Assembly: GCF_016765695.1 (NCBI RefSeq)
Contig: NZ_JAETGO010000098.1
Location: forward strand, 62,001 to 126,000
From: Sporosalibacterium faouarense
GTDB lineage: Bacteria; Bacillota; Clostridia; Tissierellales; VENL01
DNA length: 64,000 bases
Direction: 5' to 3'
Shown: positions 1 through 64,000 of the stretch, one piece after another
Position numbering within the stretch: position 1 is the stretch's first letter
How the letters are laid out: each line of letters begins with the position of its first letter
The notes under the pieces: generated by a model
Databases searched by the model: none
Told to the model about the DNA's origin: nothing
Seen by the model: only the letters and a program-made list of their open reading frames with translations
Made by a program: the position numbers and the translations under genes

Positions 1-234
1 TATATTAGCTTTTTTCACTTTATTTATAAATCGTTCTGCATATTCAGGTCCTGTTAATTCCTCCCTAAATTGGTGAATACCAAATCCATTATGAATACAC
101 TGTTGAAGAATTCCTCCCAACTCTTCATTCCGTTCAATGATTAGTACCTCTTTAGCTCCATATTTTTTAGCTTCAAAAGCCGCCGCTAAACCGGCAGGCC
201 CTCCACCAATAATAACGACATCATAGATCTTCAT
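1..234 (-). CDS. NAD(P)/FAD-dependent oxidoreductase, partial (runs off left edge)
   Basis: Only the first 78 codons are in the window. They begin [18 protein letters not shown], a dinucleotide-binding Rossmann motif (GGGPAG) for FAD, followed by an acidic-end segment [11 protein letters not shown] and [11 protein letters not shown]. The ATG lies inside the 3' end of the upstream dehydrogenase gene (14-bp overlap), so the two are translationally coupled. In clostridial glycerol operons a thioredoxin-reductase-like flavoprotein of this kind commonly follows the GlpA-like dehydrogenase, probably as its electron-transfer partner. The role is inferred from position; the fold is seen directly. Confidence 0.85.
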
Positions 235-1675
235 AGTTATCACCTTTTGTAGTCCTTCCAGTTAGAATATACGACCCTTTGTTATTTTTCAAAACCTCAT
301 CTATTTCACAATTCAATTCCCTGGCCAAAATTTCCATTACTTTTGGAAGACAAAATCCTCCTTGGCATCTTCCACTGCCAGGCCTTACTCTCTTCTTAAC
401 CCCATCTACCGTTGTTGCTCCTGCATTTCTATTTATACAATCCACGATTTCTCCTTCTGTAACATTTTCACATCTACATACTATATTTCCATATTTAAAA
501 TTAGATTTTATAATTTCATTTTTTTGGTGATCTGATAATTTTTCAAAATTAATGATCTTTTTTCTATTGGGATTAAAGTTCAAATTACTTTTCAATCCAC
601 CTTCTAATTTATTTACTATTTTTACTACTTCTTCAGCTATTGCAGGAGCTGATGATAAACCTGGTGATTTTATACCTGCTACATTTATGAATCCCCTTGT
701 ATTTTCTGATTCCTTAATTATAAAGTCCCCTGTACTTGGTTCGGCCCTAATTCCTGAAAAAAGCTTAATTGTCTCATTAAAGTTAATTTTTCTACTAGTC
801 ATATTTGCCTTCTCTTTCACTTCGTTTAGTCCCAGATATGTAGTTTCATAACCTTCTCTATCATCAATATCTTCTGCATTTGGACCAATAATTACATTTC
901 CATGAATTGTAGGTGTAACCACAACTCCCTTCCCCATTTTGCTTGGGCATTGGAAAATAACTGAATTAAAAAGCTTTCCTTCCTTCTTGTCTAGAATAAA
1001 GTATTGACCTCTCCTTGGTGACAGCTCATATTTCGGATTCTCAACCATTGCACTAATTTTGTCAGCATATAATCCACTGCAATTTATGATATATTTTCCT
1101 TCAAATGTTTTCTCTCCAGCATATATTGTATATACATCATTCTTTCTAAGAATATTATGTACTTTAGTTCTTAAAAATAAATCCATTCCATTTTCAATAG
1201 CGTTCTCAGCTAGGGCAATAGCAAGATTCCAAGGGTCTATAATTCCACATGTAGGTGCATATAAAGCTACCTTCACATCGCCATTAATATTCGGCTCCAA
1301 ATCTAGTGTCTGCTTTCTATCTAAAATTTCTAGTCCAGTTACGCCATTCTTTATTCCTCTATTGTATAATTCATTTAAAGTATTTATATCTTCATCATTG
1401 AAAGCAAGTACTAACGAGCCTATCCTCTTAAAATCTATACCTAATTCTTCACATACTCTATCGAACATTTTATTTCCTTTTACATTATACTTTGCCATAT
1501 TGCTTCCTTCTTTAGCATCATATCCTGCATGGATAATTGCAGTATTAGCTTTTGTAGTGCCATTGGCAATGTCATTTTCTTTATCTAACAAGGCAATCTT
1601 CAACCTATATTTTGAAAGCTCCCTTCCAATAAATGTTCCTATTATTCCAGCTCCTATAATTATTACATCATACAT
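221..1675 (-). CDS. GlpA-like FAD-dependent glycerol-3-phosphate dehydrogenase with BFD [2Fe-2S] domain
   Basis: A 484-aa DAO-family flavoprotein. Residues 3-10 hold the FAD motif ([11 protein letters not shown]). The C-terminal ~70 residues form a BFD-like [2Fe-2S] domain with [10 protein letters not shown] and a later GRCQGGFC pair. The family oxidises glycerol-3-phosphate to dihydroxyacetone phosphate, or a related 2-hydroxyacid, passing electrons to partner subunits. I placed the start at the internal ATG (MYDVII) because AGGAGGT lies just upstream; an earlier GTG at 1693 sits on that site. It is downstream of glpK and overlaps the next flavoprotein gene. Substrate is inferred from the glpK context; the protein could also be annotated as a generic NAD(P)/FAD oxidoreductase. 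Confidence 0.85.
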
Positions 1676-1729
1676 CTGCACACCTCCTACCAATCAATTA
1701 AATTGCTATTTTAGATGTTATATTGAAAA

Positions 1730-1768
1730 AGCTACATAAAATAGACTCTTAGTCTAATCCATGTAGCT
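1730..1768 (-). terminator. Two-tier hairpin terminator between glpK and the GlpA-like gene
   Basis: Nested perfect stems (AGCTACAT/ATGTAGCT outside, TAGACT/AGTCTA inside) are followed on the minus strand by TTTTTC. It lies downstream of glpK and before the dehydrogenase gene, so it may end most glpK transcripts or act as a processing or antitermination point. Confidence 0.65.
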
Positions 1769-1869
1769 ATTTAAGCTAAAATTTTTGCGACTCCTTATCC
1801 TATAAAAATAAAGTTTTAAAAACTAATTATAATATTATATGCTTTAATATGCCTATCTGTGAAAATTTA

Positions 1870-3387
<1,518 letters not shown>

Positions 3388-3708
3388 CTAAATTATACCT
3401 TCTATGGTCAAAATCGTTCCTAGGCCATTTATTAATATAAAAGATATATACCCAATTAGGCCTTTGGTCTTGCGTACTATTTTACTATCAGAGTTCTTTT
3501 TATTAAGCATATAAGACTCTTTACTTGTTCCCATTTCAGCTGTAAAATTAGGAGTCTCATTACCCCAATCAATAAAAATCATAAGGGTAATAAATACTCC
3601 AATAAAAGCCCATATGAAAAAGAATGTCTCAAGTTCTTCTATTTGACCACGAAAATAACTATATACTTCAATAATTACTAATACAATTAACATTATGTAC
3701 CTTTTCAT
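3388..3708 (-). CDS. Small membrane protein of the glycerol operon, function unknown
   Basis: A 106-aa protein with three predicted membrane segments: about residues 3-19, 28-47 and 84-104. The middle is polar and Lys/Ser-rich. The start has a good site (GGGGG) upstream. The stop is only 12 bp from glpK, so it is probably the first gene of the glp operon. I do not recognise a family. It is too small and has too few helices to be an aquaglyceroporin. A role in glycerol uptake or envelope adaptation would be guesswork from position. Confidence 0.6.
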   Translation of the reverse strand: MKRYIMLIVLVIIEVYSYFRGQIEELETFFFIWAFIGVFITLMIFIDWGNETPNFTAEMGTSKESYMLNKKNSDSKIVRKTKGLIGYISFILINGLGTILTIEGII

Positions 3709-3826
3709 TAAATTCCCCCATTTTTTTATGATGTAATAACTAATTCTTCCTATATAAATGATTTCTCTATCTATACTTAAAATCCTTTACACAAAAAGTT
3801 TAAACTACACCATGTTTTTACTTGAA

Positions 3827-3867
3827 GAAATTGCATATTTACAAATTAAATATATTCGTGCAATTTC
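3827..3867. repeat. Intergenic hairpin repeat, copy A
   Basis: The termini GAAATTGC and GCAATTTC are inverted repeats around an AT-rich core that starts ATATTTACAAATTAAATATAT. The same core recurs at 20587, 34142 (reversed) and 39885 (reversed). Copy A lies about 100 bp upstream of the M14 endopeptidase gene. Confidence 0.6.
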
Positions 3868-3970
3868 CTCATTTAATTTATATCAACTCACTTTTATATC
3901 ACTCAAATAGGTGTAACAAATTCTTAATTAAATAATAAAATAGTAATAATAGAACAAGTGAGGTGATTTT

Positions 3971-5242
3971 GTGAGAACTTTAAAAATAGGTTCACGGGGA
4001 ACTGATGTAATGGAAATGCAGGCACTTTTAGCTAAAATAGGATACAATCCCGGTCCTATAGATGGTGTATTTGGAGCTCAAACTCAACAAGCGGTAGTTA
4101 CGTTTCAAAGAGATTACGGTTTAGTTCCTGATGGAGTTATTGGTCCAAATACCTTTAGAGCCTTGGAACCTTTCTTATTAGGCTATGATAGATACATTAT
4201 TCGTTCAGGTGATACACTATACAATATTGCAACTAGATATTATACTACTGTAGATAGAATTATTACAGCTAATCCTGATATCAATCCAAGGAATTTAATG
4301 ATTGGCCAAGAAATAATTGTTCCATATGGCATAGACATAGTAGATACTAATATTGATTATACTTATGAGATTATGCAGAGAGATATAGAAGGATTGAATG
4401 TTCGATATCCCTTTATAGAGACTGGTAGTGCTGGAAAAAGTGTTTTAGGAAAAGATTTAACTTATATAAAGTTAGGTAATGGACCAAACCAAGTATTTTA
4501 CAATGCTTCTCACCATGCATTGGAATGGATTACTAGCCCCTTATTAATGAAATTCATTGAGAATTTTTCTAAAGCTTATTCAGAAGGAAGAAGTATAAGA
4601 GGTTACAATCCAAGAGATATTTGGAATCAAAGCACGATTTATATATTACCAATGGTAAATCCCGATGGGGTAGATATAGTTCTTAATGGTCCTAGTCCTG
4701 AGAACCCATACTACAATCAACTTCTTGAATGGAACAATACAGGTCAACCTTTTTCTCAAGTATGGCAAGCAAATACTAAAGGAGTAGATTTAAATCACAA
4801 TTATGATGCACTTTTTGATGAGTATGTAGAAGTTGCTAGGGAATTGGGCTATGATAGTCCTGGTCCAACTAGATACCCTGGTCCATACCCAGAATCAGAA
4901 CCCGAGTCAAGGGCTATAGCAGACTTTACTAGAAGTCATAATTTTAGATTAGTCATTGCATATCATAGTCAAGGTCAAGTCATATTTTGGAACTTTGAAG
5001 ATCTTGCTCCTCCAGTGGCACGAAGAATTGGAGATCTCTTTGCCCAAGTAAGTGGATATGAATTAGCTGAAACTTATGGAACAGCTTCCTATTCTGGATA
5101 TAAGGACTGGTTCATACAGGATTATCGACGACCAGGCTATACTATTGAAGTTGGGATAGGTGAAAATCCACTCCCTATTTCCCAATTCGATATGATATAT
5201 AACAATAATGAAGAAATATTACTATTAGCGCCATTAGTATAG
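3971..5242 (+). CDS. Peptidoglycan-binding / LysM / M14 gamma-D-glutamyl-diamino acid endopeptidase
   Basis: A 423-aa three-domain murein enzyme. PG_binding_1 covers about residues 3-65 (GSRGTDVMEMQALLAKIGY). LysM covers about 73-118 (YIIRSGDTLYNIATRYY). A zinc carboxypeptidase-fold M14 domain covers about 130-423. Zinc ligands are the H-x-x-E in SHHALEW and the His in DLNHNYD; the catalytic Glu is in YTIEVGIG. The order of domains resembles ENP1/YqgT-type enzymes that cleave gamma-D-Glu to diaminopimelate bonds, often in sporulating cells. It has no signal peptide, so it may act in the mother cell or on recycled muropeptides. GTG start with GAGGTG upstream; monocistronic, ending at a strong terminator. 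Confidence 0.9.
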   Translation: MRTLKIGSRGTDVMEMQALLAKIGYNPGPIDGVFGAQTQQAVVTFQRDYGLVPDGVIGPNTFRALEPFLLGYDRYIIRSGDTLYNIATRYYTTVDRIITANPDINPRNLMIGQEIIVPYGIDIVDTNIDYTYEIMQRDIEGLNVRYPFIETGSAGKSVLGKDLTYIKLGNGPNQVFYNASHHALEWITSPLLMKFIENFSKAYSEGRSIRGYNPRDIWNQSTIYILPMVNPDGVDIVLNGPSPENPYYNQLLEWNNTGQPFSQVWQANTKGVDLNHNYDALFDEYVEVARELGYDSPGPTRYPGPYPESEPESRAIADFTRSHNFRLVIAYHSQGQVIFWNFEDLAPPVARRIGDLFAQVSGYELAETYGTASYSGYKDWFIQDYRRPGYTIEVGIGENPLPISQFDMIYNNNEEILLLAPLV

Positions 5243-5308
5243 AATGGATTTCAATAAAATAAAAATGAAACTATTTAACAAAATCTTTAATTATTCTCAT
5301 ATAAAATA

Positions 5309-5342
5309 AAAAAAGTGTAGGATTTTTCTCCTACACTTTTTT
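5309..5342. terminator. Bidirectional terminator between the M14 endopeptidase and ppsA
   Basis: Stem AAAAAAGTGTAGGA pairs with TCCTACACTTTTTT over a six-base loop. The A-run and T-run on either side let it serve both converging genes. Confidence 0.9.
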
Positions 5343-5409
5343 CCATTAATTAACACAAACATTAGTTTTACACTATTATTCTCGAATAAGACTTTAGAAT
5401 GGAATTTTC

Positions 5410-7776
5410 TCAGCTATTTATACCTCTTAATTTTCTTAATAATATCTTCTGCTCGACATGGGCAACTAGTCTCCTTGTATAGGCAACTGTATCAGGATTT
5501 ACACTCATGCTGTCTATACCTTCCTCTACTAAAAACTCCGCAAACTCAGGATATAATGATGGTCCTTGCCCACATATAGATATGGTTTTACCATATTTAT
5601 GAGCAGCTTTGATTAATATACCTATAGCCCTTTTCACTGCTATATTTCTTTCATCAAAGTATCCCATGCTGTTTAAGATTCCAGAATCTCTATCTGAGCC
5701 TAATATTAGCTGTGTTAAGTCATTACTTCCAATACTAAATCCATCGACTAATTGGGCAAACTCTTCAGCTGCAAATACTACAGATGGAACCTCTGCCATT
5801 ATCCAAATTTTAAAGCTATTACTTTGTATTAGACCTTCTGAAGCCATTATTTCCTTGGCCTTCTCTAATTCCCATGTAGTTCTCACAAATGGAAGCATAG
5901 TCCAAACATTTGTTAACCCAAACTCTTCACGTACCTTCTTTATTGCCCTACATTCTAATCTAAAGCCTGCCTCATACTCCGGTGAAATGTACCTCGATAC
6001 TCCTCTCCATCCAATCATTGGATTATTTTCAATAGGTTCAACCTCTTCTCCACCCTTTAATCCTCTAAATTCATTTGTCCTAAAGTCACTTAATCTAATT
6101 ACTATAGTTTTAGGATAGATTTCTTGAGCTACCTTTGTTATTCCCTCAACCATCTTATCAATGAATAACTTTTCATTTCCAGTCTTAAGCAAATACATAG
6201 GATGTATGCCTATTAAATTACTAAATATAAATTCTGTTCTCATTAATCCAATTCCATCAAAAGGCAAGTTCTTATATTTATCAATTATAGATGGTTCGCC
6301 TAAATTCATATAAATTTTTGTTCCAGTTATTGGTGCCATTTGATGTACTAAATCATCAAAATCTACGCCACCTAAATTTTCCTTACCTTTAGAATTTAAT
6401 TTATTCGTTTTTTCTTGTAGTACCTTTCCTTCATAAACTACACCTCTTGTTGCATCAACAGTTACTTCCATGCCCTCATGTAAAACCTTACTACCATCCT
6501 TGGATCCGACTATACATGGAATACCTAGCTCCCTAGAAACTATTGCCGCATGACACGTTCTCCCACCTTCATCAGTTACTACAGCTGCAGCTTTTCTCAT
6601 TGCAGGAACCATATCTGGATTTGTCATAATAGTTACCAAAATATCTCCTTCTTCTACTCTAGATATTTCGTTAATATCCTCAATCATTTTTACCTTCCCG
6701 CTATTAATTCCTGGTGAAGCTGCTAATCCTTTTGCAATAACCTTTAATTCTGTTGTCTTATTTTCTTCCACTTTAATATTCGCCTCCTTCAAAGTAGTAA
6801 TAGGTCTAGCTTGTAAAATATATAATTCCTTTGTCTCCGTATCTAATCCCCATTCTATATCCTGAGGAGAATTATAGATATTTTCTATTAATAAAGCACT
6901 TTTCCCTAGCTTCATGATTTCACTATGATTTAAAGTTTCTTCTTTAACCTTGGATGCATTTAAATATTCTCCAACTTTTACTTCTTGTGTCCCAAACCCG
7001 TTTTTATTTTCCACTATCATTAGGTTTTTATCCGATATATTCTTTTCCCTTATTTCTAATGTACTTTTGTTTAAAATATATTCATCTGGTGTTACAATTC
7101 CAGATACCACTGCTTCACCTAGCCCCCAGCTAGAATTTATCATTATCTCATTAAAATTGTTGGTCACAGGATTTACAGTAAAAATAACCCCTGATTTCTC
7201 ACTTCTAACCATTTTTTGTATAACTACACATAGTGATACTTCAAAGTGATTAAAATTATGTTTTTCTCTGTAATATATAGCCCTTGCAGTCCATAATGAG
7301 GCCCAACACTTCTTTACATGTTCTAATAATTGTTCATTGCCTTTTACGTGTAAATAAGTATCTTGCTGTCCTGCAAATGATGCTTCAGGCAAGTCCTCAG
7401 CTGTTGCTGAACTTCTCACAGCCACGCTAGGCTCAATAATCCCTATCCCATTACTAAATTCCTCATATTTATTAATTATTTCTTTTTTTATCTCATCAGG
7501 AATCACTGCATTAAGAATTAAACGCCTGACGTCAAGACTTTTAATCTGTAGATCTGATGAATTTTCTACATCTATATTAGATATTATTTTTCTAATATCA
7601 TCCTCTACATTGGATAATTTAATAAAACTATTATAAGCGTTAGAAGTAATACAAAATCCTGGTGGAACTTGTATGCCTTTTTGAGTAAGCTCTCCTAAAT
7701 TAGCTCCTTTTCCTCCTACAAGTGATATATCATCTTTATTTACCTCTTTAAACCATTTAATATAACATTTATCCAC
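5410..7776 (-). CDS. ppsA: Phosphoenolpyruvate synthase (pyruvate, water dikinase)
   Basis: A 788-aa enzyme, matching the ~790-aa family size. It converts pyruvate and ATP to PEP, AMP and phosphate, the gluconeogenic entry from C3 compounds. The N-terminal ATP-binding domain begins GGKGANLGELTQKG (residues ~21-34). The swivelling phosphohistidine domain has GGRTCHAAIVSRELG at about residue 402, with the His as phospho-acceptor. The C-terminal PEP-binding barrel carries GSNDLTQLILGSDRD and ICGQGPS with its catalytic Cys. Monocistronic. A 10-bp-arm palindrome overlaps its probable promoter. Rifampin phosphotransferase is a relative, but the PEP-type C-terminus argues for PpsA. Confidence 0.95.
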   Translation of the reverse strand: MDKCYIKWFKEVNKDDISLVGGKGANLGELTQKGIQVPPGFCITSNAYNSFIKLSNVEDDIRKIISNIDVENSSDLQIKSLDVRRLILNAVIPDEIKKEIINKYEEFSNGIGIIEPSVAVRSSATAEDLPEASFAGQQDTYLHVKGNEQLLEHVKKCWASLWTARAIYYREKHNFNHFEVSLCVVIQKMVRSEKSGVIFTVNPVTNNFNEIMINSSWGLGEAVVSGIVTPDEYILNKSTLEIREKNISDKNLMIVENKNGFGTQEVKVGEYLNASKVKEETLNHSEIMKLGKSALLIENIYNSPQDIEWGLDTETKELYILQARPITTLKEANIKVEENKTTELKVIAKGLAASPGINSGKVKMIEDINEISRVEEGDILVTIMTNPDMVPAMRKAAAVVTDEGGRTCHAAIVSRELGIPCIVGSKDGSKVLHEGMEVTVDATRGVVYEGKVLQEKTNKLNSKGKENLGGVDFDDLVHQMAPITGTKIYMNLGEPSIIDKYKNLPFDGIGLMRTEFIFSNLIGIHPMYLLKTGNEKLFIDKMVEGITKVAQEIYPKTIVIRLSDFRTNEFRGLKGGEEVEPIENNPMIGWRGVSRYISPEYEAGFRLECRAIKKVREEFGLTNVWTMLPFVRTTWELEKAKEIMASEGLIQSNSFKIWIMAEVPSVVFAAEEFAQLVDGFSIGSNDLTQLILGSDRDSGILNSMGYFDERNIAVKRAIGILIKAAHKYGKTISICGQGPSLYPEFAEFLVEEGIDSMSVNPDTVAYTRRLVAHVEQKILLRKLRGINS

Positions 7777-7816
7777 TTATTTATGCCCCCTTTAATCTTT
7801 TATCTACTATATATTA

Positions 7817-7840
7817 TAACACATTTATTTAAATGTGTTA
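7817..7840. promoter_or_regulatory. Perfect palindrome in the ppsA promoter region
   Basis: Arms TAACACATTT and AAATGTGTTA flank ATTT. On the minus strand the palindrome runs into TATAAT (7813-7818), a plausible ppsA -10 element, so it looks like an operator. The cognate regulator is unknown. Confidence 0.5.
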
Positions 7841-7993
7841 TACTTTTTATATTTTTTTATTAATTAATTAATATTACAATTTTAACAATTATTACAATAT
7901 TTTTATAAAATCACTCTTCGTTGAATTTTCAATCGTTTCAGATATTCACATTTCAAAATATGAATAATATCAACAAGTTAAATGAATTTTATC

Positions 7994-8022
7994 TTGATAG
8001 TGAAAAATTTGTTTGATATAAT
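7994..8022 (+). promoter_or_regulatory. Sigma-A promoter of the AbgT transporter gene
   Basis: TTGATA, 17-bp spacer, TATAAT. The -10 sits inside a perfect palindrome (TTTGAT-ATA-ATCAAA, 8012-8026), so repressor binding there would block transcription. Confidence 0.75.
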
Positions 8023-8151
8023 CAAATCTGCTTGCAAAAACCTGAAGATTCAAAGGTTTGCTATTTCTTTTCATTTCTCTATCTATAATGTATAGAATGA
8101 CGCATTTTCGCGTCTCTCTATAAATAAATTAAAATCTAAAGGAGGATTTCC

Positions 8152-9687
8152 ATGATCCAAAAAAAACGTAAGAACTGGGGAGATAGTTTTCTTGGTGTCG
8201 TTGAGACTGCTGGTAATAGATTACCTCATCCTGTAACACTATTTGCTATCTTCGCAGCCGGTATCGTCGTATTATCATTCATACTTAGTAAGCTGGGTGT
8301 ATCAGCAACTCACCCTATAACAGATGAAACAATTAATGTTATCAATCTGTTATCAAAAGATGGAATCAGAAAGATTTTTACAAAGGCTGTTGCAAACTTT
8401 TCAAACTTTGCTCCTCTAGGAACAGTACTAGTAGCAATGCTTGGTGTGGGTGTGGCAGAAAGATCTGGACTAGTTGGGGCAATGCTTAAAAGAATTGTTT
8501 TAAACGCTCCAGACAAATTAATAACAGCCTCAGTTGTATTTGCTGGTGTTATGTCAAGTATGGCAGCAGATGCAGGATATGTTGTTTTAGTGCCATTAGG
8601 TGCTATGATTTTCTTAGCAAAGGGAAGACATCCTCTTGCAGGTTTGGCAGCTGCCTTTGCAGGTGTATCAGGCGGCTTCAGCTCTAATTTATTAATAACT
8701 TTATTAGATCCATTACTTGGTAGTTTTACTACAAGTGCTGCTCAAACTCTTGATGCAAGCTATACGGTATTACCAACTGCTAACTATTTCTTTATGATAG
8801 TATCTACATTTCTAATAACTGGTGTAGGAATGCTTGTAACAGAAAAAATAGTTGAACCAAGATTAGGAAAATACGAAGGTAAATTCCAGCAATCGTTAGA
8901 ACCATTAAACAAAGAAGAAGGTAGAGCCTTAAAGATTGCTTTAATCTCATTAATTATCTTTATTGCAGTAATTGCTCTTTTGACATTTCCTTCAAATTCA
9001 GTTTTTAGATCTGAGGGTGGTTCAATTCTTAGAGGAGAACCTGGAGCACCACTTACTCCTTTTGTTGATGCCATGGTACCTTTAATTGCCTTATTCTTCT
9101 TAATTCCAGGTGTGGCATATGGTATTGCTATAAAAGAAATTAAGGCGGACAAAGATATTGCAAAATTTATGAGTGATTCTATGTCTTCTATGGGTGGCTA
9201 TATAGTACTTGCTTTTGCAGCTGCTCAATTTGTTGAATATTTTAACTGGTCAAATATCGGAATGGTTATTGCTGTTAAAGGTGCTCAATTACTTGATACA
9301 ATAAACTTAACTGGTTTACCGTTAATCATTGTGTTTATTACTGTGTCTGCAATAATTAATATTCTTATAGGTAGTGCATCAGCTAAATGGGCTCTTATGG
9401 CACCTGTTTTCGTACCAATGCTTATGAGTTTAAATTTATCTCCAGAGTTTGCACAATTATCATACCGTGTTGGTGACTCTGTAACTAATATTATTTCTCC
9501 TCTTATGACTTACTTCGCAGTTATAGTTGCATTTGGAAAGAAATATGATGAAAAGCTTGGAATTGGTACATTGATATCTACCATGCTACCATATTCTATT
9601 GCCTTTTATATAGGTTTAATTGGACTACTATCTATTTGGTACTTATCAGGTTTACCAATTGGTCCAGGAGCATCTATAATATTATAA
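8152..9687 (+). CDS. AbgT family transporter (p-aminobenzoyl-glutamate type)
   Basis: A 511-aa polytopic membrane protein with about 11-13 hydrophobic segments. The N-terminus reads DSFLGVVETAGNRLPHPVTLF, typical of AbgT. The inner half shows GVAERSGLVGAMLK, SSMAADAGYVVLVPLGA and, near the C-terminus, SASAKWALMAPVFVPM plus DSVTNIISPL, conserved in AbgT/YdaH proteins. Characterised members import p-aminobenzoyl-glutamate or export sulfonamide-like folate antimetabolites. No abgA/abgB peptidase gene lies beside it, so the substrate is open. It is monocistronic, with its own promoter, AGGAGG site and terminator. Confidence 0.93.
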   Translation: MIQKKRKNWGDSFLGVVETAGNRLPHPVTLFAIFAAGIVVLSFILSKLGVSATHPITDETINVINLLSKDGIRKIFTKAVANFSNFAPLGTVLVAMLGVGVAERSGLVGAMLKRIVLNAPDKLITASVVFAGVMSSMAADAGYVVLVPLGAMIFLAKGRHPLAGLAAAFAGVSGGFSSNLLITLLDPLLGSFTTSAAQTLDASYTVLPTANYFFMIVSTFLITGVGMLVTEKIVEPRLGKYEGKFQQSLEPLNKEEGRALKIALISLIIFIAVIALLTFPSNSVFRSEGGSILRGEPGAPLTPFVDAMVPLIALFFLIPGVAYGIAIKEIKADKDIAKFMSDSMSSMGGYIVLAFAAAQFVEYFNWSNIGMVIAVKGAQLLDTINLTGLPLIIVFITVSAIINILIGSASAKWALMAPVFVPMLMSLNLSPEFAQLSYRVGDSVTNIISPLMTYFAVIVAFGKKYDEKLGIGTLISTMLPYSIAFYIGLIGLLSIWYLSGLPIGPGASIIL

Positions 9688-9729
9688 GATATAGCTAATA
9701 AATAGTTATTAAGTTATTAGTTTAAAATA

Positions 9730-9765
9730 AAATCCCAGTTGAGTAAAATTCCTCAACTGGGATTT
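9730..9765. terminator. Terminator after the AbgT transporter gene
   Basis: A 14-bp perfect stem (AAATCCCAGTTGAG / CTCAACTGGGATTT) with an 8-base loop lies between two converging genes; it is probably used from both sides. Confidence 0.9.
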
Positions 9766-9784
9766 ATTTAACAATAGATTTTAA

Positions 9785-10723
9785 CTATCCATTAATTATA
9801 ATATTGCTTTTTTCACTTTCAAAACTCTTTAGTTTCGACTCAGATGTAGATAAATCTTGCTCTAACCTACTCATGATTGAATTTACTTTATATATCGTAT
9901 TCTCAACCCTAGACTTTGCATCATTAATCTTTGATTGTACCGCTAAGTCAGCGAATAATCCATCAAAGAAATAATCTGCAAAAGTAAGGAAAGACCCTAT
10001 CTCTATATTAGAAATATCTACAGACCCTCCTACATCTTGTAGTTCCCTATGAAATCTATTCAATAGAGATTGTACTCTATTAATTTCTGACTTTGCTTCA
10101 TCTATTTTTGAATGCTTAGCCATAGTTGATATCAATCCACCACCCATCATGTCCCAAACACCCCAGTTACCTGCTGAAGTAAGACTTTGTCTAACGTGCT
10201 CAAGGGAATTCATTAGATTTCTTCCAGCAGTTATAGCCTCTTTAATCTCTTTAATCCTACTCTTTAAATTTGCCGATTGTTCAATTATATTATCTAACTT
10301 ATTTCTCACATCAGCTGAAGAATTAATTAAGGCCTTTTCTTTTTTCTCTAATAGTTCATTATATATTTTGTCTAGATTTCCTAAATCATTTATCCTATCT
10401 TTTATTTCATTTATATCACTTGTTACTTGGTCTAACTCTTTGCATACAGTGTCATATTTAAACTTAACTGCCAAAACCTCTTGTTTTTCTTTATCTAGTT
10501 TCTCGACTTTATTACCCATAATAGAATGAAAAATATTTTTCACTGATAGACCTTCTAGCTTTTCAACATCTAGTTCTTCTTTTTTTAGTATCTCATATAA
10601 CTCTTGTTTTCTGCTTTCCAATTCATAATACTGTTTTTTGGCCTTTTGTAATATATTCTTTAATCTTTCCTTATCCTTAATCATTGATTTGGTTTCCAAT
10701 AGTTTTTTATTTAATAATTCCAT
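9785..10723 (-). CDS. Coiled-coil protein of unknown function with an internal duplication
   Basis: A 312-aa soluble, Lys/Glu-rich protein with heptad-like helices over about residues 1-175 and again at the C-terminus. Two Gly/aromatic segments resemble each other: around residue 190, WDMMGGG followed by KHSKIDEAKSEINRV; and around residue 255, DYFFDGLFADL followed by QSKINDAKSRVENT. Both lead into a helix with R-x-x-R/Q-type spacing, suggesting a duplicated hairpin module. No catalytic motif, signal peptide or membrane helix is seen. I do not recognise a named family. It is 35 bp downstream of the MFS gene and may be co-transcribed. Confidence 0.75.
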   Translation of the reverse strand: MELLNKKLLETKSMIKDKERLKNILQKAKKQYYELESRKQELYEILKKEELDVEKLEGLSVKNIFHSIMGNKVEKLDKEKQEVLAVKFKYDTVCKELDQVTSDINEIKDRINDLGNLDKIYNELLEKKEKALINSSADVRNKLDNIIEQSANLKSRIKEIKEAITAGRNLMNSLEHVRQSLTSAGNWGVWDMMGGGLISTMAKHSKIDEAKSEINRVQSLLNRFHRELQDVGGSVDISNIEIGSFLTFADYFFDGLFADLAVQSKINDAKSRVENTIYKVNSIMSRLEQDLSTSESKLKSFESEKSNIIING

Positions 10724-10757
10724 TATATACCTCCAAAAAATAATAATATATATTTAA

Positions 10758-12023
10758 TTATGCTGTTTTATTAATAGCCTCTTCCTTTCTTTTCTCAAAT
10801 AGATATAGGATGTACATAAATGTCGCTCCAATCATTGCTAAAACAAAAGTGATTGGCCAAGCAGTTCTTATTCCGTGATTTTCAATAATTCCACCCATTA
10901 TGTATGGCCCAAAGGCATATCCTGCCCCAGTTAATAATGGTAAAATAGAATTAAATCTTCCTCTATGGGACATAGGGGTGTGATTAGCAATATATACACC
11001 TGAGTTCGTAACATTTAATATTTCACCTATTGTCCATATTACTGTGGATATTATAAAAATAGGATAAGAATGTGCAAAGAGTAACATTCCAAATCCAATT
11101 GCATTCATTATACCTGATAAAGCAATATTTTGTATCGGTTTAAGCCTAATTGTAATTTTAGTTATAAATGATGTCATAAATACTACGACTAAAGCATTTG
11201 TTGTCATTAGTGTTCCATACATCTTACTTCCAGTCTCTGCTCCAAATAAGTCTTTTACCTGTAAAGGAATACTGTAACTATGTTGCACATATACAAAAGA
11301 ATACACTGTTGCAACCATAGCAAAGGCTATTAATGCTGGCCTTCTCAATAGAACTTCCAACAAGCCTCCTTTTTCAGCCCTTTCTTTATGATCAACTTCA
11401 TAACTTTCATTTATCTTTTCTTCGGTAGGCTTTGACTCAGAAACAAATACAACAATTAATATAAGTGATATCAAAGTTGTCAGTGCATCACCCAAAAATA
11501 TCAAGTACGTGTAATTTTCATAAAGAAATCCTGCTATTAATGGACCAATGGCATACCCTACATTTATTCCCAGATATAAAAGCGAATAGGATTGCTTCCT
11601 ATTACTATTATTAGTTATATCAGCAACCATAGCACTATTTGCTGGTTGAGCAGCTCCACCAAAAAAGGTTGCAGCTATTAATAGCCATGGTACCATCATT
11701 GAGTTTCCTAAAAAAGCACATGGTACGAATGATATTGCTGATAAGCCTTGAAAGATTATCATTATTTTCTTTCTTCCAAAATGATCCGATAGATAACCGC
11801 CTAAAAACGACCCCGGAACACTCATCACTGCAACTAGTATAAAGTAAAATCCTGTTTCTTGTTCACTTAATCCCATTTTATCAGTTAAGAAAAAAGTTAA
11901 AAATGGATAAACAAACGCTCCCATACTATTTATTACTCTAGCGAAAAATAAAAAATATATACTCCTTGGAAGTCCTCTATATGTATCAAATACATTAAAT
12001 ACTCTTTTCTTTAATATACTCAT
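10758..12023 (-). CDS. MFS transporter (drug/efflux type)
   Basis: A 421-aa, 12-helix major facilitator. The diagnostic loop 2-3 motif GGYLSDHFGRKK is at about residues 75-86, and a second-half counterpart is weaker. A charged central loop (residues ~195-218) separates the two six-helix halves. LGINVGYAIGPLIAGFLYENY in helix 5 matches the antiporter motif C of exporters, so efflux of a drug or metabolite is likely. It follows the PNPOx-like gene by about 18 bp. Substrate unknown. Confidence 0.88.
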   Translation of the reverse strand: MSILKKRVFNVFDTYRGLPRSIYFLFFARVINSMGAFVYPFLTFFLTDKMGLSEQETGFYFILVAVMSVPGSFLGGYLSDHFGRKKIMIIFQGLSAISFVPCAFLGNSMMVPWLLIAATFFGGAAQPANSAMVADITNNSNRKQSYSLLYLGINVGYAIGPLIAGFLYENYTYLIFLGDALTTLISLILIVVFVSESKPTEEKINESYEVDHKERAEKGGLLEVLLRRPALIAFAMVATVYSFVYVQHSYSIPLQVKDLFGAETGSKMYGTLMTTNALVVVFMTSFITKITIRLKPIQNIALSGIMNAIGFGMLLFAHSYPIFIISTVIWTIGEILNVTNSGVYIANHTPMSHRGRFNSILPLLTGAGYAFGPYIMGGIIENHGIRTAWPITFVLAMIGATFMYILYLFEKRKEEAINKTA

Positions 12024-12041
12024 GTTTTTCTCCTTTGCTCG

Positions 12042-12518
12042 TTACTTAACTGTATTTTTCTTTCCTGTCATCGTTTCAATCTCTATTTTTACGATTAAAG
12101 TTTTGTCTTTAATAAACTTTTTATCATATCTTGTGGTTACATCTACTTCTTTACCTAAATATCTCATCATATTATTTAATACCCTTAGCTTTTCTTCATA
12201 TCCTCCAACTATACTTGCCGTTCCAAAAACAATTATACTCTCATATCTTGTGGTAAACTTCTCTAATATTACTTCATTATCTCCTACAACACAAAATGCA
12301 ACTTTTGGATTATTCTTTATATTTTCAATTTTATGTCCTTCCATAGCACTATGAAAATAAATAAATTCTCCATCATAAAAATAATTTAATGGCACAACAT
12401 AGGGTGAATTATCCTTACTTACAGTTGACAAATAGCCCAAATTGTTCTTTAAAAGAATGTCTTTACATACATCTATATCGTCTATTTTCCTGTCTTTTCT
12501 TCTCATTTCTTTTTTCAT
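12042..12518 (-). CDS. Pyridoxamine 5'-phosphate oxidase-like flavin protein (NimA-like family)
   Basis: A 158-aa split-barrel FMN-binding protein. It has LGYLSTVSKDNSPYVVPLNY, then IYFHSAMEGHKIENIKNNPKVAF, the pattern of the NimA/HugZ-like subgroup. Family members bind flavin or heme, and some reduce nitroimidazoles; general function is uncertain. It has a good site (AGGAGG) about 8 bp before the ATG. It is upstream of an MFS transporter gene, which would fit a detoxification pair, but this is inference from position. Confidence 0.85.
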   Translation of the reverse strand: MKKEMRRKDRKIDDIDVCKDILLKNNLGYLSTVSKDNSPYVVPLNYFYDGEFIYFHSAMEGHKIENIKNNPKVAFCVVGDNEVILEKFTTRYESIIVFGTASIVGGYEEKLRVLNNMMRYLGKEVDVTTRYDKKFIKDKTLIVKIEIETMTGKKNTVK

Positions 12519-12586
12519 CTTTTTTCCTCCTAATATTTGTTTTAAATTTACTATATAGCAATCATGTTATGGATATACATTAGAAG

Positions 12587-13057
12587 TTATCCTCTTAGAG
12601 TAGCTTTTAGCCTATTTATATTCAGTAATGATTCAAAGCAATCCTTTATATCTTTAAGTATAATATCACTATTAAATATAGCTTTAGAGCCAGCACCTTC
12701 ACTTCCCAAGATACAAATACCTAATTCAGCCTCTTTTATCATAAGACTGTCATTATTTCCATTGCCAATGGCAACACAATACTTAGCCCCTAGTTTCTGT
12801 AAGAAATTCAATTTATCTTTAGATCCATTTTCCTTTGAAATTATATGTATTTTAAACTTAGAATCTTTAAAAGTATTGCTTACAGTTCCATATGTGTCAG
12901 CAGTTAAAATATAAATTTCTAATATATCGCTTAATTTATCAAGATATTTTCTTATCTCTTCAGTGACTTTCCCGTCTACAGCCAATGTTCCATTATAATC
13001 AAAAACAGCATATTTGATTTCTATCTTTTTAAATGAAGGTATATCTATCTTTATCAT
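12587..13057 (-). CDS. Soluble HAD-family hydrolase resembling P-type ATPase P-domain
   Basis: A 156-aa stand-alone HAD phosphatase. Motif I is FDYNGTLA (nucleophile Asp and DxNGT), motif II is in YILTADTYGT, motif III Lys is in NGSKDKLNFLQ, and motif IV is GNGNNDSLMIKEAELGI. The fold matches the phosphorylation domain of P-type ATPases without membrane parts. The start is the internal ATG (MIKIDIPS) because GAAAGGAG lies 6 bp upstream; an in-frame ATG at 13114 lacks a site. Substrate unknown. Confidence 0.85.
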   Translation of the reverse strand: MIKIDIPSFKKIEIKYAVFDYNGTLAVDGKVTEEIRKYLDKLSDILEIYILTADTYGTVSNTFKDSKFKIHIISKENGSKDKLNFLQKLGAKYCVAIGNGNNDSLMIKEAELGICILGSEGAGSKAIFNSDIILKDIKDCFESLLNINRLKATLRG

Positions 13058-13507
13058 AAAAAGCTCCTTTCCTATAGATTTTACTTTCTTTTCCATCCTT
13101 ATTATATTATACATGAAATATAATTAAAACATTTTGTTATATTTAAAAGTTTATATCTCATAAAAAGTATGCCTAAACTGAATTGCAAAAAAAAACAAAA
13201 AAGCAGGAACAATCCCACTAATTTGTTTTTCATTTCCAACTAAACCTTCAGCAGTTAAGTTGTCTTTTAACACTATTATTTATAATAATGTATTCTTAAT
13301 TTTTAAAAATGTTAATAAGAAAATTATATTAATGGAAATTATATATTAAACTTTTGCATACTAATATATTTACTTCTTAAACATTTAATTTCTTTAATTA
13401 TTAAAATAATGGTATAGAAACAGATGTTTTTGAAATAATAAGGAATAGAAAAGAATTAATTTGAGATAATATTAAAAGAACAATATTTTAACATAAGGAG
13501 TGATTTT
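13058..13507. other. 450-bp intergenic region, mostly empty
   Basis: AT-rich and divergent between the HAD and DUF378 genes. It contains an unsupported 40-codon minus-strand frame (13151-13273, GTG start, no ribosome site) and poly-A/T stretches. I see no convincing gene, riboswitch or promoter pair. Confidence 0.5.
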
Positions 13508-13705
13508 GTGGATAGATTATCTCTTATTCTAGTTATTATTGGAGCCTTAAACTGGGGACTAATATCTTTATTCCAGTTTGATCTAGTTGCTGGACTTTTT
13601 GGTGGCCAAGATGCCGTTTTAAGCAGAATAGTTTATGGCCTAGTAGGTTTAGCTGGATTATATGCAATAACTTTACTCTTTAGACAGAGAGAGACGGTTG
13701 AATAA
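13508..13705 (+). CDS. DUF378 small membrane protein
   Basis: A 65-aa protein with two membrane helices. The start MDRLSLILVIIGALNWGL and the central LFGGQDAVLSRIVYGLVGLAG are characteristic of DUF378 (B. subtilis YuzA type). GTG start, with AAGGAGTG 5 bp upstream. It is monocistronic and ends at a terminator. The function of the family is not established. Confidence 0.9.
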   Translation: MDRLSLILVIIGALNWGLISLFQFDLVAGLFGGQDAVLSRIVYGLVGLAGLYAITLLFRQRETVE

Positions 13706-13710
13706 ATTTT

Positions 13711-13751
13711 AAAAAGGATGGGATAGATTTGATTCTATCACCATCCTTTTT
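13711..13751. terminator. Terminator shared by the DUF378 and nitrilase genes
   Basis: AAAAAGGATGG pairs with CCATCCTTTTT; an inner GATAGA/TCTATC extends the stem. A- and T-runs on both sides allow bidirectional use. Confidence 0.85.
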
Positions 13752-13766
13752 GATTACGGCAAATTA

Positions 13767-14585
13767 TTAATTATAGATATCCTTTCGTCTGTGTTTCAAT
13801 AGTGGTAATTCTTGTCTGATTTTATTAATTCTATTAAGATCTATACTTTGAATAATAACACCTTCAGACTCATCTAATCTTTCAACAATATTCCCCCAAG
13901 GTTCAGTAATAATTGAATTCCCATAGGATGTATAAGATGCATGTTTATTTCTGGCAGGTGCACAGCCTAGCATATATACTTGATTATCTAAAGCTCTCAT
14001 TCTAAATAGCATCTCCCAGTGGGCAGGTCCAGTAGTCATATTAAATGCAGCTGGTATAATAATCATTTTAGCTCCCTGTAATACCATTTTTCTCATCAAT
14101 TCTGGAAACCTTATATCATAGCAAATAGCCACACCAACTCTTCCAAGTTCAGTATCAAATACGGTAATATCATTGCCTGAACTAAGGGTATCTGATTCCT
14201 TAAATGTGATACCATTAGGTATATCAATATCAAATAGGTGCATTTTTCTATGTTTTCCAATCATATTTCCATTGGGATCAAATGTAAAACTAGTATTATA
14301 AATGTTTCCTTGTGAATCCCTTTCAGGTATGGACCCTCCAACTAAATATATTTTATTCTCCCTAGCCATATCAGACAAAAAAGCAATAGTCTTTCCATTA
14401 GGATATTCCTCAGCAAATTTTGGGAAGAAACTATTCTCATAGGGACAGTTAAACATTTCTGGTAATACTATAAGCTCTGCTCCCTCTTTAACAGCCTTTC
14501 TTATATGCTTTTCAGCTTTATTGATGTTGACTTCTTTATCATCTTCCACAATCATTTGGCATATTCCTACCTTAATTACAGACAT
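13767..14585 (-). CDS. Carbon-nitrogen hydrolase (Nit2/omega-amidase-like)
   Basis: A 272-aa nitrilase-superfamily amidase. The Glu-Lys-Cys triad is visible: Glu in VLPEMFNCPY (~residue 43), Lys in GKHRKMHLFDID (~113), Cys in GVAICYDIRFPEL (~152). The DIRFPEL and MLFRMRALDNQVY signatures match the omega-amidase/Nit2 branch, which hydrolyses alpha-ketoglutaramate or deaminated glutathione. The length is normal. It is downstream of a small membrane protein gene by about 13 bp. The substrate is inferred from the subgroup. Confidence 0.9.
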   Translation of the reverse strand: MSVIKVGICQMIVEDDKEVNINKAEKHIRKAVKEGAELIVLPEMFNCPYENSFFPKFAEEYPNGKTIAFLSDMARENKIYLVGGSIPERDSQGNIYNTSFTFDPNGNMIGKHRKMHLFDIDIPNGITFKESDTLSSGNDITVFDTELGRVGVAICYDIRFPELMRKMVLQGAKMIIIPAAFNMTTGPAHWEMLFRMRALDNQVYMLGCAPARNKHASYTSYGNSIITEPWGNIVERLDESEGVIIQSIDLNRINKIRQELPLLKHRRKDIYN

Positions 14586-14598
14586 ATAAACCTCCTAA

Positions 14599-14961
14599 TT
14601 ATTTCATATAAATAGCATACAACACAACTATAGCAATAATAATTATAATATAGATTAGAAAACCATTTTTATACCATTTGACATCAGATGTAGGCATTTT
14701 TCCTTTAAACTCATTAAATTTTGTCTTTCCATCCTTAATTTCAGGATCTATCTCATGAAGCTTTTTTCTTGTCAATCCAGCTAAACCATTTTTCACAACT
14801 AGATAATATACAAAAGTTACTACAAGGAATAAAAGTATATTGTTAGTAACTATAAATACACCTGTGAGGTTTAAAGCCAGTACCCCTAAAAAATACAATA
14901 TTATAAATGAAACAAGGGTAAAATAATATCCACGAACAATTTTTTTCTTTTTTTCTTCCAT
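14599..14961 (-). CDS. Small membrane protein, unknown
   Basis: A 120-aa protein with three or four hydrophobic segments (about 13-35, 40-60 and 98-119). A charged loop between them contains KKLHEIDPEIKDGKTKFNEF. It starts with a poly-Lys N-terminus (MEEKKKK) and has an AGGAGG site. No family recognised. It lies between tldE and the nitrilase gene on the same strand and may be part of one transcript. Confidence 0.6.
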   Translation of the reverse strand: MEEKKKKIVRGYYFTLVSFIILYFLGVLALNLTGVFIVTNNILLFLVVTFVYYLVVKNGLAGLTRKKLHEIDPEIKDGKTKFNEFKGKMPTSDVKWYKNGFLIYIIIIIAIVVLYAIYMK

Positions 14962-15018
14962 TTTTTCCTCCTATTAAATATAATATATTATCTTTTGTTT
15001 ATATAATAGTATATGTAA

Positions 15019-16371
15019 CTACTCTCCAGAGACTGATAACTCTTTTATTTTTAAAGAAGGGGAACCTATGTATCCATATCCAGGAAGATTGAATTTAATA
15101 TCTGATCCTACTTCTTCGATATTCTTTAGCATATCATAATAATTACCTGCTACTGTTATTTGATTTACTGGTCTATTAATCTCTCCATTTTTTATTAAAT
15201 ATCCATATGCTGAAAGGGAAAAATCTCCTGATATAATATCAAGTCCTGAATGTAAACCTTGAAGTTCTATTATTAATATCCCATTATTAGTAGTACTTAT
15301 CAACTCTTCTAAAGAAGTATCTCCTTCTTCAATATACATATTTGTCGGCGCTATTTCTATAGATGATTTATATGATGCTTTATAGGCATTTCCAGTAGAC
15401 TCAACTCCATCTTTTTTTGCTGTTTTCATATTATGCAAATAAGTATTTAAAACGCCATTTTCAATTATCCTTTTATACTTAGTGGCTACCCCTTCACCGT
15501 CAAAAGATTTTGAAGCGACACCCTTCTTCATAAATGGGTCATCTATTAGAGTAATATTATCATTAGCAATTGTCTCATTTAATTTATCTTTAAGTAGTGA
15601 TAAATTCTTTTGCACCTGCTCTGCAGAGAAAATTGGCGCAAAAGCTTCTAATAGGCTAGCAGCTGCATTGTTTCTTAAAATAATAGGATAGTTATCAGAC
15701 TTAACACTTTTAGCCCCTAGCATTGATACTGCCTCTTTAACGGCTTCATTCGCTAACTTCTTAGGATTAAAATCAGCAAAATTATTGGAGACAACATATC
15801 TAGCTCCATTTTTCACATCTTCTCCTTCTTTAACTATTGCTGAAATATATCCATATGCAACATTTGCTTTATCTTCAATATCTAATCCCTTTGTATTTTT
15901 CATTATACTATTAATAGTATTTTCTCCAAATAGGCAATAGTCTACTGCTGTAACTCTAGGATCGGAATTAAATGCCTCCTTTTCTAAGGCTTTTATAAAA
16001 CTGATTTTCTCTTCAGTTGATATGTTTTGAAAACTTTCATCATATACGTTCACTTCTCTATAACTTTCTGACCCTTCAAACATCTCTTCTATATCTTCGC
16101 TATCTATAACCTTTGCATTTGATATTAGCTCTTCTATTAAAATATTCAATGATGTTTCATCTATCTTTTCAGTATATGAATACCCCATTTTTCCTCTATA
16201 TATTCCTCTGAAGGATAATCCCTCTTCTTCTGCCTTGCTAAACTTATCTATTTCTCCTTTGAACACCATTAGCTCTAATTCACTATTTCTTTGAACAAAT
16301 ACTTCCATATCTTCTATACCAGCTAATCTGCCTTTCTCAAACAATAAATCTATAAATTCCTTCTTTGTCAT
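15019..16371 (-). CDS. TldE/PmbA family metalloprotease subunit
   Basis: A 450-aa TldD/PmbA-family protein, the non-metal-binding partner that forms a heterodimer with TldD and shapes a proteolytic cavity for small or unfolded peptides. The family core is seen in GYSYTEKIDE, YKASYKSSIEIAPTNMYIEEG and LHSGLDIISGDFSLSAYGYLI, but the HExxxH zinc motif of TldD is absent, as expected. It overlaps the tldD stop codon by one base (TAATG), indicating coupled expression. E. coli TldD/E matures microcin B17 and degrades CcdA. No dedicated substrate gene is adjacent here. Confidence 0.9.
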   Translation of the reverse strand: MTKKEFIDLLFEKGRLAGIEDMEVFVQRNSELELMVFKGEIDKFSKAEEEGLSFRGIYRGKMGYSYTEKIDETSLNILIEELISNAKVIDSEDIEEMFEGSESYREVNVYDESFQNISTEEKISFIKALEKEAFNSDPRVTAVDYCLFGENTINSIMKNTKGLDIEDKANVAYGYISAIVKEGEDVKNGARYVVSNNFADFNPKKLANEAVKEAVSMLGAKSVKSDNYPIILRNNAAASLLEAFAPIFSAEQVQKNLSLLKDKLNETIANDNITLIDDPFMKKGVASKSFDGEGVATKYKRIIENGVLNTYLHNMKTAKKDGVESTGNAYKASYKSSIEIAPTNMYIEEGDTSLEELISTTNNGILIIELQGLHSGLDIISGDFSLSAYGYLIKNGEINRPVNQITVAGNYYDMLKNIEEVGSDIKFNLPGYGYIGSPSLKIKELSVSGE

Positions 16372-17762
16372 TACTTATCACCCTTTCTTCCGCCTACTGT
16401 CATGGATTTAACTCTAATTGTAGGCTGTCCTACATTTGCTGGTATTGATCCGCTTATGGAACCGCACATTCCTTGACCATGATCTAAGTTATTTCCTACC
16501 ATATCAATTTTCTTCAAAATGTCTGCACCATTTCCAATTAGAGTTGCCCCCCTAACTGGCTTATCAATTTTTCCGTTTTTAATAATATATCCTTCCATTA
16601 CAGCAAAATTGAAATCTCCAGTGGAAGTATCTACTGAGCCACCGCCCATATACCTTGCGAATAATCCATATTCTGTATTAGCAATAATCTCTTCCTTTGT
16701 AGATTTGCCATTATCTATAAACGTATTAGTCATTCTAGAGGTAGGTGCAAATTTATATGATTGTCTTCTCGATGATCCAGTAGACTCAACTCCCATTCTT
16801 CTTCCATTAAGCTTATCAACAAGATATCCTTTTAATATACCATTCTCAATAAGTACATTTTCCTTTGTTGGAGTTCCTTCATCATCGATATTCTGAGAAC
16901 CCCAAGCATTAGCCATAGTACCGTCATCTATAGCTGTAACTATATCAGAAGCGACCTTTTCACCTATCTTATTTGAATATACAGAAGTACCCTTTGCTAC
17001 AGAAGTGGCCTCTAATCCATGTCCACACGCTTCATGGAAAATAACTCCTCCGAATTCATTATCAATTATAACTGGCATTTTCCCACTTGGACATAGTTCT
17101 GCATTTATCATAGTTGTTGCAATTCTTGCAGACTCTTTAGCATAATCCTCAATATTTATAGTGTCATAAAATTCAAATCCCATATGGGCCCCTCTAGCAT
17201 ATCTACCTGTTTGCATCTCTCCATTTTTAGAGGCAACTGCACTAATTCCTGTTCTAGTCCTAACTCTTTTGTCTTCAATTAATAGTCCCTCTGAATTGGC
17301 TATCAATACATTTTGTTCACGATCCATATAGTTAACAGAAACCTGTGATATTAACTCATTATAATTTTTAGCGGCATTATATGCCCTTTTCATTAATTCT
17401 ACTTTTTTTATTTTTTCGATAGTATTAGGCATTATAAGTATTTCATTATTGTTTCTAACATGACTTCTTATGAGATTAATACTTATATCCCCCTTTACTC
17501 CTCCCACTGCCAAAGCTGCTTCCTGTGCCACCTTAATAAGATTTTCCTTTGAAGAATCATTTGTATACGCATATACACTATTGGTGCCACTAAATATTCT
17601 GATCCCAACTCCATAGTCTCTTCCAGACATGGCTCTTTCTATATTTCCTCCAATTAGAATTAACCCTGTATTCCTCTTGTCTTCTACAAAAATTTCTACA
17701 AAATCTCCACCTATAGATAATGCTGCATTCATAACAGCCTCGATAACCGACTTATTTAGCAT
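16371..17762 (-). CDS. tldD: TldD zinc metalloprotease
   Basis: A 463-aa catalytic subunit of the TldD/TldE protease. The zinc site HEACGHGLEA (HExxxH) is at about residue 243. The downstream segments SSRRQSYKFAPTSRMTNTFI and GGGSVDTSTGDFNFAVMEGYII are family hallmarks. First gene of a two-gene operon with tldE, one-base overlap. The start has AGGAGG about 8 bp upstream. Known substrates elsewhere include RiPP leader peptides, so it could in principle act on the precursor peptide encoded ~30 kb away, but this is speculation. Confidence 0.93.
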   Translation of the reverse strand: MLNKSVIEAVMNAALSIGGDFVEIFVEDKRNTGLILIGGNIERAMSGRDYGVGIRIFSGTNSVYAYTNDSSKENLIKVAQEAALAVGGVKGDISINLIRSHVRNNNEILIMPNTIEKIKKVELMKRAYNAAKNYNELISQVSVNYMDREQNVLIANSEGLLIEDKRVRTRTGISAVASKNGEMQTGRYARGAHMGFEFYDTINIEDYAKESARIATTMINAELCPSGKMPVIIDNEFGGVIFHEACGHGLEATSVAKGTSVYSNKIGEKVASDIVTAIDDGTMANAWGSQNIDDEGTPTKENVLIENGILKGYLVDKLNGRRMGVESTGSSRRQSYKFAPTSRMTNTFIDNGKSTKEEIIANTEYGLFARYMGGGSVDTSTGDFNFAVMEGYIIKNGKIDKPVRGATLIGNGADILKKIDMVGNNLDHGQGMCGSISGSIPANVGQPTIRVKSMTVGGRKGDK

Positions 17763-17801
17763 TCATAAAACCTCCTGTATAACTTTCTTAAACTCTATTA
17801 A

Positions 17802-17835
17802 AAGCTCCTACTGAATTCTACAAGAGTAGGAGCTT
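17802..17835 (-). terminator. Terminator between the aminopeptidase gene and tldD
   Basis: An 11-bp stem AAGCTCCTACT/AGTAGGAGCTT with a 12-base loop is followed on the minus strand by TTTTAATAG. Confidence 0.75.
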
Positions 17836-17868
17836 AATTAGTTCTCTTATTTAACTTAATTTTCTTAA

Positions 17869-18990
17869 CTATTTACTCTCAATAACCTCATACTTAAATT
17901 GTCCATTTTCATAAAACAATTCTCCATCTGCGTATATTTTTCCGCCATCCTTCATATCACAAAGCATATCCCAGTGTATTGTTGATTCATTTATTCCTTT
18001 GCTTTCAGGTATTGACATTCCCAATGCTGCATGTATAGTTCCGCCTATTTTCTCATCAAAAAGCATATTCTTTGTGAATTTAGTTATGCCATAATTAGTA
18101 CCGATAGCAATTTCACCTAATCTTTTAGCTCCATCATCAGTTTCAAGTAAAGCCAACAATAAATCTTCACCCTTTGCTGCAGTAGCATTAACAACTTTAC
18201 CCTCTTTAAAATCTAGTCTAATATCTTCTATTTCCTTACCCATGTAAATACCTGGATAACTAAATCTAATATGCCCTTCAACTGAGTCTTCAACTGGACC
18301 TGTAAAGACTTCCCCATCAGGGAAATTCACCTTGCCATCACAATTAACCCATTTTCTTCCTTCAACTTTCATTTTTAAGTCAGTATCTTTAGATATAATA
18401 TGTAATTCCTTCTTAGTATTAAGGTAATCTGCTATTTTTTGTTGTTCTTTAGAAATTTTCTTCCATTCAGCAATTGGATCATCTTTATCAATATGCCCTG
18501 CCTTAAATACAAAATCTTCGTATTCTTCTAATGACATATTACCTTCTTGAGCATCAGAATGAGTAGGAAATTGGGTACCAACCCATCTAAATTCTCCATT
18601 TGCTTCTCTTTGATTTCTTATCCTTACTAAATCCTTCATTGCTTTCATTCTTCCAGACATCTTTTTAGGGTCTATGTTAGAGTTTGCTTTTGTATTAACT
18701 CCTCCCATAAGTCCTATTAAGGCATCGTACTCTTGGATTGCTACCCTTGTTACTGGAGAAACAAATTCAATTTGTTCTGAACTACCTTCCTTTAACATTA
18801 TTTCATTAAGTCCCTCAATGCTTGCTTTTATTTCAGGATGGGCTCCAACTTTTATAACTTCTCTATATAATTCTTTCAATAGCGGTTCTGATATAGTACT
18901 TCCTGCTAATTGTACATATTCTCCTTCCTTTAATTCAAGTGAATAATTAACTAATAAGTTAGCTAACTTTTGTAATCTAATATCACGCAT
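17869..18990 (-). CDS. Aminopeptidase, M29 family
   Basis: A 373-aa clan MQ metallo-aminopeptidase (AmpS/AmpT type) that removes N-terminal residues from peptides using two divalent metals. The C-terminal metal site is clear: GTIHAALG supplies one His and STIHWDMLCDMKDGGKIYAD supplies H-x-D. The preceding IAIGTNYGITKFTKNMLFDEK is the usual linker. It is some 35 residues shorter than the classical ~410-aa members but has the full catalytic domain. Monocistronic: terminators or gaps on both sides. Cytoplasmic. Confidence 0.92.
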   Translation of the reverse strand: MRDIRLQKLANLLVNYSLELKEGEYVQLAGSTISEPLLKELYREVIKVGAHPEIKASIEGLNEIMLKEGSSEQIEFVSPVTRVAIQEYDALIGLMGGVNTKANSNIDPKKMSGRMKAMKDLVRIRNQREANGEFRWVGTQFPTHSDAQEGNMSLEEYEDFVFKAGHIDKDDPIAEWKKISKEQQKIADYLNTKKELHIISKDTDLKMKVEGRKWVNCDGKVNFPDGEVFTGPVEDSVEGHIRFSYPGIYMGKEIEDIRLDFKEGKVVNATAAKGEDLLLALLETDDGAKRLGEIAIGTNYGITKFTKNMLFDEKIGGTIHAALGMSIPESKGINESTIHWDMLCDMKDGGKIYADGELFYENGQFKYEVIESK

Positions 18991-19208
18991 TACTTCTCCC
19001 CCTTATAATAACAAGTTTTGTTACTAAATATATTCTACACATTATGGTATATTCCTTCCATTTTCAGAATTTTTTATCTTTTCTTACATTTTCTTAATAT
19101 TTTACTGCTTTGTTTTTATATTTTTTCAATAATTGTTTAAAATTATAAACGATAGTTTTACTATTTTTGTGCTTCATTCAAGTTAGTATATTACATAATT
19201 AAATATTT

Positions 19209-19240
19209 AAAGGTTAGCTCCTATTGAAGCTAACCTTTTT
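19209..19240. terminator. Hairpin terminator downstream of the 19.3-kb hypothetical gene
   Basis: AAAGGTTAGCT pairs with AGCTAACCTTT. A T-run follows on the plus strand and a weaker T-rich stretch on the minus strand, where the only upstream gene is the 190-aa hypothetical. Confidence 0.6.
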
Positions 19241-19333
19241 GCACTGTACATAAGTAAATTCTAGAAAAAGCCAAGTAGAATTACTAATAGTGGGAAGAAA
19301 AATGGATGTATTTTGTTGTATTTTTACTATATA

Positions 19334-19906
19334 TTAAAATTCACTATCGGGCTTCTTCATTAAATCAAGAATGGTTTCTATTTTTTTCATTCTTCGTTTT
19401 CCTTGATCAGGCATGATTGGTTTAAGACAATTAACTAAACTAAGCATTTCATCTGTTTTAGAAACTCCCTGCCCCTTTACTCCCTTTTTATGTCTATCTA
19501 ATTTCGATGAAGTCTCTAAAAGTCTTTGTCTAGTTGAAATAAGATTATCTGCTATTTCTTTCCCTTTTCCCTCTAGATGCTTTGACATTTCAGCAAGAAT
19601 TTTTTCCTTTCTATCACCACTAGATATTCCTTGTGTTAAGGCTGTAGATGTTTTACTATAGTTTGAATTTTGTATTTTATTTACTTTGTTGAATATTTCA
19701 ATTATATCTTGTACCTTATTTAAGGTATCTTGTTCTTGAAATGAGAAATATGGTTTTATGTTTTCAATCAATTCACTTTTACTTTCAAAATTCTTATCAA
19801 ATTTCAAATTTAAGCTCATTCCCTTCTTATCACTTAACAATAGTAAAAGTGGAATTGCAAATATTGCAAGACTCTTCAAATCCAAATCTTCTAATCCTTT
19901 AATCAT
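19334..19906 (-). CDS. Hypothetical protein with N-terminal hydrophobic segment
   Basis: A 190-aa protein. One membrane segment near the start (LAIFAIPLLLLLSD) is followed by a charged, helical, mostly coiled-coil region and a basic tail (KRRMKKIETILDLMKK). I use the ATG at 19906: AAAGGTGG lies 8 bp before it, whereas the GTG at 19918 sits on that site. Not recognised; possibly a sporulation-type membrane-anchored protein, but nothing specific supports that. It is preceded by the CYTH gene on the same strand. Confidence 0.65.
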   Translation of the reverse strand: MIKGLEDLDLKSLAIFAIPLLLLLSDKKGMSLNLKFDKNFESKSELIENIKPYFSFQEQDTLNKVQDIIEIFNKVNKIQNSNYSKTSTALTQGISSGDRKEKILAEMSKHLEGKGKEIADNLISTRQRLLETSSKLDRHKKGVKGQGVSKTDEMLSLVNCLKPIMPDQGKRRMKKIETILDLMKKPDSEF

Positions 19907-20000
19907 TGCGTAAACCACCTTTATCTTTATTTAACATGTCAAAATCTTCCTTATTATATTTTATGTTAAACATTAGTAAAGGTGATAATTATTATATCTT

Positions 20001-20552
20001 TTATATATCTCCTAGATTTAGAGCCATTCTTAATTGGCCCAAGGATTTTGATGTTACATTATCTGGATTAAGTCCTAAAAGTTTTATGGCTCTTTCTAAA
20101 TCTTTTTTTTCTTGTACCTCAATTTCTAAATATGGATATGGATATGTAGCTTTATCCCATGTATCTATATCGAATCTTATATTTTCATATGTATAAGATA
20201 CTCTTTCTTTAGTCCCTCTATGTTTAATGCTTAATTCTAAATACTTTAATATCTCTTCAAGAGATTTGCTATCTTCAATCTTTGTTTCAATTTCTACATT
20301 TTCTCTTAACTCATCCTTTGATATGTTCTTCTTTAGAGTGAAAATGTATTCTGTTTTATCTTTAAGTATATCCTTACTCTCTCTTATTCTTAAATATCCA
20401 TTCTCTTCTTTTTTAATTCTTCTATCTTCAGTATCAAATATTGTATTCACTTGATGTTCCTTCTTTAAGAGAGTAGCACCTATGCTCTGTAGTCTTTCTT
20501 CAATTCTCTCTTTATCAATATTTAAAACCTTAACTTCTAATTCCTTTGCCAT
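20001..20552 (-). CDS. CYTH domain protein (class IV adenylate cyclase / triphosphatase family)
   Basis: A 183-aa protein of the triphosphate-tunnel fold. The diagnostic E-x-E-x-K appears at the N-terminus as ELEVKVLNI. Alternating basic/acidic strands follow: GYLRIRES, EYIFTLKK, ENVEIETK, FDIDTWD and YLEIEVQEKKDLERAI. Family members hydrolyse inorganic triphosphate or thiamine triphosphate, or make cAMP; most small Firmicute members are phosphatases. The ATG is chosen because AGGAG lies 8 bp upstream; a GTG nine bases earlier is less well placed. Confidence 0.9.
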   Translation of the reverse strand: MAKELEVKVLNIDKERIEERLQSIGATLLKKEHQVNTIFDTEDRRIKKEENGYLRIRESKDILKDKTEYIFTLKKNISKDELRENVEIETKIEDSKSLEEILKYLELSIKHRGTKERVSYTYENIRFDIDTWDKATYPYPYLEIEVQEKKDLERAIKLLGLNPDNVTSKSLGQLRMALNLGDI

Positions 20553-20586
20553 TAATATCACTCCTATTAAAAACTTTTATATGATA

Positions 20587-20653
20587 GAATTGCATATTTA
20601 CAAACTAAATATAATCTTAAATATATCTTTAATATACAATTTCATCATGTGAT
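20587..20653. repeat. Intergenic hairpin repeat, copy B
   Basis: It begins GAATTGCATATTTACAAACT, and the far end (AATATACAATTTCATCAT) is the inverted complement of its start (ATGATAGAATTGCATATT). It shares its core with copies at 3827, 34142 and 39885 and lies about 100 bp upstream of the YetF-C-like gene. Confidence 0.55.
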
Positions 20654-20750
20654 TAAATTTCATATATGATTATATCAAAAATCTACTAATGATTTTACTC
20701 CGTATCATAACAAACTATTATGTCAATCATCTAATAAAGGAGGTTTTTTT

Positions 20751-21149
20751 ATGATTTCTTCACTATTGCCTATATTATTATATATTTTGGTATCAATTAT
20801 AATTTTCTACATTTTCTATAAAATAATCATTGTACTTGATAAGCTAAAAAAGTATAGATTTTCTATAGCTTCAAACAAAACAATAGTCCATAGAGAAAAG
20901 TTCAGCCTTTGGAGTTATTTTAACACAGATAGTAATGTATCTGCTTCATCCTTAGTACAAATTCATAGACTAACCTTGCCTATAGATTTAATACTCAATG
21001 GAGCTTCTATTGACAAAAATCTCTTAATGATAAAAAAAGATATCCATTGGCTTAATAAAATATTAAGTAAAAATGGTATCAATGATATAACAAATGTTAG
21101 TCATGCATATTTAACATCCTCGGGGAAGGTAGAATTTCTACTATTTTAG
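20751..21149 (+). CDS. Stand-alone YetF/DUF421 C-terminal domain-like protein with one membrane anchor
   Basis: A 132-aa protein. One membrane helix (about residues 4-27) is followed by a small alpha/beta domain. The pattern LPIDLILNGASIDKNLLMI followed by HWLNKILSKNGINDITNVSHAYLTSSGKVEF resembles the C-terminal domain of YetF/DUF421 membrane proteins (usually LIVDGK..EENL..NWL..L...GI.....VF.A.LD..G.L). YetF-type proteins occur in the Bacillus spore inner membrane. It is 92 bp upstream of gerA, so a role in the same spore membrane is plausible but inferred. A strong AGGAGG site lies 7 bp before the ATG. Confidence 0.65.
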   Translation: MISSLLPILLYILVSIIIFYIFYKIIIVLDKLKKYRFSIASNKTIVHREKFSLWSYFNTDSNVSASSLVQIHRLTLPIDLILNGASIDKNLLMIKKDIHWLNKILSKNGINDITNVSHAYLTSSGKVEFLLF

Positions 21150-21241
21150 TTTTCACATCATGCATACTATATGCATCCAAGGAAAAGCTAAGATATTATA
21201 GAAGACTTTTGATATTTGATATAAATATGGAGTGTTAAATC

Positions 21242-22807
21242 ATGAAAAAATTTTTAGGATTATCAAACAACCAAAAATTTGATGAAGCTATGAAAGGTAT
21301 AGAAAATATTGGCAGCAATTCTTTTGATGAGGTAAAGATAAGCAAAAGTATTGATGAAAATTCTAAATATTTGAAAATGATATTTGAGAACTGTTACGAT
21401 ATTGTTCAAAAAAAATTCAAAATAGGTTCTGAGCAAATAGATGGATTTATAGTTTATGTTAACGGAATAGTGGATAAAAATTTTGTTACTGAAAAAATTC
21501 TAAATACACTAATGACAGAATCTAGATTAACTGAGTTAGAAAAGAAAATAAATAAAAATAAATTAATAGAATTTGCTAATAAAAATATAACATCCATTGG
21601 GGATACTAAAAAAGTATATACAATCCAAGAAGCACTTGATAATATTTTAAAAGCAAACTGTGTTTTATTTATAGATGGCAATGATAATGCTTTAGCCTTT
21701 AATATAAAGACCTACGAATCTAGAGATGTAAGTACTCCTATTACGGAGTCTGTTATCAGAGGTCCTATGGAAGGGTACACAGAAAATATAAATACTAATA
21801 CCGCTCTGTTAAGGAATAGAGTAAAGACCATAAATCTTAAAACTGAAAGTTTTGAGATAGGTTCTATTAGCAAAACAACAGTTGTTATATGCTATATCCA
21901 TGGTTTGATAGATATAGGTATTTTAAAGGAACTTAGAGAAAGAATAGAAAAAATCGAAGTTGATATGATAAACGACAGTGGAGAAATAGAGCATTATATT
22001 GAAGACTCAACTTTTTCTCCCTTTCCTCAAGTAGGTGTTACTGAAAGACCTGATACATGTGCCGCTGCATTAGCTGAAGGAAGAGCTACTATCCTTGTTG
22101 ATGGTTCTCCTTTTGCTTTGGTGGTTCCTAATGTCTTCGCTCATTTCTTAACTGCACCAGAGGACAAATATAACCGTTTTTATTTTACTTCATTCATAAG
22201 ATTATTAAGGTACATTTCTTTTTTTATATCTTTATTTTTGCCGTCACTTTATGTAGCACTAATCACCTTTCATCAAGAAATGATACCTTCTAGCTTATTA
22301 ATTACAGTTGCTTCGTCCTATGCTGGCATTCCATTTCCGGCTGTAGTCGAAGCTTTTCTTCTAGAGTTTACCTTTGAAATTCTTCGAGAAGCAGGATTAA
22401 GGCTCCCTAAGCCTATAGGTCAGGCAGTGAATATAGTTGGTGCTTTAATTATTGGTGAGGCTGGAGTTCAAGCTGGATTATCTTCTAGAGCAATGGTTGT
22501 TATAGTTGCTTTTACAGGAATAACCTCATTTGCTATGCCTGGTTATAATGCAGCAAGGATAGTTAGAGTATTCAGGTTCCTATTATTAGTATTAGGAGGA
22601 ACATTTGGGCTATTTGGAATTGCCATCGGTGCTTTATTTATTTTAGTACACATGGCATCACTGAGATCCTTTGGAGTACCTTATCTATCTCCATTAGCAC
22701 CTATCCATTTTAAAGATTGGAAGGATTTATTTATTAAATTCCCTTCAAAATATATTAAGGATAGACCAACCTTTATTCAAAAGTATAATTTGAGAAAAAG
22801 AAACTAA
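21242..22807 (+). CDS. Spore germination protein, GerA (GerAA) family
   Basis: A 521-aa A subunit of a germinant receptor in the spore inner membrane. A soluble N-terminal half (~280 residues) ends in the conserved TFSPFPQVGVTERPDTCAA and EGRATILVDGSPFALVVP. It is followed by about five membrane helices with LLRYISFFISLFLPSLYVAL, HQEMIPSSLL and RLPKPIGQAVNIVGALIIGE, all family hallmarks. It senses nutrients with GerB and GerC partners and triggers ion release. First of three plus-strand ger genes. A CATACTA at 21163-21169 resembles a sigma-G -10, but no good -35 is seen. Confidence 0.96.
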   Translation: MKKFLGLSNNQKFDEAMKGIENIGSNSFDEVKISKSIDENSKYLKMIFENCYDIVQKKFKIGSEQIDGFIVYVNGIVDKNFVTEKILNTLMTESRLTELEKKINKNKLIEFANKNITSIGDTKKVYTIQEALDNILKANCVLFIDGNDNALAFNIKTYESRDVSTPITESVIRGPMEGYTENINTNTALLRNRVKTINLKTESFEIGSISKTTVVICYIHGLIDIGILKELRERIEKIEVDMINDSGEIEHYIEDSTFSPFPQVGVTERPDTCAAALAEGRATILVDGSPFALVVPNVFAHFLTAPEDKYNRFYFTSFIRLLRYISFFISLFLPSLYVALITFHQEMIPSSLLITVASSYAGIPFPAVVEAFLLEFTFEILREAGLRLPKPIGQAVNIVGALIIGEAGVQAGLSSRAMVVIVAFTGITSFAMPGYNAARIVRVFRFLLLVLGGTFGLFGIAIGALFILVHMASLRSFGVPYLSPLAPIHFKDWKDLFIKFPSKYIKDRPTFIQKYNLRKRN

Positions 22808-22828
22808 GTTTTGAAAGAAGGAATAGCA

Positions 22829-24025
22829 ATGAAAAGATTTTTATTGTTTATATGTATATTGTTAACTTTGTCTCTTACTGGATGCTGGGGAAAAAAAGAG
22901 CTTGGAGATATTAGTATAGTAAGGGCTACTGGGATAGATATGGAGCCAAATGGCGACATCAGAGTAACAATTTTAGCTGAAGAGCCAACTGGAAGTAAAG
23001 AAACTAGTGCTTCAATGAGATCCTCTACTTGGATTGGATCAGATACAGGATCAAATATAAGAGAGGCTATGAAGAAATTGTTATCTCATTCTGCAAAGAG
23101 ACCTTTATGGATACAGAATCAAGTTATTATAATAAGTGAAGATGCAGCTAATAAGGCATTAAAGGAAACTCTAGACTTTTTTGTGCGGAATAGAGAAATT
23201 AGGTTGGATAATAATATTTTAATTTCAAAAGCTAGGGTCTATGACCTTCTCCAACTTCCTTCATCTGTTCAAAGCAATCTTGTAGATTATCTTATAGGAA
23301 TGATAGAAAATACCAAATTCTGGTCTGAGTCTTACATAGCCGATTTAAAGACCTACGCCCTTAAATACACGGATGACTATGTTTCCCCTGTTACTGGCTC
23401 AATAGACTATTACAACACTACTATGAAAACGGTATCTACTGGTAGAGAATCTTATGGAATGTTAAAAACAGGAGATTCCGATATTGGTATTCCTGTGGTT
23501 GAAGGATGCGCGGCAATCAAAAAAGATGGCTCAATAGGTGTATTAACTTATGATGAAACCCAAGGCTTCCTTTGGATTATGGGGAAGGTTAAAGAAGGTG
23601 TAATTGAAATAGAAGGTCCAGAATACAATGGCAAATTAGTTATGATTAATATTAATTCTAAAATTGATAAGAAGGCTATTATTAATGAAGATGAAGTTGA
23701 AATAGTTCTAAACTTACAGGTTAATGGCGACATTGGAATTGATACAACTGAAATAGACCTAAGTAAAGACACTTTAATGAAGAATGCTGAAAAAGATTTT
23801 TCTAAGAAAATAGAGAATCAACTGAGAGCAACAGTTAAAAGGGCTCAAAAAGACTTTAAAACAGATATATTTTGCTTTAGTGAAATTTTAATAAAAAAAC
23901 ATCCTAATGCATGGAAATCAATGGAAAGCGATTGGGAGAATATATATGAAAATCTTAAAATTACATATAAAGTTGAAACAACCATACATCGTATGGGAAT
24001 GCTAAATGAAAGTCTGTATCAATAA
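22829..24025 (+). CDS. Spore germination lipoprotein, GerC family
   Basis: A 398-aa lipoprotein C subunit of a germinant receptor. The signal peptide MKRFLLFICILLTLSLTGCW ends in lipobox LTGC, so Cys would be diacylglyceryl-modified and anchored to the spore inner membrane. Three-domain GerAC features follow: GDISIVRATGIDMEPNGDI near the N-terminus, then RPLWIQNQVIIISED. I start at the ATG with GAAGGAA upstream, not the TTG six codons earlier. It lies 21 bp after gerA and 24 bp before the small D-like gene. Confidence 0.95.
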   Translation: MKRFLLFICILLTLSLTGCWGKKELGDISIVRATGIDMEPNGDIRVTILAEEPTGSKETSASMRSSTWIGSDTGSNIREAMKKLLSHSAKRPLWIQNQVIIISEDAANKALKETLDFFVRNREIRLDNNILISKARVYDLLQLPSSVQSNLVDYLIGMIENTKFWSESYIADLKTYALKYTDDYVSPVTGSIDYYNTTMKTVSTGRESYGMLKTGDSDIGIPVVEGCAAIKKDGSIGVLTYDETQGFLWIMGKVKEGVIEIEGPEYNGKLVMININSKIDKKAIINEDEVEIVLNLQVNGDIGIDTTEIDLSKDTLMKNAEKDFSKKIENQLRATVKRAQKDFKTDIFCFSEILIKKHPNAWKSMESDWENIYENLKITYKVETTIHRMGMLNESLYQ

Positions 24026-24049
24026 TGCATATTATTGTGAGGTGATGAT

Positions 24050-24283
24050 ATGGTGATTATCGTAACTATTCTATTAGTTATAATTCTAGCAGTTCAAAGC
24101 TTTTGGTTGGTTAAAAGTAATAGAAAAAAAGAATTAATAGTCGTTACAATTATTATGATAATAAATTTATTCTATTCATATAATGCTTTCTTTCAATGGG
24201 AAATACCTAAGCCTGCCGAGGGTATCGACAAATTATATGAACCAATATCTCAATACCTCTTTAATGACCTTTTAAAATATTAG
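24050..24283 (+). CDS. Two-helix small protein, candidate germinant-receptor D subunit
   Basis: A 77-aa protein with two membrane helices (about residues 2-20 and 28-47) and a short C-terminal tail with FFQWEIPKPAEGID. Small two-TM D proteins occur in or beside many Bacillus ger operons and modulate receptor function; size, topology and position fit. It is the last plus-strand ger gene (GAGGTGATGAT before ATG). Its stop codon overlaps the stop of the convergent gerB gene by 4 bp. Confidence 0.7.
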   Translation: MVIIVTILLVIILAVQSFWLVKSNRKKELIVVTIIMIINLFYSYNAFFQWEIPKPAEGIDKLYEPISQYLFNDLLKY

Positions 24284-25407
24284 GAAGCTTTTTCAATACT
24301 TCCTTTTATTTTTTCTTTGATCATCACTATAACGAGTAATATGGCGGGGATTATTATTCCCATAGTAGCAGCAATTATAGGATGTACATAATGGGTTATA
24401 TGAAAGAATGTTGCTATTCTGTCTACAGCTGTTGTCGCAAAAACTATAATTGTAATACCAACAGGTATTATCAAAAATTTATAGTTTTTAAAATTAAAAA
24501 CTTGTGCTATTCCTAGTACAGTAAAATAGTAAAATATAGTTAACTTTACGAATACCCCTGCAATCCAAATACCAAGTATAGTAATCTCAAGATTTTCAAT
24601 AAAGTCACCTATTGGTGTAAGACGAACGTACATCAAAGCAGGAAAAATAAATTTTTCTGTCAATGGACCAAACAAAGCTATTGCTAAAACTCCCATTTCT
24701 AGTGCAAATCCTAAGAAAATAATTGATATATATATATTCTTTTTTATATTCTTTTTATCTTTGACAAATGGAATAAGTTGAAGACATATGATAGAATCCA
24801 GCATAATACCATATAGAACAATACTTCCCTTAAGAGCTGGTTTTATTCCATGATACATTATAGGAAGGAAATTCATAAAATTCAGTGTCGGCATCTTAAG
24901 GGCTACTACAATTCCTAAAACCAATATCCCAATTGGTAATAAAATATCATTTGTTCGAGCCAATACTTCAATACCTAGCCAAACAGTATATCCAGCAAGT
25001 AAAACCATCATAATATGATAAATAACTATAGGAGCTTGGGGATTAAAAGCCGATACATAAAGTGAACTAAAATCCCTAGCTACAGAACTAGCCACAATCA
25101 ATATATGGTGAATATACACTATACCAACAATTTTCCCTAGTGGCTTTCCTAGTATATCACATGAATATTGAAATATAGTCTTATTAGGATATCTAAAGGC
25201 AAGCTTAAAGTATATAGCAATTGAAATGAATGTAGCTATAGTTGTAATAATAACGGTAATCCACGAATCTTGCATAGCATCTTGGGCAACATATGCTGGA
25301 AAAAATATATCTATAGTAGATATCACAGTTGAAATCACTAAAAAAGACAGTTGAAAAGCTGATATTCTTCCTGATTCAAGTTCAAAAACACCTTTAGATA
25401 TTTGCAT
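24280..25407 (-). CDS. Spore germination permease, GerB (GerAB) family
   Basis: A 375-aa amino-acid-permease-like B subunit with about ten helices that forms the ligand-binding part of a germinant receptor. It opens with GRISAFQLSFLVISTVISTI and contains QDAMQDSWITVIITTIATF and PNKTIFQYSCDILGKPLGKI, all typical of GerAB (spore germination, APC superfamily). It is unusual in lying tail-to-tail with gerA-gerC-D instead of between gerA and gerC. A sigma-G/F-like promoter (25450-25480) precedes it, so the subunit set is split into two transcripts. Confidence 0.95.
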   Translation of the reverse strand: MQISKGVFELESGRISAFQLSFLVISTVISTIDIFFPAYVAQDAMQDSWITVIITTIATFISIAIYFKLAFRYPNKTIFQYSCDILGKPLGKIVGIVYIHHILIVASSVARDFSSLYVSAFNPQAPIVIYHIMMVLLAGYTVWLGIEVLARTNDILLPIGILVLGIVVALKMPTLNFMNFLPIMYHGIKPALKGSIVLYGIMLDSIICLQLIPFVKDKKNIKKNIYISIIFLGFALEMGVLAIALFGPLTEKFIFPALMYVRLTPIGDFIENLEITILGIWIAGVFVKLTIFYYFTVLGIAQVFNFKNYKFLIIPVGITIIVFATTAVDRIATFFHITHYVHPIIAATMGIIIPAILLVIVMIKEKIKGSIEKAS

Positions 25408-25449
25408 TTATATTACACCCTCTACGTCAATTATCTCTAACCATTAAAC

Positions 25450-25480
25450 TAGTATTTACAATACCTATAAAAAGTATTCT
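25450..25480 (-). promoter_or_regulatory. Sigma-G/F-like promoter of the split gerB gene
   Basis: On the minus strand AGAATA, an 18-bp spacer, then AATACTA, close to the forespore consensus TGAATA-N17/18-CATACTA. It lies 43 bp upstream of gerB, as expected for a forespore-expressed receptor. Confidence 0.5.
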
Positions 25481-26573
25481 ACTGAGGATATAACATGTTA
25501 TCATCAGTATTTTTTATTTTATTATACAATTTTATTAAATAAGTTCTGTATTGGGCTTTATAAAAGGGATTTTTATATAATAGTTGTTTTACGCCAGGAA
25601 AATTCAAGAAGCTTAACATACCATCAAAATCTTTATTATTCATATTATTCATCATGATACGATATTCATGCTTGAGCTTTATATCTCTAATAATTGGTTG
25701 CATCATTTTATTATAATTTAAATTATTTACTATGCTTCGAGCTACTAAAAAACCACTTTCTATGGAACTTATAGCTCCAAATCCCATAAAAGAATCCATA
25801 AGTCCAGCCGAGTTTCCTATAAAGTAAACATTATCAATTTTTACTGGATTAACAAGTCCACTATGGGTTTCAAAATCCCTTGTTTCAGTCATTACATATC
25901 TAATATTCTCCTTCTTTAAAAACTTATTCCAATAATAATCCAGTTCATTATTTGATATATTATCTGTAGTTAAAGCTAAATAAGCCTTTTTCTCATTGTA
26001 GGGGAGCAAATATGCATAACCTTTCTTTGAATATTCGTTATCAATCCACATCATAAGAGAGTTAGATTTAAATGCACCTAAAACTGTGGCTATTCTACTA
26101 TAGGCATTAAAGGTTTGAGCAAATATGCCATACTCTTTGGCAACAGAAGTTTCTCCTGTGGCTACAACAATATAGTCAAATTTATCTTTTAAATTAGAAG
26201 CTTTAACATATCTGTCAAAAAGTATATTAGGTTTAAATTTATTTAAAATTTGATTTTCTAATGAGGTTTCATCTGGACTTTTTATGAATATATGACCTAA
26301 ATTTCCTTTTATAATAGTTTTATTATTAGGACTAAACATGATAATCTCTTTTAGCTTATTGTGAGGTTTAATTTCTAGCCTATAATTCTTCTTTAAGTAG
26401 CTAATGGCTGATCCCTTATATCTATTAAATAATTTTAATGTACATATAGTATATTCTAAGCTATCCCCTATATAGTTTTTCTTTTCAAAAACAGTTGCTT
26501 TAATTCCTAATCTATCTAATTCATACGCGCAGCTAAGACCTGATAAGCCTGCTCCTATTATTGCAACTTTCAC
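25479..26573 (-). CDS. FAD-dependent oxidoreductase, geranylgeranyl reductase-like (paralogue 1)
   Basis: A 364-aa flavoprotein. FAD motif AIIGAGLSGLSCAYELDRLG is at residues 4-23; the ATG-rich middle includes DYIVVATGE; the C-terminal motif YFIGNSAGLMDSFMGFGAISS resembles the GD-AG-DPF-G-G signature of geranylgeranyl reductase and related FAD enzymes. It is a paralogue of the gene at 27813-28901 (same motifs, same length, divergent orientation). Substrate unknown; a lipid, polyprenyl or quinone-type compound is possible. It follows the CBO0543-like membrane gene by about 35 bp. Confidence 0.85.
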   Translation of the reverse strand: MKVAIIGAGLSGLSCAYELDRLGIKATVFEKKNYIGDSLEYTICTLKLFNRYKGSAISYLKKNYRLEIKPHNKLKEIIMFSPNNKTIIKGNLGHIFIKSPDETSLENQILNKFKPNILFDRYVKASNLKDKFDYIVVATGETSVAKEYGIFAQTFNAYSRIATVLGAFKSNSLMMWIDNEYSKKGYAYLLPYNEKKAYLALTTDNISNNELDYYWNKFLKKENIRYVMTETRDFETHSGLVNPVKIDNVYFIGNSAGLMDSFMGFGAISSIESGFLVARSIVNNLNYNKMMQPIIRDIKLKHEYRIMMNNMNNKDFDGMLSFLNFPGVKQLLYKNPFYKAQYRTYLIKLYNKIKNTDDNMLYPQ

Positions 26574-26607
26574 GAGTTATCCCTCCAATTTAGCGTTAGC
26601 TTACCCT

Positions 26608-27075
26608 CTAATGTAATCTTCTATATACCCTGCCAAATGATACTATCAAGACATATGCTAATGTGTAAATAATTAGCGCTGCAAAGAGGTTCATATTTCT
26701 TTTATAGACAAACAAATTAGTACTAAATAAGGTTACTGATTCTATTATCATATTAGCTACAATAAATCCTATTGTCATTATTACATTTTTTACTTTATCT
26801 CTACTGATGTATTGATAGTAGATCATAGCTATCAAAGGAAAATAAATTAAACTAGATATGATTGAGACTTCTGGATATCCTGGATTTTTCAAAGGATATT
26901 CCCAATACCCAAGATGCAGACCAACAATTTCCAGTGTATAGTTCTCTACTGCTATCATTAATCCTATAGGTAATAGTTCTTTTAATCTTTTTTTATCAAT
27001 AATCTTCAGAAAAACAACTATTAATATAATAACGTTTCCATAGAAAAAAATAAAAGTCCATAAATTCTTATCCAT
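26608..27075 (-). CDS. CBO0543-like integral membrane protein
   Basis: A 155-aa protein with five hydrophobic segments and short loops. The second loop shows AVENYTLEIVGLHLGYWEYP, similar to a clostridial membrane family (CBO0543) seen beside sporulation and lipid genes. First gene of a two-gene minus operon with the FAD oxidoreductase. No catalytic motif is visible. Function unknown. Confidence 0.65.
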   Translation of the reverse strand: MDKNLWTFIFFYGNVIILIVVFLKIIDKKRLKELLPIGLMIAVENYTLEIVGLHLGYWEYPLKNPGYPEVSIISSLIYFPLIAMIYYQYISRDKVKNVIMTIGFIVANMIIESVTLFSTNLFVYKRNMNLFAALIIYTLAYVLIVSFGRVYRRLH

Positions 27076-27207
27076 TTTCTTCTCCCTTCACGACATCGTA
27101 TAATCATAATATTTACTTAAATCAATTAAATTATAAAGTTAAATATAGAATATTATCTTAATAATAAGAAAAAATACTAACAAAGATTATTTGTGGAGGT
27201 ATTTAAT

Positions 27208-27435
27208 ATGAAAAAGGTTTCTCAAGAGGATGTTTTAAATCTAGCCTTTACTAAAACATTGAATCGAGAAGAACTGTTAATAAAAAAATATGAAAGCTTC
27301 TATAGGCAAACTAATAATAAAGAAATTAAAAAAATATTAAAAGCACTAAAATCTACATCTAAAGAACATATAAAATTATCTAGAGAACTAATGTCAAATC
27401 TCAATATTCAAATAAGTGGAAGGATGATTAAATGA
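27208..27435 (+). CDS. Small ferritin-like / spore-coat-like helical protein 1
   Basis: A 75-aa, almost entirely helical protein with ELLIKKYESFY and an E-H pair in KEHIKLSRELM, like half of a ferritin-like four-helix bundle. I use the ATG 8 bp after GGAGGT and not the GTG at 27193, which lies on that site. It overlaps the next gene by 4 bp (ATGA), so both small proteins are co-translated and may pair to make one bundle. Function unknown. Confidence 0.6.
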   Translation: MKKVSQEDVLNLAFTKTLNREELLIKKYESFYRQTNNKEIKKILKALKSTSKEHIKLSRELMSNLNIQISGRMIK

Positions 27436-27659
27436 AGGATGAAGAAATCTTAAGAGATATATTGGATTTTAAGATTCATAATCAGATTTATTATAATGAA
27501 TCCATTATTAATGTTAGAAATCCTGAGGCAAGACAGCTTTTTAAAAGCATGAGAGACGATGAAATGCGACACATCATCAAGCTACAACAGAAAATAGAGA
27601 GACTGTACAGTAAGACCAATATTATTTCTAAAATATTCCCTACTAAAGCTAAATATTAA
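27432..27659 (+). CDS. Small ferritin-like / spore-coat-like helical protein 2
   Basis: A 75-aa helical protein. EILRDILDFKIHNQIYYNES is followed by DDEMRHIIKLQQKIERLY, whose E-x-x-H matches the metal-binding helix of ferritin-like and CotF/rubrerythrin-like proteins. It is coupled by a 4-bp overlap to the preceding gene. The two may be halves of a split ferritin-like fold; metal binding is not proven. Confidence 0.6.
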   Translation: MKDEEILRDILDFKIHNQIYYNESIINVRNPEARQLFKSMRDDEMRHIIKLQQKIERLYSKTNIISKIFPTKAKY

Positions 27660-27714
27660 GTTTAAAATAAGTACTATACTCAGTAACTAATTTAAATCTA
27701 TGGAGAGATTAATA

Positions 27715-27807
27715 ATGATGAGCCTTAATTTATTTATTTTCTTATCAATAATAATAGCTATACTTGTATATTCATGGTTTAAGCTATTAGATAAGTATGG
27801 GGGGTGA
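27715..27807 (+). CDS. 30-aa single-helix membrane peptide
   Basis: MMSLNLFIFLSIIIAILVYS is followed by a short polar tail ending in DKYGG. One membrane helix and a good GGAGAG site 7 bp upstream of the ATG. Its stop codon overlaps the alternative GTG start of the FAD oxidoreductase downstream, suggesting coupled translation. Many sporulation loci encode such peptides. Short, so support is modest. Confidence 0.55.
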   Translation: MMSLNLFIFLSIIIAILVYSWFKLLDKYGG

Positions 27808-27812
27808 AATAT

Positions 27813-28901
27813 TTGAATATTGCTATAATTGGTGGTGGAATAGCGGGTCTGTCCTGTGCCCATGAGCTTGAAAGACATGGTATTGTTCCTACAATCTATG
27901 AAAGGAATGGGTTTATTGGAGAGCAGTATGAACATGTCTCTGCAATACTGGAAATACTCCATAGACCCATAAAAGATGCACCTAAATACTTTTATGACAA
28001 GTTTAATATAAAGATTGAACCTATAAATACAGTTAATTCATTAGTTCATTATTCACCACATATTACAACTACCATTAAAGGAAACTTTGGGTATTTTTTT
28101 CATAGAGGTAAGAACGAGACAGCATTTAAGCCACAGTTACTTTCTCAGTTGAAAAAAACCAAGATAATATTTAATGAAAATGCTGATTATAAAGTTCTGC
28201 TAAAAAAATATGATTATGTTGTAATTGCAAATGGAAGTTCAAATTTCACTGAAGAACTAGGATGCTATCAGCATTGGGTTAATACATATGTTAGAGGAGC
28301 AGTAGTATCAGGAAGGTTTGATCCAAATGCATTACTTATGTGGATAAATAAAGATTATTGCAAAAATGGCTATGCCTATTTAACTCCTTTTAATGAAAAA
28401 AAAGCTTCTTTAATTTTAGTGGTAACTGATATTGTAGAAAAGCAAATTGATGAGTTCTGGGAACTATTTTTATATACTGAGAATTTAGACTATAAAATAA
28501 TTGAAGAATATAAGCTTGAGCATAAAACAGGATTTGTATATCCTCATAGGCTAAACAATTTATATTTTTCTGGAAATGCTGGAGGTGGAATTGATCCTTT
28601 CTTAGGCTTTGGACAAATGAATTCATTAATGCAAGGTGTATTTGCAGCTAAGTCTATAGTTCTAGGCAAAGATTATGAGAAGTTAATCAAGAAACTAGAA
28701 AAAAACAATAAAAAACTACACGAATTTAGAAAAGCTTTTAATCAATTAACTAATTGGCAATATGATCTACTTGTCCGTTCAATAGATTTACCTGGAATCA
28801 AGCAATTATTATACTTTACACAGCTAAATGTAGTAAACGTAGGTGGGTCATTACTTGGATTAAAGAACAAAATTTCTACAAAAGGTAGGAAGAAAAACTG
28901 A
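27813..28901 (+). CDS. FAD-dependent oxidoreductase, geranylgeranyl reductase-like (paralogue 2)
   Basis: A 362-aa flavoprotein paralogous to the divergent gene at 25479. FAD motif NIAIIGGGIAGLSCAHELER, middle YDYVVIANGS, C-terminal YFSGNAGGGIDPFLGFGQMN. I use the TTG start (aligning with the paralogue's MKVAIIG), with GGGGGGTG about 6 bp upstream; a GTG at 27804 is possible. It follows the small helical and membrane proteins on the same strand, so flavin chemistry may be tied to them. Substrate unknown. Confidence 0.82.
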   Translation: MNIAIIGGGIAGLSCAHELERHGIVPTIYERNGFIGEQYEHVSAILEILHRPIKDAPKYFYDKFNIKIEPINTVNSLVHYSPHITTTIKGNFGYFFHRGKNETAFKPQLLSQLKKTKIIFNENADYKVLLKKYDYVVIANGSSNFTEELGCYQHWVNTYVRGAVVSGRFDPNALLMWINKDYCKNGYAYLTPFNEKKASLILVVTDIVEKQIDEFWELFLYTENLDYKIIEEYKLEHKTGFVYPHRLNNLYFSGNAGGGIDPFLGFGQMNSLMQGVFAAKSIVLGKDYEKLIKKLEKNNKKLHEFRKAFNQLTNWQYDLLVRSIDLPGIKQLLYFTQLNVVNVGGSLLGLKNKISTKGRKKN

Positions 28902-28919
28902 TAACATGTTATCAGTTTT
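28894..28919 (+). terminator. Terminator overlapping the end of FAD oxidoreductase paralogue 2
   Basis: A 26-bp palindrome with arms AAAACTGATAACA and TGTTATCAGTTTT. It contains the stop codon of the gene and is followed by TTTTATCTTTT. Confidence 0.75.
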
Positions 28920-28931
28920 ATCTTTTGATAA

Positions 28932-29033
28932 GACTCCCACTTCTATAAGTGGGAGAGAAGACTTCTCTTCAGGTAGAGTAGAGTCTCCATCTGAAGCCCC
29001 GATGTTCTGCTTTAGCAGAACGAGTTCACTCTT
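28932..29033 (+). mobile_element. Structured IS200/IS605-like right-end (omega-RNA-like) remnant without transposase
   Basis: Three perfect elements occur in 100 bp of otherwise gene-less DNA: hairpin CTCCCACTT-CTAT-AAGTGGGAG (28934-28955), distant arms CTTCAG/CTGAAG, and hairpin GTTCTGCT-TT-AGCAGAAC (29004-29021) followed by GAGTTCACTC. This architecture and wording resemble the 3' end of clostridial IS200/IS605 elements downstream of tnpB, where the omega RNA is encoded. No tnpA or tnpB frame is present. It may be a relic or a small non-autonomous element; a non-mobile structured RNA cannot be excluded. Confidence 0.5.
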
Positions 29034-29048
29034 GTTTTTATTTTCACC

Positions 29049-29219
29049 TTATTTTTTCTTTTCTTCATATGTAATAGTGGCCGAAAGCATACCTCCATAC
29101 TTCTCATACTCTATATCAATGATTTCTAAGATTTCATCATTATGTTCTCGAATCCACGTTTCAACTTTTTCCTTAAGACCACTGGCATATTCATTTTCAA
29201 GCATAGTAATATGCTTCAT
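29049..29219 (-). CDS. 56-aa Cse60/DUF2758-like small protein
   Basis: A small acidic protein starting MKHITMLENEYASGLKEKVE and ending MLSATITYEEKKK, with WIREHNDEILEIIDIEYEKYGG between. The helix followed by a two-strand pattern ending A-x-I-x-Y resembles Cse60-like sporulation proteins, though identity cannot be judged here. GGAGATG lies 6 bp upstream of the ATG. It stands alone between the structured element and the phosphohydrolase gene. Confidence 0.6.
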   Translation of the reverse strand: MKHITMLENEYASGLKEKVETWIREHNDEILEIIDIEYEKYGGMLSATITYEEKKK

Positions 29220-29317
29220 AACTACATCTCCTTCAAAAGTATTTTCATTTATATAAATAGAATTGTAATATTACTTATTACAGTATAATATTCTCTTTTA
29301 AAGGATATGTTACCTAG

Positions 29318-30007
29318 TTAGATTAGTCTTTTTAGGTTAAAATTAATATAATCAGATGAAATACAATAGAAATCAATTCCATCAATTATTCCCTCAGTAA
29401 CAAATTTATGCCCTTCAGCATGTAGATGCCCATATACACATATATCAACATCATATTTTTTCATTATATCAACGAATTCATTTGGACTTTTATCTGTTAC
29501 ATTAAAAGGAGGATAGTGTATCATCACAATTTTTTTCTTTACACTCTTCTTCAATGAAGATAATGATAATTCTAGTCTTGTTACTTCCCTATTGAAGATT
29601 TTCTCATCGTGATCATCAAATTCATCACTGTCCTTCGATGGCCAGCCTCTAGTTCCAAAGATAGCAATATCTTCATGGATATAACAATCATTTTGCAGAA
29701 AATGAATGGTGCTAAGTTCAAGAGATTCAAGCTTCTTTTTTGTTTCCCACCAATAGTCATGATTACCTTTAGTAATAACTTTGAAACCTGGGAGATTATC
29801 TATCTTAGATAAATCTTTATAGGCTTCATTATATTTTAGTGCCCATGAAATGTCTCCAGGCAACACCACTAAATCATCTTCATTGACTAAATCTATCCAA
29901 TTACTAAAAATCTTTTCTTCATGATTCTCCCAATTTTCTCCAAATATATCCATGGGTTTTTCTCCAGTTGAATCCAAATGTAAGTCTCCTATGCCAAATA
30001 TAGCCAT
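29318..30007 (-). CDS. Metallophosphoesterase (COG1768-type predicted phosphohydrolase)
   Basis: A 229-aa calcineurin-like phosphoesterase. Metal motifs: GDLHLD near the N-terminus, LPGDISWAL (GDxxW), KGNHDYWW (GNHD) at about residue 80, and CVYGHLHAEGH (GHxH) near 195. All five family motifs are intact. It hydrolyses phosphomono- or diesters of unknown identity in the cytoplasm. It lies downstream of the YhaO/YhaN pair on the same strand, separated by about 40 bp. Confidence 0.9.
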   Translation of the reverse strand: MAIFGIGDLHLDSTGEKPMDIFGENWENHEEKIFSNWIDLVNEDDLVVLPGDISWALKYNEAYKDLSKIDNLPGFKVITKGNHDYWWETKKKLESLELSTIHFLQNDCYIHEDIAIFGTRGWPSKDSDEFDDHDEKIFNREVTRLELSLSSLKKSVKKKIVMIHYPPFNVTDKSPNEFVDIMKKYDVDICVYGHLHAEGHKFVTEGIIDGIDFYCISSDYINFNLKRLI

Positions 30008-30046
30008 TATTTCACCTCAATTATCTAAATGCTAGTTTTAAAAGTA

Positions 30047-32797
30047 TTATAAGCATATATAATTATACTTTACTTTCAATTTATCTAAAAGATTTTTTTC
30101 TCTTTCATGACATGTAAATAATATTATCTGTCTATTTGTTCCTTCTTTTATTAAGAGTTTCAAAATTTCTTCAAGTCTTTTAACATCATATTGAGTAAAG
30201 CAGTCATCTAGTATTAAAGGAATATTATCATTCTCTCTAATCACATTTATAATTCCAAGTCTAGTAGCGAAATATAATTGGTCTATTGTTCCCCCACTTA
30301 GACTATCTATGGTTACCAATCTCTTGGTATTAGGGTCTATAACCTTTATATCAATATCCTCTGTAATTTTTACCTCTGAGTACTTTTCATTGGATACTCT
30401 ACTGATAATATCTCCCACTATCTTATTTAATTTAGGTGCAAAGTCTCTTTGTATTTCCTTGGAAATATTATTAATTTTATTTTTTGCAATTTCTAAAGCC
30501 TGTAGCTTAAATTCAAAATCCCTTTTAATTCTATTTTTACGATTTATTTCTTCTTCAATTTCAACTAAAGTCCTTGATGAGGAGTTCATGTTTTTAATTC
30601 TTTCCTCTAGTCTAGTCAGCTCTTCTGTTTCTTTTCTCAAGGTAGTGTCAATATCTTTTATCATTAGCTTTATTTTTGTCCCGTCTTGGTCAATTGCTGT
30701 ATTTAAATCTATATCTTCATACTTTAAAGCTTTTTGCTTTAGAATTTCTATACTATTATCACCTATTATTCCATTTAATAGACTTTCTTTACCTTTTTTC
30801 TCTTGCATTAGTTCTTCATATTTTTTCTTATATTCTAACCCTTCTTTAAATTCCTCAAAGCTTTTTATTCCATTTAATTCAAAGATATCTGCTAATTCAC
30901 TATTGGTTCTATTTAATTTTGATTGCAGACTATTCAATTCTCTTTCAGTTTGTTTTATATCTTCCTCAAGTTTCTCTTTTTCTTTTAATATATCTAAATA
31001 ACTTTTATATTGAACTTGTATCCTCTTGATGTTTTCTAAATTTATTTCGGCATTATAGCCAAGGGCGTCTAGAAAGAAGTTTATAAAGTTTCTGTAATTT
31101 TCTACTTCATCTAATATTTCATTTATTCTTTTCTCGACCTTCTTGAGACTATTATTCTTATCATTATATAATGCACATTCCATAGAATGCTCATTTATAA
31201 ATGTCCATAGCTCACCTTTGGAACTACACTCATATTTATTTAATGTATTTTTCATTTTTTGTTCAATAGAGTTTAGTTTTTCTGCCTTGTTTTTTTCGCT
31301 ATTCTTTAACTCCGATATTTGGTCATTTAATTTTTCCATATAGCTTTTCAATTCTTTCCTCGAGAACATAGAATATATCAACATTCCTATGGGTATTATT
31401 ATACTCAAGTACAGCATTGGGTCAATGAGATATCCTAAAGCAATTGGAACTATACTTATTATTATAGATAGTGTAGCAAGAAGATTAAGTTTTCTATAAC
31501 TCCTTGCCTTTTCATCTAATCTTGACTGCAGATACCCACTATTAGAATAATCTTTATCATACATCAATTTATTTCTTTCTTCCTCTAATCTTTCATATTC
31601 ATAAAATTCTTTATTTAATTCTAATAGATCCTTATTGTCAATTGAATCGATTTCATTTGACAGTTTCCTTTTATTTTTTTCAAGCTCTTTCAGTTCTCTT
31701 TCTCTTTCCCTCAGCATTGTAAAATTGCTTGTCAAGTCCTCTAAATCATCAGTTTGTTCCACTTGAAGATTTTCAAATACCTTTAACCTATTTAGTCTTT
31801 CGTCTAGCTCATTCTGCTTATTTAATTGAGTCTCTTTTCTTATATCAATATCCTCAATATTTTCAGTTAACATACTTATGGTATTATCAAGCTTAACTGC
31901 AAATGTAAACTGCTCTTGGTCTAAACTTGAATATTCTTTGTATTCTTCAATCAATTCATCTATTTCATTAATCTCAGTTTCAATTTTTATAGCCTCATCA
32001 AATTTTCTCTTTGCATTATATCCTTCTAATATGTTTAATTTCTCTTCAAGACGTCTTTTTTCTCTTTCTAAATCTTCAATATTATTTCTAACTTCATTTG
32101 ATATCATTTGAGTTTTCTTAATATCATCAACTAGATTAACTACTTTTTCTTTCTCCCTATTTAACTGATCAATCTCATCAACTATTTTTCCATAAGGTGA
32201 TGTTTTAACTCTTCCTTTAGTTCCAATATTATCTATTTTTTGATTTAATTTATCCATAACATTTTTAATTGATATATCCTCATCGAGACTCCGACCTAGA
32301 TTAATTAAACTATCCTTCACTTCTTTAGCAAGCTCTCCCTCAGTTTTATTTCCCAGTTGCTTTATGCTTATAGTATTATTATAGACAATTGAATTCAAAT
32401 CCATATGAAGAGAGGTTGGTTGATGTAATCTTGTGGTGTTGTCATATATGAACCTCTTAGTTATATCTTCCCCTGTGCTCTCGTCATATATATTAACTTG
32501 GTCATCTCCTTTAATAAAATTTCTTTGTACCCTATATTCAATACCTTCAAATTCATACTTAATAACTCCGAAATAGTCATTTTGATTCCAAGGTTTATAT
32601 TTATCATAATCATCTGTGTAAATCTTTCTTTTAGTATAGGGTTTAAAAAATCCATATAACATACCTTCAATAAATCTATGTATAGTAGTTTTTCCTGATT
32701 CATTATCTCCATAGATTAAATTAATTCCTTCTTTCAACTCTATCGCCTTATTATTGAATTTACCAAAGGCAGTTAATCCCAATTTATTGAATTTCAT
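30047..32797 (-). CDS. YhaN-like (SbcC/Rad50-like) ATPase with an internal membrane hairpin
   Basis: A 916-aa SMC-type ATPase. Walker A YGDNESGKTTIHRF (~residues 29-42), long coiled coils, ABC signature LSGGTIDQLYFATRLG (~830) and Walker B PLILDDCF. Between the coils, about residues 439-474, lies a strongly hydrophobic double segment (LLATLSIIISIVPIALGYL then LYLSIIIPIGMLIYSMF), absent from E. coli SbcC but seen in YhaN-type proteins, suggesting membrane tethering. Partner of the nuclease YhaO: 4-bp overlap. Acts in DNA end processing and repair. Confidence 0.9.
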   Translation of the reverse strand: MKFNKLGLTAFGKFNNKAIELKEGINLIYGDNESGKTTIHRFIEGMLYGFFKPYTKRKIYTDDYDKYKPWNQNDYFGVIKYEFEGIEYRVQRNFIKGDDQVNIYDESTGEDITKRFIYDNTTRLHQPTSLHMDLNSIVYNNTISIKQLGNKTEGELAKEVKDSLINLGRSLDEDISIKNVMDKLNQKIDNIGTKGRVKTSPYGKIVDEIDQLNREKEKVVNLVDDIKKTQMISNEVRNNIEDLEREKRRLEEKLNILEGYNAKRKFDEAIKIETEINEIDELIEEYKEYSSLDQEQFTFAVKLDNTISMLTENIEDIDIRKETQLNKQNELDERLNRLKVFENLQVEQTDDLEDLTSNFTMLRERERELKELEKNKRKLSNEIDSIDNKDLLELNKEFYEYERLEEERNKLMYDKDYSNSGYLQSRLDEKARSYRKLNLLATLSIIISIVPIALGYLIDPMLYLSIIIPIGMLIYSMFSRKELKSYMEKLNDQISELKNSEKNKAEKLNSIEQKMKNTLNKYECSSKGELWTFINEHSMECALYNDKNNSLKKVEKRINEILDEVENYRNFINFFLDALGYNAEINLENIKRIQVQYKSYLDILKEKEKLEEDIKQTERELNSLQSKLNRTNSELADIFELNGIKSFEEFKEGLEYKKKYEELMQEKKGKESLLNGIIGDNSIEILKQKALKYEDIDLNTAIDQDGTKIKLMIKDIDTTLRKETEELTRLEERIKNMNSSSRTLVEIEEEINRKNRIKRDFEFKLQALEIAKNKINNISKEIQRDFAPKLNKIVGDIISRVSNEKYSEVKITEDIDIKVIDPNTKRLVTIDSLSGGTIDQLYFATRLGIINVIRENDNIPLILDDCFTQYDVKRLEEILKLLIKEGTNRQIILFTCHEREKNLLDKLKVKYNYICL

Positions 32798-33888
32798 TTT
32801 CTCACCTTCTCATTAAATAAAACCTCAAGACCTTCATATAATGCTTCTTTAACTAAAGGATTGTTTAATCCTTCTTTCTTCATTTCTCTAATAAAGTCTC
32901 CTATTATATTCCCATTGTTTTGCTCTTCTATTTTTTCCAGATCATAATCTAATCGAGTATTATTAATTATCTCAATATACTTAAATTTATCTCTAAGGGT
33001 ACCTTCAATATCTCTTATATTGAGCTTAATATCCCTATCAATAAAGCCATTTAGAATTATTCTATAAAGGTTTTTATTTTTATTCTCCTTGGTATCAATA
33101 GATACCATAGAATTAATAATATCTTGATAATCCATAGAACTGTTAATATCTATTTCTGTTATAACAAATTCTCTCTTGCCAAAAGGAATGAATTTAGTCA
33201 TACATTTACCATTACTAATGGTGCCTTCAATTATTCCATGGATTCCAGTCTCTCCAAAATCAAGGGGCTCAGGACTTCCACAATATGCTATGTTCTTATC
33301 TATGAACTGATGCTTATGAATATGTCCCAATGCTACATAATCAAAACCCTTTAGATTTTCTTTATAAATAGGGAGATACATAGAGTCCTTATTTAGTATA
33401 TCTCCATGGACTACTAATATATTTTCCATATGATTATCTAAGTTTACATGTTTCACTAAGTTTCTCTTTTCTAGCTTATTTTCCCAGCTTAACCCCCATA
33501 TAGCTACATTTAAATCTTTAAATATTATTTTTTCCATATAATCTTTCTCAAAAACTATCACATTATTTGGCCAATCAATTAACTTGTACAAAGATTTCTT
33601 ACTTAGATTATCATGATTTCCTGCCGTTATAATAACTCTAGTCTCTTTTAAAAGATTAAATATACTTCTGATTCTCTTAATATCACCAATGCTACAATAT
33701 TCTTCTTCAAACAGATCTCCTGATATAAGTAATAAATCAATTTTTCTCTCATTTGCTCTATTAATTATTCTTTCAAAGGTTTCCCATATTTCTCTTCTTC
33801 TTATATTTGCAAACTCCGAGCTAAAGCTAGCATTTTCAAACTGTAGCCCAAGATGTAAATCTCCAGTATGTATAAAACTAATTCCCAT
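32794..33888 (-). CDS. YhaO/SbcD-like DNA repair exonuclease
   Basis: A 364-aa Mre11-fold phosphoesterase nuclease. Motifs: FIHTGDLHLG, LLISGDLFEE, ITAGNHDN, LVVHGD and LGHIHKH. Forms a two-subunit nuclease-ATPase with the downstream YhaN-like protein (ATGA overlap). GGAGGTG lies upstream of the ATG. Its promoter is sigma-A type and has a LexA-like box just downstream of the -10, so induction by DNA damage is likely. E. coli SbcCD is the model; the yhaO operon of B. subtilis is known to be SOS-regulated. Confidence 0.92.
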   Translation of the reverse strand: MGISFIHTGDLHLGLQFENASFSSEFANIRRREIWETFERIINRANERKIDLLLISGDLFEEEYCSIGDIKRIRSIFNLLKETRVIITAGNHDNLSKKSLYKLIDWPNNVIVFEKDYMEKIIFKDLNVAIWGLSWENKLEKRNLVKHVNLDNHMENILVVHGDILNKDSMYLPIYKENLKGFDYVALGHIHKHQFIDKNIAYCGSPEPLDFGETGIHGIIEGTISNGKCMTKFIPFGKREFVITEIDINSSMDYQDIINSMVSIDTKENKNKNLYRIILNGFIDRDIKLNIRDIEGTLRDKFKYIEIINNTRLDYDLEKIEEQNNGNIIGDFIREMKKEGLNNPLVKEALYEGLEVLFNEKVRK

Positions 33889-33909
33889 AAAAAAACACCT
33901 CCACTAATA

Positions 33910-33922
33910 GAACATACATTCG
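33910..33922 (-). promoter_or_regulatory. LexA (SOS)-like box
   Basis: On the minus strand CGAATGTATGTTC, one mismatch from the Gram-positive box CGAAC-N4-GTTC. It lies 4 bp downstream of the -10, where LexA would block the promoter. Confidence 0.6.
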
Positions 33923-33925
33923 ATA

Positions 33926-33955
33926 ATTATATCACATTTTCCTGCTTTTAATCAA
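33926..33955 (-). promoter_or_regulatory. Sigma-A promoter of the yhaO-yhaN-like operon
   Basis: Minus strand TTGATT, 18-bp spacer, TATAAT, 38 bp upstream of the YhaO-like ATG. Confidence 0.7.
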
Positions 33956-34141
33956 AAAAAGTTTCAATTAAGTGAATTTATTTTTTATTAAAAGAGTTAA
34001 TCTTGAAATATCTCTAGAACTAAATTATATAAGATTCTTCAAATATAACTCATAATCTATTTTTATAAATATTATATTAACTTCTCTTGATTTACTTTCA
34101 TTTCTACTTTAACATATATTTATGGAATATTTTTAATTGAT

Positions 34142-34199
34142 GAATTTGCATATTAAAATTTTATGCTAAAATATATTAAATTTGTGAATATACAAATTC
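34142..34199. repeat. Intergenic hairpin repeat, copy D (reversed)
   Basis: The termini GAATTTGCATATT and AATATACAAATTC are inverted repeats; the interior holds AATATATTAAATTTGTGAATA, the reverse complement of the core in copies A-C. It sits 27 bp before the yeiH-like start. Confidence 0.55.
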
Positions 34200-34226
34200 C
34201 TCAGTTATTTAAGGAGATGAACTAAT

Positions 34227-35246
34227 ATGATAAAAAAGTTACCAGGCTTAGCTCTTGTATTATTAGTAACAATAATTTCAATATTAATCAATACATATGT
34301 ATTTAGCTTTTTAGGTACATTAACCATTGGAATTATTTTAGGTATTTTTTATAGTAATACTATAGGAATTGATGAGAAATATCAGCCAGGAGTAACCTTT
34401 TCCCTTAAGAAGATTCTTAAATGGGGAATTGTTCTACTAGGAGTAGAGCTTAATTTTAATTTGGTCTTAAGTTTAGGCCCTTGGATAATTGCTCTTGTTA
34501 TATTTTTAATGACTCTGTCCCTTATAGTATCAAGATTGCTAGGAAAATGGTTTAATATCAATCCAAAGTTAGCTACACTTCTTGGTGTAGGATCATCTAT
34601 CTGTGGCACATCTGCTATAGTTGCAATGGGACCTGTAATTGATGCTGATGAGGATGATGTTGCAATCTCAGTTGCTATTATTAGTTTCTTAGGTGCAATA
34701 GGTGTATTAGTATATACTTTCTTTTCATATATACTTCCTTTAACCGACGTACAATATGGCATATGGGCTGGTGGTACATTACAAGGAGTAGCCCACGCCT
34801 TAGCAGCTGCTGGAGCTAGAGGAACGGATTCATTAAGTTTAGATATTGGGACAATAGTTAAAATGTCAAGGGTTGCTTTACTAGCACCAGTGGCAGTTGT
34901 ACTTAGTTTTGCTTTTAAAGATAATTCAGCAGATTCTAATAAAAAGAAAAAGGTTAAATTTCCTATGTATGTTCTTTTGTTCATTCTGACAGGAGTTATT
35001 TTCACTTTAAATTCATCTCTGAACATTTTCCCAACTGCCTTTACTCTTTTAGGAAAAGATGTCAATATAGTTTCAATTATAAAAGAAATCAGTAGCTTTT
35101 TCATACTGATGGCTATGGTATCCATGGGATTAAAAGTCAATTTCAAGAGCTTTAAGACTAAGGGTCTCAAGGCCCTTTATGCATGCAGTTTATTATTTCT
35201 ATTACTTTCAGTTACTGGATACTTCTTATCTAAGTTAATAGCTTAA
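34227..35246 (+). CDS. YeiH family (UPF0324) putative sulfate/anion exporter
   Basis: A 339-aa protein with about ten membrane helices. PGVTFSLKKILKWGIVLLGVEL, GVGSSICGTSAIVAMGPVIDAD and WAGGTLQGVAHALAA are signatures of the YeiH/UPF0324 family (PF03601). Members are proposed to export anions such as sulfite or sulfonates; direct evidence is limited. Monocistronic, with AAGGAG 8 bp before the ATG and a terminator after the stop. Confidence 0.88.
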   Translation: MIKKLPGLALVLLVTIISILINTYVFSFLGTLTIGIILGIFYSNTIGIDEKYQPGVTFSLKKILKWGIVLLGVELNFNLVLSLGPWIIALVIFLMTLSLIVSRLLGKWFNINPKLATLLGVGSSICGTSAIVAMGPVIDADEDDVAISVAIISFLGAIGVLVYTFFSYILPLTDVQYGIWAGGTLQGVAHALAAAGARGTDSLSLDIGTIVKMSRVALLAPVAVVLSFAFKDNSADSNKKKKVKFPMYVLLFILTGVIFTLNSSLNIFPTAFTLLGKDVNIVSIIKEISSFFILMAMVSMGLKVNFKSFKTKGLKALYACSLLFLLLSVTGYFLSKLIA

Positions 35247-35255
35247 AATATAAAG

Positions 35256-35306
35256 GCTTCCGCTAACTATCCTAGCTATTTTAGCACTTAGATAGTCAAC
35301 GGAAGC
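35256..35306 (+). terminator. Hairpin terminator after the yeiH-like gene
   Basis: Stem GCTTCCG/CGGAAGC with an inner ACTATC/GATAGT pair, followed by TTCTTGATTATTTTT. Confidence 0.65.
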
Positions 35307-35387
35307 TTCTTGATTATTTTTCACTCAATTGTCTTTATAAACTTCTGAATAAAAAAGAGCTTAAAGATTTATTATGGTAATCCTAAT

Positions 35388-36026
35388 TTAATGATTAAAC
35401 TTATAGAATAACCGAATACTATTTAATACCAGCAACACTAATATAACTCCAAAAGCAAATACAAAGTTCCAAGGATCGATATTATTTATATAGTTCAATA
35501 TATTGATAATTAGTTCTTTTGAAATGATGTTTTGAAAAACCAATTTTGTTATCATAGGTAAAAATGCTATACCAATTAAAACAAACCTTGAGTAACTTAT
35601 TGCCTTCACTGCTCCATATTTATATACAAAGTTATACAGTATACTTGCAAATAAAATTGCTATACCTGCACTAACAAGTATTACTAGATATGTTTCAGTA
35701 CTAATATTACCTTTCTCAAGAATAGCTACGATTAATATTGAATAGAGTGCTCCAATCCCTGCCAATACTAGAGCTGTTAGGTATTTACTTATTACAATTT
35801 TATAAGGCTTGATAGGTAGAGTTTTTAGCAAATTATAACCTTTGTTTTTATCTTCATACATTTCATTCCTTGCTATAATACTAAAAGCTATGATTAGGGA
35901 AGGAACTCCCAATAAGCCTATATTTCCTGTGCTTCTCCCTAAAATTATAAAAACAAGTCCTACAATTAAATACATAATTATTGTTTTTCTTGATTGATAA
36001 ATATCCTTAAAAATTATATACCCCAT
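35388..36026 (-). CDS. ABC-2 type permease (YtrC/D-like), copy 2
   Basis: A 212-aa, six-helix membrane protein. It starts MGYIIFKDIYQSRKTIIMYL and has NEMYEDKNKGYNLLKTLPIKPYKIVISKYL, the cytoplasmic loop typical of ABC-2 permeases in GntR/YtrA-type operons. It is homologous to the adjacent 215-aa permease (same loop, NEHNEDKNKGYSLMRTLPL), so the two probably form a heterodimeric pore with the ATPase upstream. Substrate unknown; YtrABC-type systems respond to cell-wall antibiotics. Confidence 0.85.
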   Translation of the reverse strand: MGYIIFKDIYQSRKTIIMYLIVGLVFIILGRSTGNIGLLGVPSLIIAFSIIARNEMYEDKNKGYNLLKTLPIKPYKIVISKYLTALVLAGIGALYSILIVAILEKGNISTETYLVILVSAGIAILFASILYNFVYKYGAVKAISYSRFVLIGIAFLPMITKLVFQNIISKELIINILNYINNIDPWNFVFAFGVILVLLVLNSIRLFYKFNH

Positions 36027-36041
36027 AAAACAACCCCCTGT

Positions 36042-36689
36042 CTACACATTTTGAAAATTTCTAAAGAATTTCATTGATACTAGCATACACAATTGATAAA
36101 ATACAATGCTAACTACAAAAAGGACTATACTGTTAAAGATATTAATTTCAGTTATCATGCTCATAAATGGTATATCAAAATTAAACTTTTCATTAATGAT
36201 ATTCATCAAACCAGGACTAAAAAACACTATAAAGAATACAACCCTTGAGATATTAATTGCTATTCCCGAACCAAACTTATATAAAAGTATATAAAATATA
36301 CCTATAAATAATAGAGTTGTACTGACACTATTTATAATCGTAGTAACCATATCAGTGCTCAATCCAGTTGACATAGATTTTATTTTTATTATTATAAATG
36401 TATATAATCCACCCAATAATATTAATATAAAAGATGCTGTGAATTTGCCTATTACAATTTTATACTGTTTAAGTGGTAAGGTTCTCATTAAAGAATATCC
36501 TTTGTTTTTATCTTCATTATGTTCATTAGTCATTACGACCATAAAAGCTATCATTAAGACAAATCTTCCCACCATTAAATTTTCTTCAGTCCCAGAGGTT
36601 AAAGCTACTATAAATAATGATCCAAAAATTAGTGACAATAATATCATCTTTTTACTTTGACTGAATTCCTTAAAAATAATATATAACAC
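36042..36689 (-). CDS. ABC-2 type permease, copy 1
   Basis: A 215-aa, six-helix permease paralogous to the following gene. MLYIIFKEFSQSKKMILLSL and NEHNEDKNKGYSLMRTLPLKQYKIV mark the family. Its start overlaps the ATPase stop by one base, showing coupling. It should pair with the 212-aa permease. Confidence 0.85.
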   Translation of the reverse strand: MLYIIFKEFSQSKKMILLSLIFGSLFIVALTSGTEENLMVGRFVLMIAFMVVMTNEHNEDKNKGYSLMRTLPLKQYKIVIGKFTASFILILLGGLYTFIIIKIKSMSTGLSTDMVTTIINSVSTTLLFIGIFYILLYKFGSGIAINISRVVFFIVFFSPGLMNIINEKFNFDIPFMSMITEINIFNSIVLFVVSIVFYQLCMLVSMKFFRNFQNV

Positions 36690-37567
36690 TATTCTTCCTC
36701 CCTCACTAATGAAATTAATATTTCATCTAGAGTAGCATTACTTATTTTTATTCCATCATTGATATTCTTTAAGCTAAATATATTCTTAATCTTGGAATAG
36801 TTTTTAGTAATACCTGTTATGCCAAAATAATTTTCCTCTATTCCTATCATTAATCTTTTGATTTCTTGATCAACCAAATTTTTCTTTAAGCTAATCTTTT
36901 TCCAATTTGTTAAAATATTCTCTTTCTCTTGAGACAATACAATTTTGCCATTAATTATATATGTTACATAATCAGCAATTTTTTCAATATCTTCTGTAAT
37001 ATGAGATGAGAATAAAACTGATTTATTTTCATCCTGTATAACTTCTAGCAGAATATCTAAAATTTCTTTTCTTATAACTGGATCTAATCCTGATGTTGGT
37101 TCATCCAATATTAGTAATTCTGGATGTCTAGCAAGGGCTAAAGCTATACCTAATTTTACTTTCATACCCTTAGATAGTTCTTTTATTTTCTTAGTTTTAC
37201 TAACTTTAAATTTACTTAATAAGCTATTGAAATATTCTTTATCCCATTTTTTATAGTACTGAGATATAAATTTCTCAGTCCATGCTACTGACATATCTTC
37301 GTAAAAAATCTGTTCTTCCCCTACATACCCAATTCTGTTTTTAATTTCTTCCTCATTATTTTTATAATTAAGGCCAAATATTTCAACTTCTCCTCCATTA
37401 GATTTCAGGAGATTCATAATTAATTTTATAGTTGTGGATTTCCCAGCACCATTTGGCCCTATTAGTCCCATAATATATCCCCTTGGTAATTCAAAGGATA
37501 CATCTTTTAAAGTAAACTCACTATATTTTTTTCTCAAATTATTGACTTTTAATATACTGTTACTCAT
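36689..37567 (-). CDS. ABC transporter ATP-binding protein (YtrB-like)
   Basis: A 292-aa ATPase. Walker A GLIGPNGAGKSTTIK, Q-loop region YVGEEQIFYED, signature LSKGMKVKLGIALALARHP, Walker B LLILDEPTSGLDP. A C-terminal ~80-aa extension follows the H-loop (LFSSHITEDIEKIADY). Four-base overlap with the GntR gene and one-base overlap with the permease gene mean a tightly coupled four-gene operon. Confidence 0.95.
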   Translation of the reverse strand: MSNSILKVNNLRKKYSEFTLKDVSFELPRGYIMGLIGPNGAGKSTTIKLIMNLLKSNGGEVEIFGLNYKNNEEEIKNRIGYVGEEQIFYEDMSVAWTEKFISQYYKKWDKEYFNSLLSKFKVSKTKKIKELSKGMKVKLGIALALARHPELLILDEPTSGLDPVIRKEILDILLEVIQDENKSVLFSSHITEDIEKIADYVTYIINGKIVLSQEKENILTNWKKISLKKNLVDQEIKRLMIGIEENYFGITGITKNYSKIKNIFSLKNINDGIKISNATLDEILISLVREEE

Positions 37568-37938
37568 CTTTCACCCTCCATCTCTTTTAACAGTTTTATG
37601 ATATCTTTGATATCAATATCAAATTTACTAGCATCCTCTAAAAGACTCTCTAATCTCCCTTTTATTTCTCCCATTTTTTCTCTCCTTAAATCATCTTTCC
37701 TAATATCATTGACAAATGAACCTAATCCTCTTCTAGTGATAATATACCCTTCATTTTCAAGCTCACTATAGGCTCGTTTTATGGTTATAACACTAATCTT
37801 CAATTCATTAGCCATACCTCTAATAGAAGGTAAAGCGTCTCCTTCTTTTAATTCCCCTGTTATTATTGCATTTTTCATTTGGTCCTTAACCTGCTTATAT
37901 AAAGGGTCTGGATTATTATTTGAAATACTTATAAACAT
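37564..37938 (-). CDS. GntR family (YtrA subfamily) transcriptional regulator
   Basis: A 124-aa regulator. The winged helix-turn-helix covers residues ~10-75: DPLYKQVKDQMKNAIITGEL, LPSIRGMANELKISVITIKRAY and GLGSFV are classical. The ~45-aa C-terminal tail is the short dimerisation region of the YtrA group, with no ligand domain. First gene of the ABC operon; an inverted repeat overlapping its own -10 suggests autorepression relieved by an envelope signal. Confidence 0.93.
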   Translation of the reverse strand: MFISISNNNPDPLYKQVKDQMKNAIITGELKEGDALPSIRGMANELKISVITIKRAYSELENEGYIITRRGLGSFVNDIRKDDLRREKMGEIKGRLESLLEDASKFDIDIKDIIKLLKEMEGER

Positions 37939-37952
37939 TATTTTCTCCCTTC

Positions 37953-37977
37953 ACTGTACATATAGTATATATACAGT
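37953..37977. promoter_or_regulatory. Inverted-repeat operator of the GntR/ABC operon
   Basis: ACTGTA-N13-TACAGT, with near-complete symmetry across the spacer, overlapping the -10 element on one side and the transcription start on the other. Confidence 0.6.
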
Positions 37978-38003
37978 ATACAAATTATACACACACCTGT
38001 CAA
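37975..38003 (-). promoter_or_regulatory. Sigma-A promoter of the GntR/ABC operon
   Basis: Minus strand TTGACA, 17-bp spacer, TATACT, 37 bp before the GntR ATG. It is back-to-back with the arsR promoter. Confidence 0.8.
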
Positions 38004-38025
38004 GTTATTTTATTTAAATTTTATC

Positions 38026-38054
38026 TTGATAAATTTTATACATTGTTATATTAT
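38026..38054 (+). promoter_or_regulatory. Sigma-A promoter of the arsR-like operon
   Basis: TTGATA, 17-bp spacer, TATTAT. Confidence 0.7.
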
Positions 38055-38057
38055 GAT

Positions 38058-38073
38058 ATTAGAAAATTCTAAT
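38058..38073. promoter_or_regulatory. Palindromic operator of the ArsR-like regulator
   Basis: ATTAGAA-AA-TTCTAAT, a perfect 16-bp palindrome 3 bp after the -10 at the expected transcription start. ArsR/SmtB proteins typically bind such imperfect palindromes in their own promoters. Confidence 0.65.
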
Positions 38074-38106
38074 ATACTTATTTTATAGCGAAGGTGGTTG
38101 TATATA

Positions 38107-38430
38107 ATGAATGATTTGTTTTTTAAGCTAACTGCATCCTATTTAAAAGCCTTATCCCATCCTACTAGATTAAAAATTATTAACATACTCAAAGAAAAAG
38201 AGCTTTGTGTTTGTGTTATTTTGGAAAAATTAGATTTAGAACAATCAAATGTTTCTCAACATTTAAGAGTTCTAAAAGAACAGAACATAGTTGAAAGTCG
38301 TAGAGATGGTTCAAAAATTATGTATAAGGTAAAAGATAGAAATGTTTTTTTCATCCTTAATAAAATCAATGATAGTCTTTTAAAGCAGTTATCGGAAACT
38401 CAAGACCAACTCAAGAAAGGTGGTCTATAA
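38107..38430 (+). CDS. ArsR family metalloregulator with CxC sensor motif
   Basis: A 107-aa ArsR/SmtB winged-helix repressor. The recognition helix is in LDLEQSNVSQHLRVLKEQNI, and the wing is SRRDGSKIMYKV. The segment KELCVCVILEKL holds Cys-x-Cys at the place used for As(III)/Sb(III) binding in ArsR, so it probably senses a thiophilic metalloid or a soft metal. The ATG at 38107 follows AAGGTGG; a TTG three codons earlier lies too close. It is followed after 3 bp by the permease gene. Confidence 0.92.
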   Translation: MNDLFFKLTASYLKALSHPTRLKIINILKEKELCVCVILEKLDLEQSNVSQHLRVLKEQNIVESRRDGSKIMYKVKDRNVFFILNKINDSLLKQLSETQDQLKKGGL

Positions 38431-38433
38431 TAA

Positions 38434-39486
38434 ATGGAGAATATTTCAAAATTTTTTAGTATCTTTAAGATTCTATTTTTACCATTTACATGGGTAGATA
38501 AAGGTTTAGTCTATTTAGCCAACATCATATCTCCTCAAATAGTTGATTTTACTAACTGGTTATTAAGTCAAACTGGAAAGAATTTTAGGGTAGGAGACCG
38601 ATTTCTCGGTTCAGTAAACTTCTTTATCTATGATAGCTTTAAAATAATAATTCTGTTAAGCTTTATGATTTTCATTATATCCTTTGTAAGAAGCTATTTT
38701 CCGCCTGAAAGAGTTAAGAAAATGCTTAGTAAGTTCAATGGTATATGGGCAAATATTATTGCTTCTATACTTGGTGTACTATCTCCATTCTGAAGCTGTA
38801 GTACAGTTCCTATTTTTATAGGATTTGTGGAATCGGGTATTCCACTAGGAGTAACATTTACTTTCTTAGTAACCTCACCAATTGTAAATGAAATTGCTTT
38901 GGGATTTTTATTTATTACCTTCGGCCCTAAGATTGCTATTGTTTATACTTTAGCTGGAATAATAATTGGTGTTATTTCAGGTATCATTATTGAAAAACTT
39001 CATTTAGAACATCTAGTAGAAGAATATGTATATCAAATTCATTCTGCAGAAGTTGAAATTGAAAAATTGAATTTCAAATCAAGAATAAAGTTCTCTTTAA
39101 ATGCAGTATGGGATATAGTTAAGAGAGTTTGGGTATATGTAATAATAGGTATTGCTATCGGAGCAGCTATCCATGGATATGCACCATCAGATTATCTTGT
39201 TAGATATGCAGGTCCTAATAATCCATTTGCTGTTTTTGTTGCAGTTGTCTTAGGTATTCCACTATATTCTAACGCAGTAGGTACAATACCTATTGTAGAA
39301 GCATTAATTGGTAAAGGGGTAGGAGTAGGAACAGCCTTGGCATTTATGATGTCTGTAGTTGCATTATCTCTCCCAGAAATGATTTTATTAAAAAAGGTTA
39401 TTAAACCTAAGCTAATTGCTATTTTTGTTGCTATAACCGGAATTGCCATTATTCTAGTTGGTTATTTATTTAATATTATTCTTTAA
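38434..39486 (+). CDS. COG0701 / ArsP-like permease, putative selenoprotein (in-frame TGA at 38791-38793)
   Basis: 350 aa if TGA is read through; Sec would be residue 120. The reading frame is uninterrupted on both sides of the TGA, and both halves match one family: SFVRSYFPPERVKKMLSKFNG before it and FIGFVESGIPLGVTFTFL after it. Family members read TPFCSCS-VPLFIGFV at this site; here it is SPF-TGA-SCSTVP, so TGA stands exactly for the first Cys of the conserved CSC. About eight helices. ArsP-type relatives export methylated As(III). Two stem-loops follow the TGA (CTGT/ACAG and TCCTAT/ATAGGA), but a canonical SECIS is not obvious. The alternative is a nonsense mutation. Confidence 0.8.
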
Positions 39487-39614
39487 TTAATCTTATAAAT
39501 ATTTTGTATACTTTGTCTAATCTAAGATTAAGTTAATTGTATAATATTCTTGTTAAGATATGTATTAATTTAATTATTAGCTACTTCTAAAAAAACAATA
39601 TAAGGAGCGATTTT

Positions 39615-39854
39615 ATGAATATCAAAATATTAGGAACTGGATGTAAAAAATGTAATCGTTTATATGAATTATGTAAAGAGTTAGTTGACGAAATGAGCAT
39701 AGAGGCTAGTGTTGAAAAGATAGAAGACATTAAAGAAATTGTAGGCTACGGAGTTATGGGTACACCAGGTTTAGTTATAAATGAAAAAGTATTAGTAGCT
39801 GGTAAACTTCCTTCTAGAAAAGAAGTTAAAAAGCATATAGAAAATAATTTATAA
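39615..39854 (+). CDS. Thioredoxin-like small redox protein (MTH895/TM0996 type)
   Basis: A 79-aa minimal thioredoxin fold. NIKILGTGCKKCNRL carries the redox CxxC, and YGVMGTPGLVINEKVLVAG contains the cis-Pro (TP). Such proteins often lie next to COG0701 permeases and ArsR regulators and probably reduce or deliver the thiol-bound substrate. AAGGAG site; 128 bp after the permease. It is a paralogue of the next gene, in which CxxC is replaced by Cys-TGA. Confidence 0.9.
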   Translation: MNIKILGTGCKKCNRLYELCKELVDEMSIEASVEKIEDIKEIVGYGVMGTPGLVINEKVLVAGKLPSRKEVKKHIENNL

Positions 39855-39884
39855 AGAATTCATCTAAAATAATACGTTATCATT

Positions 39885-39948
39885 TGAGAAAATTCCATTT
39901 TAAAACCTAGCAAAGATATATTTAATTTGTAAATATGCAATTTTCTCA
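39885..39948. repeat. Intergenic hairpin repeat, copy C (reversed)
   Basis: Perfect termini TGAGAAAATT / AATTTTCTCA. The reverse complement of the interior reads GCATATTTACAAATTAAATATAT (split from the terminus), identical to copy A over more than 20 bp. It lies 73 bp upstream of the Sec-thioredoxin gene. Confidence 0.65.
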
Positions 39949-40021
39949 CTTATGATTTCTATTCTATCTATATAAATTTTATTTATCAAGTACATGAAAA
40001 ATATTTTATGGAGGTAAAGGT

Positions 40022-40273
40022 ATGGATATAAAAATTCTGGAGCAAATTTGTTGAGGCGGAAGCAAATTAGCGCCCATCGTGAATGAGGCATTAATACGTT
40101 TAGGTTATGATTATGACTATGAAATTATAGTTTCTCTAAAAGATATAATAGAGTACGGTGTATCAAAAACTCCTGCTCTAGTTGTAAACGGAAAAGTGGT
40201 TTTTGAAGGCAAAGTGCCTTCTATTATAGAGATGCCAGATATACTTGAAGAAGCTTTTAATAATTTAAAATAA
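40022..40273 (+). CDS. Thioredoxin-like redox protein, putative selenoprotein with Cys-Sec motif (TGA at 40052-40054)
   Basis: 83 aa if TGA encodes Sec at residue 11. The start MDIKILEQIC aligns with MNIKILGTGC of the upstream paralogue, and the remainder (GGSKLAPIVNEALIRLGY, then YGVSKTPALVVNGKVVFEGK) is a complete thioredoxin-like fold in the same frame. TGA directly follows the aligned redox Cys, giving C-U-G-G. AGGTAAAGGT precedes the ATG. The 20 bases after TGA are strikingly GC-rich for this genome and can fold (GGCG 40055-40058 with CGCC 40071-40074), as expected for a bacterial SECIS. The start of the fold would be lost without readthrough. Confidence 0.8.
40055..40074 (+). promoter_or_regulatory. 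Candidate bacterial SECIS stem-loop
   Basis: It starts directly after the TGA: outer GGCG/CGCC stem, 12-base interior with a possible inner GC/GC pair. GC content is far above the flanking sequence. Needs a fold with a bSECIS covariance model. Confidence 0.4.
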
Positions 40274-40282
40274 GTAATTAAA

Positions 40283-40324
40283 AAGGTGGTTGATTTAATA
40301 TATTGAACATTATCAATCACCTTT
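40283..40324. terminator. Bidirectional terminator between the Sec-thioredoxin and IPP isomerase genes
   Basis: AAGGTGGTTGAT pairs with ATCAATCACCTT (one mismatch); A- and T-runs flank both sides. Confidence 0.85.
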
Positions 40325-40418
40325 ATTTATAGATACATGCACCTATGAAAGTTGTATATACTCTATTAAACAACAACCTGTCAGTAAATATATTCTTAAC
40401 TCTTAACAATCAATCATT

Positions 40419-41447
40419 CTATGCTTTTCTATTCTTTAGTTCCCCACCTATTATAACTGGAATATGTTGCAATTCATCAATAGTCTCACTGCCAACAAAT
40501 ATCATAATCATCTTAACTTTATATAATAAATCATTTAAGAATCTTTCTGCACTTTCGTATCCTTCTTTTATAAGCTTTCTTAATATTATTCCACTTATAC
40601 CTATCATTTTACTTCCTAAGCATAGGGATTTAACTATTTCTTCTGCCTTAGTAATTCCTCCACTAGTAATTATATTAAGTTCTCTACTAATCTCTCTACA
40701 CTTAATTAAGCTTTCAGCTGTAGGAATACCCCAGGAATGGAATTCAGAAAAATCCATATTTTCATCTCTTTCATCCTCTATTGCTATAAAATTCGTTCCA
40801 CCTTTACCACCGATATCTATATAGTTTATTCCTACATCAAATAGCTTCTCTGCAACTTTTTTAGACATTCCAAATCCTACTTCCTTTACAATGACTGGAA
40901 CGGATGTATTTTCTGAAATGTATTTAATATTACTTAATATGCCTTTAAAATTTCTATCTCCTTCTTTCATACACATTTCTTGAGGAACATTAAGATGTAA
41001 TTGAATACCATCAGCTTCTATCATTTCTATAGCCTTTAATACATTTTTATAAGGAGAATTAGCTGAAAGATTCCCAATAACAACTTTATCTTCCATGACT
41101 TCACGAACAATTTCAAATGATTTATATTCTGAGCTATCAATCGCTATAGTTTGGGAACCAACTGCCATTGCAAGATTATATCTTTTAGCTAATCTTGCAA
41201 GTTGAAGATTAATCTTAATTCCTTCATCAAAACCACCAGTTATGGCATTAATAATAATTGGATAGTCTAGCTTTTTACCTAAAAAAGTACAGCTTGTATC
41301 TATAGTATCAAAGTCCATTTCAGGTAAGGAGTTATTCTCTAGAATAATGTCCTCAAATCCAGTACTATTATTAGAACTAGTTTTTAAAAACATTTCAATA
41401 TGTTGCTTTTTTCTTAGTTTTCTAGGGTTTATTTTTTTTCCATCCAC
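40419..41447 (-). CDS. fni: Type 2 isopentenyl-diphosphate delta-isomerase (FMN-dependent)
   Basis: A 342-aa TIM-barrel flavoenzyme interconverting IPP and DMAPP. RKKQHIEMF (substrate-binding N-terminus), NAITGGFDEG, AVGSQTIAI, LQLHLNVPQE-type metal/active site, VIVKEVGFGMSK and DIGGKGGTNFIAIE are all present. I choose the GTG at 41447, sharing a base with the permease stop (TAGTG), over an in-frame ATG 30 bases upstream. It is the last gene of the putative RiPP operon, an odd partner; a flavin-dependent tailoring role cannot be excluded, but the IDI-2 motifs are intact. Confidence 0.9.
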   Translation of the reverse strand: MDGKKINPRKLRKKQHIEMFLKTSSNNSTGFEDIILENNSLPEMDFDTIDTSCTFLGKKLDYPIIINAITGGFDEGIKINLQLARLAKRYNLAMAVGSQTIAIDSSEYKSFEIVREVMEDKVVIGNLSANSPYKNVLKAIEMIEADGIQLHLNVPQEMCMKEGDRNFKGILSNIKYISENTSVPVIVKEVGFGMSKKVAEKLFDVGINYIDIGGKGGTNFIAIEDERDENMDFSEFHSWGIPTAESLIKCREISRELNIITSGGITKAEEIVKSLCLGSKMIGISGIILRKLIKEGYESAERFLNDLLYKVKMIMIFVGSETIDELQHIPVIIGGELKNRKA

Positions 41448-42196
41448 TAATCCCAAACCCTTTTTAAAATATAGCAAGAAACAATGGCAAAGCCCAACAA
41501 AATTATGATATATCTATAAAACATCATATTGAAATTATTATTAAGTATTAATCCCAATAGTTTTGAAGAATAGGTTACTGGAAAAAGATAGCTTGTCTTA
41601 GCAAGAATCATGGGAATTCTGTCATCGGGAATAATCACTGGAGATAGGGCGATCATAATTGTAAACAATATGTTGCCTATTGCATTTGCATGCTGTGGTT
41701 CTTTGGCCTTCCATCCAATAAATGATGCTATTCCTATAAGGGAGATTACTGCTAACATTATTGTTAATATAATAGATAGTATTGTTGTTACTCCCGTTAT
41801 AGTTACCCCTAAAAACAATTTTCCTAATATAAATACAAAAACTATAGAAGGGGTATATGCAATTAATAAAGATACTAATAAAGAAATAACGAATGCATGC
41901 ATACTTATAGGTAACGTTCTATAATAATCAATACTACCATCCTTTTTCAAAATTGCAATTCTAGATGACAATAATAATAAAATCGGCATAGTCATACTTA
42001 TTATTATATTTCCTGATAATATCTTTGTAACATATTGGGCATTATCTAGATCAACATAAAACTTTAAGAAAAACATTAACCCTAGAGGAGTGAATAATCC
42101 AAAAATCATTTGAAATATCCATGTAGTCCGTATATCTAAGATATTTATGATTAATAAGTTACGAAAGTCTTGAAAAAAATCCTTTACTTTAAGCAT
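41447..42196 (-). CDS. ABC-2 type permease of the RiPP operon
   Basis: A 249-aa, six-helix permease. It shows FFLKFYVDLDNAQYVTKIL, IAILKKDGSIDYYRTLPI (cytoplasmic coupling loop) and AFIGWKAKEPQHANAIGNI. It overlaps the ATPase gene upstream by 8 bp and the isomerase gene by 1 bp. Likely exporter of, or immunity pump against, the cluster's peptide product. Confidence 0.85.
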   Translation of the reverse strand: MLKVKDFFQDFRNLLIINILDIRTTWIFQMIFGLFTPLGLMFFLKFYVDLDNAQYVTKILSGNIIISMTMPILLLLSSRIAILKKDGSIDYYRTLPISMHAFVISLLVSLLIAYTPSIVFVFILGKLFLGVTITGVTTILSIILTIMLAVISLIGIASFIGWKAKEPQHANAIGNILFTIMIALSPVIIPDDRIPMILAKTSYLFPVTYSSKLLGLILNNNFNMMFYRYIIILLGFAIVSCYILKRVWD

Positions 42197-43151
42197 TTTC
42201 TAATTCTCCTTTATTATTAATAATACTAAAATATTTATCTTGTAGATTTATACTTGATACACTAAGTTCTACTCCTTCATTAATAAAGCCTTGGGTTATA
42301 TTAAAAATATCATTAAAATCCTTTTTTGATGCAATTAAGTAGTTATAGTCTTTTTCATCAAAAATCTCATAACCTTCTTCCTTCAGAATTTTTGTAAGTA
42401 ATCTAGAAGAATGCTTTAATATTATCTTTATCAAATCGTTAGACTCTTTGCATAGGGTGCTAGGACTATCAATAATTAATATTTCCCCGTTAAACATTAT
42501 CCCTATCCTATCAATAACCTTTTCAAACTCTATAAGGTCATGGGTAATAAGAAGTATTGTAGAATTACATTCTTTTCTGCACCTCATTATTTCTTTTATA
42601 AAAACCTCTCTTTTTTCCACGTCTAAATTGTTAGTTGGCTCATCAAAAACCAAAATAGGACTATATCCAATAAAGGTCATACATAGATTAACTAGTTGTC
42701 TTTCTCCACCAGATAATGATGAAACTAAACTATCCTTTAAATATTTTATTTGGAATAAATCAATAAGGCGATCTACTTCTTCTCTGCATTTATTTTTTTG
42801 CATTTTCTTAAGCTTCCCTACATAGTAAATTGCTTCCTTTACCTTTAATCCCCTTAATAATCCATTTACATTTTGGGGCTGATATGATACATAGTTGCCT
42901 ATAAACTTACTATTTTTTGAGCCCTTAAGACTTTCATCTCCTTCAATAAATATTGTCCCACTATCTGGTTTTTCCAGTCCCATCATCTGCCTTATTAATG
43001 TAGTTTTCCCTGAACCATTAGGCCCAGCTAAGCAATATATTTCTCCTTTAAAAATCTCTAAGTTTATATTTTTATTTACAATCTTATCGGCATATGATTT
43101 AACTATATTATTAACACTGATATATACCTTTTTATTTTCCACTTTAATCAT
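42189..43151 (-). CDS. ABC transporter ATP-binding protein of the RiPP operon
   Basis: A 320-aa ATPase. Walker A CLAGPNGSGKTTLIRQ, signature SLSGGERQLVNLCMTF, Walker B ILVFDEPTNNLD, H-loop LLITHDLIEFEK. A ~100-aa C-terminal extension follows. The start is uncertain: the ATG at 43151 follows GAAAGAGAG closely, and a TTG seven codons earlier overlaps the previous gene. Coupled by overlap to the permease. Confidence 0.88.
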   Translation of the reverse strand: MIKVENKKVYISVNNIVKSYADKIVNKNINLEIFKGEIYCLAGPNGSGKTTLIRQMMGLEKPDSGTIFIEGDESLKGSKNSKFIGNYVSYQPQNVNGLLRGLKVKEAIYYVGKLKKMQKNKCREEVDRLIDLFQIKYLKDSLVSSLSGGERQLVNLCMTFIGYSPILVFDEPTNNLDVEKREVFIKEIMRCRKECNSTILLITHDLIEFEKVIDRIGIMFNGEILIIDSPSTLCKESNDLIKIILKHSSRLLTKILKEEGYEIFDEKDYNYLIASKKDFNDIFNITQGFINEGVELSVSSINLQDKYFSIINNKGELENA

Positions 43152-43158
43152 CTCTCTT

Positions 43159-44172
43159 TCACAACAATTCAATTATACCTAAAGCAGGAGTATATTTAAT
43201 ATCTTTGAGGTTACAGATTGATTTCATAGGTATAAGCTTTTTATATCTAGTATCTTTTAATACGTGTTCCTTTAAGAAATTACTTCCAATCCCGCATAGG
43301 ATAATTTGCGGCTCTCCATAGAAGTTTTCTTTTATTACTCTAGTTATCCCCTTTAATACTTTACTTTTCATTTCCTCACTTATGTATTGACAAATACTGT
43401 CTAGAGTCTCCCTGCTAATAATATTCAAATCACCACACACTAGTCTAGCTACATTGAAATATGCTCTTTTTATTAGCATTCTCTCAGTTAAAAGATCATT
43501 GTCTAAGGCATATTCTTCTTTATTGATGTGTCCCAAAATATAGTTTATATCTCCTATTCTAGTTGTTGTCTCTCCTACCAGATTTACTTGATGTCCATTC
43601 ATTAAAATGCTATTAGATATTGTCTGAACCAGGGTTCTGCGCATCCCTATATAAAGCAATTCTTCTTTTATCATTCTTTCATGAATGCTGTAATTATTAT
43701 TTTTTATGTTTATATTTATAGGCACTATATCCGTTGATGAACTACCACAATCTATTATTAAAGAATCTTCTTTTACTTTTCTTTTTATAAAATCCCTAGT
43801 TATACACCAATTATAGCAACCTTGAATATCCACAGTTCTAAATTCCTTTATAGGTTTAAAGTTTCCCTCTTTTGAATAATAGTAAATATTATCTTCATTT
43901 AACGTTGTAGCTTCAATAACTATACTTGCTATTCTATCTGCTCCTTCTGATAAAGACTCATATAATAGAGTAGCAGTAGTAGTGAAATATAATTTTTCTG
44001 TATCCTCACTTAGTCTATATATGGATTCTTCTAATTGAATTTCAAATTGATCAATAGTCTTTGCATAAATATTTATAAGCCCTTGACTTAATATTTCCTT
44101 ACTTCCATTAAATACATTGGCTATAGCATATTTCAAATTAGCTCCCCCTATATCCAAGGATAAAATTCTCAA
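43159..44172 (-). CDS. ASKHA-fold protein of the hydantoinase / MfnF (H4MPT-linked C1 transfer) family
   Basis: A 337-aa protein. The N-terminal phosphate-binding strand is LSLDIGGANLKYA; the second motif is IIDCGSSSTDIVPI; the third is IILCGIGSNFLKEHVL. This pattern matches the archaeal-type 'H4MPT-linked C1 transfer pathway' family, of which MfnF condenses amine and furan phosphate in methanofuran synthesis. In a RiPP operon the family is unexpected; it might be a kinase or ligase-like tailoring enzyme. I prefer the TTG at 44172 with AAGGGG 8 bp upstream to the GTG at 44181. Confidence 0.75.
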   Translation of the reverse strand: MRILSLDIGGANLKYAIANVFNGSKEILSQGLINIYAKTIDQFEIQLEESIYRLSEDTEKLYFTTTATLLYESLSEGADRIASIVIEATTLNEDNIYYYSKEGNFKPIKEFRTVDIQGCYNWCITRDFIKRKVKEDSLIIDCGSSSTDIVPININIKNNNYSIHERMIKEELLYIGMRRTLVQTISNSILMNGHQVNLVGETTTRIGDINYILGHINKEEYALDNDLLTERMLIKRAYFNVARLVCGDLNIISRETLDSICQYISEEMKSKVLKGITRVIKENFYGEPQIILCGIGSNFLKEHVLKDTRYKKLIPMKSICNLKDIKYTPALGIIELL

Positions 44173-44251
44173 TATTATCACCCCTTAAAATACTATTGAA
44201 TCCATAAGCTTTATTTTTCATCTCTGTCCATTATTGCTATTTAATAAAATA

Positions 44252-44860
44252 TCATTCTACTAGATTGTCTTGCAAAAGCTTCTTTTTAAACAATGTTAGA
44301 CCATAAAACCTTAAGTAGCATCCAAAATTAACTATGATGTGCAAAGCTAAATTTAAGAAAAAATTATGATAAGCTAATAACGAAAGAACTGGTGCATATA
44401 TTAAAAGGTAATATATTCTTTTATTTTTAAAATCATGGTTGATAATAAAAATAAAACTTACAATAATTGTAGTGATACCAATATTAAAGGTTTTTAATAA
44501 GCTTGATTGTATATATCCCCTATAAACAATTTCTTCTACTATAGGAACGTACACTACAAATTTTAATAAATGGATTATTTTTTCTTTCTTAGATAATAAT
44601 GATGAATATTTACTATTTTGATAAAAGGTTAAAGATAATAAAAATCCTAATAATAATATAACTACAGTTATAATTATTTGATAAAAAGTAATATTATTAA
44701 ATCTAAGGTTTATTTCAGAATTTAGAAAAACATTTCCAATACTAAAAACTATTAAGAAGTATTGAATTATTTTGCTTGCTTTTATATTTCCTTTATAAAT
44801 TCTAGATAAAATAGTTATGATAACCAGAACTAAAATGCATACAATAGTCTGTATATTCAT
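44252..44860 (-). CDS. CPBP family intramembrane metalloprotease
   Basis: A 202-aa membrane protein with about six helices. Motif 1 EEIVYRGYIQ (EExxxR), motif 2 FIINHDF, motif 3 HIIVNFG, the glutamate/histidine set of CAAX/bacteriocin-processing proteases. Four-base overlap with the radical SAM gene upstream. In peptide clusters such proteins cleave leaders or give immunity; either is plausible here. Confidence 0.88.
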   Translation of the reverse strand: MNIQTIVCILVLVIITILSRIYKGNIKASKIIQYFLIVFSIGNVFLNSEINLRFNNITFYQIIITVVILLLGFLLSLTFYQNSKYSSLLSKKEKIIHLLKFVVYVPIVEEIVYRGYIQSSLLKTFNIGITTIIVSFIFIINHDFKNKRIYYLLIYAPVLSLLAYHNFFLNLALHIIVNFGCYLRFYGLTLFKKKLLQDNLVE

Positions 44861-45858
44861 AATTTTTCACCTTCAATTATGTCTTTAATACAAAATGGAT
44901 CTTCTGTGAAATCATTTCCATATATTGAATAGGAAGCCGAGCAACATCCTCCACATTTTTCTTTATATTTGCATACACTACACTCTTCAATCAGAGAGTT
45001 ATTACGAGCTTTCCTTACAATTTTTTTTACAAAAATATCTTCCAAATTTTCTTCGAATATATTTCCAATAGTCATTGGCATAGATGGACATAGACTAAAG
45101 TCTCCTTTAGTATTCATCCCTAAATACAGCTTGCCAGCACCACAGCCTCCAGTTATTCTATCATTTTCATTAATTAGGCTATATATAGGATCATTAAAGG
45201 ATATTCTAACTTTAGGATTTTTCTTGTCAATACTTGAAATCCATTTCATAACCCGAATATATTCTTCTTTATTTAAGATAAGTTCTTTATTATTTATAGC
45301 ACTTCCTGTAGCTAATAACCTAAAGAAATGCCACTCTTCAATATCATAGTAATCAATAATATTAAATAAACTACTCATTTCATCTAAGTTTAACTTATTG
45401 GGAATAGTAGTAACATTTACTCTGTGATTATCCTCCTTTAGTATTTCAATAGCCTTAATTGATTTATCAAATGCACCTTTAATACCTCTAAATTTATCAT
45501 GGGAATATTTATTACTACCATCTAGACTGATCCTAACTCCATCTATATCTAACTCCTTTAGTTTTTTAGATATATCTTTATTAATTAACGTGCCATTAGT
45601 ATTTATCTCTACACAAAACGCCCTTTTTTTCAATTCTCTAATGATATCAAATATATCCTTCCTCATAAGAGGTTCTCCACCCGTAAGAGTAATTCTGAAT
45701 ATTCCATAGTTATCTAATAAACGTATTACCTCCATTACTTTTTCATAGCTCATATCATATTTATCCTCATCAATTTTACTAGAATAACAATGCTTGCATT
45801 TAAGATTACAATTATCTGTTATGGACCATGATATGGCGTTAGGTACACAGAAACTCAT
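44857..45858 (-). CDS. Radical SAM/SPASM peptide maturase 3
   Basis: A 333-aa enzyme. The [4Fe-4S]-SAM motif is CNLKCKHCYSSK (residues ~17-28), followed by TLTGGEPLMRKDIF. The C-terminal SPASM domain has GGCGAGKLYLG...SLCPSMP and the cluster CSVCKYKEKCGGCC. It is homologous to the genes at 45914 and 47235. SPASM enzymes install thioether, C-C or epimer modifications on RiPP precursors. Four-base overlap with the CPBP gene. Confidence 0.93.
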   Translation of the reverse strand: MSFCVPNAISWSITDNCNLKCKHCYSSKIDEDKYDMSYEKVMEVIRLLDNYGIFRITLTGGEPLMRKDIFDIIRELKKRAFCVEINTNGTLINKDISKKLKELDIDGVRISLDGSNKYSHDKFRGIKGAFDKSIKAIEILKEDNHRVNVTTIPNKLNLDEMSSLFNIIDYYDIEEWHFFRLLATGSAINNKELILNKEEYIRVMKWISSIDKKNPKVRISFNDPIYSLINENDRITGGCGAGKLYLGMNTKGDFSLCPSMPMTIGNIFEENLEDIFVKKIVRKARNNSLIEECSVCKYKEKCGGCCSASYSIYGNDFTEDPFCIKDIIEGEKL

Positions 45859-45913
45859 AATTAACTTCCTTTCTTAACTTATTGTAGAAATACAAAGTAT
45901 ATAAATCTCTACT

Positions 45914-46885
45914 TTAAAAATCGTAGCTATCTAGTTTGCTGCAATTATTAAGTAACATAGCTTTACAATTACTAAAACAATTATTATTGTTGTTTTCACA
46001 CTCTTTGCAGTTAAGGATTTTATCTAATTGTCTAATTTCTTTTAATTTTCTAGAATTAAGCCAAATGTTATGAATATCCTTCTCCATAATATTTCCGCAG
46101 ATAAACTTAGGATTACTTAGAAAAGCACAGAAGTACACATCACCTTTGTAATTAATAGCAATAGTTTCCTTTCCCGCTGTACAAAAGGATTTATTATCAT
46201 AAAACTCACTATCTATTTCAATATCTATTTCCTTAGAATATTTCTCTTTTAATTCTTCAAGATATTTAGATATAAATTTGAAATCAACTATATCCAAATT
46301 GTTTTTTAAAGCATTCCCAGATTTTATTAATTTAGTTGCTCTATAAGTCTTTGCTCCATTTTCTAAAGCTATTTCTATAATTTTATCTATATAATTAACA
46401 TTATCATTAGTGATAACTGTTGACACAGTTACATGAAAATTATTATCAGATAATAATTTAATAGCTTGAAGAGTATCCTTAAATATCCCTTTTTTATTTC
46501 TTAGCCTTTCATGTTCTTCATCCGTATGACCATCTAAACTTATTTGTATGTTTGATATCTTATCTCTTGTGTTTTTAAGAAATTCTTTATTTACTAAGAT
46601 ACCATTTGTACTAAGTCCTACTAATAAGTTGTATTTATTAGCTAAATTTATAATATGTACTATGTCTTCTCTCATAAGTGGCTCTCCTCCACCAAGGACA
46701 ACCCCAAAAGTTCCTATCTCATCAAGCCTTTTAAATAAAGCTTTAATTTCGTTTAAAGGTAGTTCATAACCATCTTCGTTCGCCATAGAATAACAATGTT
46801 TACATTTTAAATTACATTTATTAGTCACTTCTAAATATACAGTATTAGGTGCATATAGGGCTTGTCCTGATAAATCACCCTTCAT
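45914..46885 (-). CDS. Radical SAM/SPASM peptide maturase 2
   Basis: A 323-aa enzyme. SAM motif CNLKCKHCYSMA (residues ~23-34) and VVLGGGEPLMREDIV. SPASM-type Cys pattern: FCTAGKETIAINYKG, YFCAFLSNP, then CKECENNNNNCFSNC, with the last cluster less regular than in its paralogues. It starts 2 bp after the PqqD-like gene, so both probably act together on the precursor. Confidence 0.93.
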   Translation of the reverse strand: MKGDLSGQALYAPNTVYLEVTNKCNLKCKHCYSMANEDGYELPLNEIKALFKRLDEIGTFGVVLGGGEPLMREDIVHIINLANKYNLLVGLSTNGILVNKEFLKNTRDKISNIQISLDGHTDEEHERLRNKKGIFKDTLQAIKLLSDNNFHVTVSTVITNDNVNYIDKIIEIALENGAKTYRATKLIKSGNALKNNLDIVDFKFISKYLEELKEKYSKEIDIEIDSEFYDNKSFCTAGKETIAINYKGDVYFCAFLSNPKFICGNIMEKDIHNIWLNSRKLKEIRQLDKILNCKECENNNNNCFSNCKAMLLNNCSKLDSYDF

Positions 46886-46886
46886 T

Positions 46887-47150
46887 TTAAGCCTCTTTTA
46901 GTAAATCTAACTGAATCAACTGATTAATAAAGTCTTCCACATCAGATTTTATTTCATTAGCTTCCACATCAAACTCCTTAGATACTTCTTCTATTATCTC
47001 TTTAGAGTCCAATGAGCCATCACATAATTCCCATACACTTGCTCCCACATTATTTAATTTTTTCATCTCTCTGTTTTTGGGAATATATAAACATACTTCA
47101 TCAACTTCTCTTCTCCATCTAATCTTAGGATTTCTTTGTAAATTATTCAT
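46887..47150 (-). CDS. PqqD-like RiPP precursor recognition element
   Basis: An 87-aa protein of the PqqD family. Characteristic segments are CLYIPKNREMKKLNNVGASVW and LCDGSLDSKEIIEEVSKEFDV followed by VEDFINQLIQLDLL, the small winged fold that binds leader peptides and presents them to radical SAM enzymes. Lies between the first and second maturase genes. Its presence is strong evidence that this locus makes a RiPP. Confidence 0.92.
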   Translation of the reverse strand: MNNLQRNPKIRWRREVDEVCLYIPKNREMKKLNNVGASVWELCDGSLDSKEIIEEVSKEFDVEANEIKSDVEDFINQLIQLDLLKEA

Positions 47151-47234
47151 TTTACAATTCTCCTTTCAAAATTATAATTTATGTGGTCCTCTCTCATACA
47201 CAAGTGACCCTAGCATATAAAAAGTTAAGTTTTA

Positions 47235-48239
47235 CTATATGGTACAATATGGGTCTGGGAGATACCCATCTTCATGTATCCCTATTGCTGCTGCCCTACA
47301 GCCTCCTTTACATGATTGGATATAATTACAGCCTTTACATTTACCTTGATATTTTCTAACATCTCTAAAATCTCTCATTGTTTTTCTATGCCATATATCA
47401 AAGAAACTTTCCTCTTTTACATTTCCACATACATACTTCTCATTATTTATATATGAACATGGTGTAACATTACCGTTATATTTAATTGCACATGTACTTG
47501 TTCCAGCCGAACAAAACTCTTGAGTCATTTCATTCTCTAAAAAGTCAGTACTATGATCAGAAGCTATTTCAATTATTCCTTCATATTTTTCCTTTAATCT
47601 TAAAAGTTCTCCATGTACGTGATTAGCTTCATGTTCATTTATCGCATTTTCCTTAAACTCCTTTAAACCTCGCCCTGATGGGATATACCTTATGGTTCTA
47701 AATTCCTTAGCTCCATTATCTATAGCGATTTTTACAATATTCTCAATCTCAAAACAATTAATCTTGCTAATAACCGAACACACTATGACTCTATTTCCTT
47801 CACTTGATAATGTTTTAATTCCTTCAATAGATTTGTGAAAAGCACCTTTTACACTTCTAAACTCGTCATGAATATGGGCTTGAGGACTGTCTATACTAAC
47901 TTGAATTCCATTAAGGTTATATTTCGAAAGTTTTTTTGCTATTTCTTTAGTAATAATTGTTCCATTTGTTGCAATCCCTACATCCAAATTTTTCTTAACA
48001 GCATAGTCAATTATATTAAAAATATCTTTCCTTATTAAGGGTTCTCCACCTAATAGTATTAATTGAAATACACCTATATCGCTTAATTCATCAATTAATC
48101 TATAGGCATCCTCCTCTGTCAAGTCTTCATCGTCTTTATTTTCAATAGATGAAGATGAATAACAATGACTACATTTTAAGTTGCATTTTGAAGTTACATC
48201 CCATGAAACTACTTCTGGACTATTTGTATACTCAACCAT
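47235..48239 (-). CDS. Radical SAM/SPASM peptide maturase 1
   Basis: A 334-aa enzyme. SAM motif CNLKCSHCYSSS (~residues 19-30), ILLGGEPLIRKDIF, and SPASM Cys at FCSAGTSTCAIKYNG, TPCSYI, then CKGCNYIQSCKGGCRAAA and a terminal DPYC. It is the first enzyme gene after the precursor, with AAAGGAAA upstream. Similar in length and motifs to the other two, implying duplication followed by specialisation for separate modifications. Confidence 0.93.
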   Translation of the reverse strand: MVEYTNSPEVVSWDVTSKCNLKCSHCYSSSSIENKDDEDLTEEDAYRLIDELSDIGVFQLILLGGEPLIRKDIFNIIDYAVKKNLDVGIATNGTIITKEIAKKLSKYNLNGIQVSIDSPQAHIHDEFRSVKGAFHKSIEGIKTLSSEGNRVIVCSVISKINCFEIENIVKIAIDNGAKEFRTIRYIPSGRGLKEFKENAINEHEANHVHGELLRLKEKYEGIIEIASDHSTDFLENEMTQEFCSAGTSTCAIKYNGNVTPCSYINNEKYVCGNVKEESFFDIWHRKTMRDFRDVRKYQGKCKGCNYIQSCKGGCRAAAIGIHEDGYLPDPYCTI

Positions 48240-48355
48240 AGCTTACATTTCCTTTCTTATTTTTATAGTACTCATTAACAAAGGTTTGTCTTTTCATAGA
48301 TACTAAAGCTTGTTAGTTATAATTAATTTAATATTTGTAAAGAATATATGAAAAA

Positions 48356-48605
48356 TAGGTAGCTTGAATTAAGTATTTAGTTAAAATTCATGTAGTTTTT
48401 AATATAGTTTGAATTTCTATTTAGTCTATACTTTTTTACTATATTTATTGATTAGTAACTTCCATAGCATCCACATGCAGGTGGCTGCTCAACTTCATTT
48501 GATAATAAGAAATTTGGTTTCTCATATTGCTTGTCAACGTTCATTATTTCTGGCTTTTTATACATACATGACACCCCCCTTTAACCTATTTTTTCAAGCT
48601 ACCTA
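48356..48605. repeat. 13-bp inverted repeats flanking the precursor gene
   Basis: TAGGTAGCTTGAA at 48356-48368 and its exact complement TTCAAGCTACCTA at 48593-48605. In the transcript the two arms could pair and enclose the whole precursor coding region. Confidence 0.6.
48452..48565 (-). CDS. Putative RiPP precursor peptide, core ending PPACGCYGSY
   Basis: 37 codons, ATG to TAA. The start is MYKKPEIMNVDKQYEKPNF, a charged leader; then LLSNEVEQ and a C-terminal core PPACGCYGSY with two Cys, two Tyr and two Gly. GGGGGGTG lies 8 bp upstream of the ATG. It directly precedes the maturase and PqqD-like genes on the same strand and sits behind its own promoter, the classical position for a precursor. 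Modification type unknown: Cys-x-Cys suggests thioether (sactipeptide-like) links; the terminal Tyr recalls mycofactocin-type precursors (…VY). Inference from context and composition. Confidence 0.75.
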   Translation of the reverse strand: MYKKPEIMNVDKQYEKPNFLLSNEVEQPPACGCYGSY

Positions 48606-48628
48606 CTTTTGCCCCTTAATAATAAAAA

Positions 48629-48664
48629 GATACTGTTATAAAATGTGAATTTATTAACAGTATC
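48629..48664 (-). terminator. Terminator-like hairpin in the RiPP operon leader (possible attenuator)
   Basis: On the minus strand GATACTGTTA pairs with TAACAGTATC, followed at once by TTTTTATTATTAAGG. It lies about 90 nt after the predicted start of transcription and 64 bp before the precursor ATG, so it either attenuates the operon or ends a short RNA. Confidence 0.65.
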
Positions 48665-48757
48665 GAAGAAAAATTGGTTTAAAACAATATATTTTATATT
48701 AGTTTGATTTTTCCTGGAATTTTAATACATTTATTGGGTTTAATCCCATTTTTTATA

Positions 48758-48787
48758 ATTATACACTTTACCACTTTAAAGTGTCAA
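48758..48787 (-). promoter_or_regulatory. Sigma-A promoter of the RiPP operon with repeats in the spacer
   Basis: Minus strand TTGACA, 18-bp spacer, TATAAT. The spacer contains CACTTTAAAGTG (perfect 12-bp palindrome, 48772-48783) and a second AAAGTG copy, a likely repressor site between -35 and -10. Confidence 0.75.
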
Positions 48788-48893
48788 CAGGTCTATTTTG
48801 TCGTATGTTGTCAATATTTGTGTTATTCTCTTCGAAGTTGGCTTGTTTTAAACATTTTTTTACTTTTAAAAAATTACTAAATATTTTAATAAA

Positions 48894-48955
48894 AAATAAA
48901 AGTGGTAATCTAAATTGTTATGAAAAGTACAACAACTAGATACCACTTTTATTTT
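48894..48955 (-). terminator. Terminator after the nitroreductase gene
   Basis: Long stem (AAATAAAAGTGGTA with TACCACTTTTATTT, plus inner TTGTT/AACAA) followed by a T-rich tail on the minus strand. Confidence 0.8.
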
Positions 48956-48978
48956 AGTTCATATATAACTATAATTTT

Positions 48979-49596
48979 CTAAAACTCCTTCACAATCTCA
49001 TCATATAGAAATCTTCTTTCTCTACTTTTTATTTCCTTACTATCATCATGATATCCTATAGATATAAGCATAGTTACTGTTTTACTATCATCTATATTGA
49101 AAATCTCCTTCAACTTATCTTCATCAAAGCCAATCATAGGATGAGTATCTACACCGTAGGATTTTGCTGCGTACATAATTGACATAGCAAGTAATGAACT
49201 ATTCCTTACTGCAAATGCAACTTTTTTTCCTGGAGTTGGATAAAGATTCTTTTCTGAATTATCTATAATGCTTTTTGCTTTATTTTCTGATAATCCACTC
49301 TCAATTTTTACATCCCATATTGGATTATTTCTTCTATATCCTAATGTATCTCCAACTATAGCTAAAGTAACAGGAGCATTTAAAACCTTTTTTTGACTGC
49401 AGGCTTCATTATATAGTCTTCTTTTAGCTTCATCTGATCGAATGGCTATAATCTCCCATGGCTGTAGATTAAATGCCGATGGTGCTAAAACAGCCATATT
49501 AATAATTTCCTTAAGGGTTTTATCATCTAAGCTCTTATCAGGATCAAAATACTTAATTGATCTTCTTTCTTGAAATACCTCTTTAATATTTTTCAT
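48979..49596 (-). CDS. Nitroreductase family protein
   Basis: A 205-aa FMN-dependent NAD(P)H oxidoreductase. FMN-binding start QERRSIKYFDPDKSLDDKTL, middle APSAFNLQPWEIIAIRSDE, and SYGVDTHPMIGFDEDKL followed by ISIGYHDD near the end. Reduces nitroaromatics or quinones, or acts as a thiol-redox flavoprotein; physiological substrate unknown. Monocistronic, own terminator. Confidence 0.93.
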   Translation of the reverse strand: MKNIKEVFQERRSIKYFDPDKSLDDKTLKEIINMAVLAPSAFNLQPWEIIAIRSDEAKRRLYNEACSQKKVLNAPVTLAIVGDTLGYRRNNPIWDVKIESGLSENKAKSIIDNSEKNLYPTPGKKVAFAVRNSSLLAMSIMYAAKSYGVDTHPMIGFDEDKLKEIFNIDDSKTVTMLISIGYHDDSKEIKSRERRFLYDEIVKEF

Positions 49597-50089
49597 CTAT
49601 TACACCACCCCTTATATTATTTTGGTAGTAATTTTCCATTAACTTATATACCCTATACTTACATGTATAAACTTTAGCCCATTGTATGTAAGCTTTATCT
49701 AGTCATAAATTATTGTTTCTCCAGTATTATGCCAATTTATCATTTATTTATCAATTAGATTAGATTTAAAACTTTACTATTTTTATATCAAACAGATTGT
49801 ATTGCTATGTACAAATATATTTGATACCTCATTTGCTCTAATTCTACCCATAGTCCCTTTTATCTATATTAATACATATAATAATTGTACCCCTATTTCA
49901 AAGTTATTATGAAATATTCATAAAAATTGTATCGCAAAAATGTATTGTAACGTAATTGTATCTATTGTATAATACATATAGTAGACTTATTTATACATAA
50001 ATGATAAATTACTAAATACAATTTTAAAATTGTAATATTAGTGTATTAATTATGTAAAATTATTTCATTCATAAGGGAGGCATTTCAAA
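49597..50089. other. 493-bp divergent region nitroreductase / ECF S component
   Basis: Very AT-rich. It contains the ECF promoter near the right end; no riboswitch consensus (THI, RFN, pantothenate, folate) was recognised, and no gene is seen. Confidence 0.5.
49945..49973 (+). promoter_or_regulatory. Sigma-A promoter of the ECF S component gene
   Basis: TTGTAA, 17-bp spacer, TATAAT; leader of about 110 nt. Confidence 0.65.
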
Positions 50090-51046
50090 ATGAAAAGAAA
50101 CAAAACGCTTTTAATCTTTTGTTTAATTGGACTAATTATTAGTTTCTTCTTACCATGGTTTAATGTACAAATTAATGATAAGGTATACTCATTTACTTCT
50201 CTAAAGCTTATCCACTCTTTTGATAAACTTTTAGATTTAAGTGATAGCGTTGGTATAAATAACTTTAATTTTTTAGCGTCATATATTACTTTGCTGTATC
50301 TATTACCTATATTAAATATTGGATTACTTATTTTATTAGCGTTAAAGAAAAAGATGAATTTACTGGGTGTTATAAGTAATTTATTTTCTATTATTTTTGT
50401 ATCCATTATCTTTATTACCATGAAGGAATTCTTACAATACATGAGCTTTGAAATAGGTATTTATTTATTTGGAGTATTTACACTTGCATCATTACTTCTA
50501 TCAATGGTATCAGAGAAAACTACAGAGCAGTCTCAAAACACAAAAGACATAGTAGTCTCAGGTTTACTTATTGCTTTAGTTTTTATATCAACATACTTCA
50601 TCCAATTTCATCTTCCTCTTTCCTTAAATAGTGGAGGACTTGTTCATTTAGGAAATACTATGCTATTCTCAATAGCTATAGTATTTGGTAAGAAAAAAGG
50701 AGCTGTTGCAGGTGCCTTTGGAATGGGATTATTTGATATAATTGCTGGATGGGCTCTATGGGCTCCATGTACTTTTATTGTTAGGGGCGTCCAAGGATAT
50801 TTAATTGGATTAATAGCTAATGGCAATGACAGGAAGGGTAATAGTGTAGTATGGAATATAGTAGCCATATCTATTTCATCTGCTTGGATGATTGCAGGGT
50901 ATTTTATTTATAATATTGCTTTATATCAAAACTGGGCTGCTGCTTTATCTTCGATTCCAGGAGATGTTCTACAAACTGTAATAGGAATCATATTAGGATT
51001 ACCTTTAGTTTCAGCTTTAAAGAGAATAAAAGGTGTTGCTCTATAG
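50090..51046 (+). CDS. ECF transporter S component with N-terminal four-helix extension
   Basis: A 318-aa protein. The last ~165 residues form a six-helix ECF S component (GGLVHLGNTMLFSIAIVFG, KKGAVAGAFGMGLFDIIAGW, ALWAPCTFIVRGVQGYLIGL), a vitamin-uptake substrate-binding subunit. It is preceded by about 150 residues with four further helices not found in simple S components (usually ~170-200 aa). It needs the shared EcfAA'T module, not in this window. Ligand not predictable; no riboswitch seen upstream. Strong site AAGGGAGG. Confidence 0.88.
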   Translation: MKRNKTLLIFCLIGLIISFFLPWFNVQINDKVYSFTSLKLIHSFDKLLDLSDSVGINNFNFLASYITLLYLLPILNIGLLILLALKKKMNLLGVISNLFSIIFVSIIFITMKEFLQYMSFEIGIYLFGVFTLASLLLSMVSEKTTEQSQNTKDIVVSGLLIALVFISTYFIQFHLPLSLNSGGLVHLGNTMLFSIAIVFGKKKGAVAGAFGMGLFDIIAGWALWAPCTFIVRGVQGYLIGLIANGNDRKGNSVVWNIVAISISSAWMIAGYFIYNIALYQNWAAALSSIPGDVLQTVIGIILGLPLVSALKRIKGVAL

Positions 51047-51070
51047 AATCAGTGAAATAGTGAATATATT

Positions 51071-51125
51071 AAAAAAGACTGGATAATGATGTTTTCTTGA
51101 TACTATCATCATTCCAGTCTTTTTT
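51071..51125. terminator. Bidirectional terminator between the ECF gene and VWA operon
   Basis: AAAAAAGACTGGA pairs with TCCAGTCTTTTTT (outer arms) with an inner GATGAT-type extension; serves two converging transcripts. Confidence 0.85.
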
Positions 51126-51141
51126 AATTTTAATAATGTAT

Positions 51142-54057
51142 TTATTTTTTCTTTTTGTCCTTTGCTTTTAACAGTCTAGAAGTGTTCAAATTACTATCTT
51201 TGTTATTCTTTTGTTCCTGAGTTCTACTGTTCTTCTTTGAAACTTCATTAACTTTATCAGTGCTATTTTTTTCTTTTATATTTTTATTAGCTCTATGATT
51301 ATGAGTAGAGAAGTCTTTACTATCATCTTTGCTTTGATCTCCACTATAGCTCTTTTTCTCTAAACTATCATTACTTCTCATCTTCATTGAAGCTTTCTCT
51401 TTAACTTTACTTGAAAGCTTATTAATAGATTCTTCTCTATCTACCGATTTTCTAGGTTGCTTATTATTCCTTTTTAATCTTTTTAGAATGATACTAAACT
51501 TATTGCTTATTTTATTAACTATACTTAAATTTAAATTAAGTCTTCTAATCGCTATATCTATTATAAATAATAGTAGAGCAATAATCATTAATATTCTAGA
51601 TAGATTCTTAAAACCATATATATCATCAAAGTTATCGTTAAATACATCCTCGGGATTACTTATAAATGTTCCATTGCCTCTGTTTGCTAAGCTATTTAAT
51701 CTATTTACTGAAGATGAAAAGTCATACTCCTTAGAATAATTTACAGATATTCCATGATTAGCTGTATTTACTATATCTCCATCCTTATATTGATTCACCT
51801 TTACAATATAAACACCTTTCTCGTCTAAAGGAAACTGCATTTTATACTCTCCTGGTTTATCTGGTAATAGTTCAACTTCTTTTTTAGTATTATCTGGAGA
51901 TATTATTGTCGCTTTAGTAATAAAATCTTCATCAAATTCATTAGTATTTGTAACTATTACTTCTTGAATGCTTCCGATTTTATTTGACTCAACTATTAAA
52001 TTATCACTAGATGTCCTTGGTAAAGTCCATTCTAGCATATTTTTCATAAACTCAATACCTTCATCAGTTGTCAAATACTGAGAAGTCCATTTCCCATTTG
52101 TATCTGATGTCCAAGCCACACTTCTTCCTAGACCATATTGCCAAGCCGCTAATATAGGTTCATCTTTATCGCTAGTTAGTATAGTTTCTGCCCTATCCTT
52201 CCTTGATGTTGATATATATCCATCTAAATTAGGGATTCCATTCAAAAGCGGATTAATCATTTCATGGATATATCTAGCTGTAGGAGTAAAAGTTCTATTA
52301 TTTATATAGGACTTAGAAGCTAAAAATGTTTCTTTTGTAAAAATTTGTGGTATTGATGTATAGTCATTTACAAAATAATATCTACCTTTTCCTATTTCTG
52401 CAATATTCTCAAGTAAATATTGATCTGCTCCATCACCTACCGCAACGGTAGATATGGTGATTCCATCTTCTCGAATATTTTCTAGAAGCTGATCGTACCC
52501 TGCACTCTCAGCATGTCCGTCAGTCAAAAGTATAATATGCTTCAATTTAGTTTCTACATCCTTTAAAGCTAAGTAAGCTTCATCTAGTGCAGGAATAATA
52601 CTAGTTCCTCCACCAGCCCTTATTGTGCCGATACTATTTTTTATGGCATCTTTATCCTGAATACCAGTAACATCAACTACCCATTGGGCAGCGCCATCGA
52701 AAGCTACTACACCTATTTGGTCCTTGACCTTAAGTGAATCTACAGCTTTGATTGCAGCTTCTTTTGCTAATTCTATCTTACTTAAACTTTCTGATCCACC
52801 CATACTACCAGATTTATCTATTACTAACATAAGTCCTAGACTAGGAACCTCACCATTTATCTTCATTTCCATATCAACAGGTAAAACTTCCTCTAATGGA
52901 GTTTTATAATATCCTCCCAAAGCAAAACTATTTTCTCCACCTGTAACCACTAGTCCGCCACCATAATCTCTAACATATCCTTTGATAGAGTTTATAAAAC
53001 CATTATTTACATTTTCTAAAGAAACGTCACTCATTACGATGGCACTATACTTTGTAAGCTCAGATAATGTTCTAGGTAATTCTCTATCTTTTATATGACT
53101 TATATTTAATCCAGATGAATTAAATAATTTCTCTATTTCCCTAGCTCCATTACTCTCTCCATCCACCAATAATATGCTTGGCTTACCTTTAATTTCAGTA
53201 TAGGTTGAATAATCATTGTTTTCTGTAAAGCTATCCCTTTCAGGAGTTATTACTGCTCTATAAGATTTAAAACCACTTTTATTTGCCTGGTCTTTAAAAA
53301 TAAATCGATTCATTCCCTCTTCAACAATAACCTCAGATTCTCCAACAATTGTTCTATCAGAGTATAGGGTTACTTTAGCATTGGTTTTTATATTACTATA
53401 TATCTTCACTAAAACATCAAAGCTTTGATTTTCATGTAATATTTTTGGTACTTCAATATCTTGAATTTGGACTTCTGCACTTTCAGTTTTATTAATAGCA
53501 TAAATTTTAAAATCTATATTTTTGTGTTGAAGAATGCTCCCCTCTTCCATGCTATTACCGAGATTTTCTTCTCCATCGGTCATAAGAATTACTCTCTTAT
53601 TTGCATTCTCTGGTAATAAAGCTTGAGAAATTGATAGACCCTTTTGTATATTAGTAAATCCTTCTCCAGGATTAGTTTGAAAATCAACTCTATTTAACTC
53701 CTTTGATAAAGGTATCTCAACTTCCCCATTTTCTCCAAAAGTGACTATACCTACTTCGTCTCTATCATCCATATATTCAAGAGAACTCTCTATAAAAGTT
53801 CTAATTTCGTCAACATCATTCCTGGTGCTCTCTGATAAATCAACTGCAAAAATTGTAGCTACTCTATCTATAGATGTCTTTAAGCTTAATCCACTTAAAG
53901 CTAATATCAATAAAATTACTATAATACTTCTTAAAAGCAAAATCAATTTGCTTTTATTTTTCAAAATCCTATTAAGTCCTCTACCAAAGTAAAAAATAAT
54001 AAATAAACTTAATGGGATTAATAAAAGTATCCATGGGTTGTTAAAACTAATATTCAC
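51142..54057 (-). CDS. Large VWA membrane protein (two VWA domains, glutamine-amidotransferase-like middle)
   Basis: A 971-aa BatA/BatB-like protein. Two N-terminal helices; first VWA from ~residue 70 (FAVDLSEST, MIDAS DxSxS); amidotransferase-like fold at ~290-400 (GGGLVVTGGENSFALGGYY); second VWA from ~405 (LVIDKSGSMGG); a C-terminal helix (LMIIALLLFIIDIAI); and a ~120-aa Lys/Ser/Asn-rich tail. GTG start with GGTGG upstream; 11-bp overlap with the preceding gene. Part of a MoxR-type chaperone/assembly cluster at the membrane. Confidence 0.9.
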   Translation of the reverse strand: MNISFNNPWILLLIPLSLFIIFYFGRGLNRILKNKSKLILLLRSIIVILLILALSGLSLKTSIDRVATIFAVDLSESTRNDVDEIRTFIESSLEYMDDRDEVGIVTFGENGEVEIPLSKELNRVDFQTNPGEGFTNIQKGLSISQALLPENANKRVILMTDGEENLGNSMEEGSILQHKNIDFKIYAINKTESAEVQIQDIEVPKILHENQSFDVLVKIYSNIKTNAKVTLYSDRTIVGESEVIVEEGMNRFIFKDQANKSGFKSYRAVITPERDSFTENNDYSTYTEIKGKPSILLVDGESNGAREIEKLFNSSGLNISHIKDRELPRTLSELTKYSAIVMSDVSLENVNNGFINSIKGYVRDYGGGLVVTGGENSFALGGYYKTPLEEVLPVDMEMKINGEVPSLGLMLVIDKSGSMGGSESLSKIELAKEAAIKAVDSLKVKDQIGVVAFDGAAQWVVDVTGIQDKDAIKNSIGTIRAGGGTSIIPALDEAYLALKDVETKLKHIILLTDGHAESAGYDQLLENIREDGITISTVAVGDGADQYLLENIAEIGKGRYYFVNDYTSIPQIFTKETFLASKSYINNRTFTPTARYIHEMINPLLNGIPNLDGYISTSRKDRAETILTSDKDEPILAAWQYGLGRSVAWTSDTNGKWTSQYLTTDEGIEFMKNMLEWTLPRTSSDNLIVESNKIGSIQEVIVTNTNEFDEDFITKATIISPDNTKKEVELLPDKPGEYKMQFPLDEKGVYIVKVNQYKDGDIVNTANHGISVNYSKEYDFSSSVNRLNSLANRGNGTFISNPEDVFNDNFDDIYGFKNLSRILMIIALLLFIIDIAIRRLNLNLSIVNKISNKFSIILKRLKRNNKQPRKSVDREESINKLSSKVKEKASMKMRSNDSLEKKSYSGDQSKDDSKDFSTHNHRANKNIKEKNSTDKVNEVSKKNSRTQEQKNNKDSNLNTSRLLKAKDKKKK

Positions 54058-55843
54058 GGCTATACACCACCCATTCTAATAGCATAATAATAAGAGCCGC
54101 CCAAAGAAGTATATCCCATATACCCCTTCCTGACTTAACCCTATTTCCACTAGTTTGTATTTCTTTGCCATCTTCACCTTGAACAAAGTGAAGATCAGAC
54201 TCATTTTGAGTATCCACATTCACTACAAAATAACTATTCATTACTTCATCGTTATATAATTCTTCTATTGTATATATTCCTGTATGATTAGTATCAATAT
54301 ATGGCACTAATGGGAATGGTGGTGCTACTCTACTCTTATCCCCTAGTGGATTTATTACATTTACCTCTTTAGTTTTAGGTAATACATCTAGATCAATGTA
54401 TTCTCCAGACAATACTGATGTTTTTTCTTGAGTAGCTAGATTTAAGGTATAATCTAATACGTTTTGAATAAATATAGGAAAATCTATTTTTAGTGGCAAA
54501 TTAGTATCATGTATATCAAATCCAATACCTACTATTTTTTGTGCTTCTTTTTCTCCTTTAACCATTATAGGTTGATCATTAGACAATAATACAGAGTCTG
54601 CCCAATCAGATTCTCCAAAGACCTTTGTTTCTCCTATGGTAAAATCTAAATTAACATATTTAAATAGTTCATCACTAATGAGTTTAAGCTCACCACTATT
54701 ATTAACTTCTTTTATAGGCAATATTTCATTATCAGGTGGGTTGATTATAACTATATTACCATCAGTGGGCATCTTTTCTGGCAAAATGCCATCATAAACA
54801 TAAAGATCATACCCTGAAACATCATCAATAACTTCATTGGTTTTATAAAGCTCTACTCCTGGATTTAAGCTAATTGCCTTTTCAAGAAAAACATTACCTT
54901 TAGTGGCTAATAAAACTTTACTAATTTCATTGCTACTGACTACGTAATATCTAGTATTGTCTACTTTTAAGCTATCTTGAATATCTAATTCACCTTTAAT
55001 AATATTTATAGATGGAGGAATATCAGACCAGTACACACTCTTTTCTTCTCTAGGTTTAATAGTGATTTCCTTGACATCAAAAATTTCATCATCAATATAA
55101 AGTACAAGGTCTCCTGAATACTCTGAGTCGGAGTAATTTTTCACCCTAGTTAATACAGTAAGATTATTATCCTGTAAAGAATATGATATATTACTTAATG
55201 CTAGGTTATCACCTTGCCCATTAATATTTCTGACATTTAAATTAGGTAAATCAGATGAAATATCTTTATCTGTAAAAAATACTATTTGATAATTTTCCAT
55301 GTCCTCAATCATAGCATTTAATAATGATAATGTATCCTTTATATTATCAGTGGTATCATTAACCTTGAGATTATTAAGTTCTCTCTGTAAATCCATTTTG
55401 TCATTAGACCTACTAGCTATTATCTTCGGTTGAGTACCCATAGTAATTAAGGTTATATTTGTTTCAGGCTTCTTATTCTTAATAATATCTTCAATGTCTT
55501 TTTTAGCCTCTAAAAATCTACTTTCATCTATATCTGTACTTTGCATACTGGCTGATGTATCCAATACTATTATTAGATCTCCACCCTTTATAGTATTAGA
55601 AAAAATAAAAGGTTGGGCTAAAGCCAACACTAGCATTATAAAGATAATTATTTGCAATAGTAATAGAAGATTCTTTCTTAATCTTTGCCAAGGTCTATTT
55701 GCCTCCATATCCCTAATTGCTTTTTCCCAAAGATAATTACTAGAAATTTCAATCTCAGTATGCTGTTTTTTTAATAGATACATCATTATTATTGGTATTA
55801 ATCCTAATAAAAATAAAAAGGACATTGGAGAATAAAAGCTCAT
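54047..55843 (-). CDS. BatA-domain / VWA membrane protein
   Basis: A 598-aa protein. N-terminal aerotolerance-type BatA domain (MSFYSPMSFLFLLGLIPII... with LLKKQHTEIEISSNYLWEK), helix at ~60-80, VWA with MIDAS LDTSASMQ at ~residue 92, and a C-terminal helix WAALIIMLLEWVVY. It is the middle of the MoxR operon: 5 bp after the DUF58 gene, overlapping the large VWA gene. Confidence 0.9.
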   Translation of the reverse strand: MSFYSPMSFLFLLGLIPIIMMYLLKKQHTEIEISSNYLWEKAIRDMEANRPWQRLRKNLLLLLQIIIFIMLVLALAQPFIFSNTIKGGDLIIVLDTSASMQSTDIDESRFLEAKKDIEDIIKNKKPETNITLITMGTQPKIIASRSNDKMDLQRELNNLKVNDTTDNIKDTLSLLNAMIEDMENYQIVFFTDKDISSDLPNLNVRNINGQGDNLALSNISYSLQDNNLTVLTRVKNYSDSEYSGDLVLYIDDEIFDVKEITIKPREEKSVYWSDIPPSINIIKGELDIQDSLKVDNTRYYVVSSNEISKVLLATKGNVFLEKAISLNPGVELYKTNEVIDDVSGYDLYVYDGILPEKMPTDGNIVIINPPDNEILPIKEVNNSGELKLISDELFKYVNLDFTIGETKVFGESDWADSVLLSNDQPIMVKGEKEAQKIVGIGFDIHDTNLPLKIDFPIFIQNVLDYTLNLATQEKTSVLSGEYIDLDVLPKTKEVNVINPLGDKSRVAPPFPLVPYIDTNHTGIYTIEELYNDEVMNSYFVVNVDTQNESDLHFVQGEDGKEIQTSGNRVKSGRGIWDILLWAALIIMLLEWVVYSREY

Positions 55844-55847
55844 GTAA

Positions 55848-56717
55848 TCACCTCAATATTCCTGCTTTAATAAGTGAATCGAAAATAATTTCTTCCATAG
55901 AAGTTTCATTTGATACCAAAATATATAAACAACTATACTTATTACATATCTCTTTAATTGCTGTAGTATAAGCATTAAATGTATCTTCATAGCTTTTTAA
56001 AATAGATGTAGTTACAGATACATCCTTTGCTTCATTAGTTTCACTGTCTATAAACCTAATATCTCCTGTATCTCTAGGATGTATCTCTTCTCTACTTAAT
56101 GTATGAATAACTATAACACTTTGCTTGTTATAGGCAAGATACTTTATTGCTTCTTCAAAATTATCTGTAAATAAATCTGAAATGATTAAGGAAATTCCCC
56201 TCTTAAAAGGTCTATTATTTATATAACTAAATAAATCTATTTTTTTATCAAATTTTAATTTTTCAATATAATTAACTAATCTATGAAAAGTGTTCTTACC
56301 ATTTAAGTATCCAGAATCACTCATGCCTGTATCACTATTTGAAAAAATATTAACTCTGTCCATATTTGATAAACTCAAGTAAGCCATTGATAATGCTAAC
56401 TGTTGTGCTATTAAAGATTTCTTAGGATTTCCAAAATCCATAGATTTAGAAGCATCTAGAAAAACATTAACCAACGCTTCCCTTTCTTCCATAAAAAGCT
56501 TAATAAAAAGCTTTTCAAATCTAGCATAAGCATTCCAATCTATCTTTCGAAAGTCATCCCCTGGAGCATATTCTCTATAGTCTGAGAACTCAACAGAAGA
56601 ACCTTTGCTTTTGGATTTCCTTGCCCCACTATATCCTTTATTTAAGATAACATTTGAATTCAATTTCAATCTTTCAAGCTTTCTAATAAAGCCACTATCA
56701 ATTAAATCCTTACCCAT
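55848..56717 (-). CDS. DUF58 domain protein
   Basis: A 289-aa protein. The signature SVEFSDYREYAPGDDFRKID followed by WNAYARFEKLFIKLF is classical DUF58, with a VWA-like NVFLDASKSM next. It is the standard partner of MoxR ATPases; function linked to metal- or protein-complex assembly and envelope stress. Lies between the moxR-like and BatA genes. Confidence 0.93.
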   Translation of the reverse strand: MGKDLIDSGFIRKLERLKLNSNVILNKGYSGARKSKSKGSSVEFSDYREYAPGDDFRKIDWNAYARFEKLFIKLFMEEREALVNVFLDASKSMDFGNPKKSLIAQQLALSMAYLSLSNMDRVNIFSNSDTGMSDSGYLNGKNTFHRLVNYIEKLKFDKKIDLFSYINNRPFKRGISLIISDLFTDNFEEAIKYLAYNKQSVIVIHTLSREEIHPRDTGDIRFIDSETNEAKDVSVTTSILKSYEDTFNAYTTAIKEICNKYSCLYILVSNETSMEEIIFDSLIKAGILR

Positions 56718-56741
56718 AAAATCAATCCTTCTTTAGTTAAT

Positions 56742-57728
56742 TTACTTCTTTTCCAATTCTTTAATCAATTCTTCAATAATAAAATCACTAGTAATATTAT
56801 CTGATACTGCTTCGAAATTAAGAATAATCCTATGTCTTAACACAGGGTATGCAGCATAAGCAATATCATCAAATGAAACATTATATCTTCCTTCCATAAG
56901 AGCTTTAACCCTCGCCGCCTTAATTATAGCTTGGGCTCCCCTTGGACTAGAACCAAATCTCACATATCTTTTAGTTATATCTGGACTGACTTGATTTTCT
57001 GGATGGGTAAATAATATAAGATTCATCGCATATTCCATAACTGGCTTAGCAATAGGTATCTCCTTGGCAATATTAGCCATGTCAACTATTTCCTTCCCAG
57101 TTGTAACCTTGGATAATTTTATATCTCCCTTAACTGTTGTTATATTTACGATATCTGCTAATTCAGAAGCATTTGGAAACTTCACATCCAGTTTAAAAAG
57201 AAATCTATCCATTTGAGCCTCTGGCAAAGGATATGTTCCTTCCATTTCAATTGGATTTTGAGTAGCTAATACAAAAAAAGGTTTATCTAGATTATAGGTG
57301 TTACTTCCAACTGTAACGGTCTTTTCTTGCATAGCTTCAAGCATTGCACTTTGAGTCTTAGGTGTTGCTCTATTTATCTCATCTGCCAAGACAATATTAC
57401 TAAATATTGGACCCTTTTGAAATATAAATTTACTTGCTCCGTCTTCATCATGGGCAATAATATTTGTTCCTACAACATCAGCTGGCATTAAATCAGGAGT
57501 AAATTGTATCCTTGAAAAATCTAGACTCAAAACCTTACCTATAGTTTTAACTAACTGAGTTTTTCCTAGTCCCGGTACTCCCTCTAATAGAACATTACCT
57601 TCGCATAAAATAGCAATTAGCACTTGTTCTACTACATCCTTTTGTCCTATGATTGCTTTACCAATCTCATCTTTTATCTCATTAACTTTTGAACTAAATA
57701 CCTTAACATCCTGTTCTTTAATATCCAT
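56742..57728 (-). CDS. MoxR family AAA+ ATPase
   Basis: A 328-aa AAA+ ATPase. Walker A LLEGVPGLGKTQLVKT (~residue 50), Walker B NIVLADEINRATPKTQ, and sensor ATQNPIEMEGTYPLPEAQMDR. Acts as a chaperone-like motor on VWA partner proteins encoded downstream. I use the ATG at 57728 (AGGTG 6 bp upstream) instead of the GTG nine bases earlier. Confidence 0.95.
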   Translation of the reverse strand: MDIKEQDVKVFSSKVNEIKDEIGKAIIGQKDVVEQVLIAILCEGNVLLEGVPGLGKTQLVKTIGKVLSLDFSRIQFTPDLMPADVVGTNIIAHDEDGASKFIFQKGPIFSNIVLADEINRATPKTQSAMLEAMQEKTVTVGSNTYNLDKPFFVLATQNPIEMEGTYPLPEAQMDRFLFKLDVKFPNASELADIVNITTVKGDIKLSKVTTGKEIVDMANIAKEIPIAKPVMEYAMNLILFTHPENQVSPDITKRYVRFGSSPRGAQAIIKAARVKALMEGRYNVSFDDIAYAAYPVLRHRIILNFEAVSDNITSDFIIEELIKELEKK

Positions 57729-57755
57729 AGATTTCACCTACCGTTTTAATTTGGT

Positions 57756-59375
57756 TTATTCAAGCTCACTAAAGTATCTTTTGACTGTCTCCTTCATATT
57801 AGCAGGAATCTCTTCATTGCCCAGCTTATCATATGCCTCTTCCCTATAGGTATTTAAGACTTCATTATATGGTAAAGATGTTCCTGGATTATCACCAAAC
57901 TTCTTGACTTGAATAATATCTGACTGTCCATCATTATCAACATCATCATGTATTTGAGTTGAATATCCCTCTCCTCCAAGATTTTGAGGAGTGAATATTT
58001 TTTCATAATCTCGAACTTCCTTTTCTGAGCCATCCTTTGAACCACTGCTTGGACTTCCAGAACCATTATTATCACTACCATTAGATGTCCCGTCTCCAGC
58101 ACCAGCACCATTTCCTTGACCTTGACCTTGTCCCTGGCCTTGACCCTGACCTTGGCCCTCTCCTTGTCCTTGTCCTTGGCCCTGACCTTGTCCTTGGCCC
58201 TCTCCTTGTCCTTGGCCCTCTCCTTGTCCTTGTCCTTGACCATTGTTATTATTTCCATTTCCCATTGTAGCACTCATTTGTTGTAATTGATCCATTATTT
58301 GACCCATTGTACCTGATGTTATCGGGCTATTCATTAAACTGCTAACTGTTTGACTAAGATTACTTAAGCTTTGACTAATAGATGCATTGCTACTATTATT
58401 GCCTATGTTTTGTGCAATGGCATTAGATAATTCCTTTAAATCTTCAGATAGTTCAGGATTCTTTTCAAGCTCTTCTGCAAGCTCTCTAAGCTCCTCTGCC
58501 ACCTTTTCTAACTCTTCCTTACTCATGCCTTTTAGTTTTTCTGAAATGTTTTCAATGGCCTTTGCTGCTTCCTCAGGTGATTTATTCTTTATAGCTTCTG
58601 CAATTTTCTTGGTTATATCCTTTCTAGATAACTTTTCAGCTATGTCATTCATTTTCTCATCTTCAATTTTTTTAGCAATATTCTCGATTTTCTTCTTAGC
58701 TTTTTCTATCTCTTTCTGTAATTCATCTGTATTTTCAGGTTTTGACATTTTCTTTTTTAATTCACTTAATTGTTTCTTTATATTTTCCTTATCAATTTCA
58801 CTTAGCTGTTTATCTTTTTCAACTTTTTCCTCTACTTTTTCTATCTTATCTATAGCTTCGTCAACCTTTGTTTTATTCTCTTCTAACTCCTTGGCTTGCT
58901 TAGCCGAGTTAGATGGAATAAATCCAACTAAAGCTGTTGATAAAACCAATACAATAGTTACTAATAAAATTCTTCTAGGTGGCTTTAAAGATATACTTTT
59001 TTTGAAATTATCACTTTTTAAAATATTTATAGAGTCTTCTTTTTGAAGTTTTGCAATATTACTTTCATCATGCGTTAATTCTAAAGAAGTAATAACTCTT
59101 TCCTTAAGTCCGAAACTATCTATTAACCTTGCTGTTTCTCTATAGGATGGTCTTTTAATCATGGTCCATATAATCCCAATAATTATGCTTATTAATATTA
59201 AATATCCAATTTTCTGCCATACAAAAGTTATTGGAACAATTCTAGATACTAGCATAAATAAAAAAGAAGCGCTACTCCATAATAAAAGCGACATTACCAA
59301 ATACTTAACTAGTCTTTTGAGAAAATATTTGAATTTAAGGGGCTTTAATAATTCTAATATTTTTTTATCAAGCAT
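57756..59375 (-). CDS. DUF4175-like membrane protein with coiled coils and Gln-Gly repeats
   Basis: A 539-aa protein opening the MoxR operon. Two helices (about residues 25-45 and 55-75) and a third near 150; then ~180 residues of Lys/Glu-rich coiled coil (KKKIENIAKKIEDEKMND and similar); then a low-complexity run of Gly-Gln/Gly-Glu dipeptides (~residues 377-425); and a C-terminal YEKIFTPQNLGGEGYSTQIHDD domain. Such proteins often precede MoxR/DUF58 genes. Function unknown. Confidence 0.88.
   Translation of the reverse strand: MLDKKILELLKPLKFKYFLKRLVKYLVMSLLLWSSASFLFMLVSRIVPITFVWQKIGYLILISIIIGIIWTMIKRPSYRETARLIDSFGLKERVITSLELTHDESNIAKLQKEDSINILKSDNFKKSISLKPPRRILLVTIVLVLSTALVGFIPSNSAKQAKELEENKTKVDEAIDKIEKVEEKVEKDKQLSEIDKENIKKQLSELKKKMSKPENTDELQKEIEKAKKKIENIAKKIEDEKMNDIAEKLSRKDITKKIAEAIKNKSPEEAAKAIENISEKLKGMSKEELEKVAEELRELAEELEKNPELSEDLKELSNAIAQNIGNNSSNASISQSLSNLSQTVSSLMNSPITSGTMGQIMDQLQQMSATMGNGNNNNGQGQGQGEGQGQGEGQGQGQGQGQGQGEGQGQGQGQGQGQGQGNGAGAGDGTSNGSDNNGSGSPSSGSKDGSEKEVRDYEKIFTPQNLGGEGYSTQIHDDVDNDGQSDIIQVKKFGDNPGTSLPYNEVLNTYREEAYDKLGNEEIPANMKETVKRYFSELE
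58114..58241. repeat. Short tandem repeat coding for Gln-Gly / Glu-Gly dipeptides
   Basis: A 6-bp unit (CCTTGA/CCTTGT/CCTTGG/CCCTGG on the plus strand) with 12- and 18-bp higher-order periods. Length change in multiples of 6 keeps the frame, so slippage would alter only the linker. Confidence 0.8.
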
Positions 59376-59800
59376 ATACTCACCCTCTCTATTTTGTCAT
59401 ATTAATCCACAGTTCTATAATTTTATATACATTAATTTCAATATAATGTTGATAATTTCCAAGTTATTCACAATGTATTCTCATTATAACATCTCCTACA
59501 TTATTAGACGAAATTTATTAGTTTAATGTTCCACCTAATATATTGTACCATATTTTAGGAGTTATATATCTATTCTAGTATAACAAATTATTATTGAAAA
59601 GAAATAATCAATTTAAAAATTTTCATATGAAATTTCATTTAAAATAAATGGAATTTACCAATGTACAATTTGTTCAACTTTAATAACCCATGAATATTCA
59701 CCTAAAAATTATTTATAACAAAAAAACATCTAAGATTATGCTATAAAAAAAGATAAACAATCTTAGATGCCCATAATTTTTAATTTACTTTTCATAAAAA
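59376..59800. other. 425-bp intergenic region upstream of the MoxR operon
   Basis: AT-rich. It contains the terminator of the 80-aa gene (59727-59769). A weak minus-strand promoter-like pair may lie near 59410-59440. No gene seen. Confidence 0.45.
59727..59769 (-). terminator. Terminator after the 80-aa hypothetical gene
   Basis: CATCTAAGATT pairs with AATCTTAGATG; TTTTTTTG follows on the minus strand. Confidence 0.85.
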
Positions 59801-60043
59801 CTATATCATAATATTATCTGACTTATTTTCTTTATTACAAATGTCTTTTACTCCAATGGCAGATAGAATATTTTCAATCTTAAATGTCCTTATAGCTCCT
59901 TTATCAATATCCAAAGCTTTAATATAATTTGCTTCTATCTTAAGAACTTGAATTTTTCTTTGGATTATCTCCATACCCTTCATATAGATTATAGAGATTA
60001 GCTTATGTCGTTCTAATGAGTATTTAATTTGTTTATCTATCAT
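59801..60043 (-). CDS. Small WYL-like hypothetical protein
   Basis: An 80-aa protein. LISIIYMKGMEIIQRKIQVLKIEANYIKALD followed by IRTFKIENILSAIG resembles the beta-rich start of WYL domains (short clostridial stand-alone forms). It has a GGGTGGGT site upstream of the ATG. No HTH is present, so it may bind a nucleotide or peptide ligand; function unknown. Confidence 0.65.
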   Translation of the reverse strand: MIDKQIKYSLERHKLISIIYMKGMEIIQRKIQVLKIEANYIKALDIDKGAIRTFKIENILSAIGVKDICNKENKSDNIMI

Positions 60044-60203
60044 TTACCCACCCCACAAACAATTATAATTTCTTTATATACATATTATACCAGAACATAT
60101 GTTCTTGTTCAAGTATATAGTTAAGAAAATAAAGTTTTCATTTTAAAATATTTTTGATATGAACCTTTTGCAGTATATTTTGTGAAATTTCTTCAAAAAA
60201 AAC

Positions 60204-60249
60204 TCCAAAGTAGATTTGTAATTTAATTAATTACAGTTTCTACTTTGGA
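60204..60249 (-). terminator. Terminator after the YkvA gene
   Basis: TCCAAAGTAGA pairs with TCTACTTTGGA; TTTTTTTTG follows on the minus strand. Confidence 0.85.
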
Positions 60250-60272
60250 AGCATCATATCATCCTTTTAAAA

Positions 60273-60788
60273 TTATCCATCAATTTTTTTCTTAATTTTT
60301 TTCCATAGCCCTGATCCAATCATTTCATCAGCTATTTTTAATATTTCTTGAATTGAATATAATAAATCACTTTCTCCTAACCAATGCTTCTTAACTACAT
60401 GATAAGAAGATTGATTAATAATCTTATTAAGTACAAAAGCTGCTAAGGCTAAATCATCAACAAATCCTAATACACCTACCAGTGCTTCGGGCAAGAAATC
60501 TACTGGAGAAATATAGTAGGCTATAGCACTAGCAAGGAGTGCCTTAGATTTAGCAGGAACTTCTTTATCCAATGTTAATTTACAAAGCAAATAAAAGAAG
60601 TCTGGTACTAGCAATAAATACTTACTATACTTATATTTCTTTCCCTTTTCTGATTCTAAAAAGTCCATAATTCTTTTTCTAAGTTTTTTATAAAAGCCCT
60701 CATGCTTAATTTCTTCCATCTCAATATCTTCATCTTCCATCTCATCAAGCTCGTCAATATCAATCTCATCCATTCTCTTTTCGTCCAT
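60273..60788 (-). CDS. YkvA/DUF1232 family protein
   Basis: A 171-aa protein. A very acidic N-terminus (MDEKRMDEIDIDELDEMEDE) precedes the DUF1232 core: AKSKALLASAIAYYISPVDFLPE and GFVDDLALAAFVLN, two short membrane-associated helices conserved in YkvA. Function unknown. Monocistronic with its own terminator. Confidence 0.9.
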   Translation of the reverse strand: MDEKRMDEIDIDELDEMEDEDIEMEEIKHEGFYKKLRKRIMDFLESEKGKKYKYSKYLLLVPDFFYLLCKLTLDKEVPAKSKALLASAIAYYISPVDFLPEALVGVLGFVDDLALAAFVLNKIINQSSYHVVKKHWLGESDLLYSIQEILKIADEMIGSGLWKKIKKKIDG

Positions 60789-60852
60789 AAGATAACCCCC
60801 TCATAAATAATTTTTCTACTCATATTATATCATAGTTAAATTATAGTAAAAA

Positions 60853-60882
60853 GCATATAAATCCTCTATAGTATTTATATGC
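60853..60882 (-). terminator. Terminator of the right-end ABC operon
   Basis: GCATATAAAT pairs with ATTTATATGC; TTTTTAC follows on the minus strand. Confidence 0.75.
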
Positions 60883-60940
60883 CTTATATATTTCACTATA
60901 TACTATTGAAAAACTAATAATTTATTATACTGGATATTTT

Positions 60941-61840
60941 TTAGCTTTTCTTTATCTTCTTACTTTTTTTATTTCTATTTCCAAATTTCTTCATAGGATT
61001 AATCTTAAGTGATGCTAAATATAAAAGAATAAAAGAAAGGATTATACTAACTGCCGAGTTTATATAAAATGTTAATAAAGTCGGTGTATTCGCTCCTCTA
61101 AAAATTAGTCCTTCAAATATATTTATCCCCATTTGATTTTCTAAAATTGAAGAAAGTCCACTAAAGGGATTTAGATACATAATAATAGGATAAAAGCGAC
61201 TAGATTGAGATACCGATGTTGAAACACCAAAAATCCTCGCTAAATAATATGCCCTCCACATTATTGTACCTATTAAGGTTCCAAGAGTTAAAGTTAATGT
61301 AATTATATAGCTAATTATCGTAGTTGTTGTTGTCTTCTTAAAGTATGCTGAAATAAAAACTCCTATGCTTCCAAAGAAGAATGCTGTTATTATATAAAAA
61401 ACAAAGAGAAGTATCATATCCCCAAATGAGAATCCACCAAATAAAAATAGTATACTTAGTATAGGTATAGAGACAACTAAAAAAAGAATAATTTGAGCTA
61501 AAGATGCCATTAACTTACCAATGATTATAGAAAAACTAGATAATCTTGTTCCTACTAATAAATCTAAGGTCTGTCTTTCTCTCTCTCCAGATATACTACT
61601 AGCTGTAGTAGCTGGAACAATAAGTAAAATAAGTATCATTTGAAATATTATCAGCACAAAGTACGTTTCCCTTAAAGCTCCTGGTCTAAAACCACTATAA
61701 TAAGTAGAAGAGAAGAATGTCTCATAAGATATTATCAAAAACAATCCTGCTAAAAGTCCCATATATAATGACAATATTGCTGGCGTTTTCCATGTTCTCA
61801 TTCTGGTTTTTAATTCCTTTTTTAAAACTGGATTTATCAT
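60941..61840 (-). CDS. ABC-2 type permease
   Basis: A 299-aa, six-helix permease (MINPVLKKELKTRMRTWKTP start; ISGERERQTLDLLVGTRLSS coupling loop, a hallmark of ABC-2/gliding-type permeases). Four-base overlap with the ATPase upstream. Basic C-terminus (NRNKKSKKIKKS). Substrate unknown. Confidence 0.9.
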   Translation of the reverse strand: MINPVLKKELKTRMRTWKTPAILSLYMGLLAGLFLIISYETFFSSTYYSGFRPGALRETYFVLIIFQMILILLIVPATTASSISGERERQTLDLLVGTRLSSFSIIIGKLMASLAQIILFLVVSIPILSILFLFGGFSFGDMILLFVFYIITAFFFGSIGVFISAYFKKTTTTTIISYIITLTLTLGTLIGTIMWRAYYLARIFGVSTSVSQSSRFYPIIMYLNPFSGLSSILENQMGINIFEGLIFRGANTPTLLTFYINSAVSIILSFILLYLASLKINPMKKFGNRNKKSKKIKKS

Positions 61841-62763
61841 TCTTCATCCCCCTTTGTTACCTTCATAAATATTTCTTCTAGATTACTCTCAATTGGTTTA
61901 AATGAAAGTACAGGAACATCATTATTTACTAATTTTTTAATTAGATAAACAATCTCCTTATCTCCACCTTCAAAATTAAATTCAATCGATTTGTCATCAT
62001 TATATACATTCCCCACAACTGGTTCTTCCTTTAATAACTTCATAGCCTTTTCGGTGAAATCTAATACTGTTAATCTTATATTATTAGTCTTGTTTACTTT
62101 TCTCATAATCTCATCGACTGAGCCAGATTCAATAATCTGTCCCCTTTCAATTATTCCTATATTAGTACAAAGCTCAGATAACTCAGGAAGGATATGAGAG
62201 CTTATCAGTATGGTTTTTCCCATCCTTCTTAGTTCTTTCAGTATTTCTTTCATTTGAACTCTAGCTCTGGGGTCCATACCCGAAGCGGGCTCATCTAATA
62301 TAAGTAGTCTTGGATTATGAATCAGGCTTCTAGCCAAGCATAACCTTTGTTTCATCCCTCTAGATAATGAATCTACATATTCACTCTTTTTATTCTTTAA
62401 ATCAACCAATTCTAATAAATCAGGTATAACCTGTAATTTTTCTTCTTTTGAAAGACCAGCTACGTCACCATAGAAATCAAGATACTCACTAACCTTTAAA
62501 TCATCATAAACTCCGAAGAAATCTGGCATATATCCCATAATTCCTCTGACTTTCTTAACGTTCTGTGATACCTCTATATTATCAATAAAAATATTTCCAG
62601 ATGTTGGTTGTAATAAGGTAGCAATCATTTTTAATGTAGTTGTCTTACCTGCGCCATTGGGGCCAACAAACCCGAATATTTCTCCTTCTTCAATTTCTAA
62701 AGAAAGATTATTTACTGCTATAAACTTACCATATTTTTTCGTAACATTTTCTAATCTTAACAT
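61837..62763 (-). CDS. ABC transporter ATP-binding protein
   Basis: A 308-aa ATPase. Walker A GFVGPNGAGKTTTLKM, signature SLSRGMKQRLCLARSLIH, Walker B LLILDEPASGMDP, H-loop LISSHILPELSEL, and a ~90-aa C-terminal domain. It is adjacent to the 411+-aa membrane-anchored protein gene (1-bp gap) and overlaps the permease gene. Confidence 0.95.
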   Translation of the reverse strand: MLRLENVTKKYGKFIAVNNLSLEIEEGEIFGFVGPNGAGKTTTLKMIATLLQPTSGNIFIDNIEVSQNVKKVRGIMGYMPDFFGVYDDLKVSEYLDFYGDVAGLSKEEKLQVIPDLLELVDLKNKKSEYVDSLSRGMKQRLCLARSLIHNPRLLILDEPASGMDPRARVQMKEILKELRRMGKTILISSHILPELSELCTNIGIIERGQIIESGSVDEIMRKVNKTNNIRLTVLDFTEKAMKLLKEEPVVGNVYNDDKSIEFNFEGGDKEIVYLIKKLVNNDVPVLSFKPIESNLEEIFMKVTKGDEE

Positions 62764-62764
62764 T

Positions 62765-64000
62765 TTATTTTACTACCCCCTTTACTGAAAAGGTAGGTAC
62801 TAATATCTCTCTTCTATTGCCCGTACTACCAATCCTTATCTTAGTACCTTCACCGTCTGAATAATACTCATTTCTATTAGTGTCATCTATAACTAGAGAG
62901 CTACTACTGTATGCATCCCATTTCTTTGTTTCATAATTATATATGGTTATGTCATATTGACTGGCAAAGCTTCCATTAATTATATCTATATTCATTGTAT
63001 TCATATCTATTTTTTCTTCGGCCTTAAAGCCAAATTCTACACTTCCACTTCCATGAAAGCTTTGCATATTAATATCAAAAGCCATATTACCTGGGTCTAA
63101 TATATTGGGCTTTAAAATTCCATAAGGTATCTCTATTTCATTTCCAGATTCATATTTAATATTAATTGGAATTAGTATCAGATTTCTGTCAAGTCTTTCC
63201 CCAACTACATCATTAACTGTAACTTCCTCACCTATAGAGTTCTTGCTCCAGCCAATAATCATCAGATTATTTGAAACTATTTCCTTAGCGAATTCACCCA
63301 TATAGCTTTCTAATATTTCTCTTTTGACTCTATCATTAAGAATATTTTCTTTATCTGAATTAATATTGCTCCATGGATAAAGATTATTCACCAAATCATA
63401 GTATCGTTTTGCATTATTAGCTGATTGAGCCACTCCAGCTTCAACAGTAACCTTATCATTTTTATTTATATCTCCAATCCTCTTATAATTATTGCCATAA
63501 ATAAAAACAGCTTCTTCAATATTCAATTGTGATAGGTTTTCTATTTCACCTACTATCTTACCTTCTTTGAAGTAAAACTCATTATTTATTGGTCCATCTA
63601 ATTTTATATCACCAGCTGTAGTAATAAGATCTAAATCCCATACTCCTCTTTGTCTAAATACTAGCTCTCTCTTATTATCAATTATATACTCTACAGCTAT
63701 CTCTTTATCTTTAATTTGATTATAATTATAAGAAGACCTATCATCTGACGGTAATGATAATTTTCCATCAGATTCTAAACTAATTTTAACGTCACCATTA
63801 CTAAAGCTTAGTACCGATGAGGTTGATTCAACTGAAGCAATACTCGTATTAGGCAGATATCTAACTACTGAAATACTATTGACTAATGGTTTATCAAATC
63901 CAGTTCTAAATCCCCAAAAATATATAACTAGTGAGAAAGCTAAAACAATAGCAGGTATTGTAATCCATCCCTTTTCTCTCTTATCTAATTTCTTTAAAAC
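62765..64000 (-). CDS. Membrane-anchored protein of the ABC operon, partial (runs off right edge)
   Basis: The frame is open from the stop at 62765 to the window edge (411 codons visible); a TTG at 63526 is not the start. The visible N-part has one helix (WITIPAIVLAFSLVIYFWGF), then an extracellular all-beta-type region including SVVRYLPNTSIASVES and DGKLSLPSDDRS, and ends with STGNRREILVPTFSVKG. Its position before an ABC-2 pair suggests an accessory or substrate-binding component. Family not recognised. Confidence 0.75.
   Translation of the reverse strand, partial: VLKKLDKREKGWITIPAIVLAFSLVIYFWGFRTGFDKPLVNSISVVRYLPNTSIASVESTSSVLSFSNGDVKISLESDGKLSLPSDDRSSYNYNQIKDKEIAVEYIIDNKRELVFRQRGVWDLDLITTAGDIKLDGPINNEFYFKEGKIVGEIENLSQLNIEEAVFIYGNNYKRIGDINKNDKVTVEAGVAQSANNAKRYYDLVNNLYPWSNINSDKENILNDRVKREILESYMGEFAKEIVSNNLMIIGWSKNSIGEEVTVNDVVGERLDRNLILIPINIKYESGNEIEIPYGILKPNILDPGNMAFDINMQSFHGSGSVEFGFKAEEKIDMNTMNIDIINGSFASQYDITIYNYETKKWDAYSSSSLVIDDTNRNEYYSDGEGTKIRIGSTGNRREILVPTFSVKGVVK

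Follow-up and report, generated by a model that had tools for sequence, protein, structure and literature searches.

A putative Sec-containing thioredoxin-fold protein encoded beside an ArsP-type permease in Sporosalibacterium faouarense resembles the arsenite chaperone ArsD

How should a small gene be read when its eleventh codon is TGA, and what would its product do if that codon encodes selenocysteine (Sec)? Both questions arise at positions 40022..40273 (plus strand) of the 64,000-nucleotide stretch of Sporosalibacterium faouarense DNA analysed here (hereafter, the window). With the in-frame TGA at 40052..40054 (+) read through as Sec, the gene encodes a protein of 83 residues (MDIKILEQIC-U-GGSKLAPIV...) that ends at a TAA stop, and its ATG is preceded, seven bases 5′, by the ribosome-binding site GGAGG (40010..40014, +). 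The product matches Thioredoxin_3 (PF13192) over its full length with 60.2 bits, against a gathering cut-off of 24.8, and scores 57.1 bits with TIGR00412, below the curated cut-off of 62. AlphaFold2 models it confidently as a thioredoxin-type fold (pLDDT 93, Sec being modelled as Cys), and the nearest solved structure found with Foldseek is that of MtH895 (1ilo). An earlier note, made from the sequence alone, had proposed that reading through the TGA gives a complete thioredoxin-like protein, paralogous to the CKKC protein encoded just upstream; the frame, the ribosome-binding site and the profile match bear out the former part, and the alignment of the two paralogues the latter. In this alignment, C10 falls on the first Cys of CKKC, U11 on the Lys that follows it, and a Gly on the second Cys, so that C-U-G-G stands in place of the CxxC redox site of TIGR00412, with Sec right after the aligned first Cys and the second Cys lost, as had been claimed. 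C10 is the sole Cys of the protein, and P51, the Pro of the cis-Pro loop, is retained.

Comparison with homologues indicates that the TGA at 40052 is almost certainly a Sec codon. The same codon is TGA in 17 genes from 15 genomes, all forms of the family included, and all 15 genomes possess Sec machinery. Six other genomes of the order have TGA at the identical codon in proteins that are 46–59% identical to ours over the full length, on both sides of the TGA (the six include Thermohalobacter berrensis, Caloranaerobacter azorensis and Anaeromonas frigoriresistens), and so does the CUGG gene of a genome from another order of the class (G262). The same TGA is found in eight CUGG genes, with 22 invariant columns among seven aligned CUGG proteins. 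When genome contigs were searched, a single-protein query returned no match, and an alignment query five loci. The S. faouarense genome carries adjacent selD (itself with Sec), selA and selB genes and a tRNA-Sec of 74.5 bits; tRNA-Sec scores 68–78 bits in 12/12 carrier genomes tested, and selA is present in the other three of the 15 carriers. Since Sec is also in use in the majority of the order's non-carriers, the machinery alone says little; the joint loss of TGA and machinery is what is informative. Such a case is provided by G369, the only genome with a Cys form (CCKGG, with a TGC codon at the Sec site), in which we found no selA match and no tRNA-Sec over the cut-off. The earlier note had looked to homologues with Cys, and not Trp, at the TGA position and to Sec machinery in the genome as signs of a selenoprotein, and both are present.

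The sequence that follows the TGA points the same way. A predicted SECIS-like hairpin (40066..40095, +; core 40072-40089, loop 40077-40081), supported by folding, synonymous recoding, a slide test and codon use, would help the TGA to be read as Sec. Its consensus, GCC-CAUC-GUU-GAUG-a-GGC, spans 20–38 nt, counted from the first base of the TGA, in 8/8 CUGG genes, and each of these hairpins is more stable than synonymous recodings drawn with local codon use (p 0 to 0.017). In place, 93.5% of the base-pair cells are formed in the CUGG hairpins, as against 20–60% when the partner strand is slid. Covariation is slight, because the stem hardly varies, and amounts to one double, compensated change (C-G to U-A, in G262). 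Two codons that are rare in the AT-rich genomes of the carriers recur in the stem: ATC (7.9% of Ile codons) in 8/8 CUGG genes and CCC (7.3% of Pro codons) in 7/8, counts that are not independent draws, since the genomes are related. The CxxC paralogues have no such hairpin (p 0.39–0.75 versus recodings), and it is absent from the Cys form of G369; in the CUSTS, CUGF and GUGY forms folding is present, mostly without significance against recoding. Rfam at gathering thresholds gave no match in the window. The suggestion that the GC-rich codons after the TGA fold into a SECIS-like hairpin within the coding region thus stands up to the folding and recoding tests.

These observations also bear on the possibility that no Sec is made here, the TGA being either a true stop, in a decayed gene or ahead of a start at the GTG at 40079, or a Trp codon. 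The standard code, which yields a 10-aa peptide, agrees with such a reading, and yet it is very improbable: ten conserved codons and a ribosome-binding site precede the TGA, the same TGA recurs in 17 genes, the Sec-less genome has Cys and never Trp, and the Sec machinery of the own genome is complete. The GTG, which the earlier note had mentioned as an alternative start, turned out to be codon 20, situated inside the apical loop of the conserved hairpin. Conserved coding, the Cys form, Sec machinery and the hairpin thus led us to reject all three variants, namely UGA read as Trp, a pseudogene and initiation at the internal GTG.

The gene does not appear to be the only one of its kind at the locus. 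Seventeen frames in the window have one internal TGA, and we judged only two convincing, namely that of 40022-40273, which had been seen separately, and that of an ArsP_1-type permease gene at 38434..39486 (+); the standard code cuts both short at the TGA. By sequence, the permease gene, which matches PF03773 with 248.7 bits against a cut-off of 32.3, is the second selenoprotein gene of the operon, its TGA (38791..38793, +) replacing the first Cys of PFCSC to give PF-U-SCSTVP. This TGA is kept in six genomes including the own, the permeases of the five others being 79–84% identical, and Cys occupies the position in 56 other homologous sequences. Sec and Cys interchange even next to a CUGG gene, as the permease of G262 has the Cys form PFCSCSTVP. 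A stem-loop follows the permease TGA (38808..38825, +) in 6/6 TGA permeases, with a mean of -6.7 kcal/mol versus -2.1 in the Cys permeases, and shows one coordinated synonymous change (U-A to G-C). In the search for a canonical SECIS, we found that this conserved stem has a loop without G, for which reason we regard it only as a possible SECIS part; a further hairpin downstream was seen by eye only. An exception is G002, where the TGA permease and the CKKC gene occur without the CUGG gene and no tRNA-Sec exceeds the cut-off; its assembly is 85% complete and consists of 260 contigs. The SO_0444-type Cu/Zn exporter, which carries Sec in a UxC motif (PMC13188914), and SaoE are related permeases; unlike these, the permease described here belongs to ArsP_1 and falls far below both curated cut-offs, with 136 of 325 bits for SaoE and 97 of 300 for SO_0444.

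Together with two further genes, the two selenoprotein genes form an apparent four-gene operon on the plus strand, in the order arsR, ArsP-type permease, CKKC protein and, last, CUGG protein. The first gene (38107..38430, +) encodes a metalloregulator of the ArsR/SmtB family (NF033788, 95.8 bits against a cut-off of 55; PF01022), the ELCVC box of which we take to fit an inducer of the As(III) type, and the third (39615..39854, +) the CKKC thioredoxin-like protein, a probable redox partner (TIGR00412, 102.7 bits against 62). Regulators 48–74% identical to that of the window precede the permease in five other operons. A CUGG-family gene adjoins ArsR in seven genomes, and in six of those seven also an ArsP-type permease; in G011, G010, G026 and the GUGY genomes, the Sec-type gene adjoins neither.

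Proteins of the TIGR00412/MTH895-ArsE family (redox-active disulfide protein 2; PF13192) have been reported in ars operons (PMC2963123). The Sec-type proteins share with them fold, length and sequence, as well as the company of ArsR and ArsP-type permeases, and differ in that CxxC is replaced by C-U-G-G or x-U-G-x. Nearly all tested members fall below the TIGR00412 cut-off, whereas the relative from G262 passes it with 66.1 bits. In a tree, a single branch (support 100/99) separates 16 members from 46 CxxC relatives, the members having been written with C for U and the Cys form included; long branches and a short alignment limit finer conclusions. The motif itself varies among the members. A C-U-S-T-S paralogue with a two-residue insert occurs in four genomes, as a third thioredoxin-like gene after the CUGG gene (L112:5435-5677; L113:5756-5998, minus strand) or, in G010 and G026, alone and without a permease. 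Other genomes have the forms C-U-G-F, G-U-G-Y, F-U-G-Y and S-U-G-G, the latter three being found at L117:5884-6129 (-), L158 and L160. All TGA members retain the Sec, and the preceding Cys is replaced by Gly, Phe or Ser in three lineages, the GUGY, FUGY and SUGG proteins having no Cys left at all; a two-ligand site is therefore not universal. The vicinal Cys-Sec pair had been called unusual for this fold. Most members do have the pair, yet these relatives manage without the Cys, and a vicinal pair as such is not foreign to the thioredoxin fold, because ArsD, a thioredoxin-fold arsenite chaperone, has Cys-Cys at what appears to be the same place. Among the CxxC relatives, those at L048-L051 and L093 (around 1501) contain an extra Cys directly after the first (GSGCCNC), that is, a Cys at the Sec position plus the normal second Cys.

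In ArsD, Cys12-Cys13 is the only universally conserved pair and, together with Cys18, passes As(III) to ArsA (PMC12607644). Sequence comparisons suggest that the Sec-type family resembles ArsD, and that its CxxC paralogues do not. The ArsD model PF06953 matches 11/12 Sec-type proteins, all weakly (best E 4e-5), and 0/12 CxxC proteins, which match thioredoxin models instead. The window protein itself stays below the ArsD cut-offs (12.6 versus 27 bits for PF06953 and 13.4 versus 90 for NF033727), and the best relative reaches 25.4 of the same 90 bits. When the Sec-type profile, with U written as C, was compared to the ArsD proteins of Clostridia, C-U fell on Cys12-Cys13 with a probability of 97%. 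This match of the motif is suggestive and not independent, because masking the Sec column leaves only the C-terminal half aligned (score 50 versus 36 for the CxxC profile, which likewise aligns to ArsD in that half only, and more weakly). By profile comparison as a whole, ArsD is more distant from the Sec-type family than are the CxxC proteins of the redox type. Weak matches of a sequence profile include the ArsD structures 3mwh (E 0.01) and 3kgk (E 0.95); they are not among the VIA-align structural matches listed, which excludes nothing. The two families share a thioredoxin-type fold and a similar C-terminal half, and the vicinal pair may occupy a corresponding site, the likeness being closest between the CUSTS form and ArsD CCSTG. 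The Sec-type proteins differ from ArsD by Sec in place of Cys13, by the lack of the C-terminal Cys pairs and of the third ligand (Cys18 is not present in the window protein) and by a length shorter by ~20 residues. The proposed partner differs as well, being the ArsP-type permease here and ArsA in the case of ArsD. No ArsD match was found in the own genome.

The neighbourhood of ArsR and permease, combined with predicted selenolates both at the putative ArsD-like site and in the permease, makes a carrier to the permease the most likely function. We propose, with a probability of about one half, that the CUGG protein uses Sec to chaperone a thiophilic metal(loid) ion in the manner of ArsD, capturing it for the Sec-permease; trivalent arsenic or an organoarsenical is the probable cargo. 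Sec, mostly paired with the preceding Cys, would lie in the loop after the first strand, the place of ArsD Cys12-Cys13, where it could bind a thiophilic ion, with As(III) and trivalent organoarsenicals as the likeliest candidates. The ion would then be passed to the permease, with PF-U-SC providing a second selenolate, and exported. Maintaining the selenols in their reduced state would fall to the CKKC neighbour, and the ion itself would induce the operon through the ArsR-type regulator. ArsP is known to export trivalent organoarsenicals (PMC12607644). As a more tentative extension, the ion might be handed from selenolate to selenolate between a Sec metallochaperone and a Sec ArsP-type permease, in a selenium relay whose carrier descends from redox thioredoxin-like proteins and has converged on ArsD. 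If this were true, a single operon would encode a carrier and an exporter that are both selenium-dependent.

The main rival to such a carrier is a redox role, with Sec as the residue that attacks the substrate of a reductase (thiol-disulfide, peroxide or arsenical) and either the adjacent Cys or the CKKC protein resolving the intermediate, by analogy with the GCUG tail of mammalian thioredoxin reductase. The fold, in which the cis-Pro loop retains its Pro, and the CKKC partner encoded next door would suit an enzyme of this kind, and most selenoproteins with a thioredoxin fold are predicted redox enzymes (PMC13188914). However, no member has retained the resolving Cys of CxxC, and the GUGY, FUGY and SUGG proteins, devoid of any Cys, have no internal partner; the Cys-less forms and the universal loss of the resolving Cys speak against a redox enzyme. 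Moreover, it is the ArsD model, and not the general thioredoxin ones, that the Sec-type proteins match, whereas the reverse holds for the CxxC set. We consider a redox role somewhat less probable than that of an ArsD-like chaperone.

The protein might also handle another thiophilic species (mercury or organomercury, copper, or selenium itself), which it would sequester without being a carrier to the permease. Some members do stand alone without a permease, Cys-Sec pairs recur in SaoL, SaoC, HgcA and MbdU, which are listed metal- or organometal-related families, and the permease also scores, under cut-off, with the SaoE and SO_0444 Cu/Zn exporters. Nevertheless, ArsP_1 is its clear best family, and the likeness to ArsD and the constant presence nearby of an ArsR that carries a CVC box argue further against this explanation, which we consider unlikely. 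SaoT (NF040730, UxxC) was rejected as the identity of the protein, as there was no match to NF040730.

As regards selenoproteins described so far, the Brachyspira Sec.1/Sec.2 subfamily shares with the CUGG protein the Pfam domain, the Sec and clusters of three paralogues with one Cys form. Its Sec (CxU, UxC) resides in an N-terminal extension before the domain and not in the active-site loop, whereas in the window protein Sec is residue 11, inside the domain. In an inventory of prokaryotic selenoproteins from 2026, which comprises 119 families, CxU and UxC are the only motifs given for PF13192, and the Sec SO_0444 exporter is included but no ArsP_1 permease (PMC13188914). We found the CxU/UxC PF13192 selenoproteins of that inventory to be the Brachyspira proteins with Sec in the N-terminal extension. 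None of the models in the June 2026 release of NCBIfam is specific to the CUGG protein or the Sec permease, and a text search of the literature for Sec in combination with ArsP or a CUGG family found none, with Haft and Gwadz (2023) and Haft and Tolstoy (2025) as works that may mention them. To our knowledge, several families have been predicted to use Sec for handling metals, with hardly any tests of the idea. The locus adds to these an ArsP_1 permease with Sec and a thioredoxin-type protein which apparently turned into an ArsD-like carrier, and suggests that cells may deal with toxic metals or metalloids by a selenium-based system that is as yet unstudied. Two predicted selenoproteins are available from a single short operon, along with a natural Cys version of each (in G369 and G262) and natural forms without the neighbouring Cys, and the contributions of selenium and of the Cys-Sec pair are therefore directly measurable.

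Several further features were observed in the surroundings of these genes. A pair of genes for a GntR-like regulator and an ABC ATPase lies near the CUGG gene both in the window (36689-37992, minus strand) and in G011 (L108:8018-9300), where the rest of the operon is missing beside the pair and the CUGG gene. On the other side of the gene in the window, a frame at 43144-44181 (-) gives an MfnF-like (TIGR03123), H4MPT-linked match under the cut-off (152 of 244 bits), which is unexpected here. The GUGY genes stand directly 5′ of a PP-loop gene (SGGIDSAVV). Finally, G262 has a peroxiredoxin-like frame (L114:4877-5389, minus strand) near its CUGG operon, which contains TPVUSTE and represents another likely selenoprotein.
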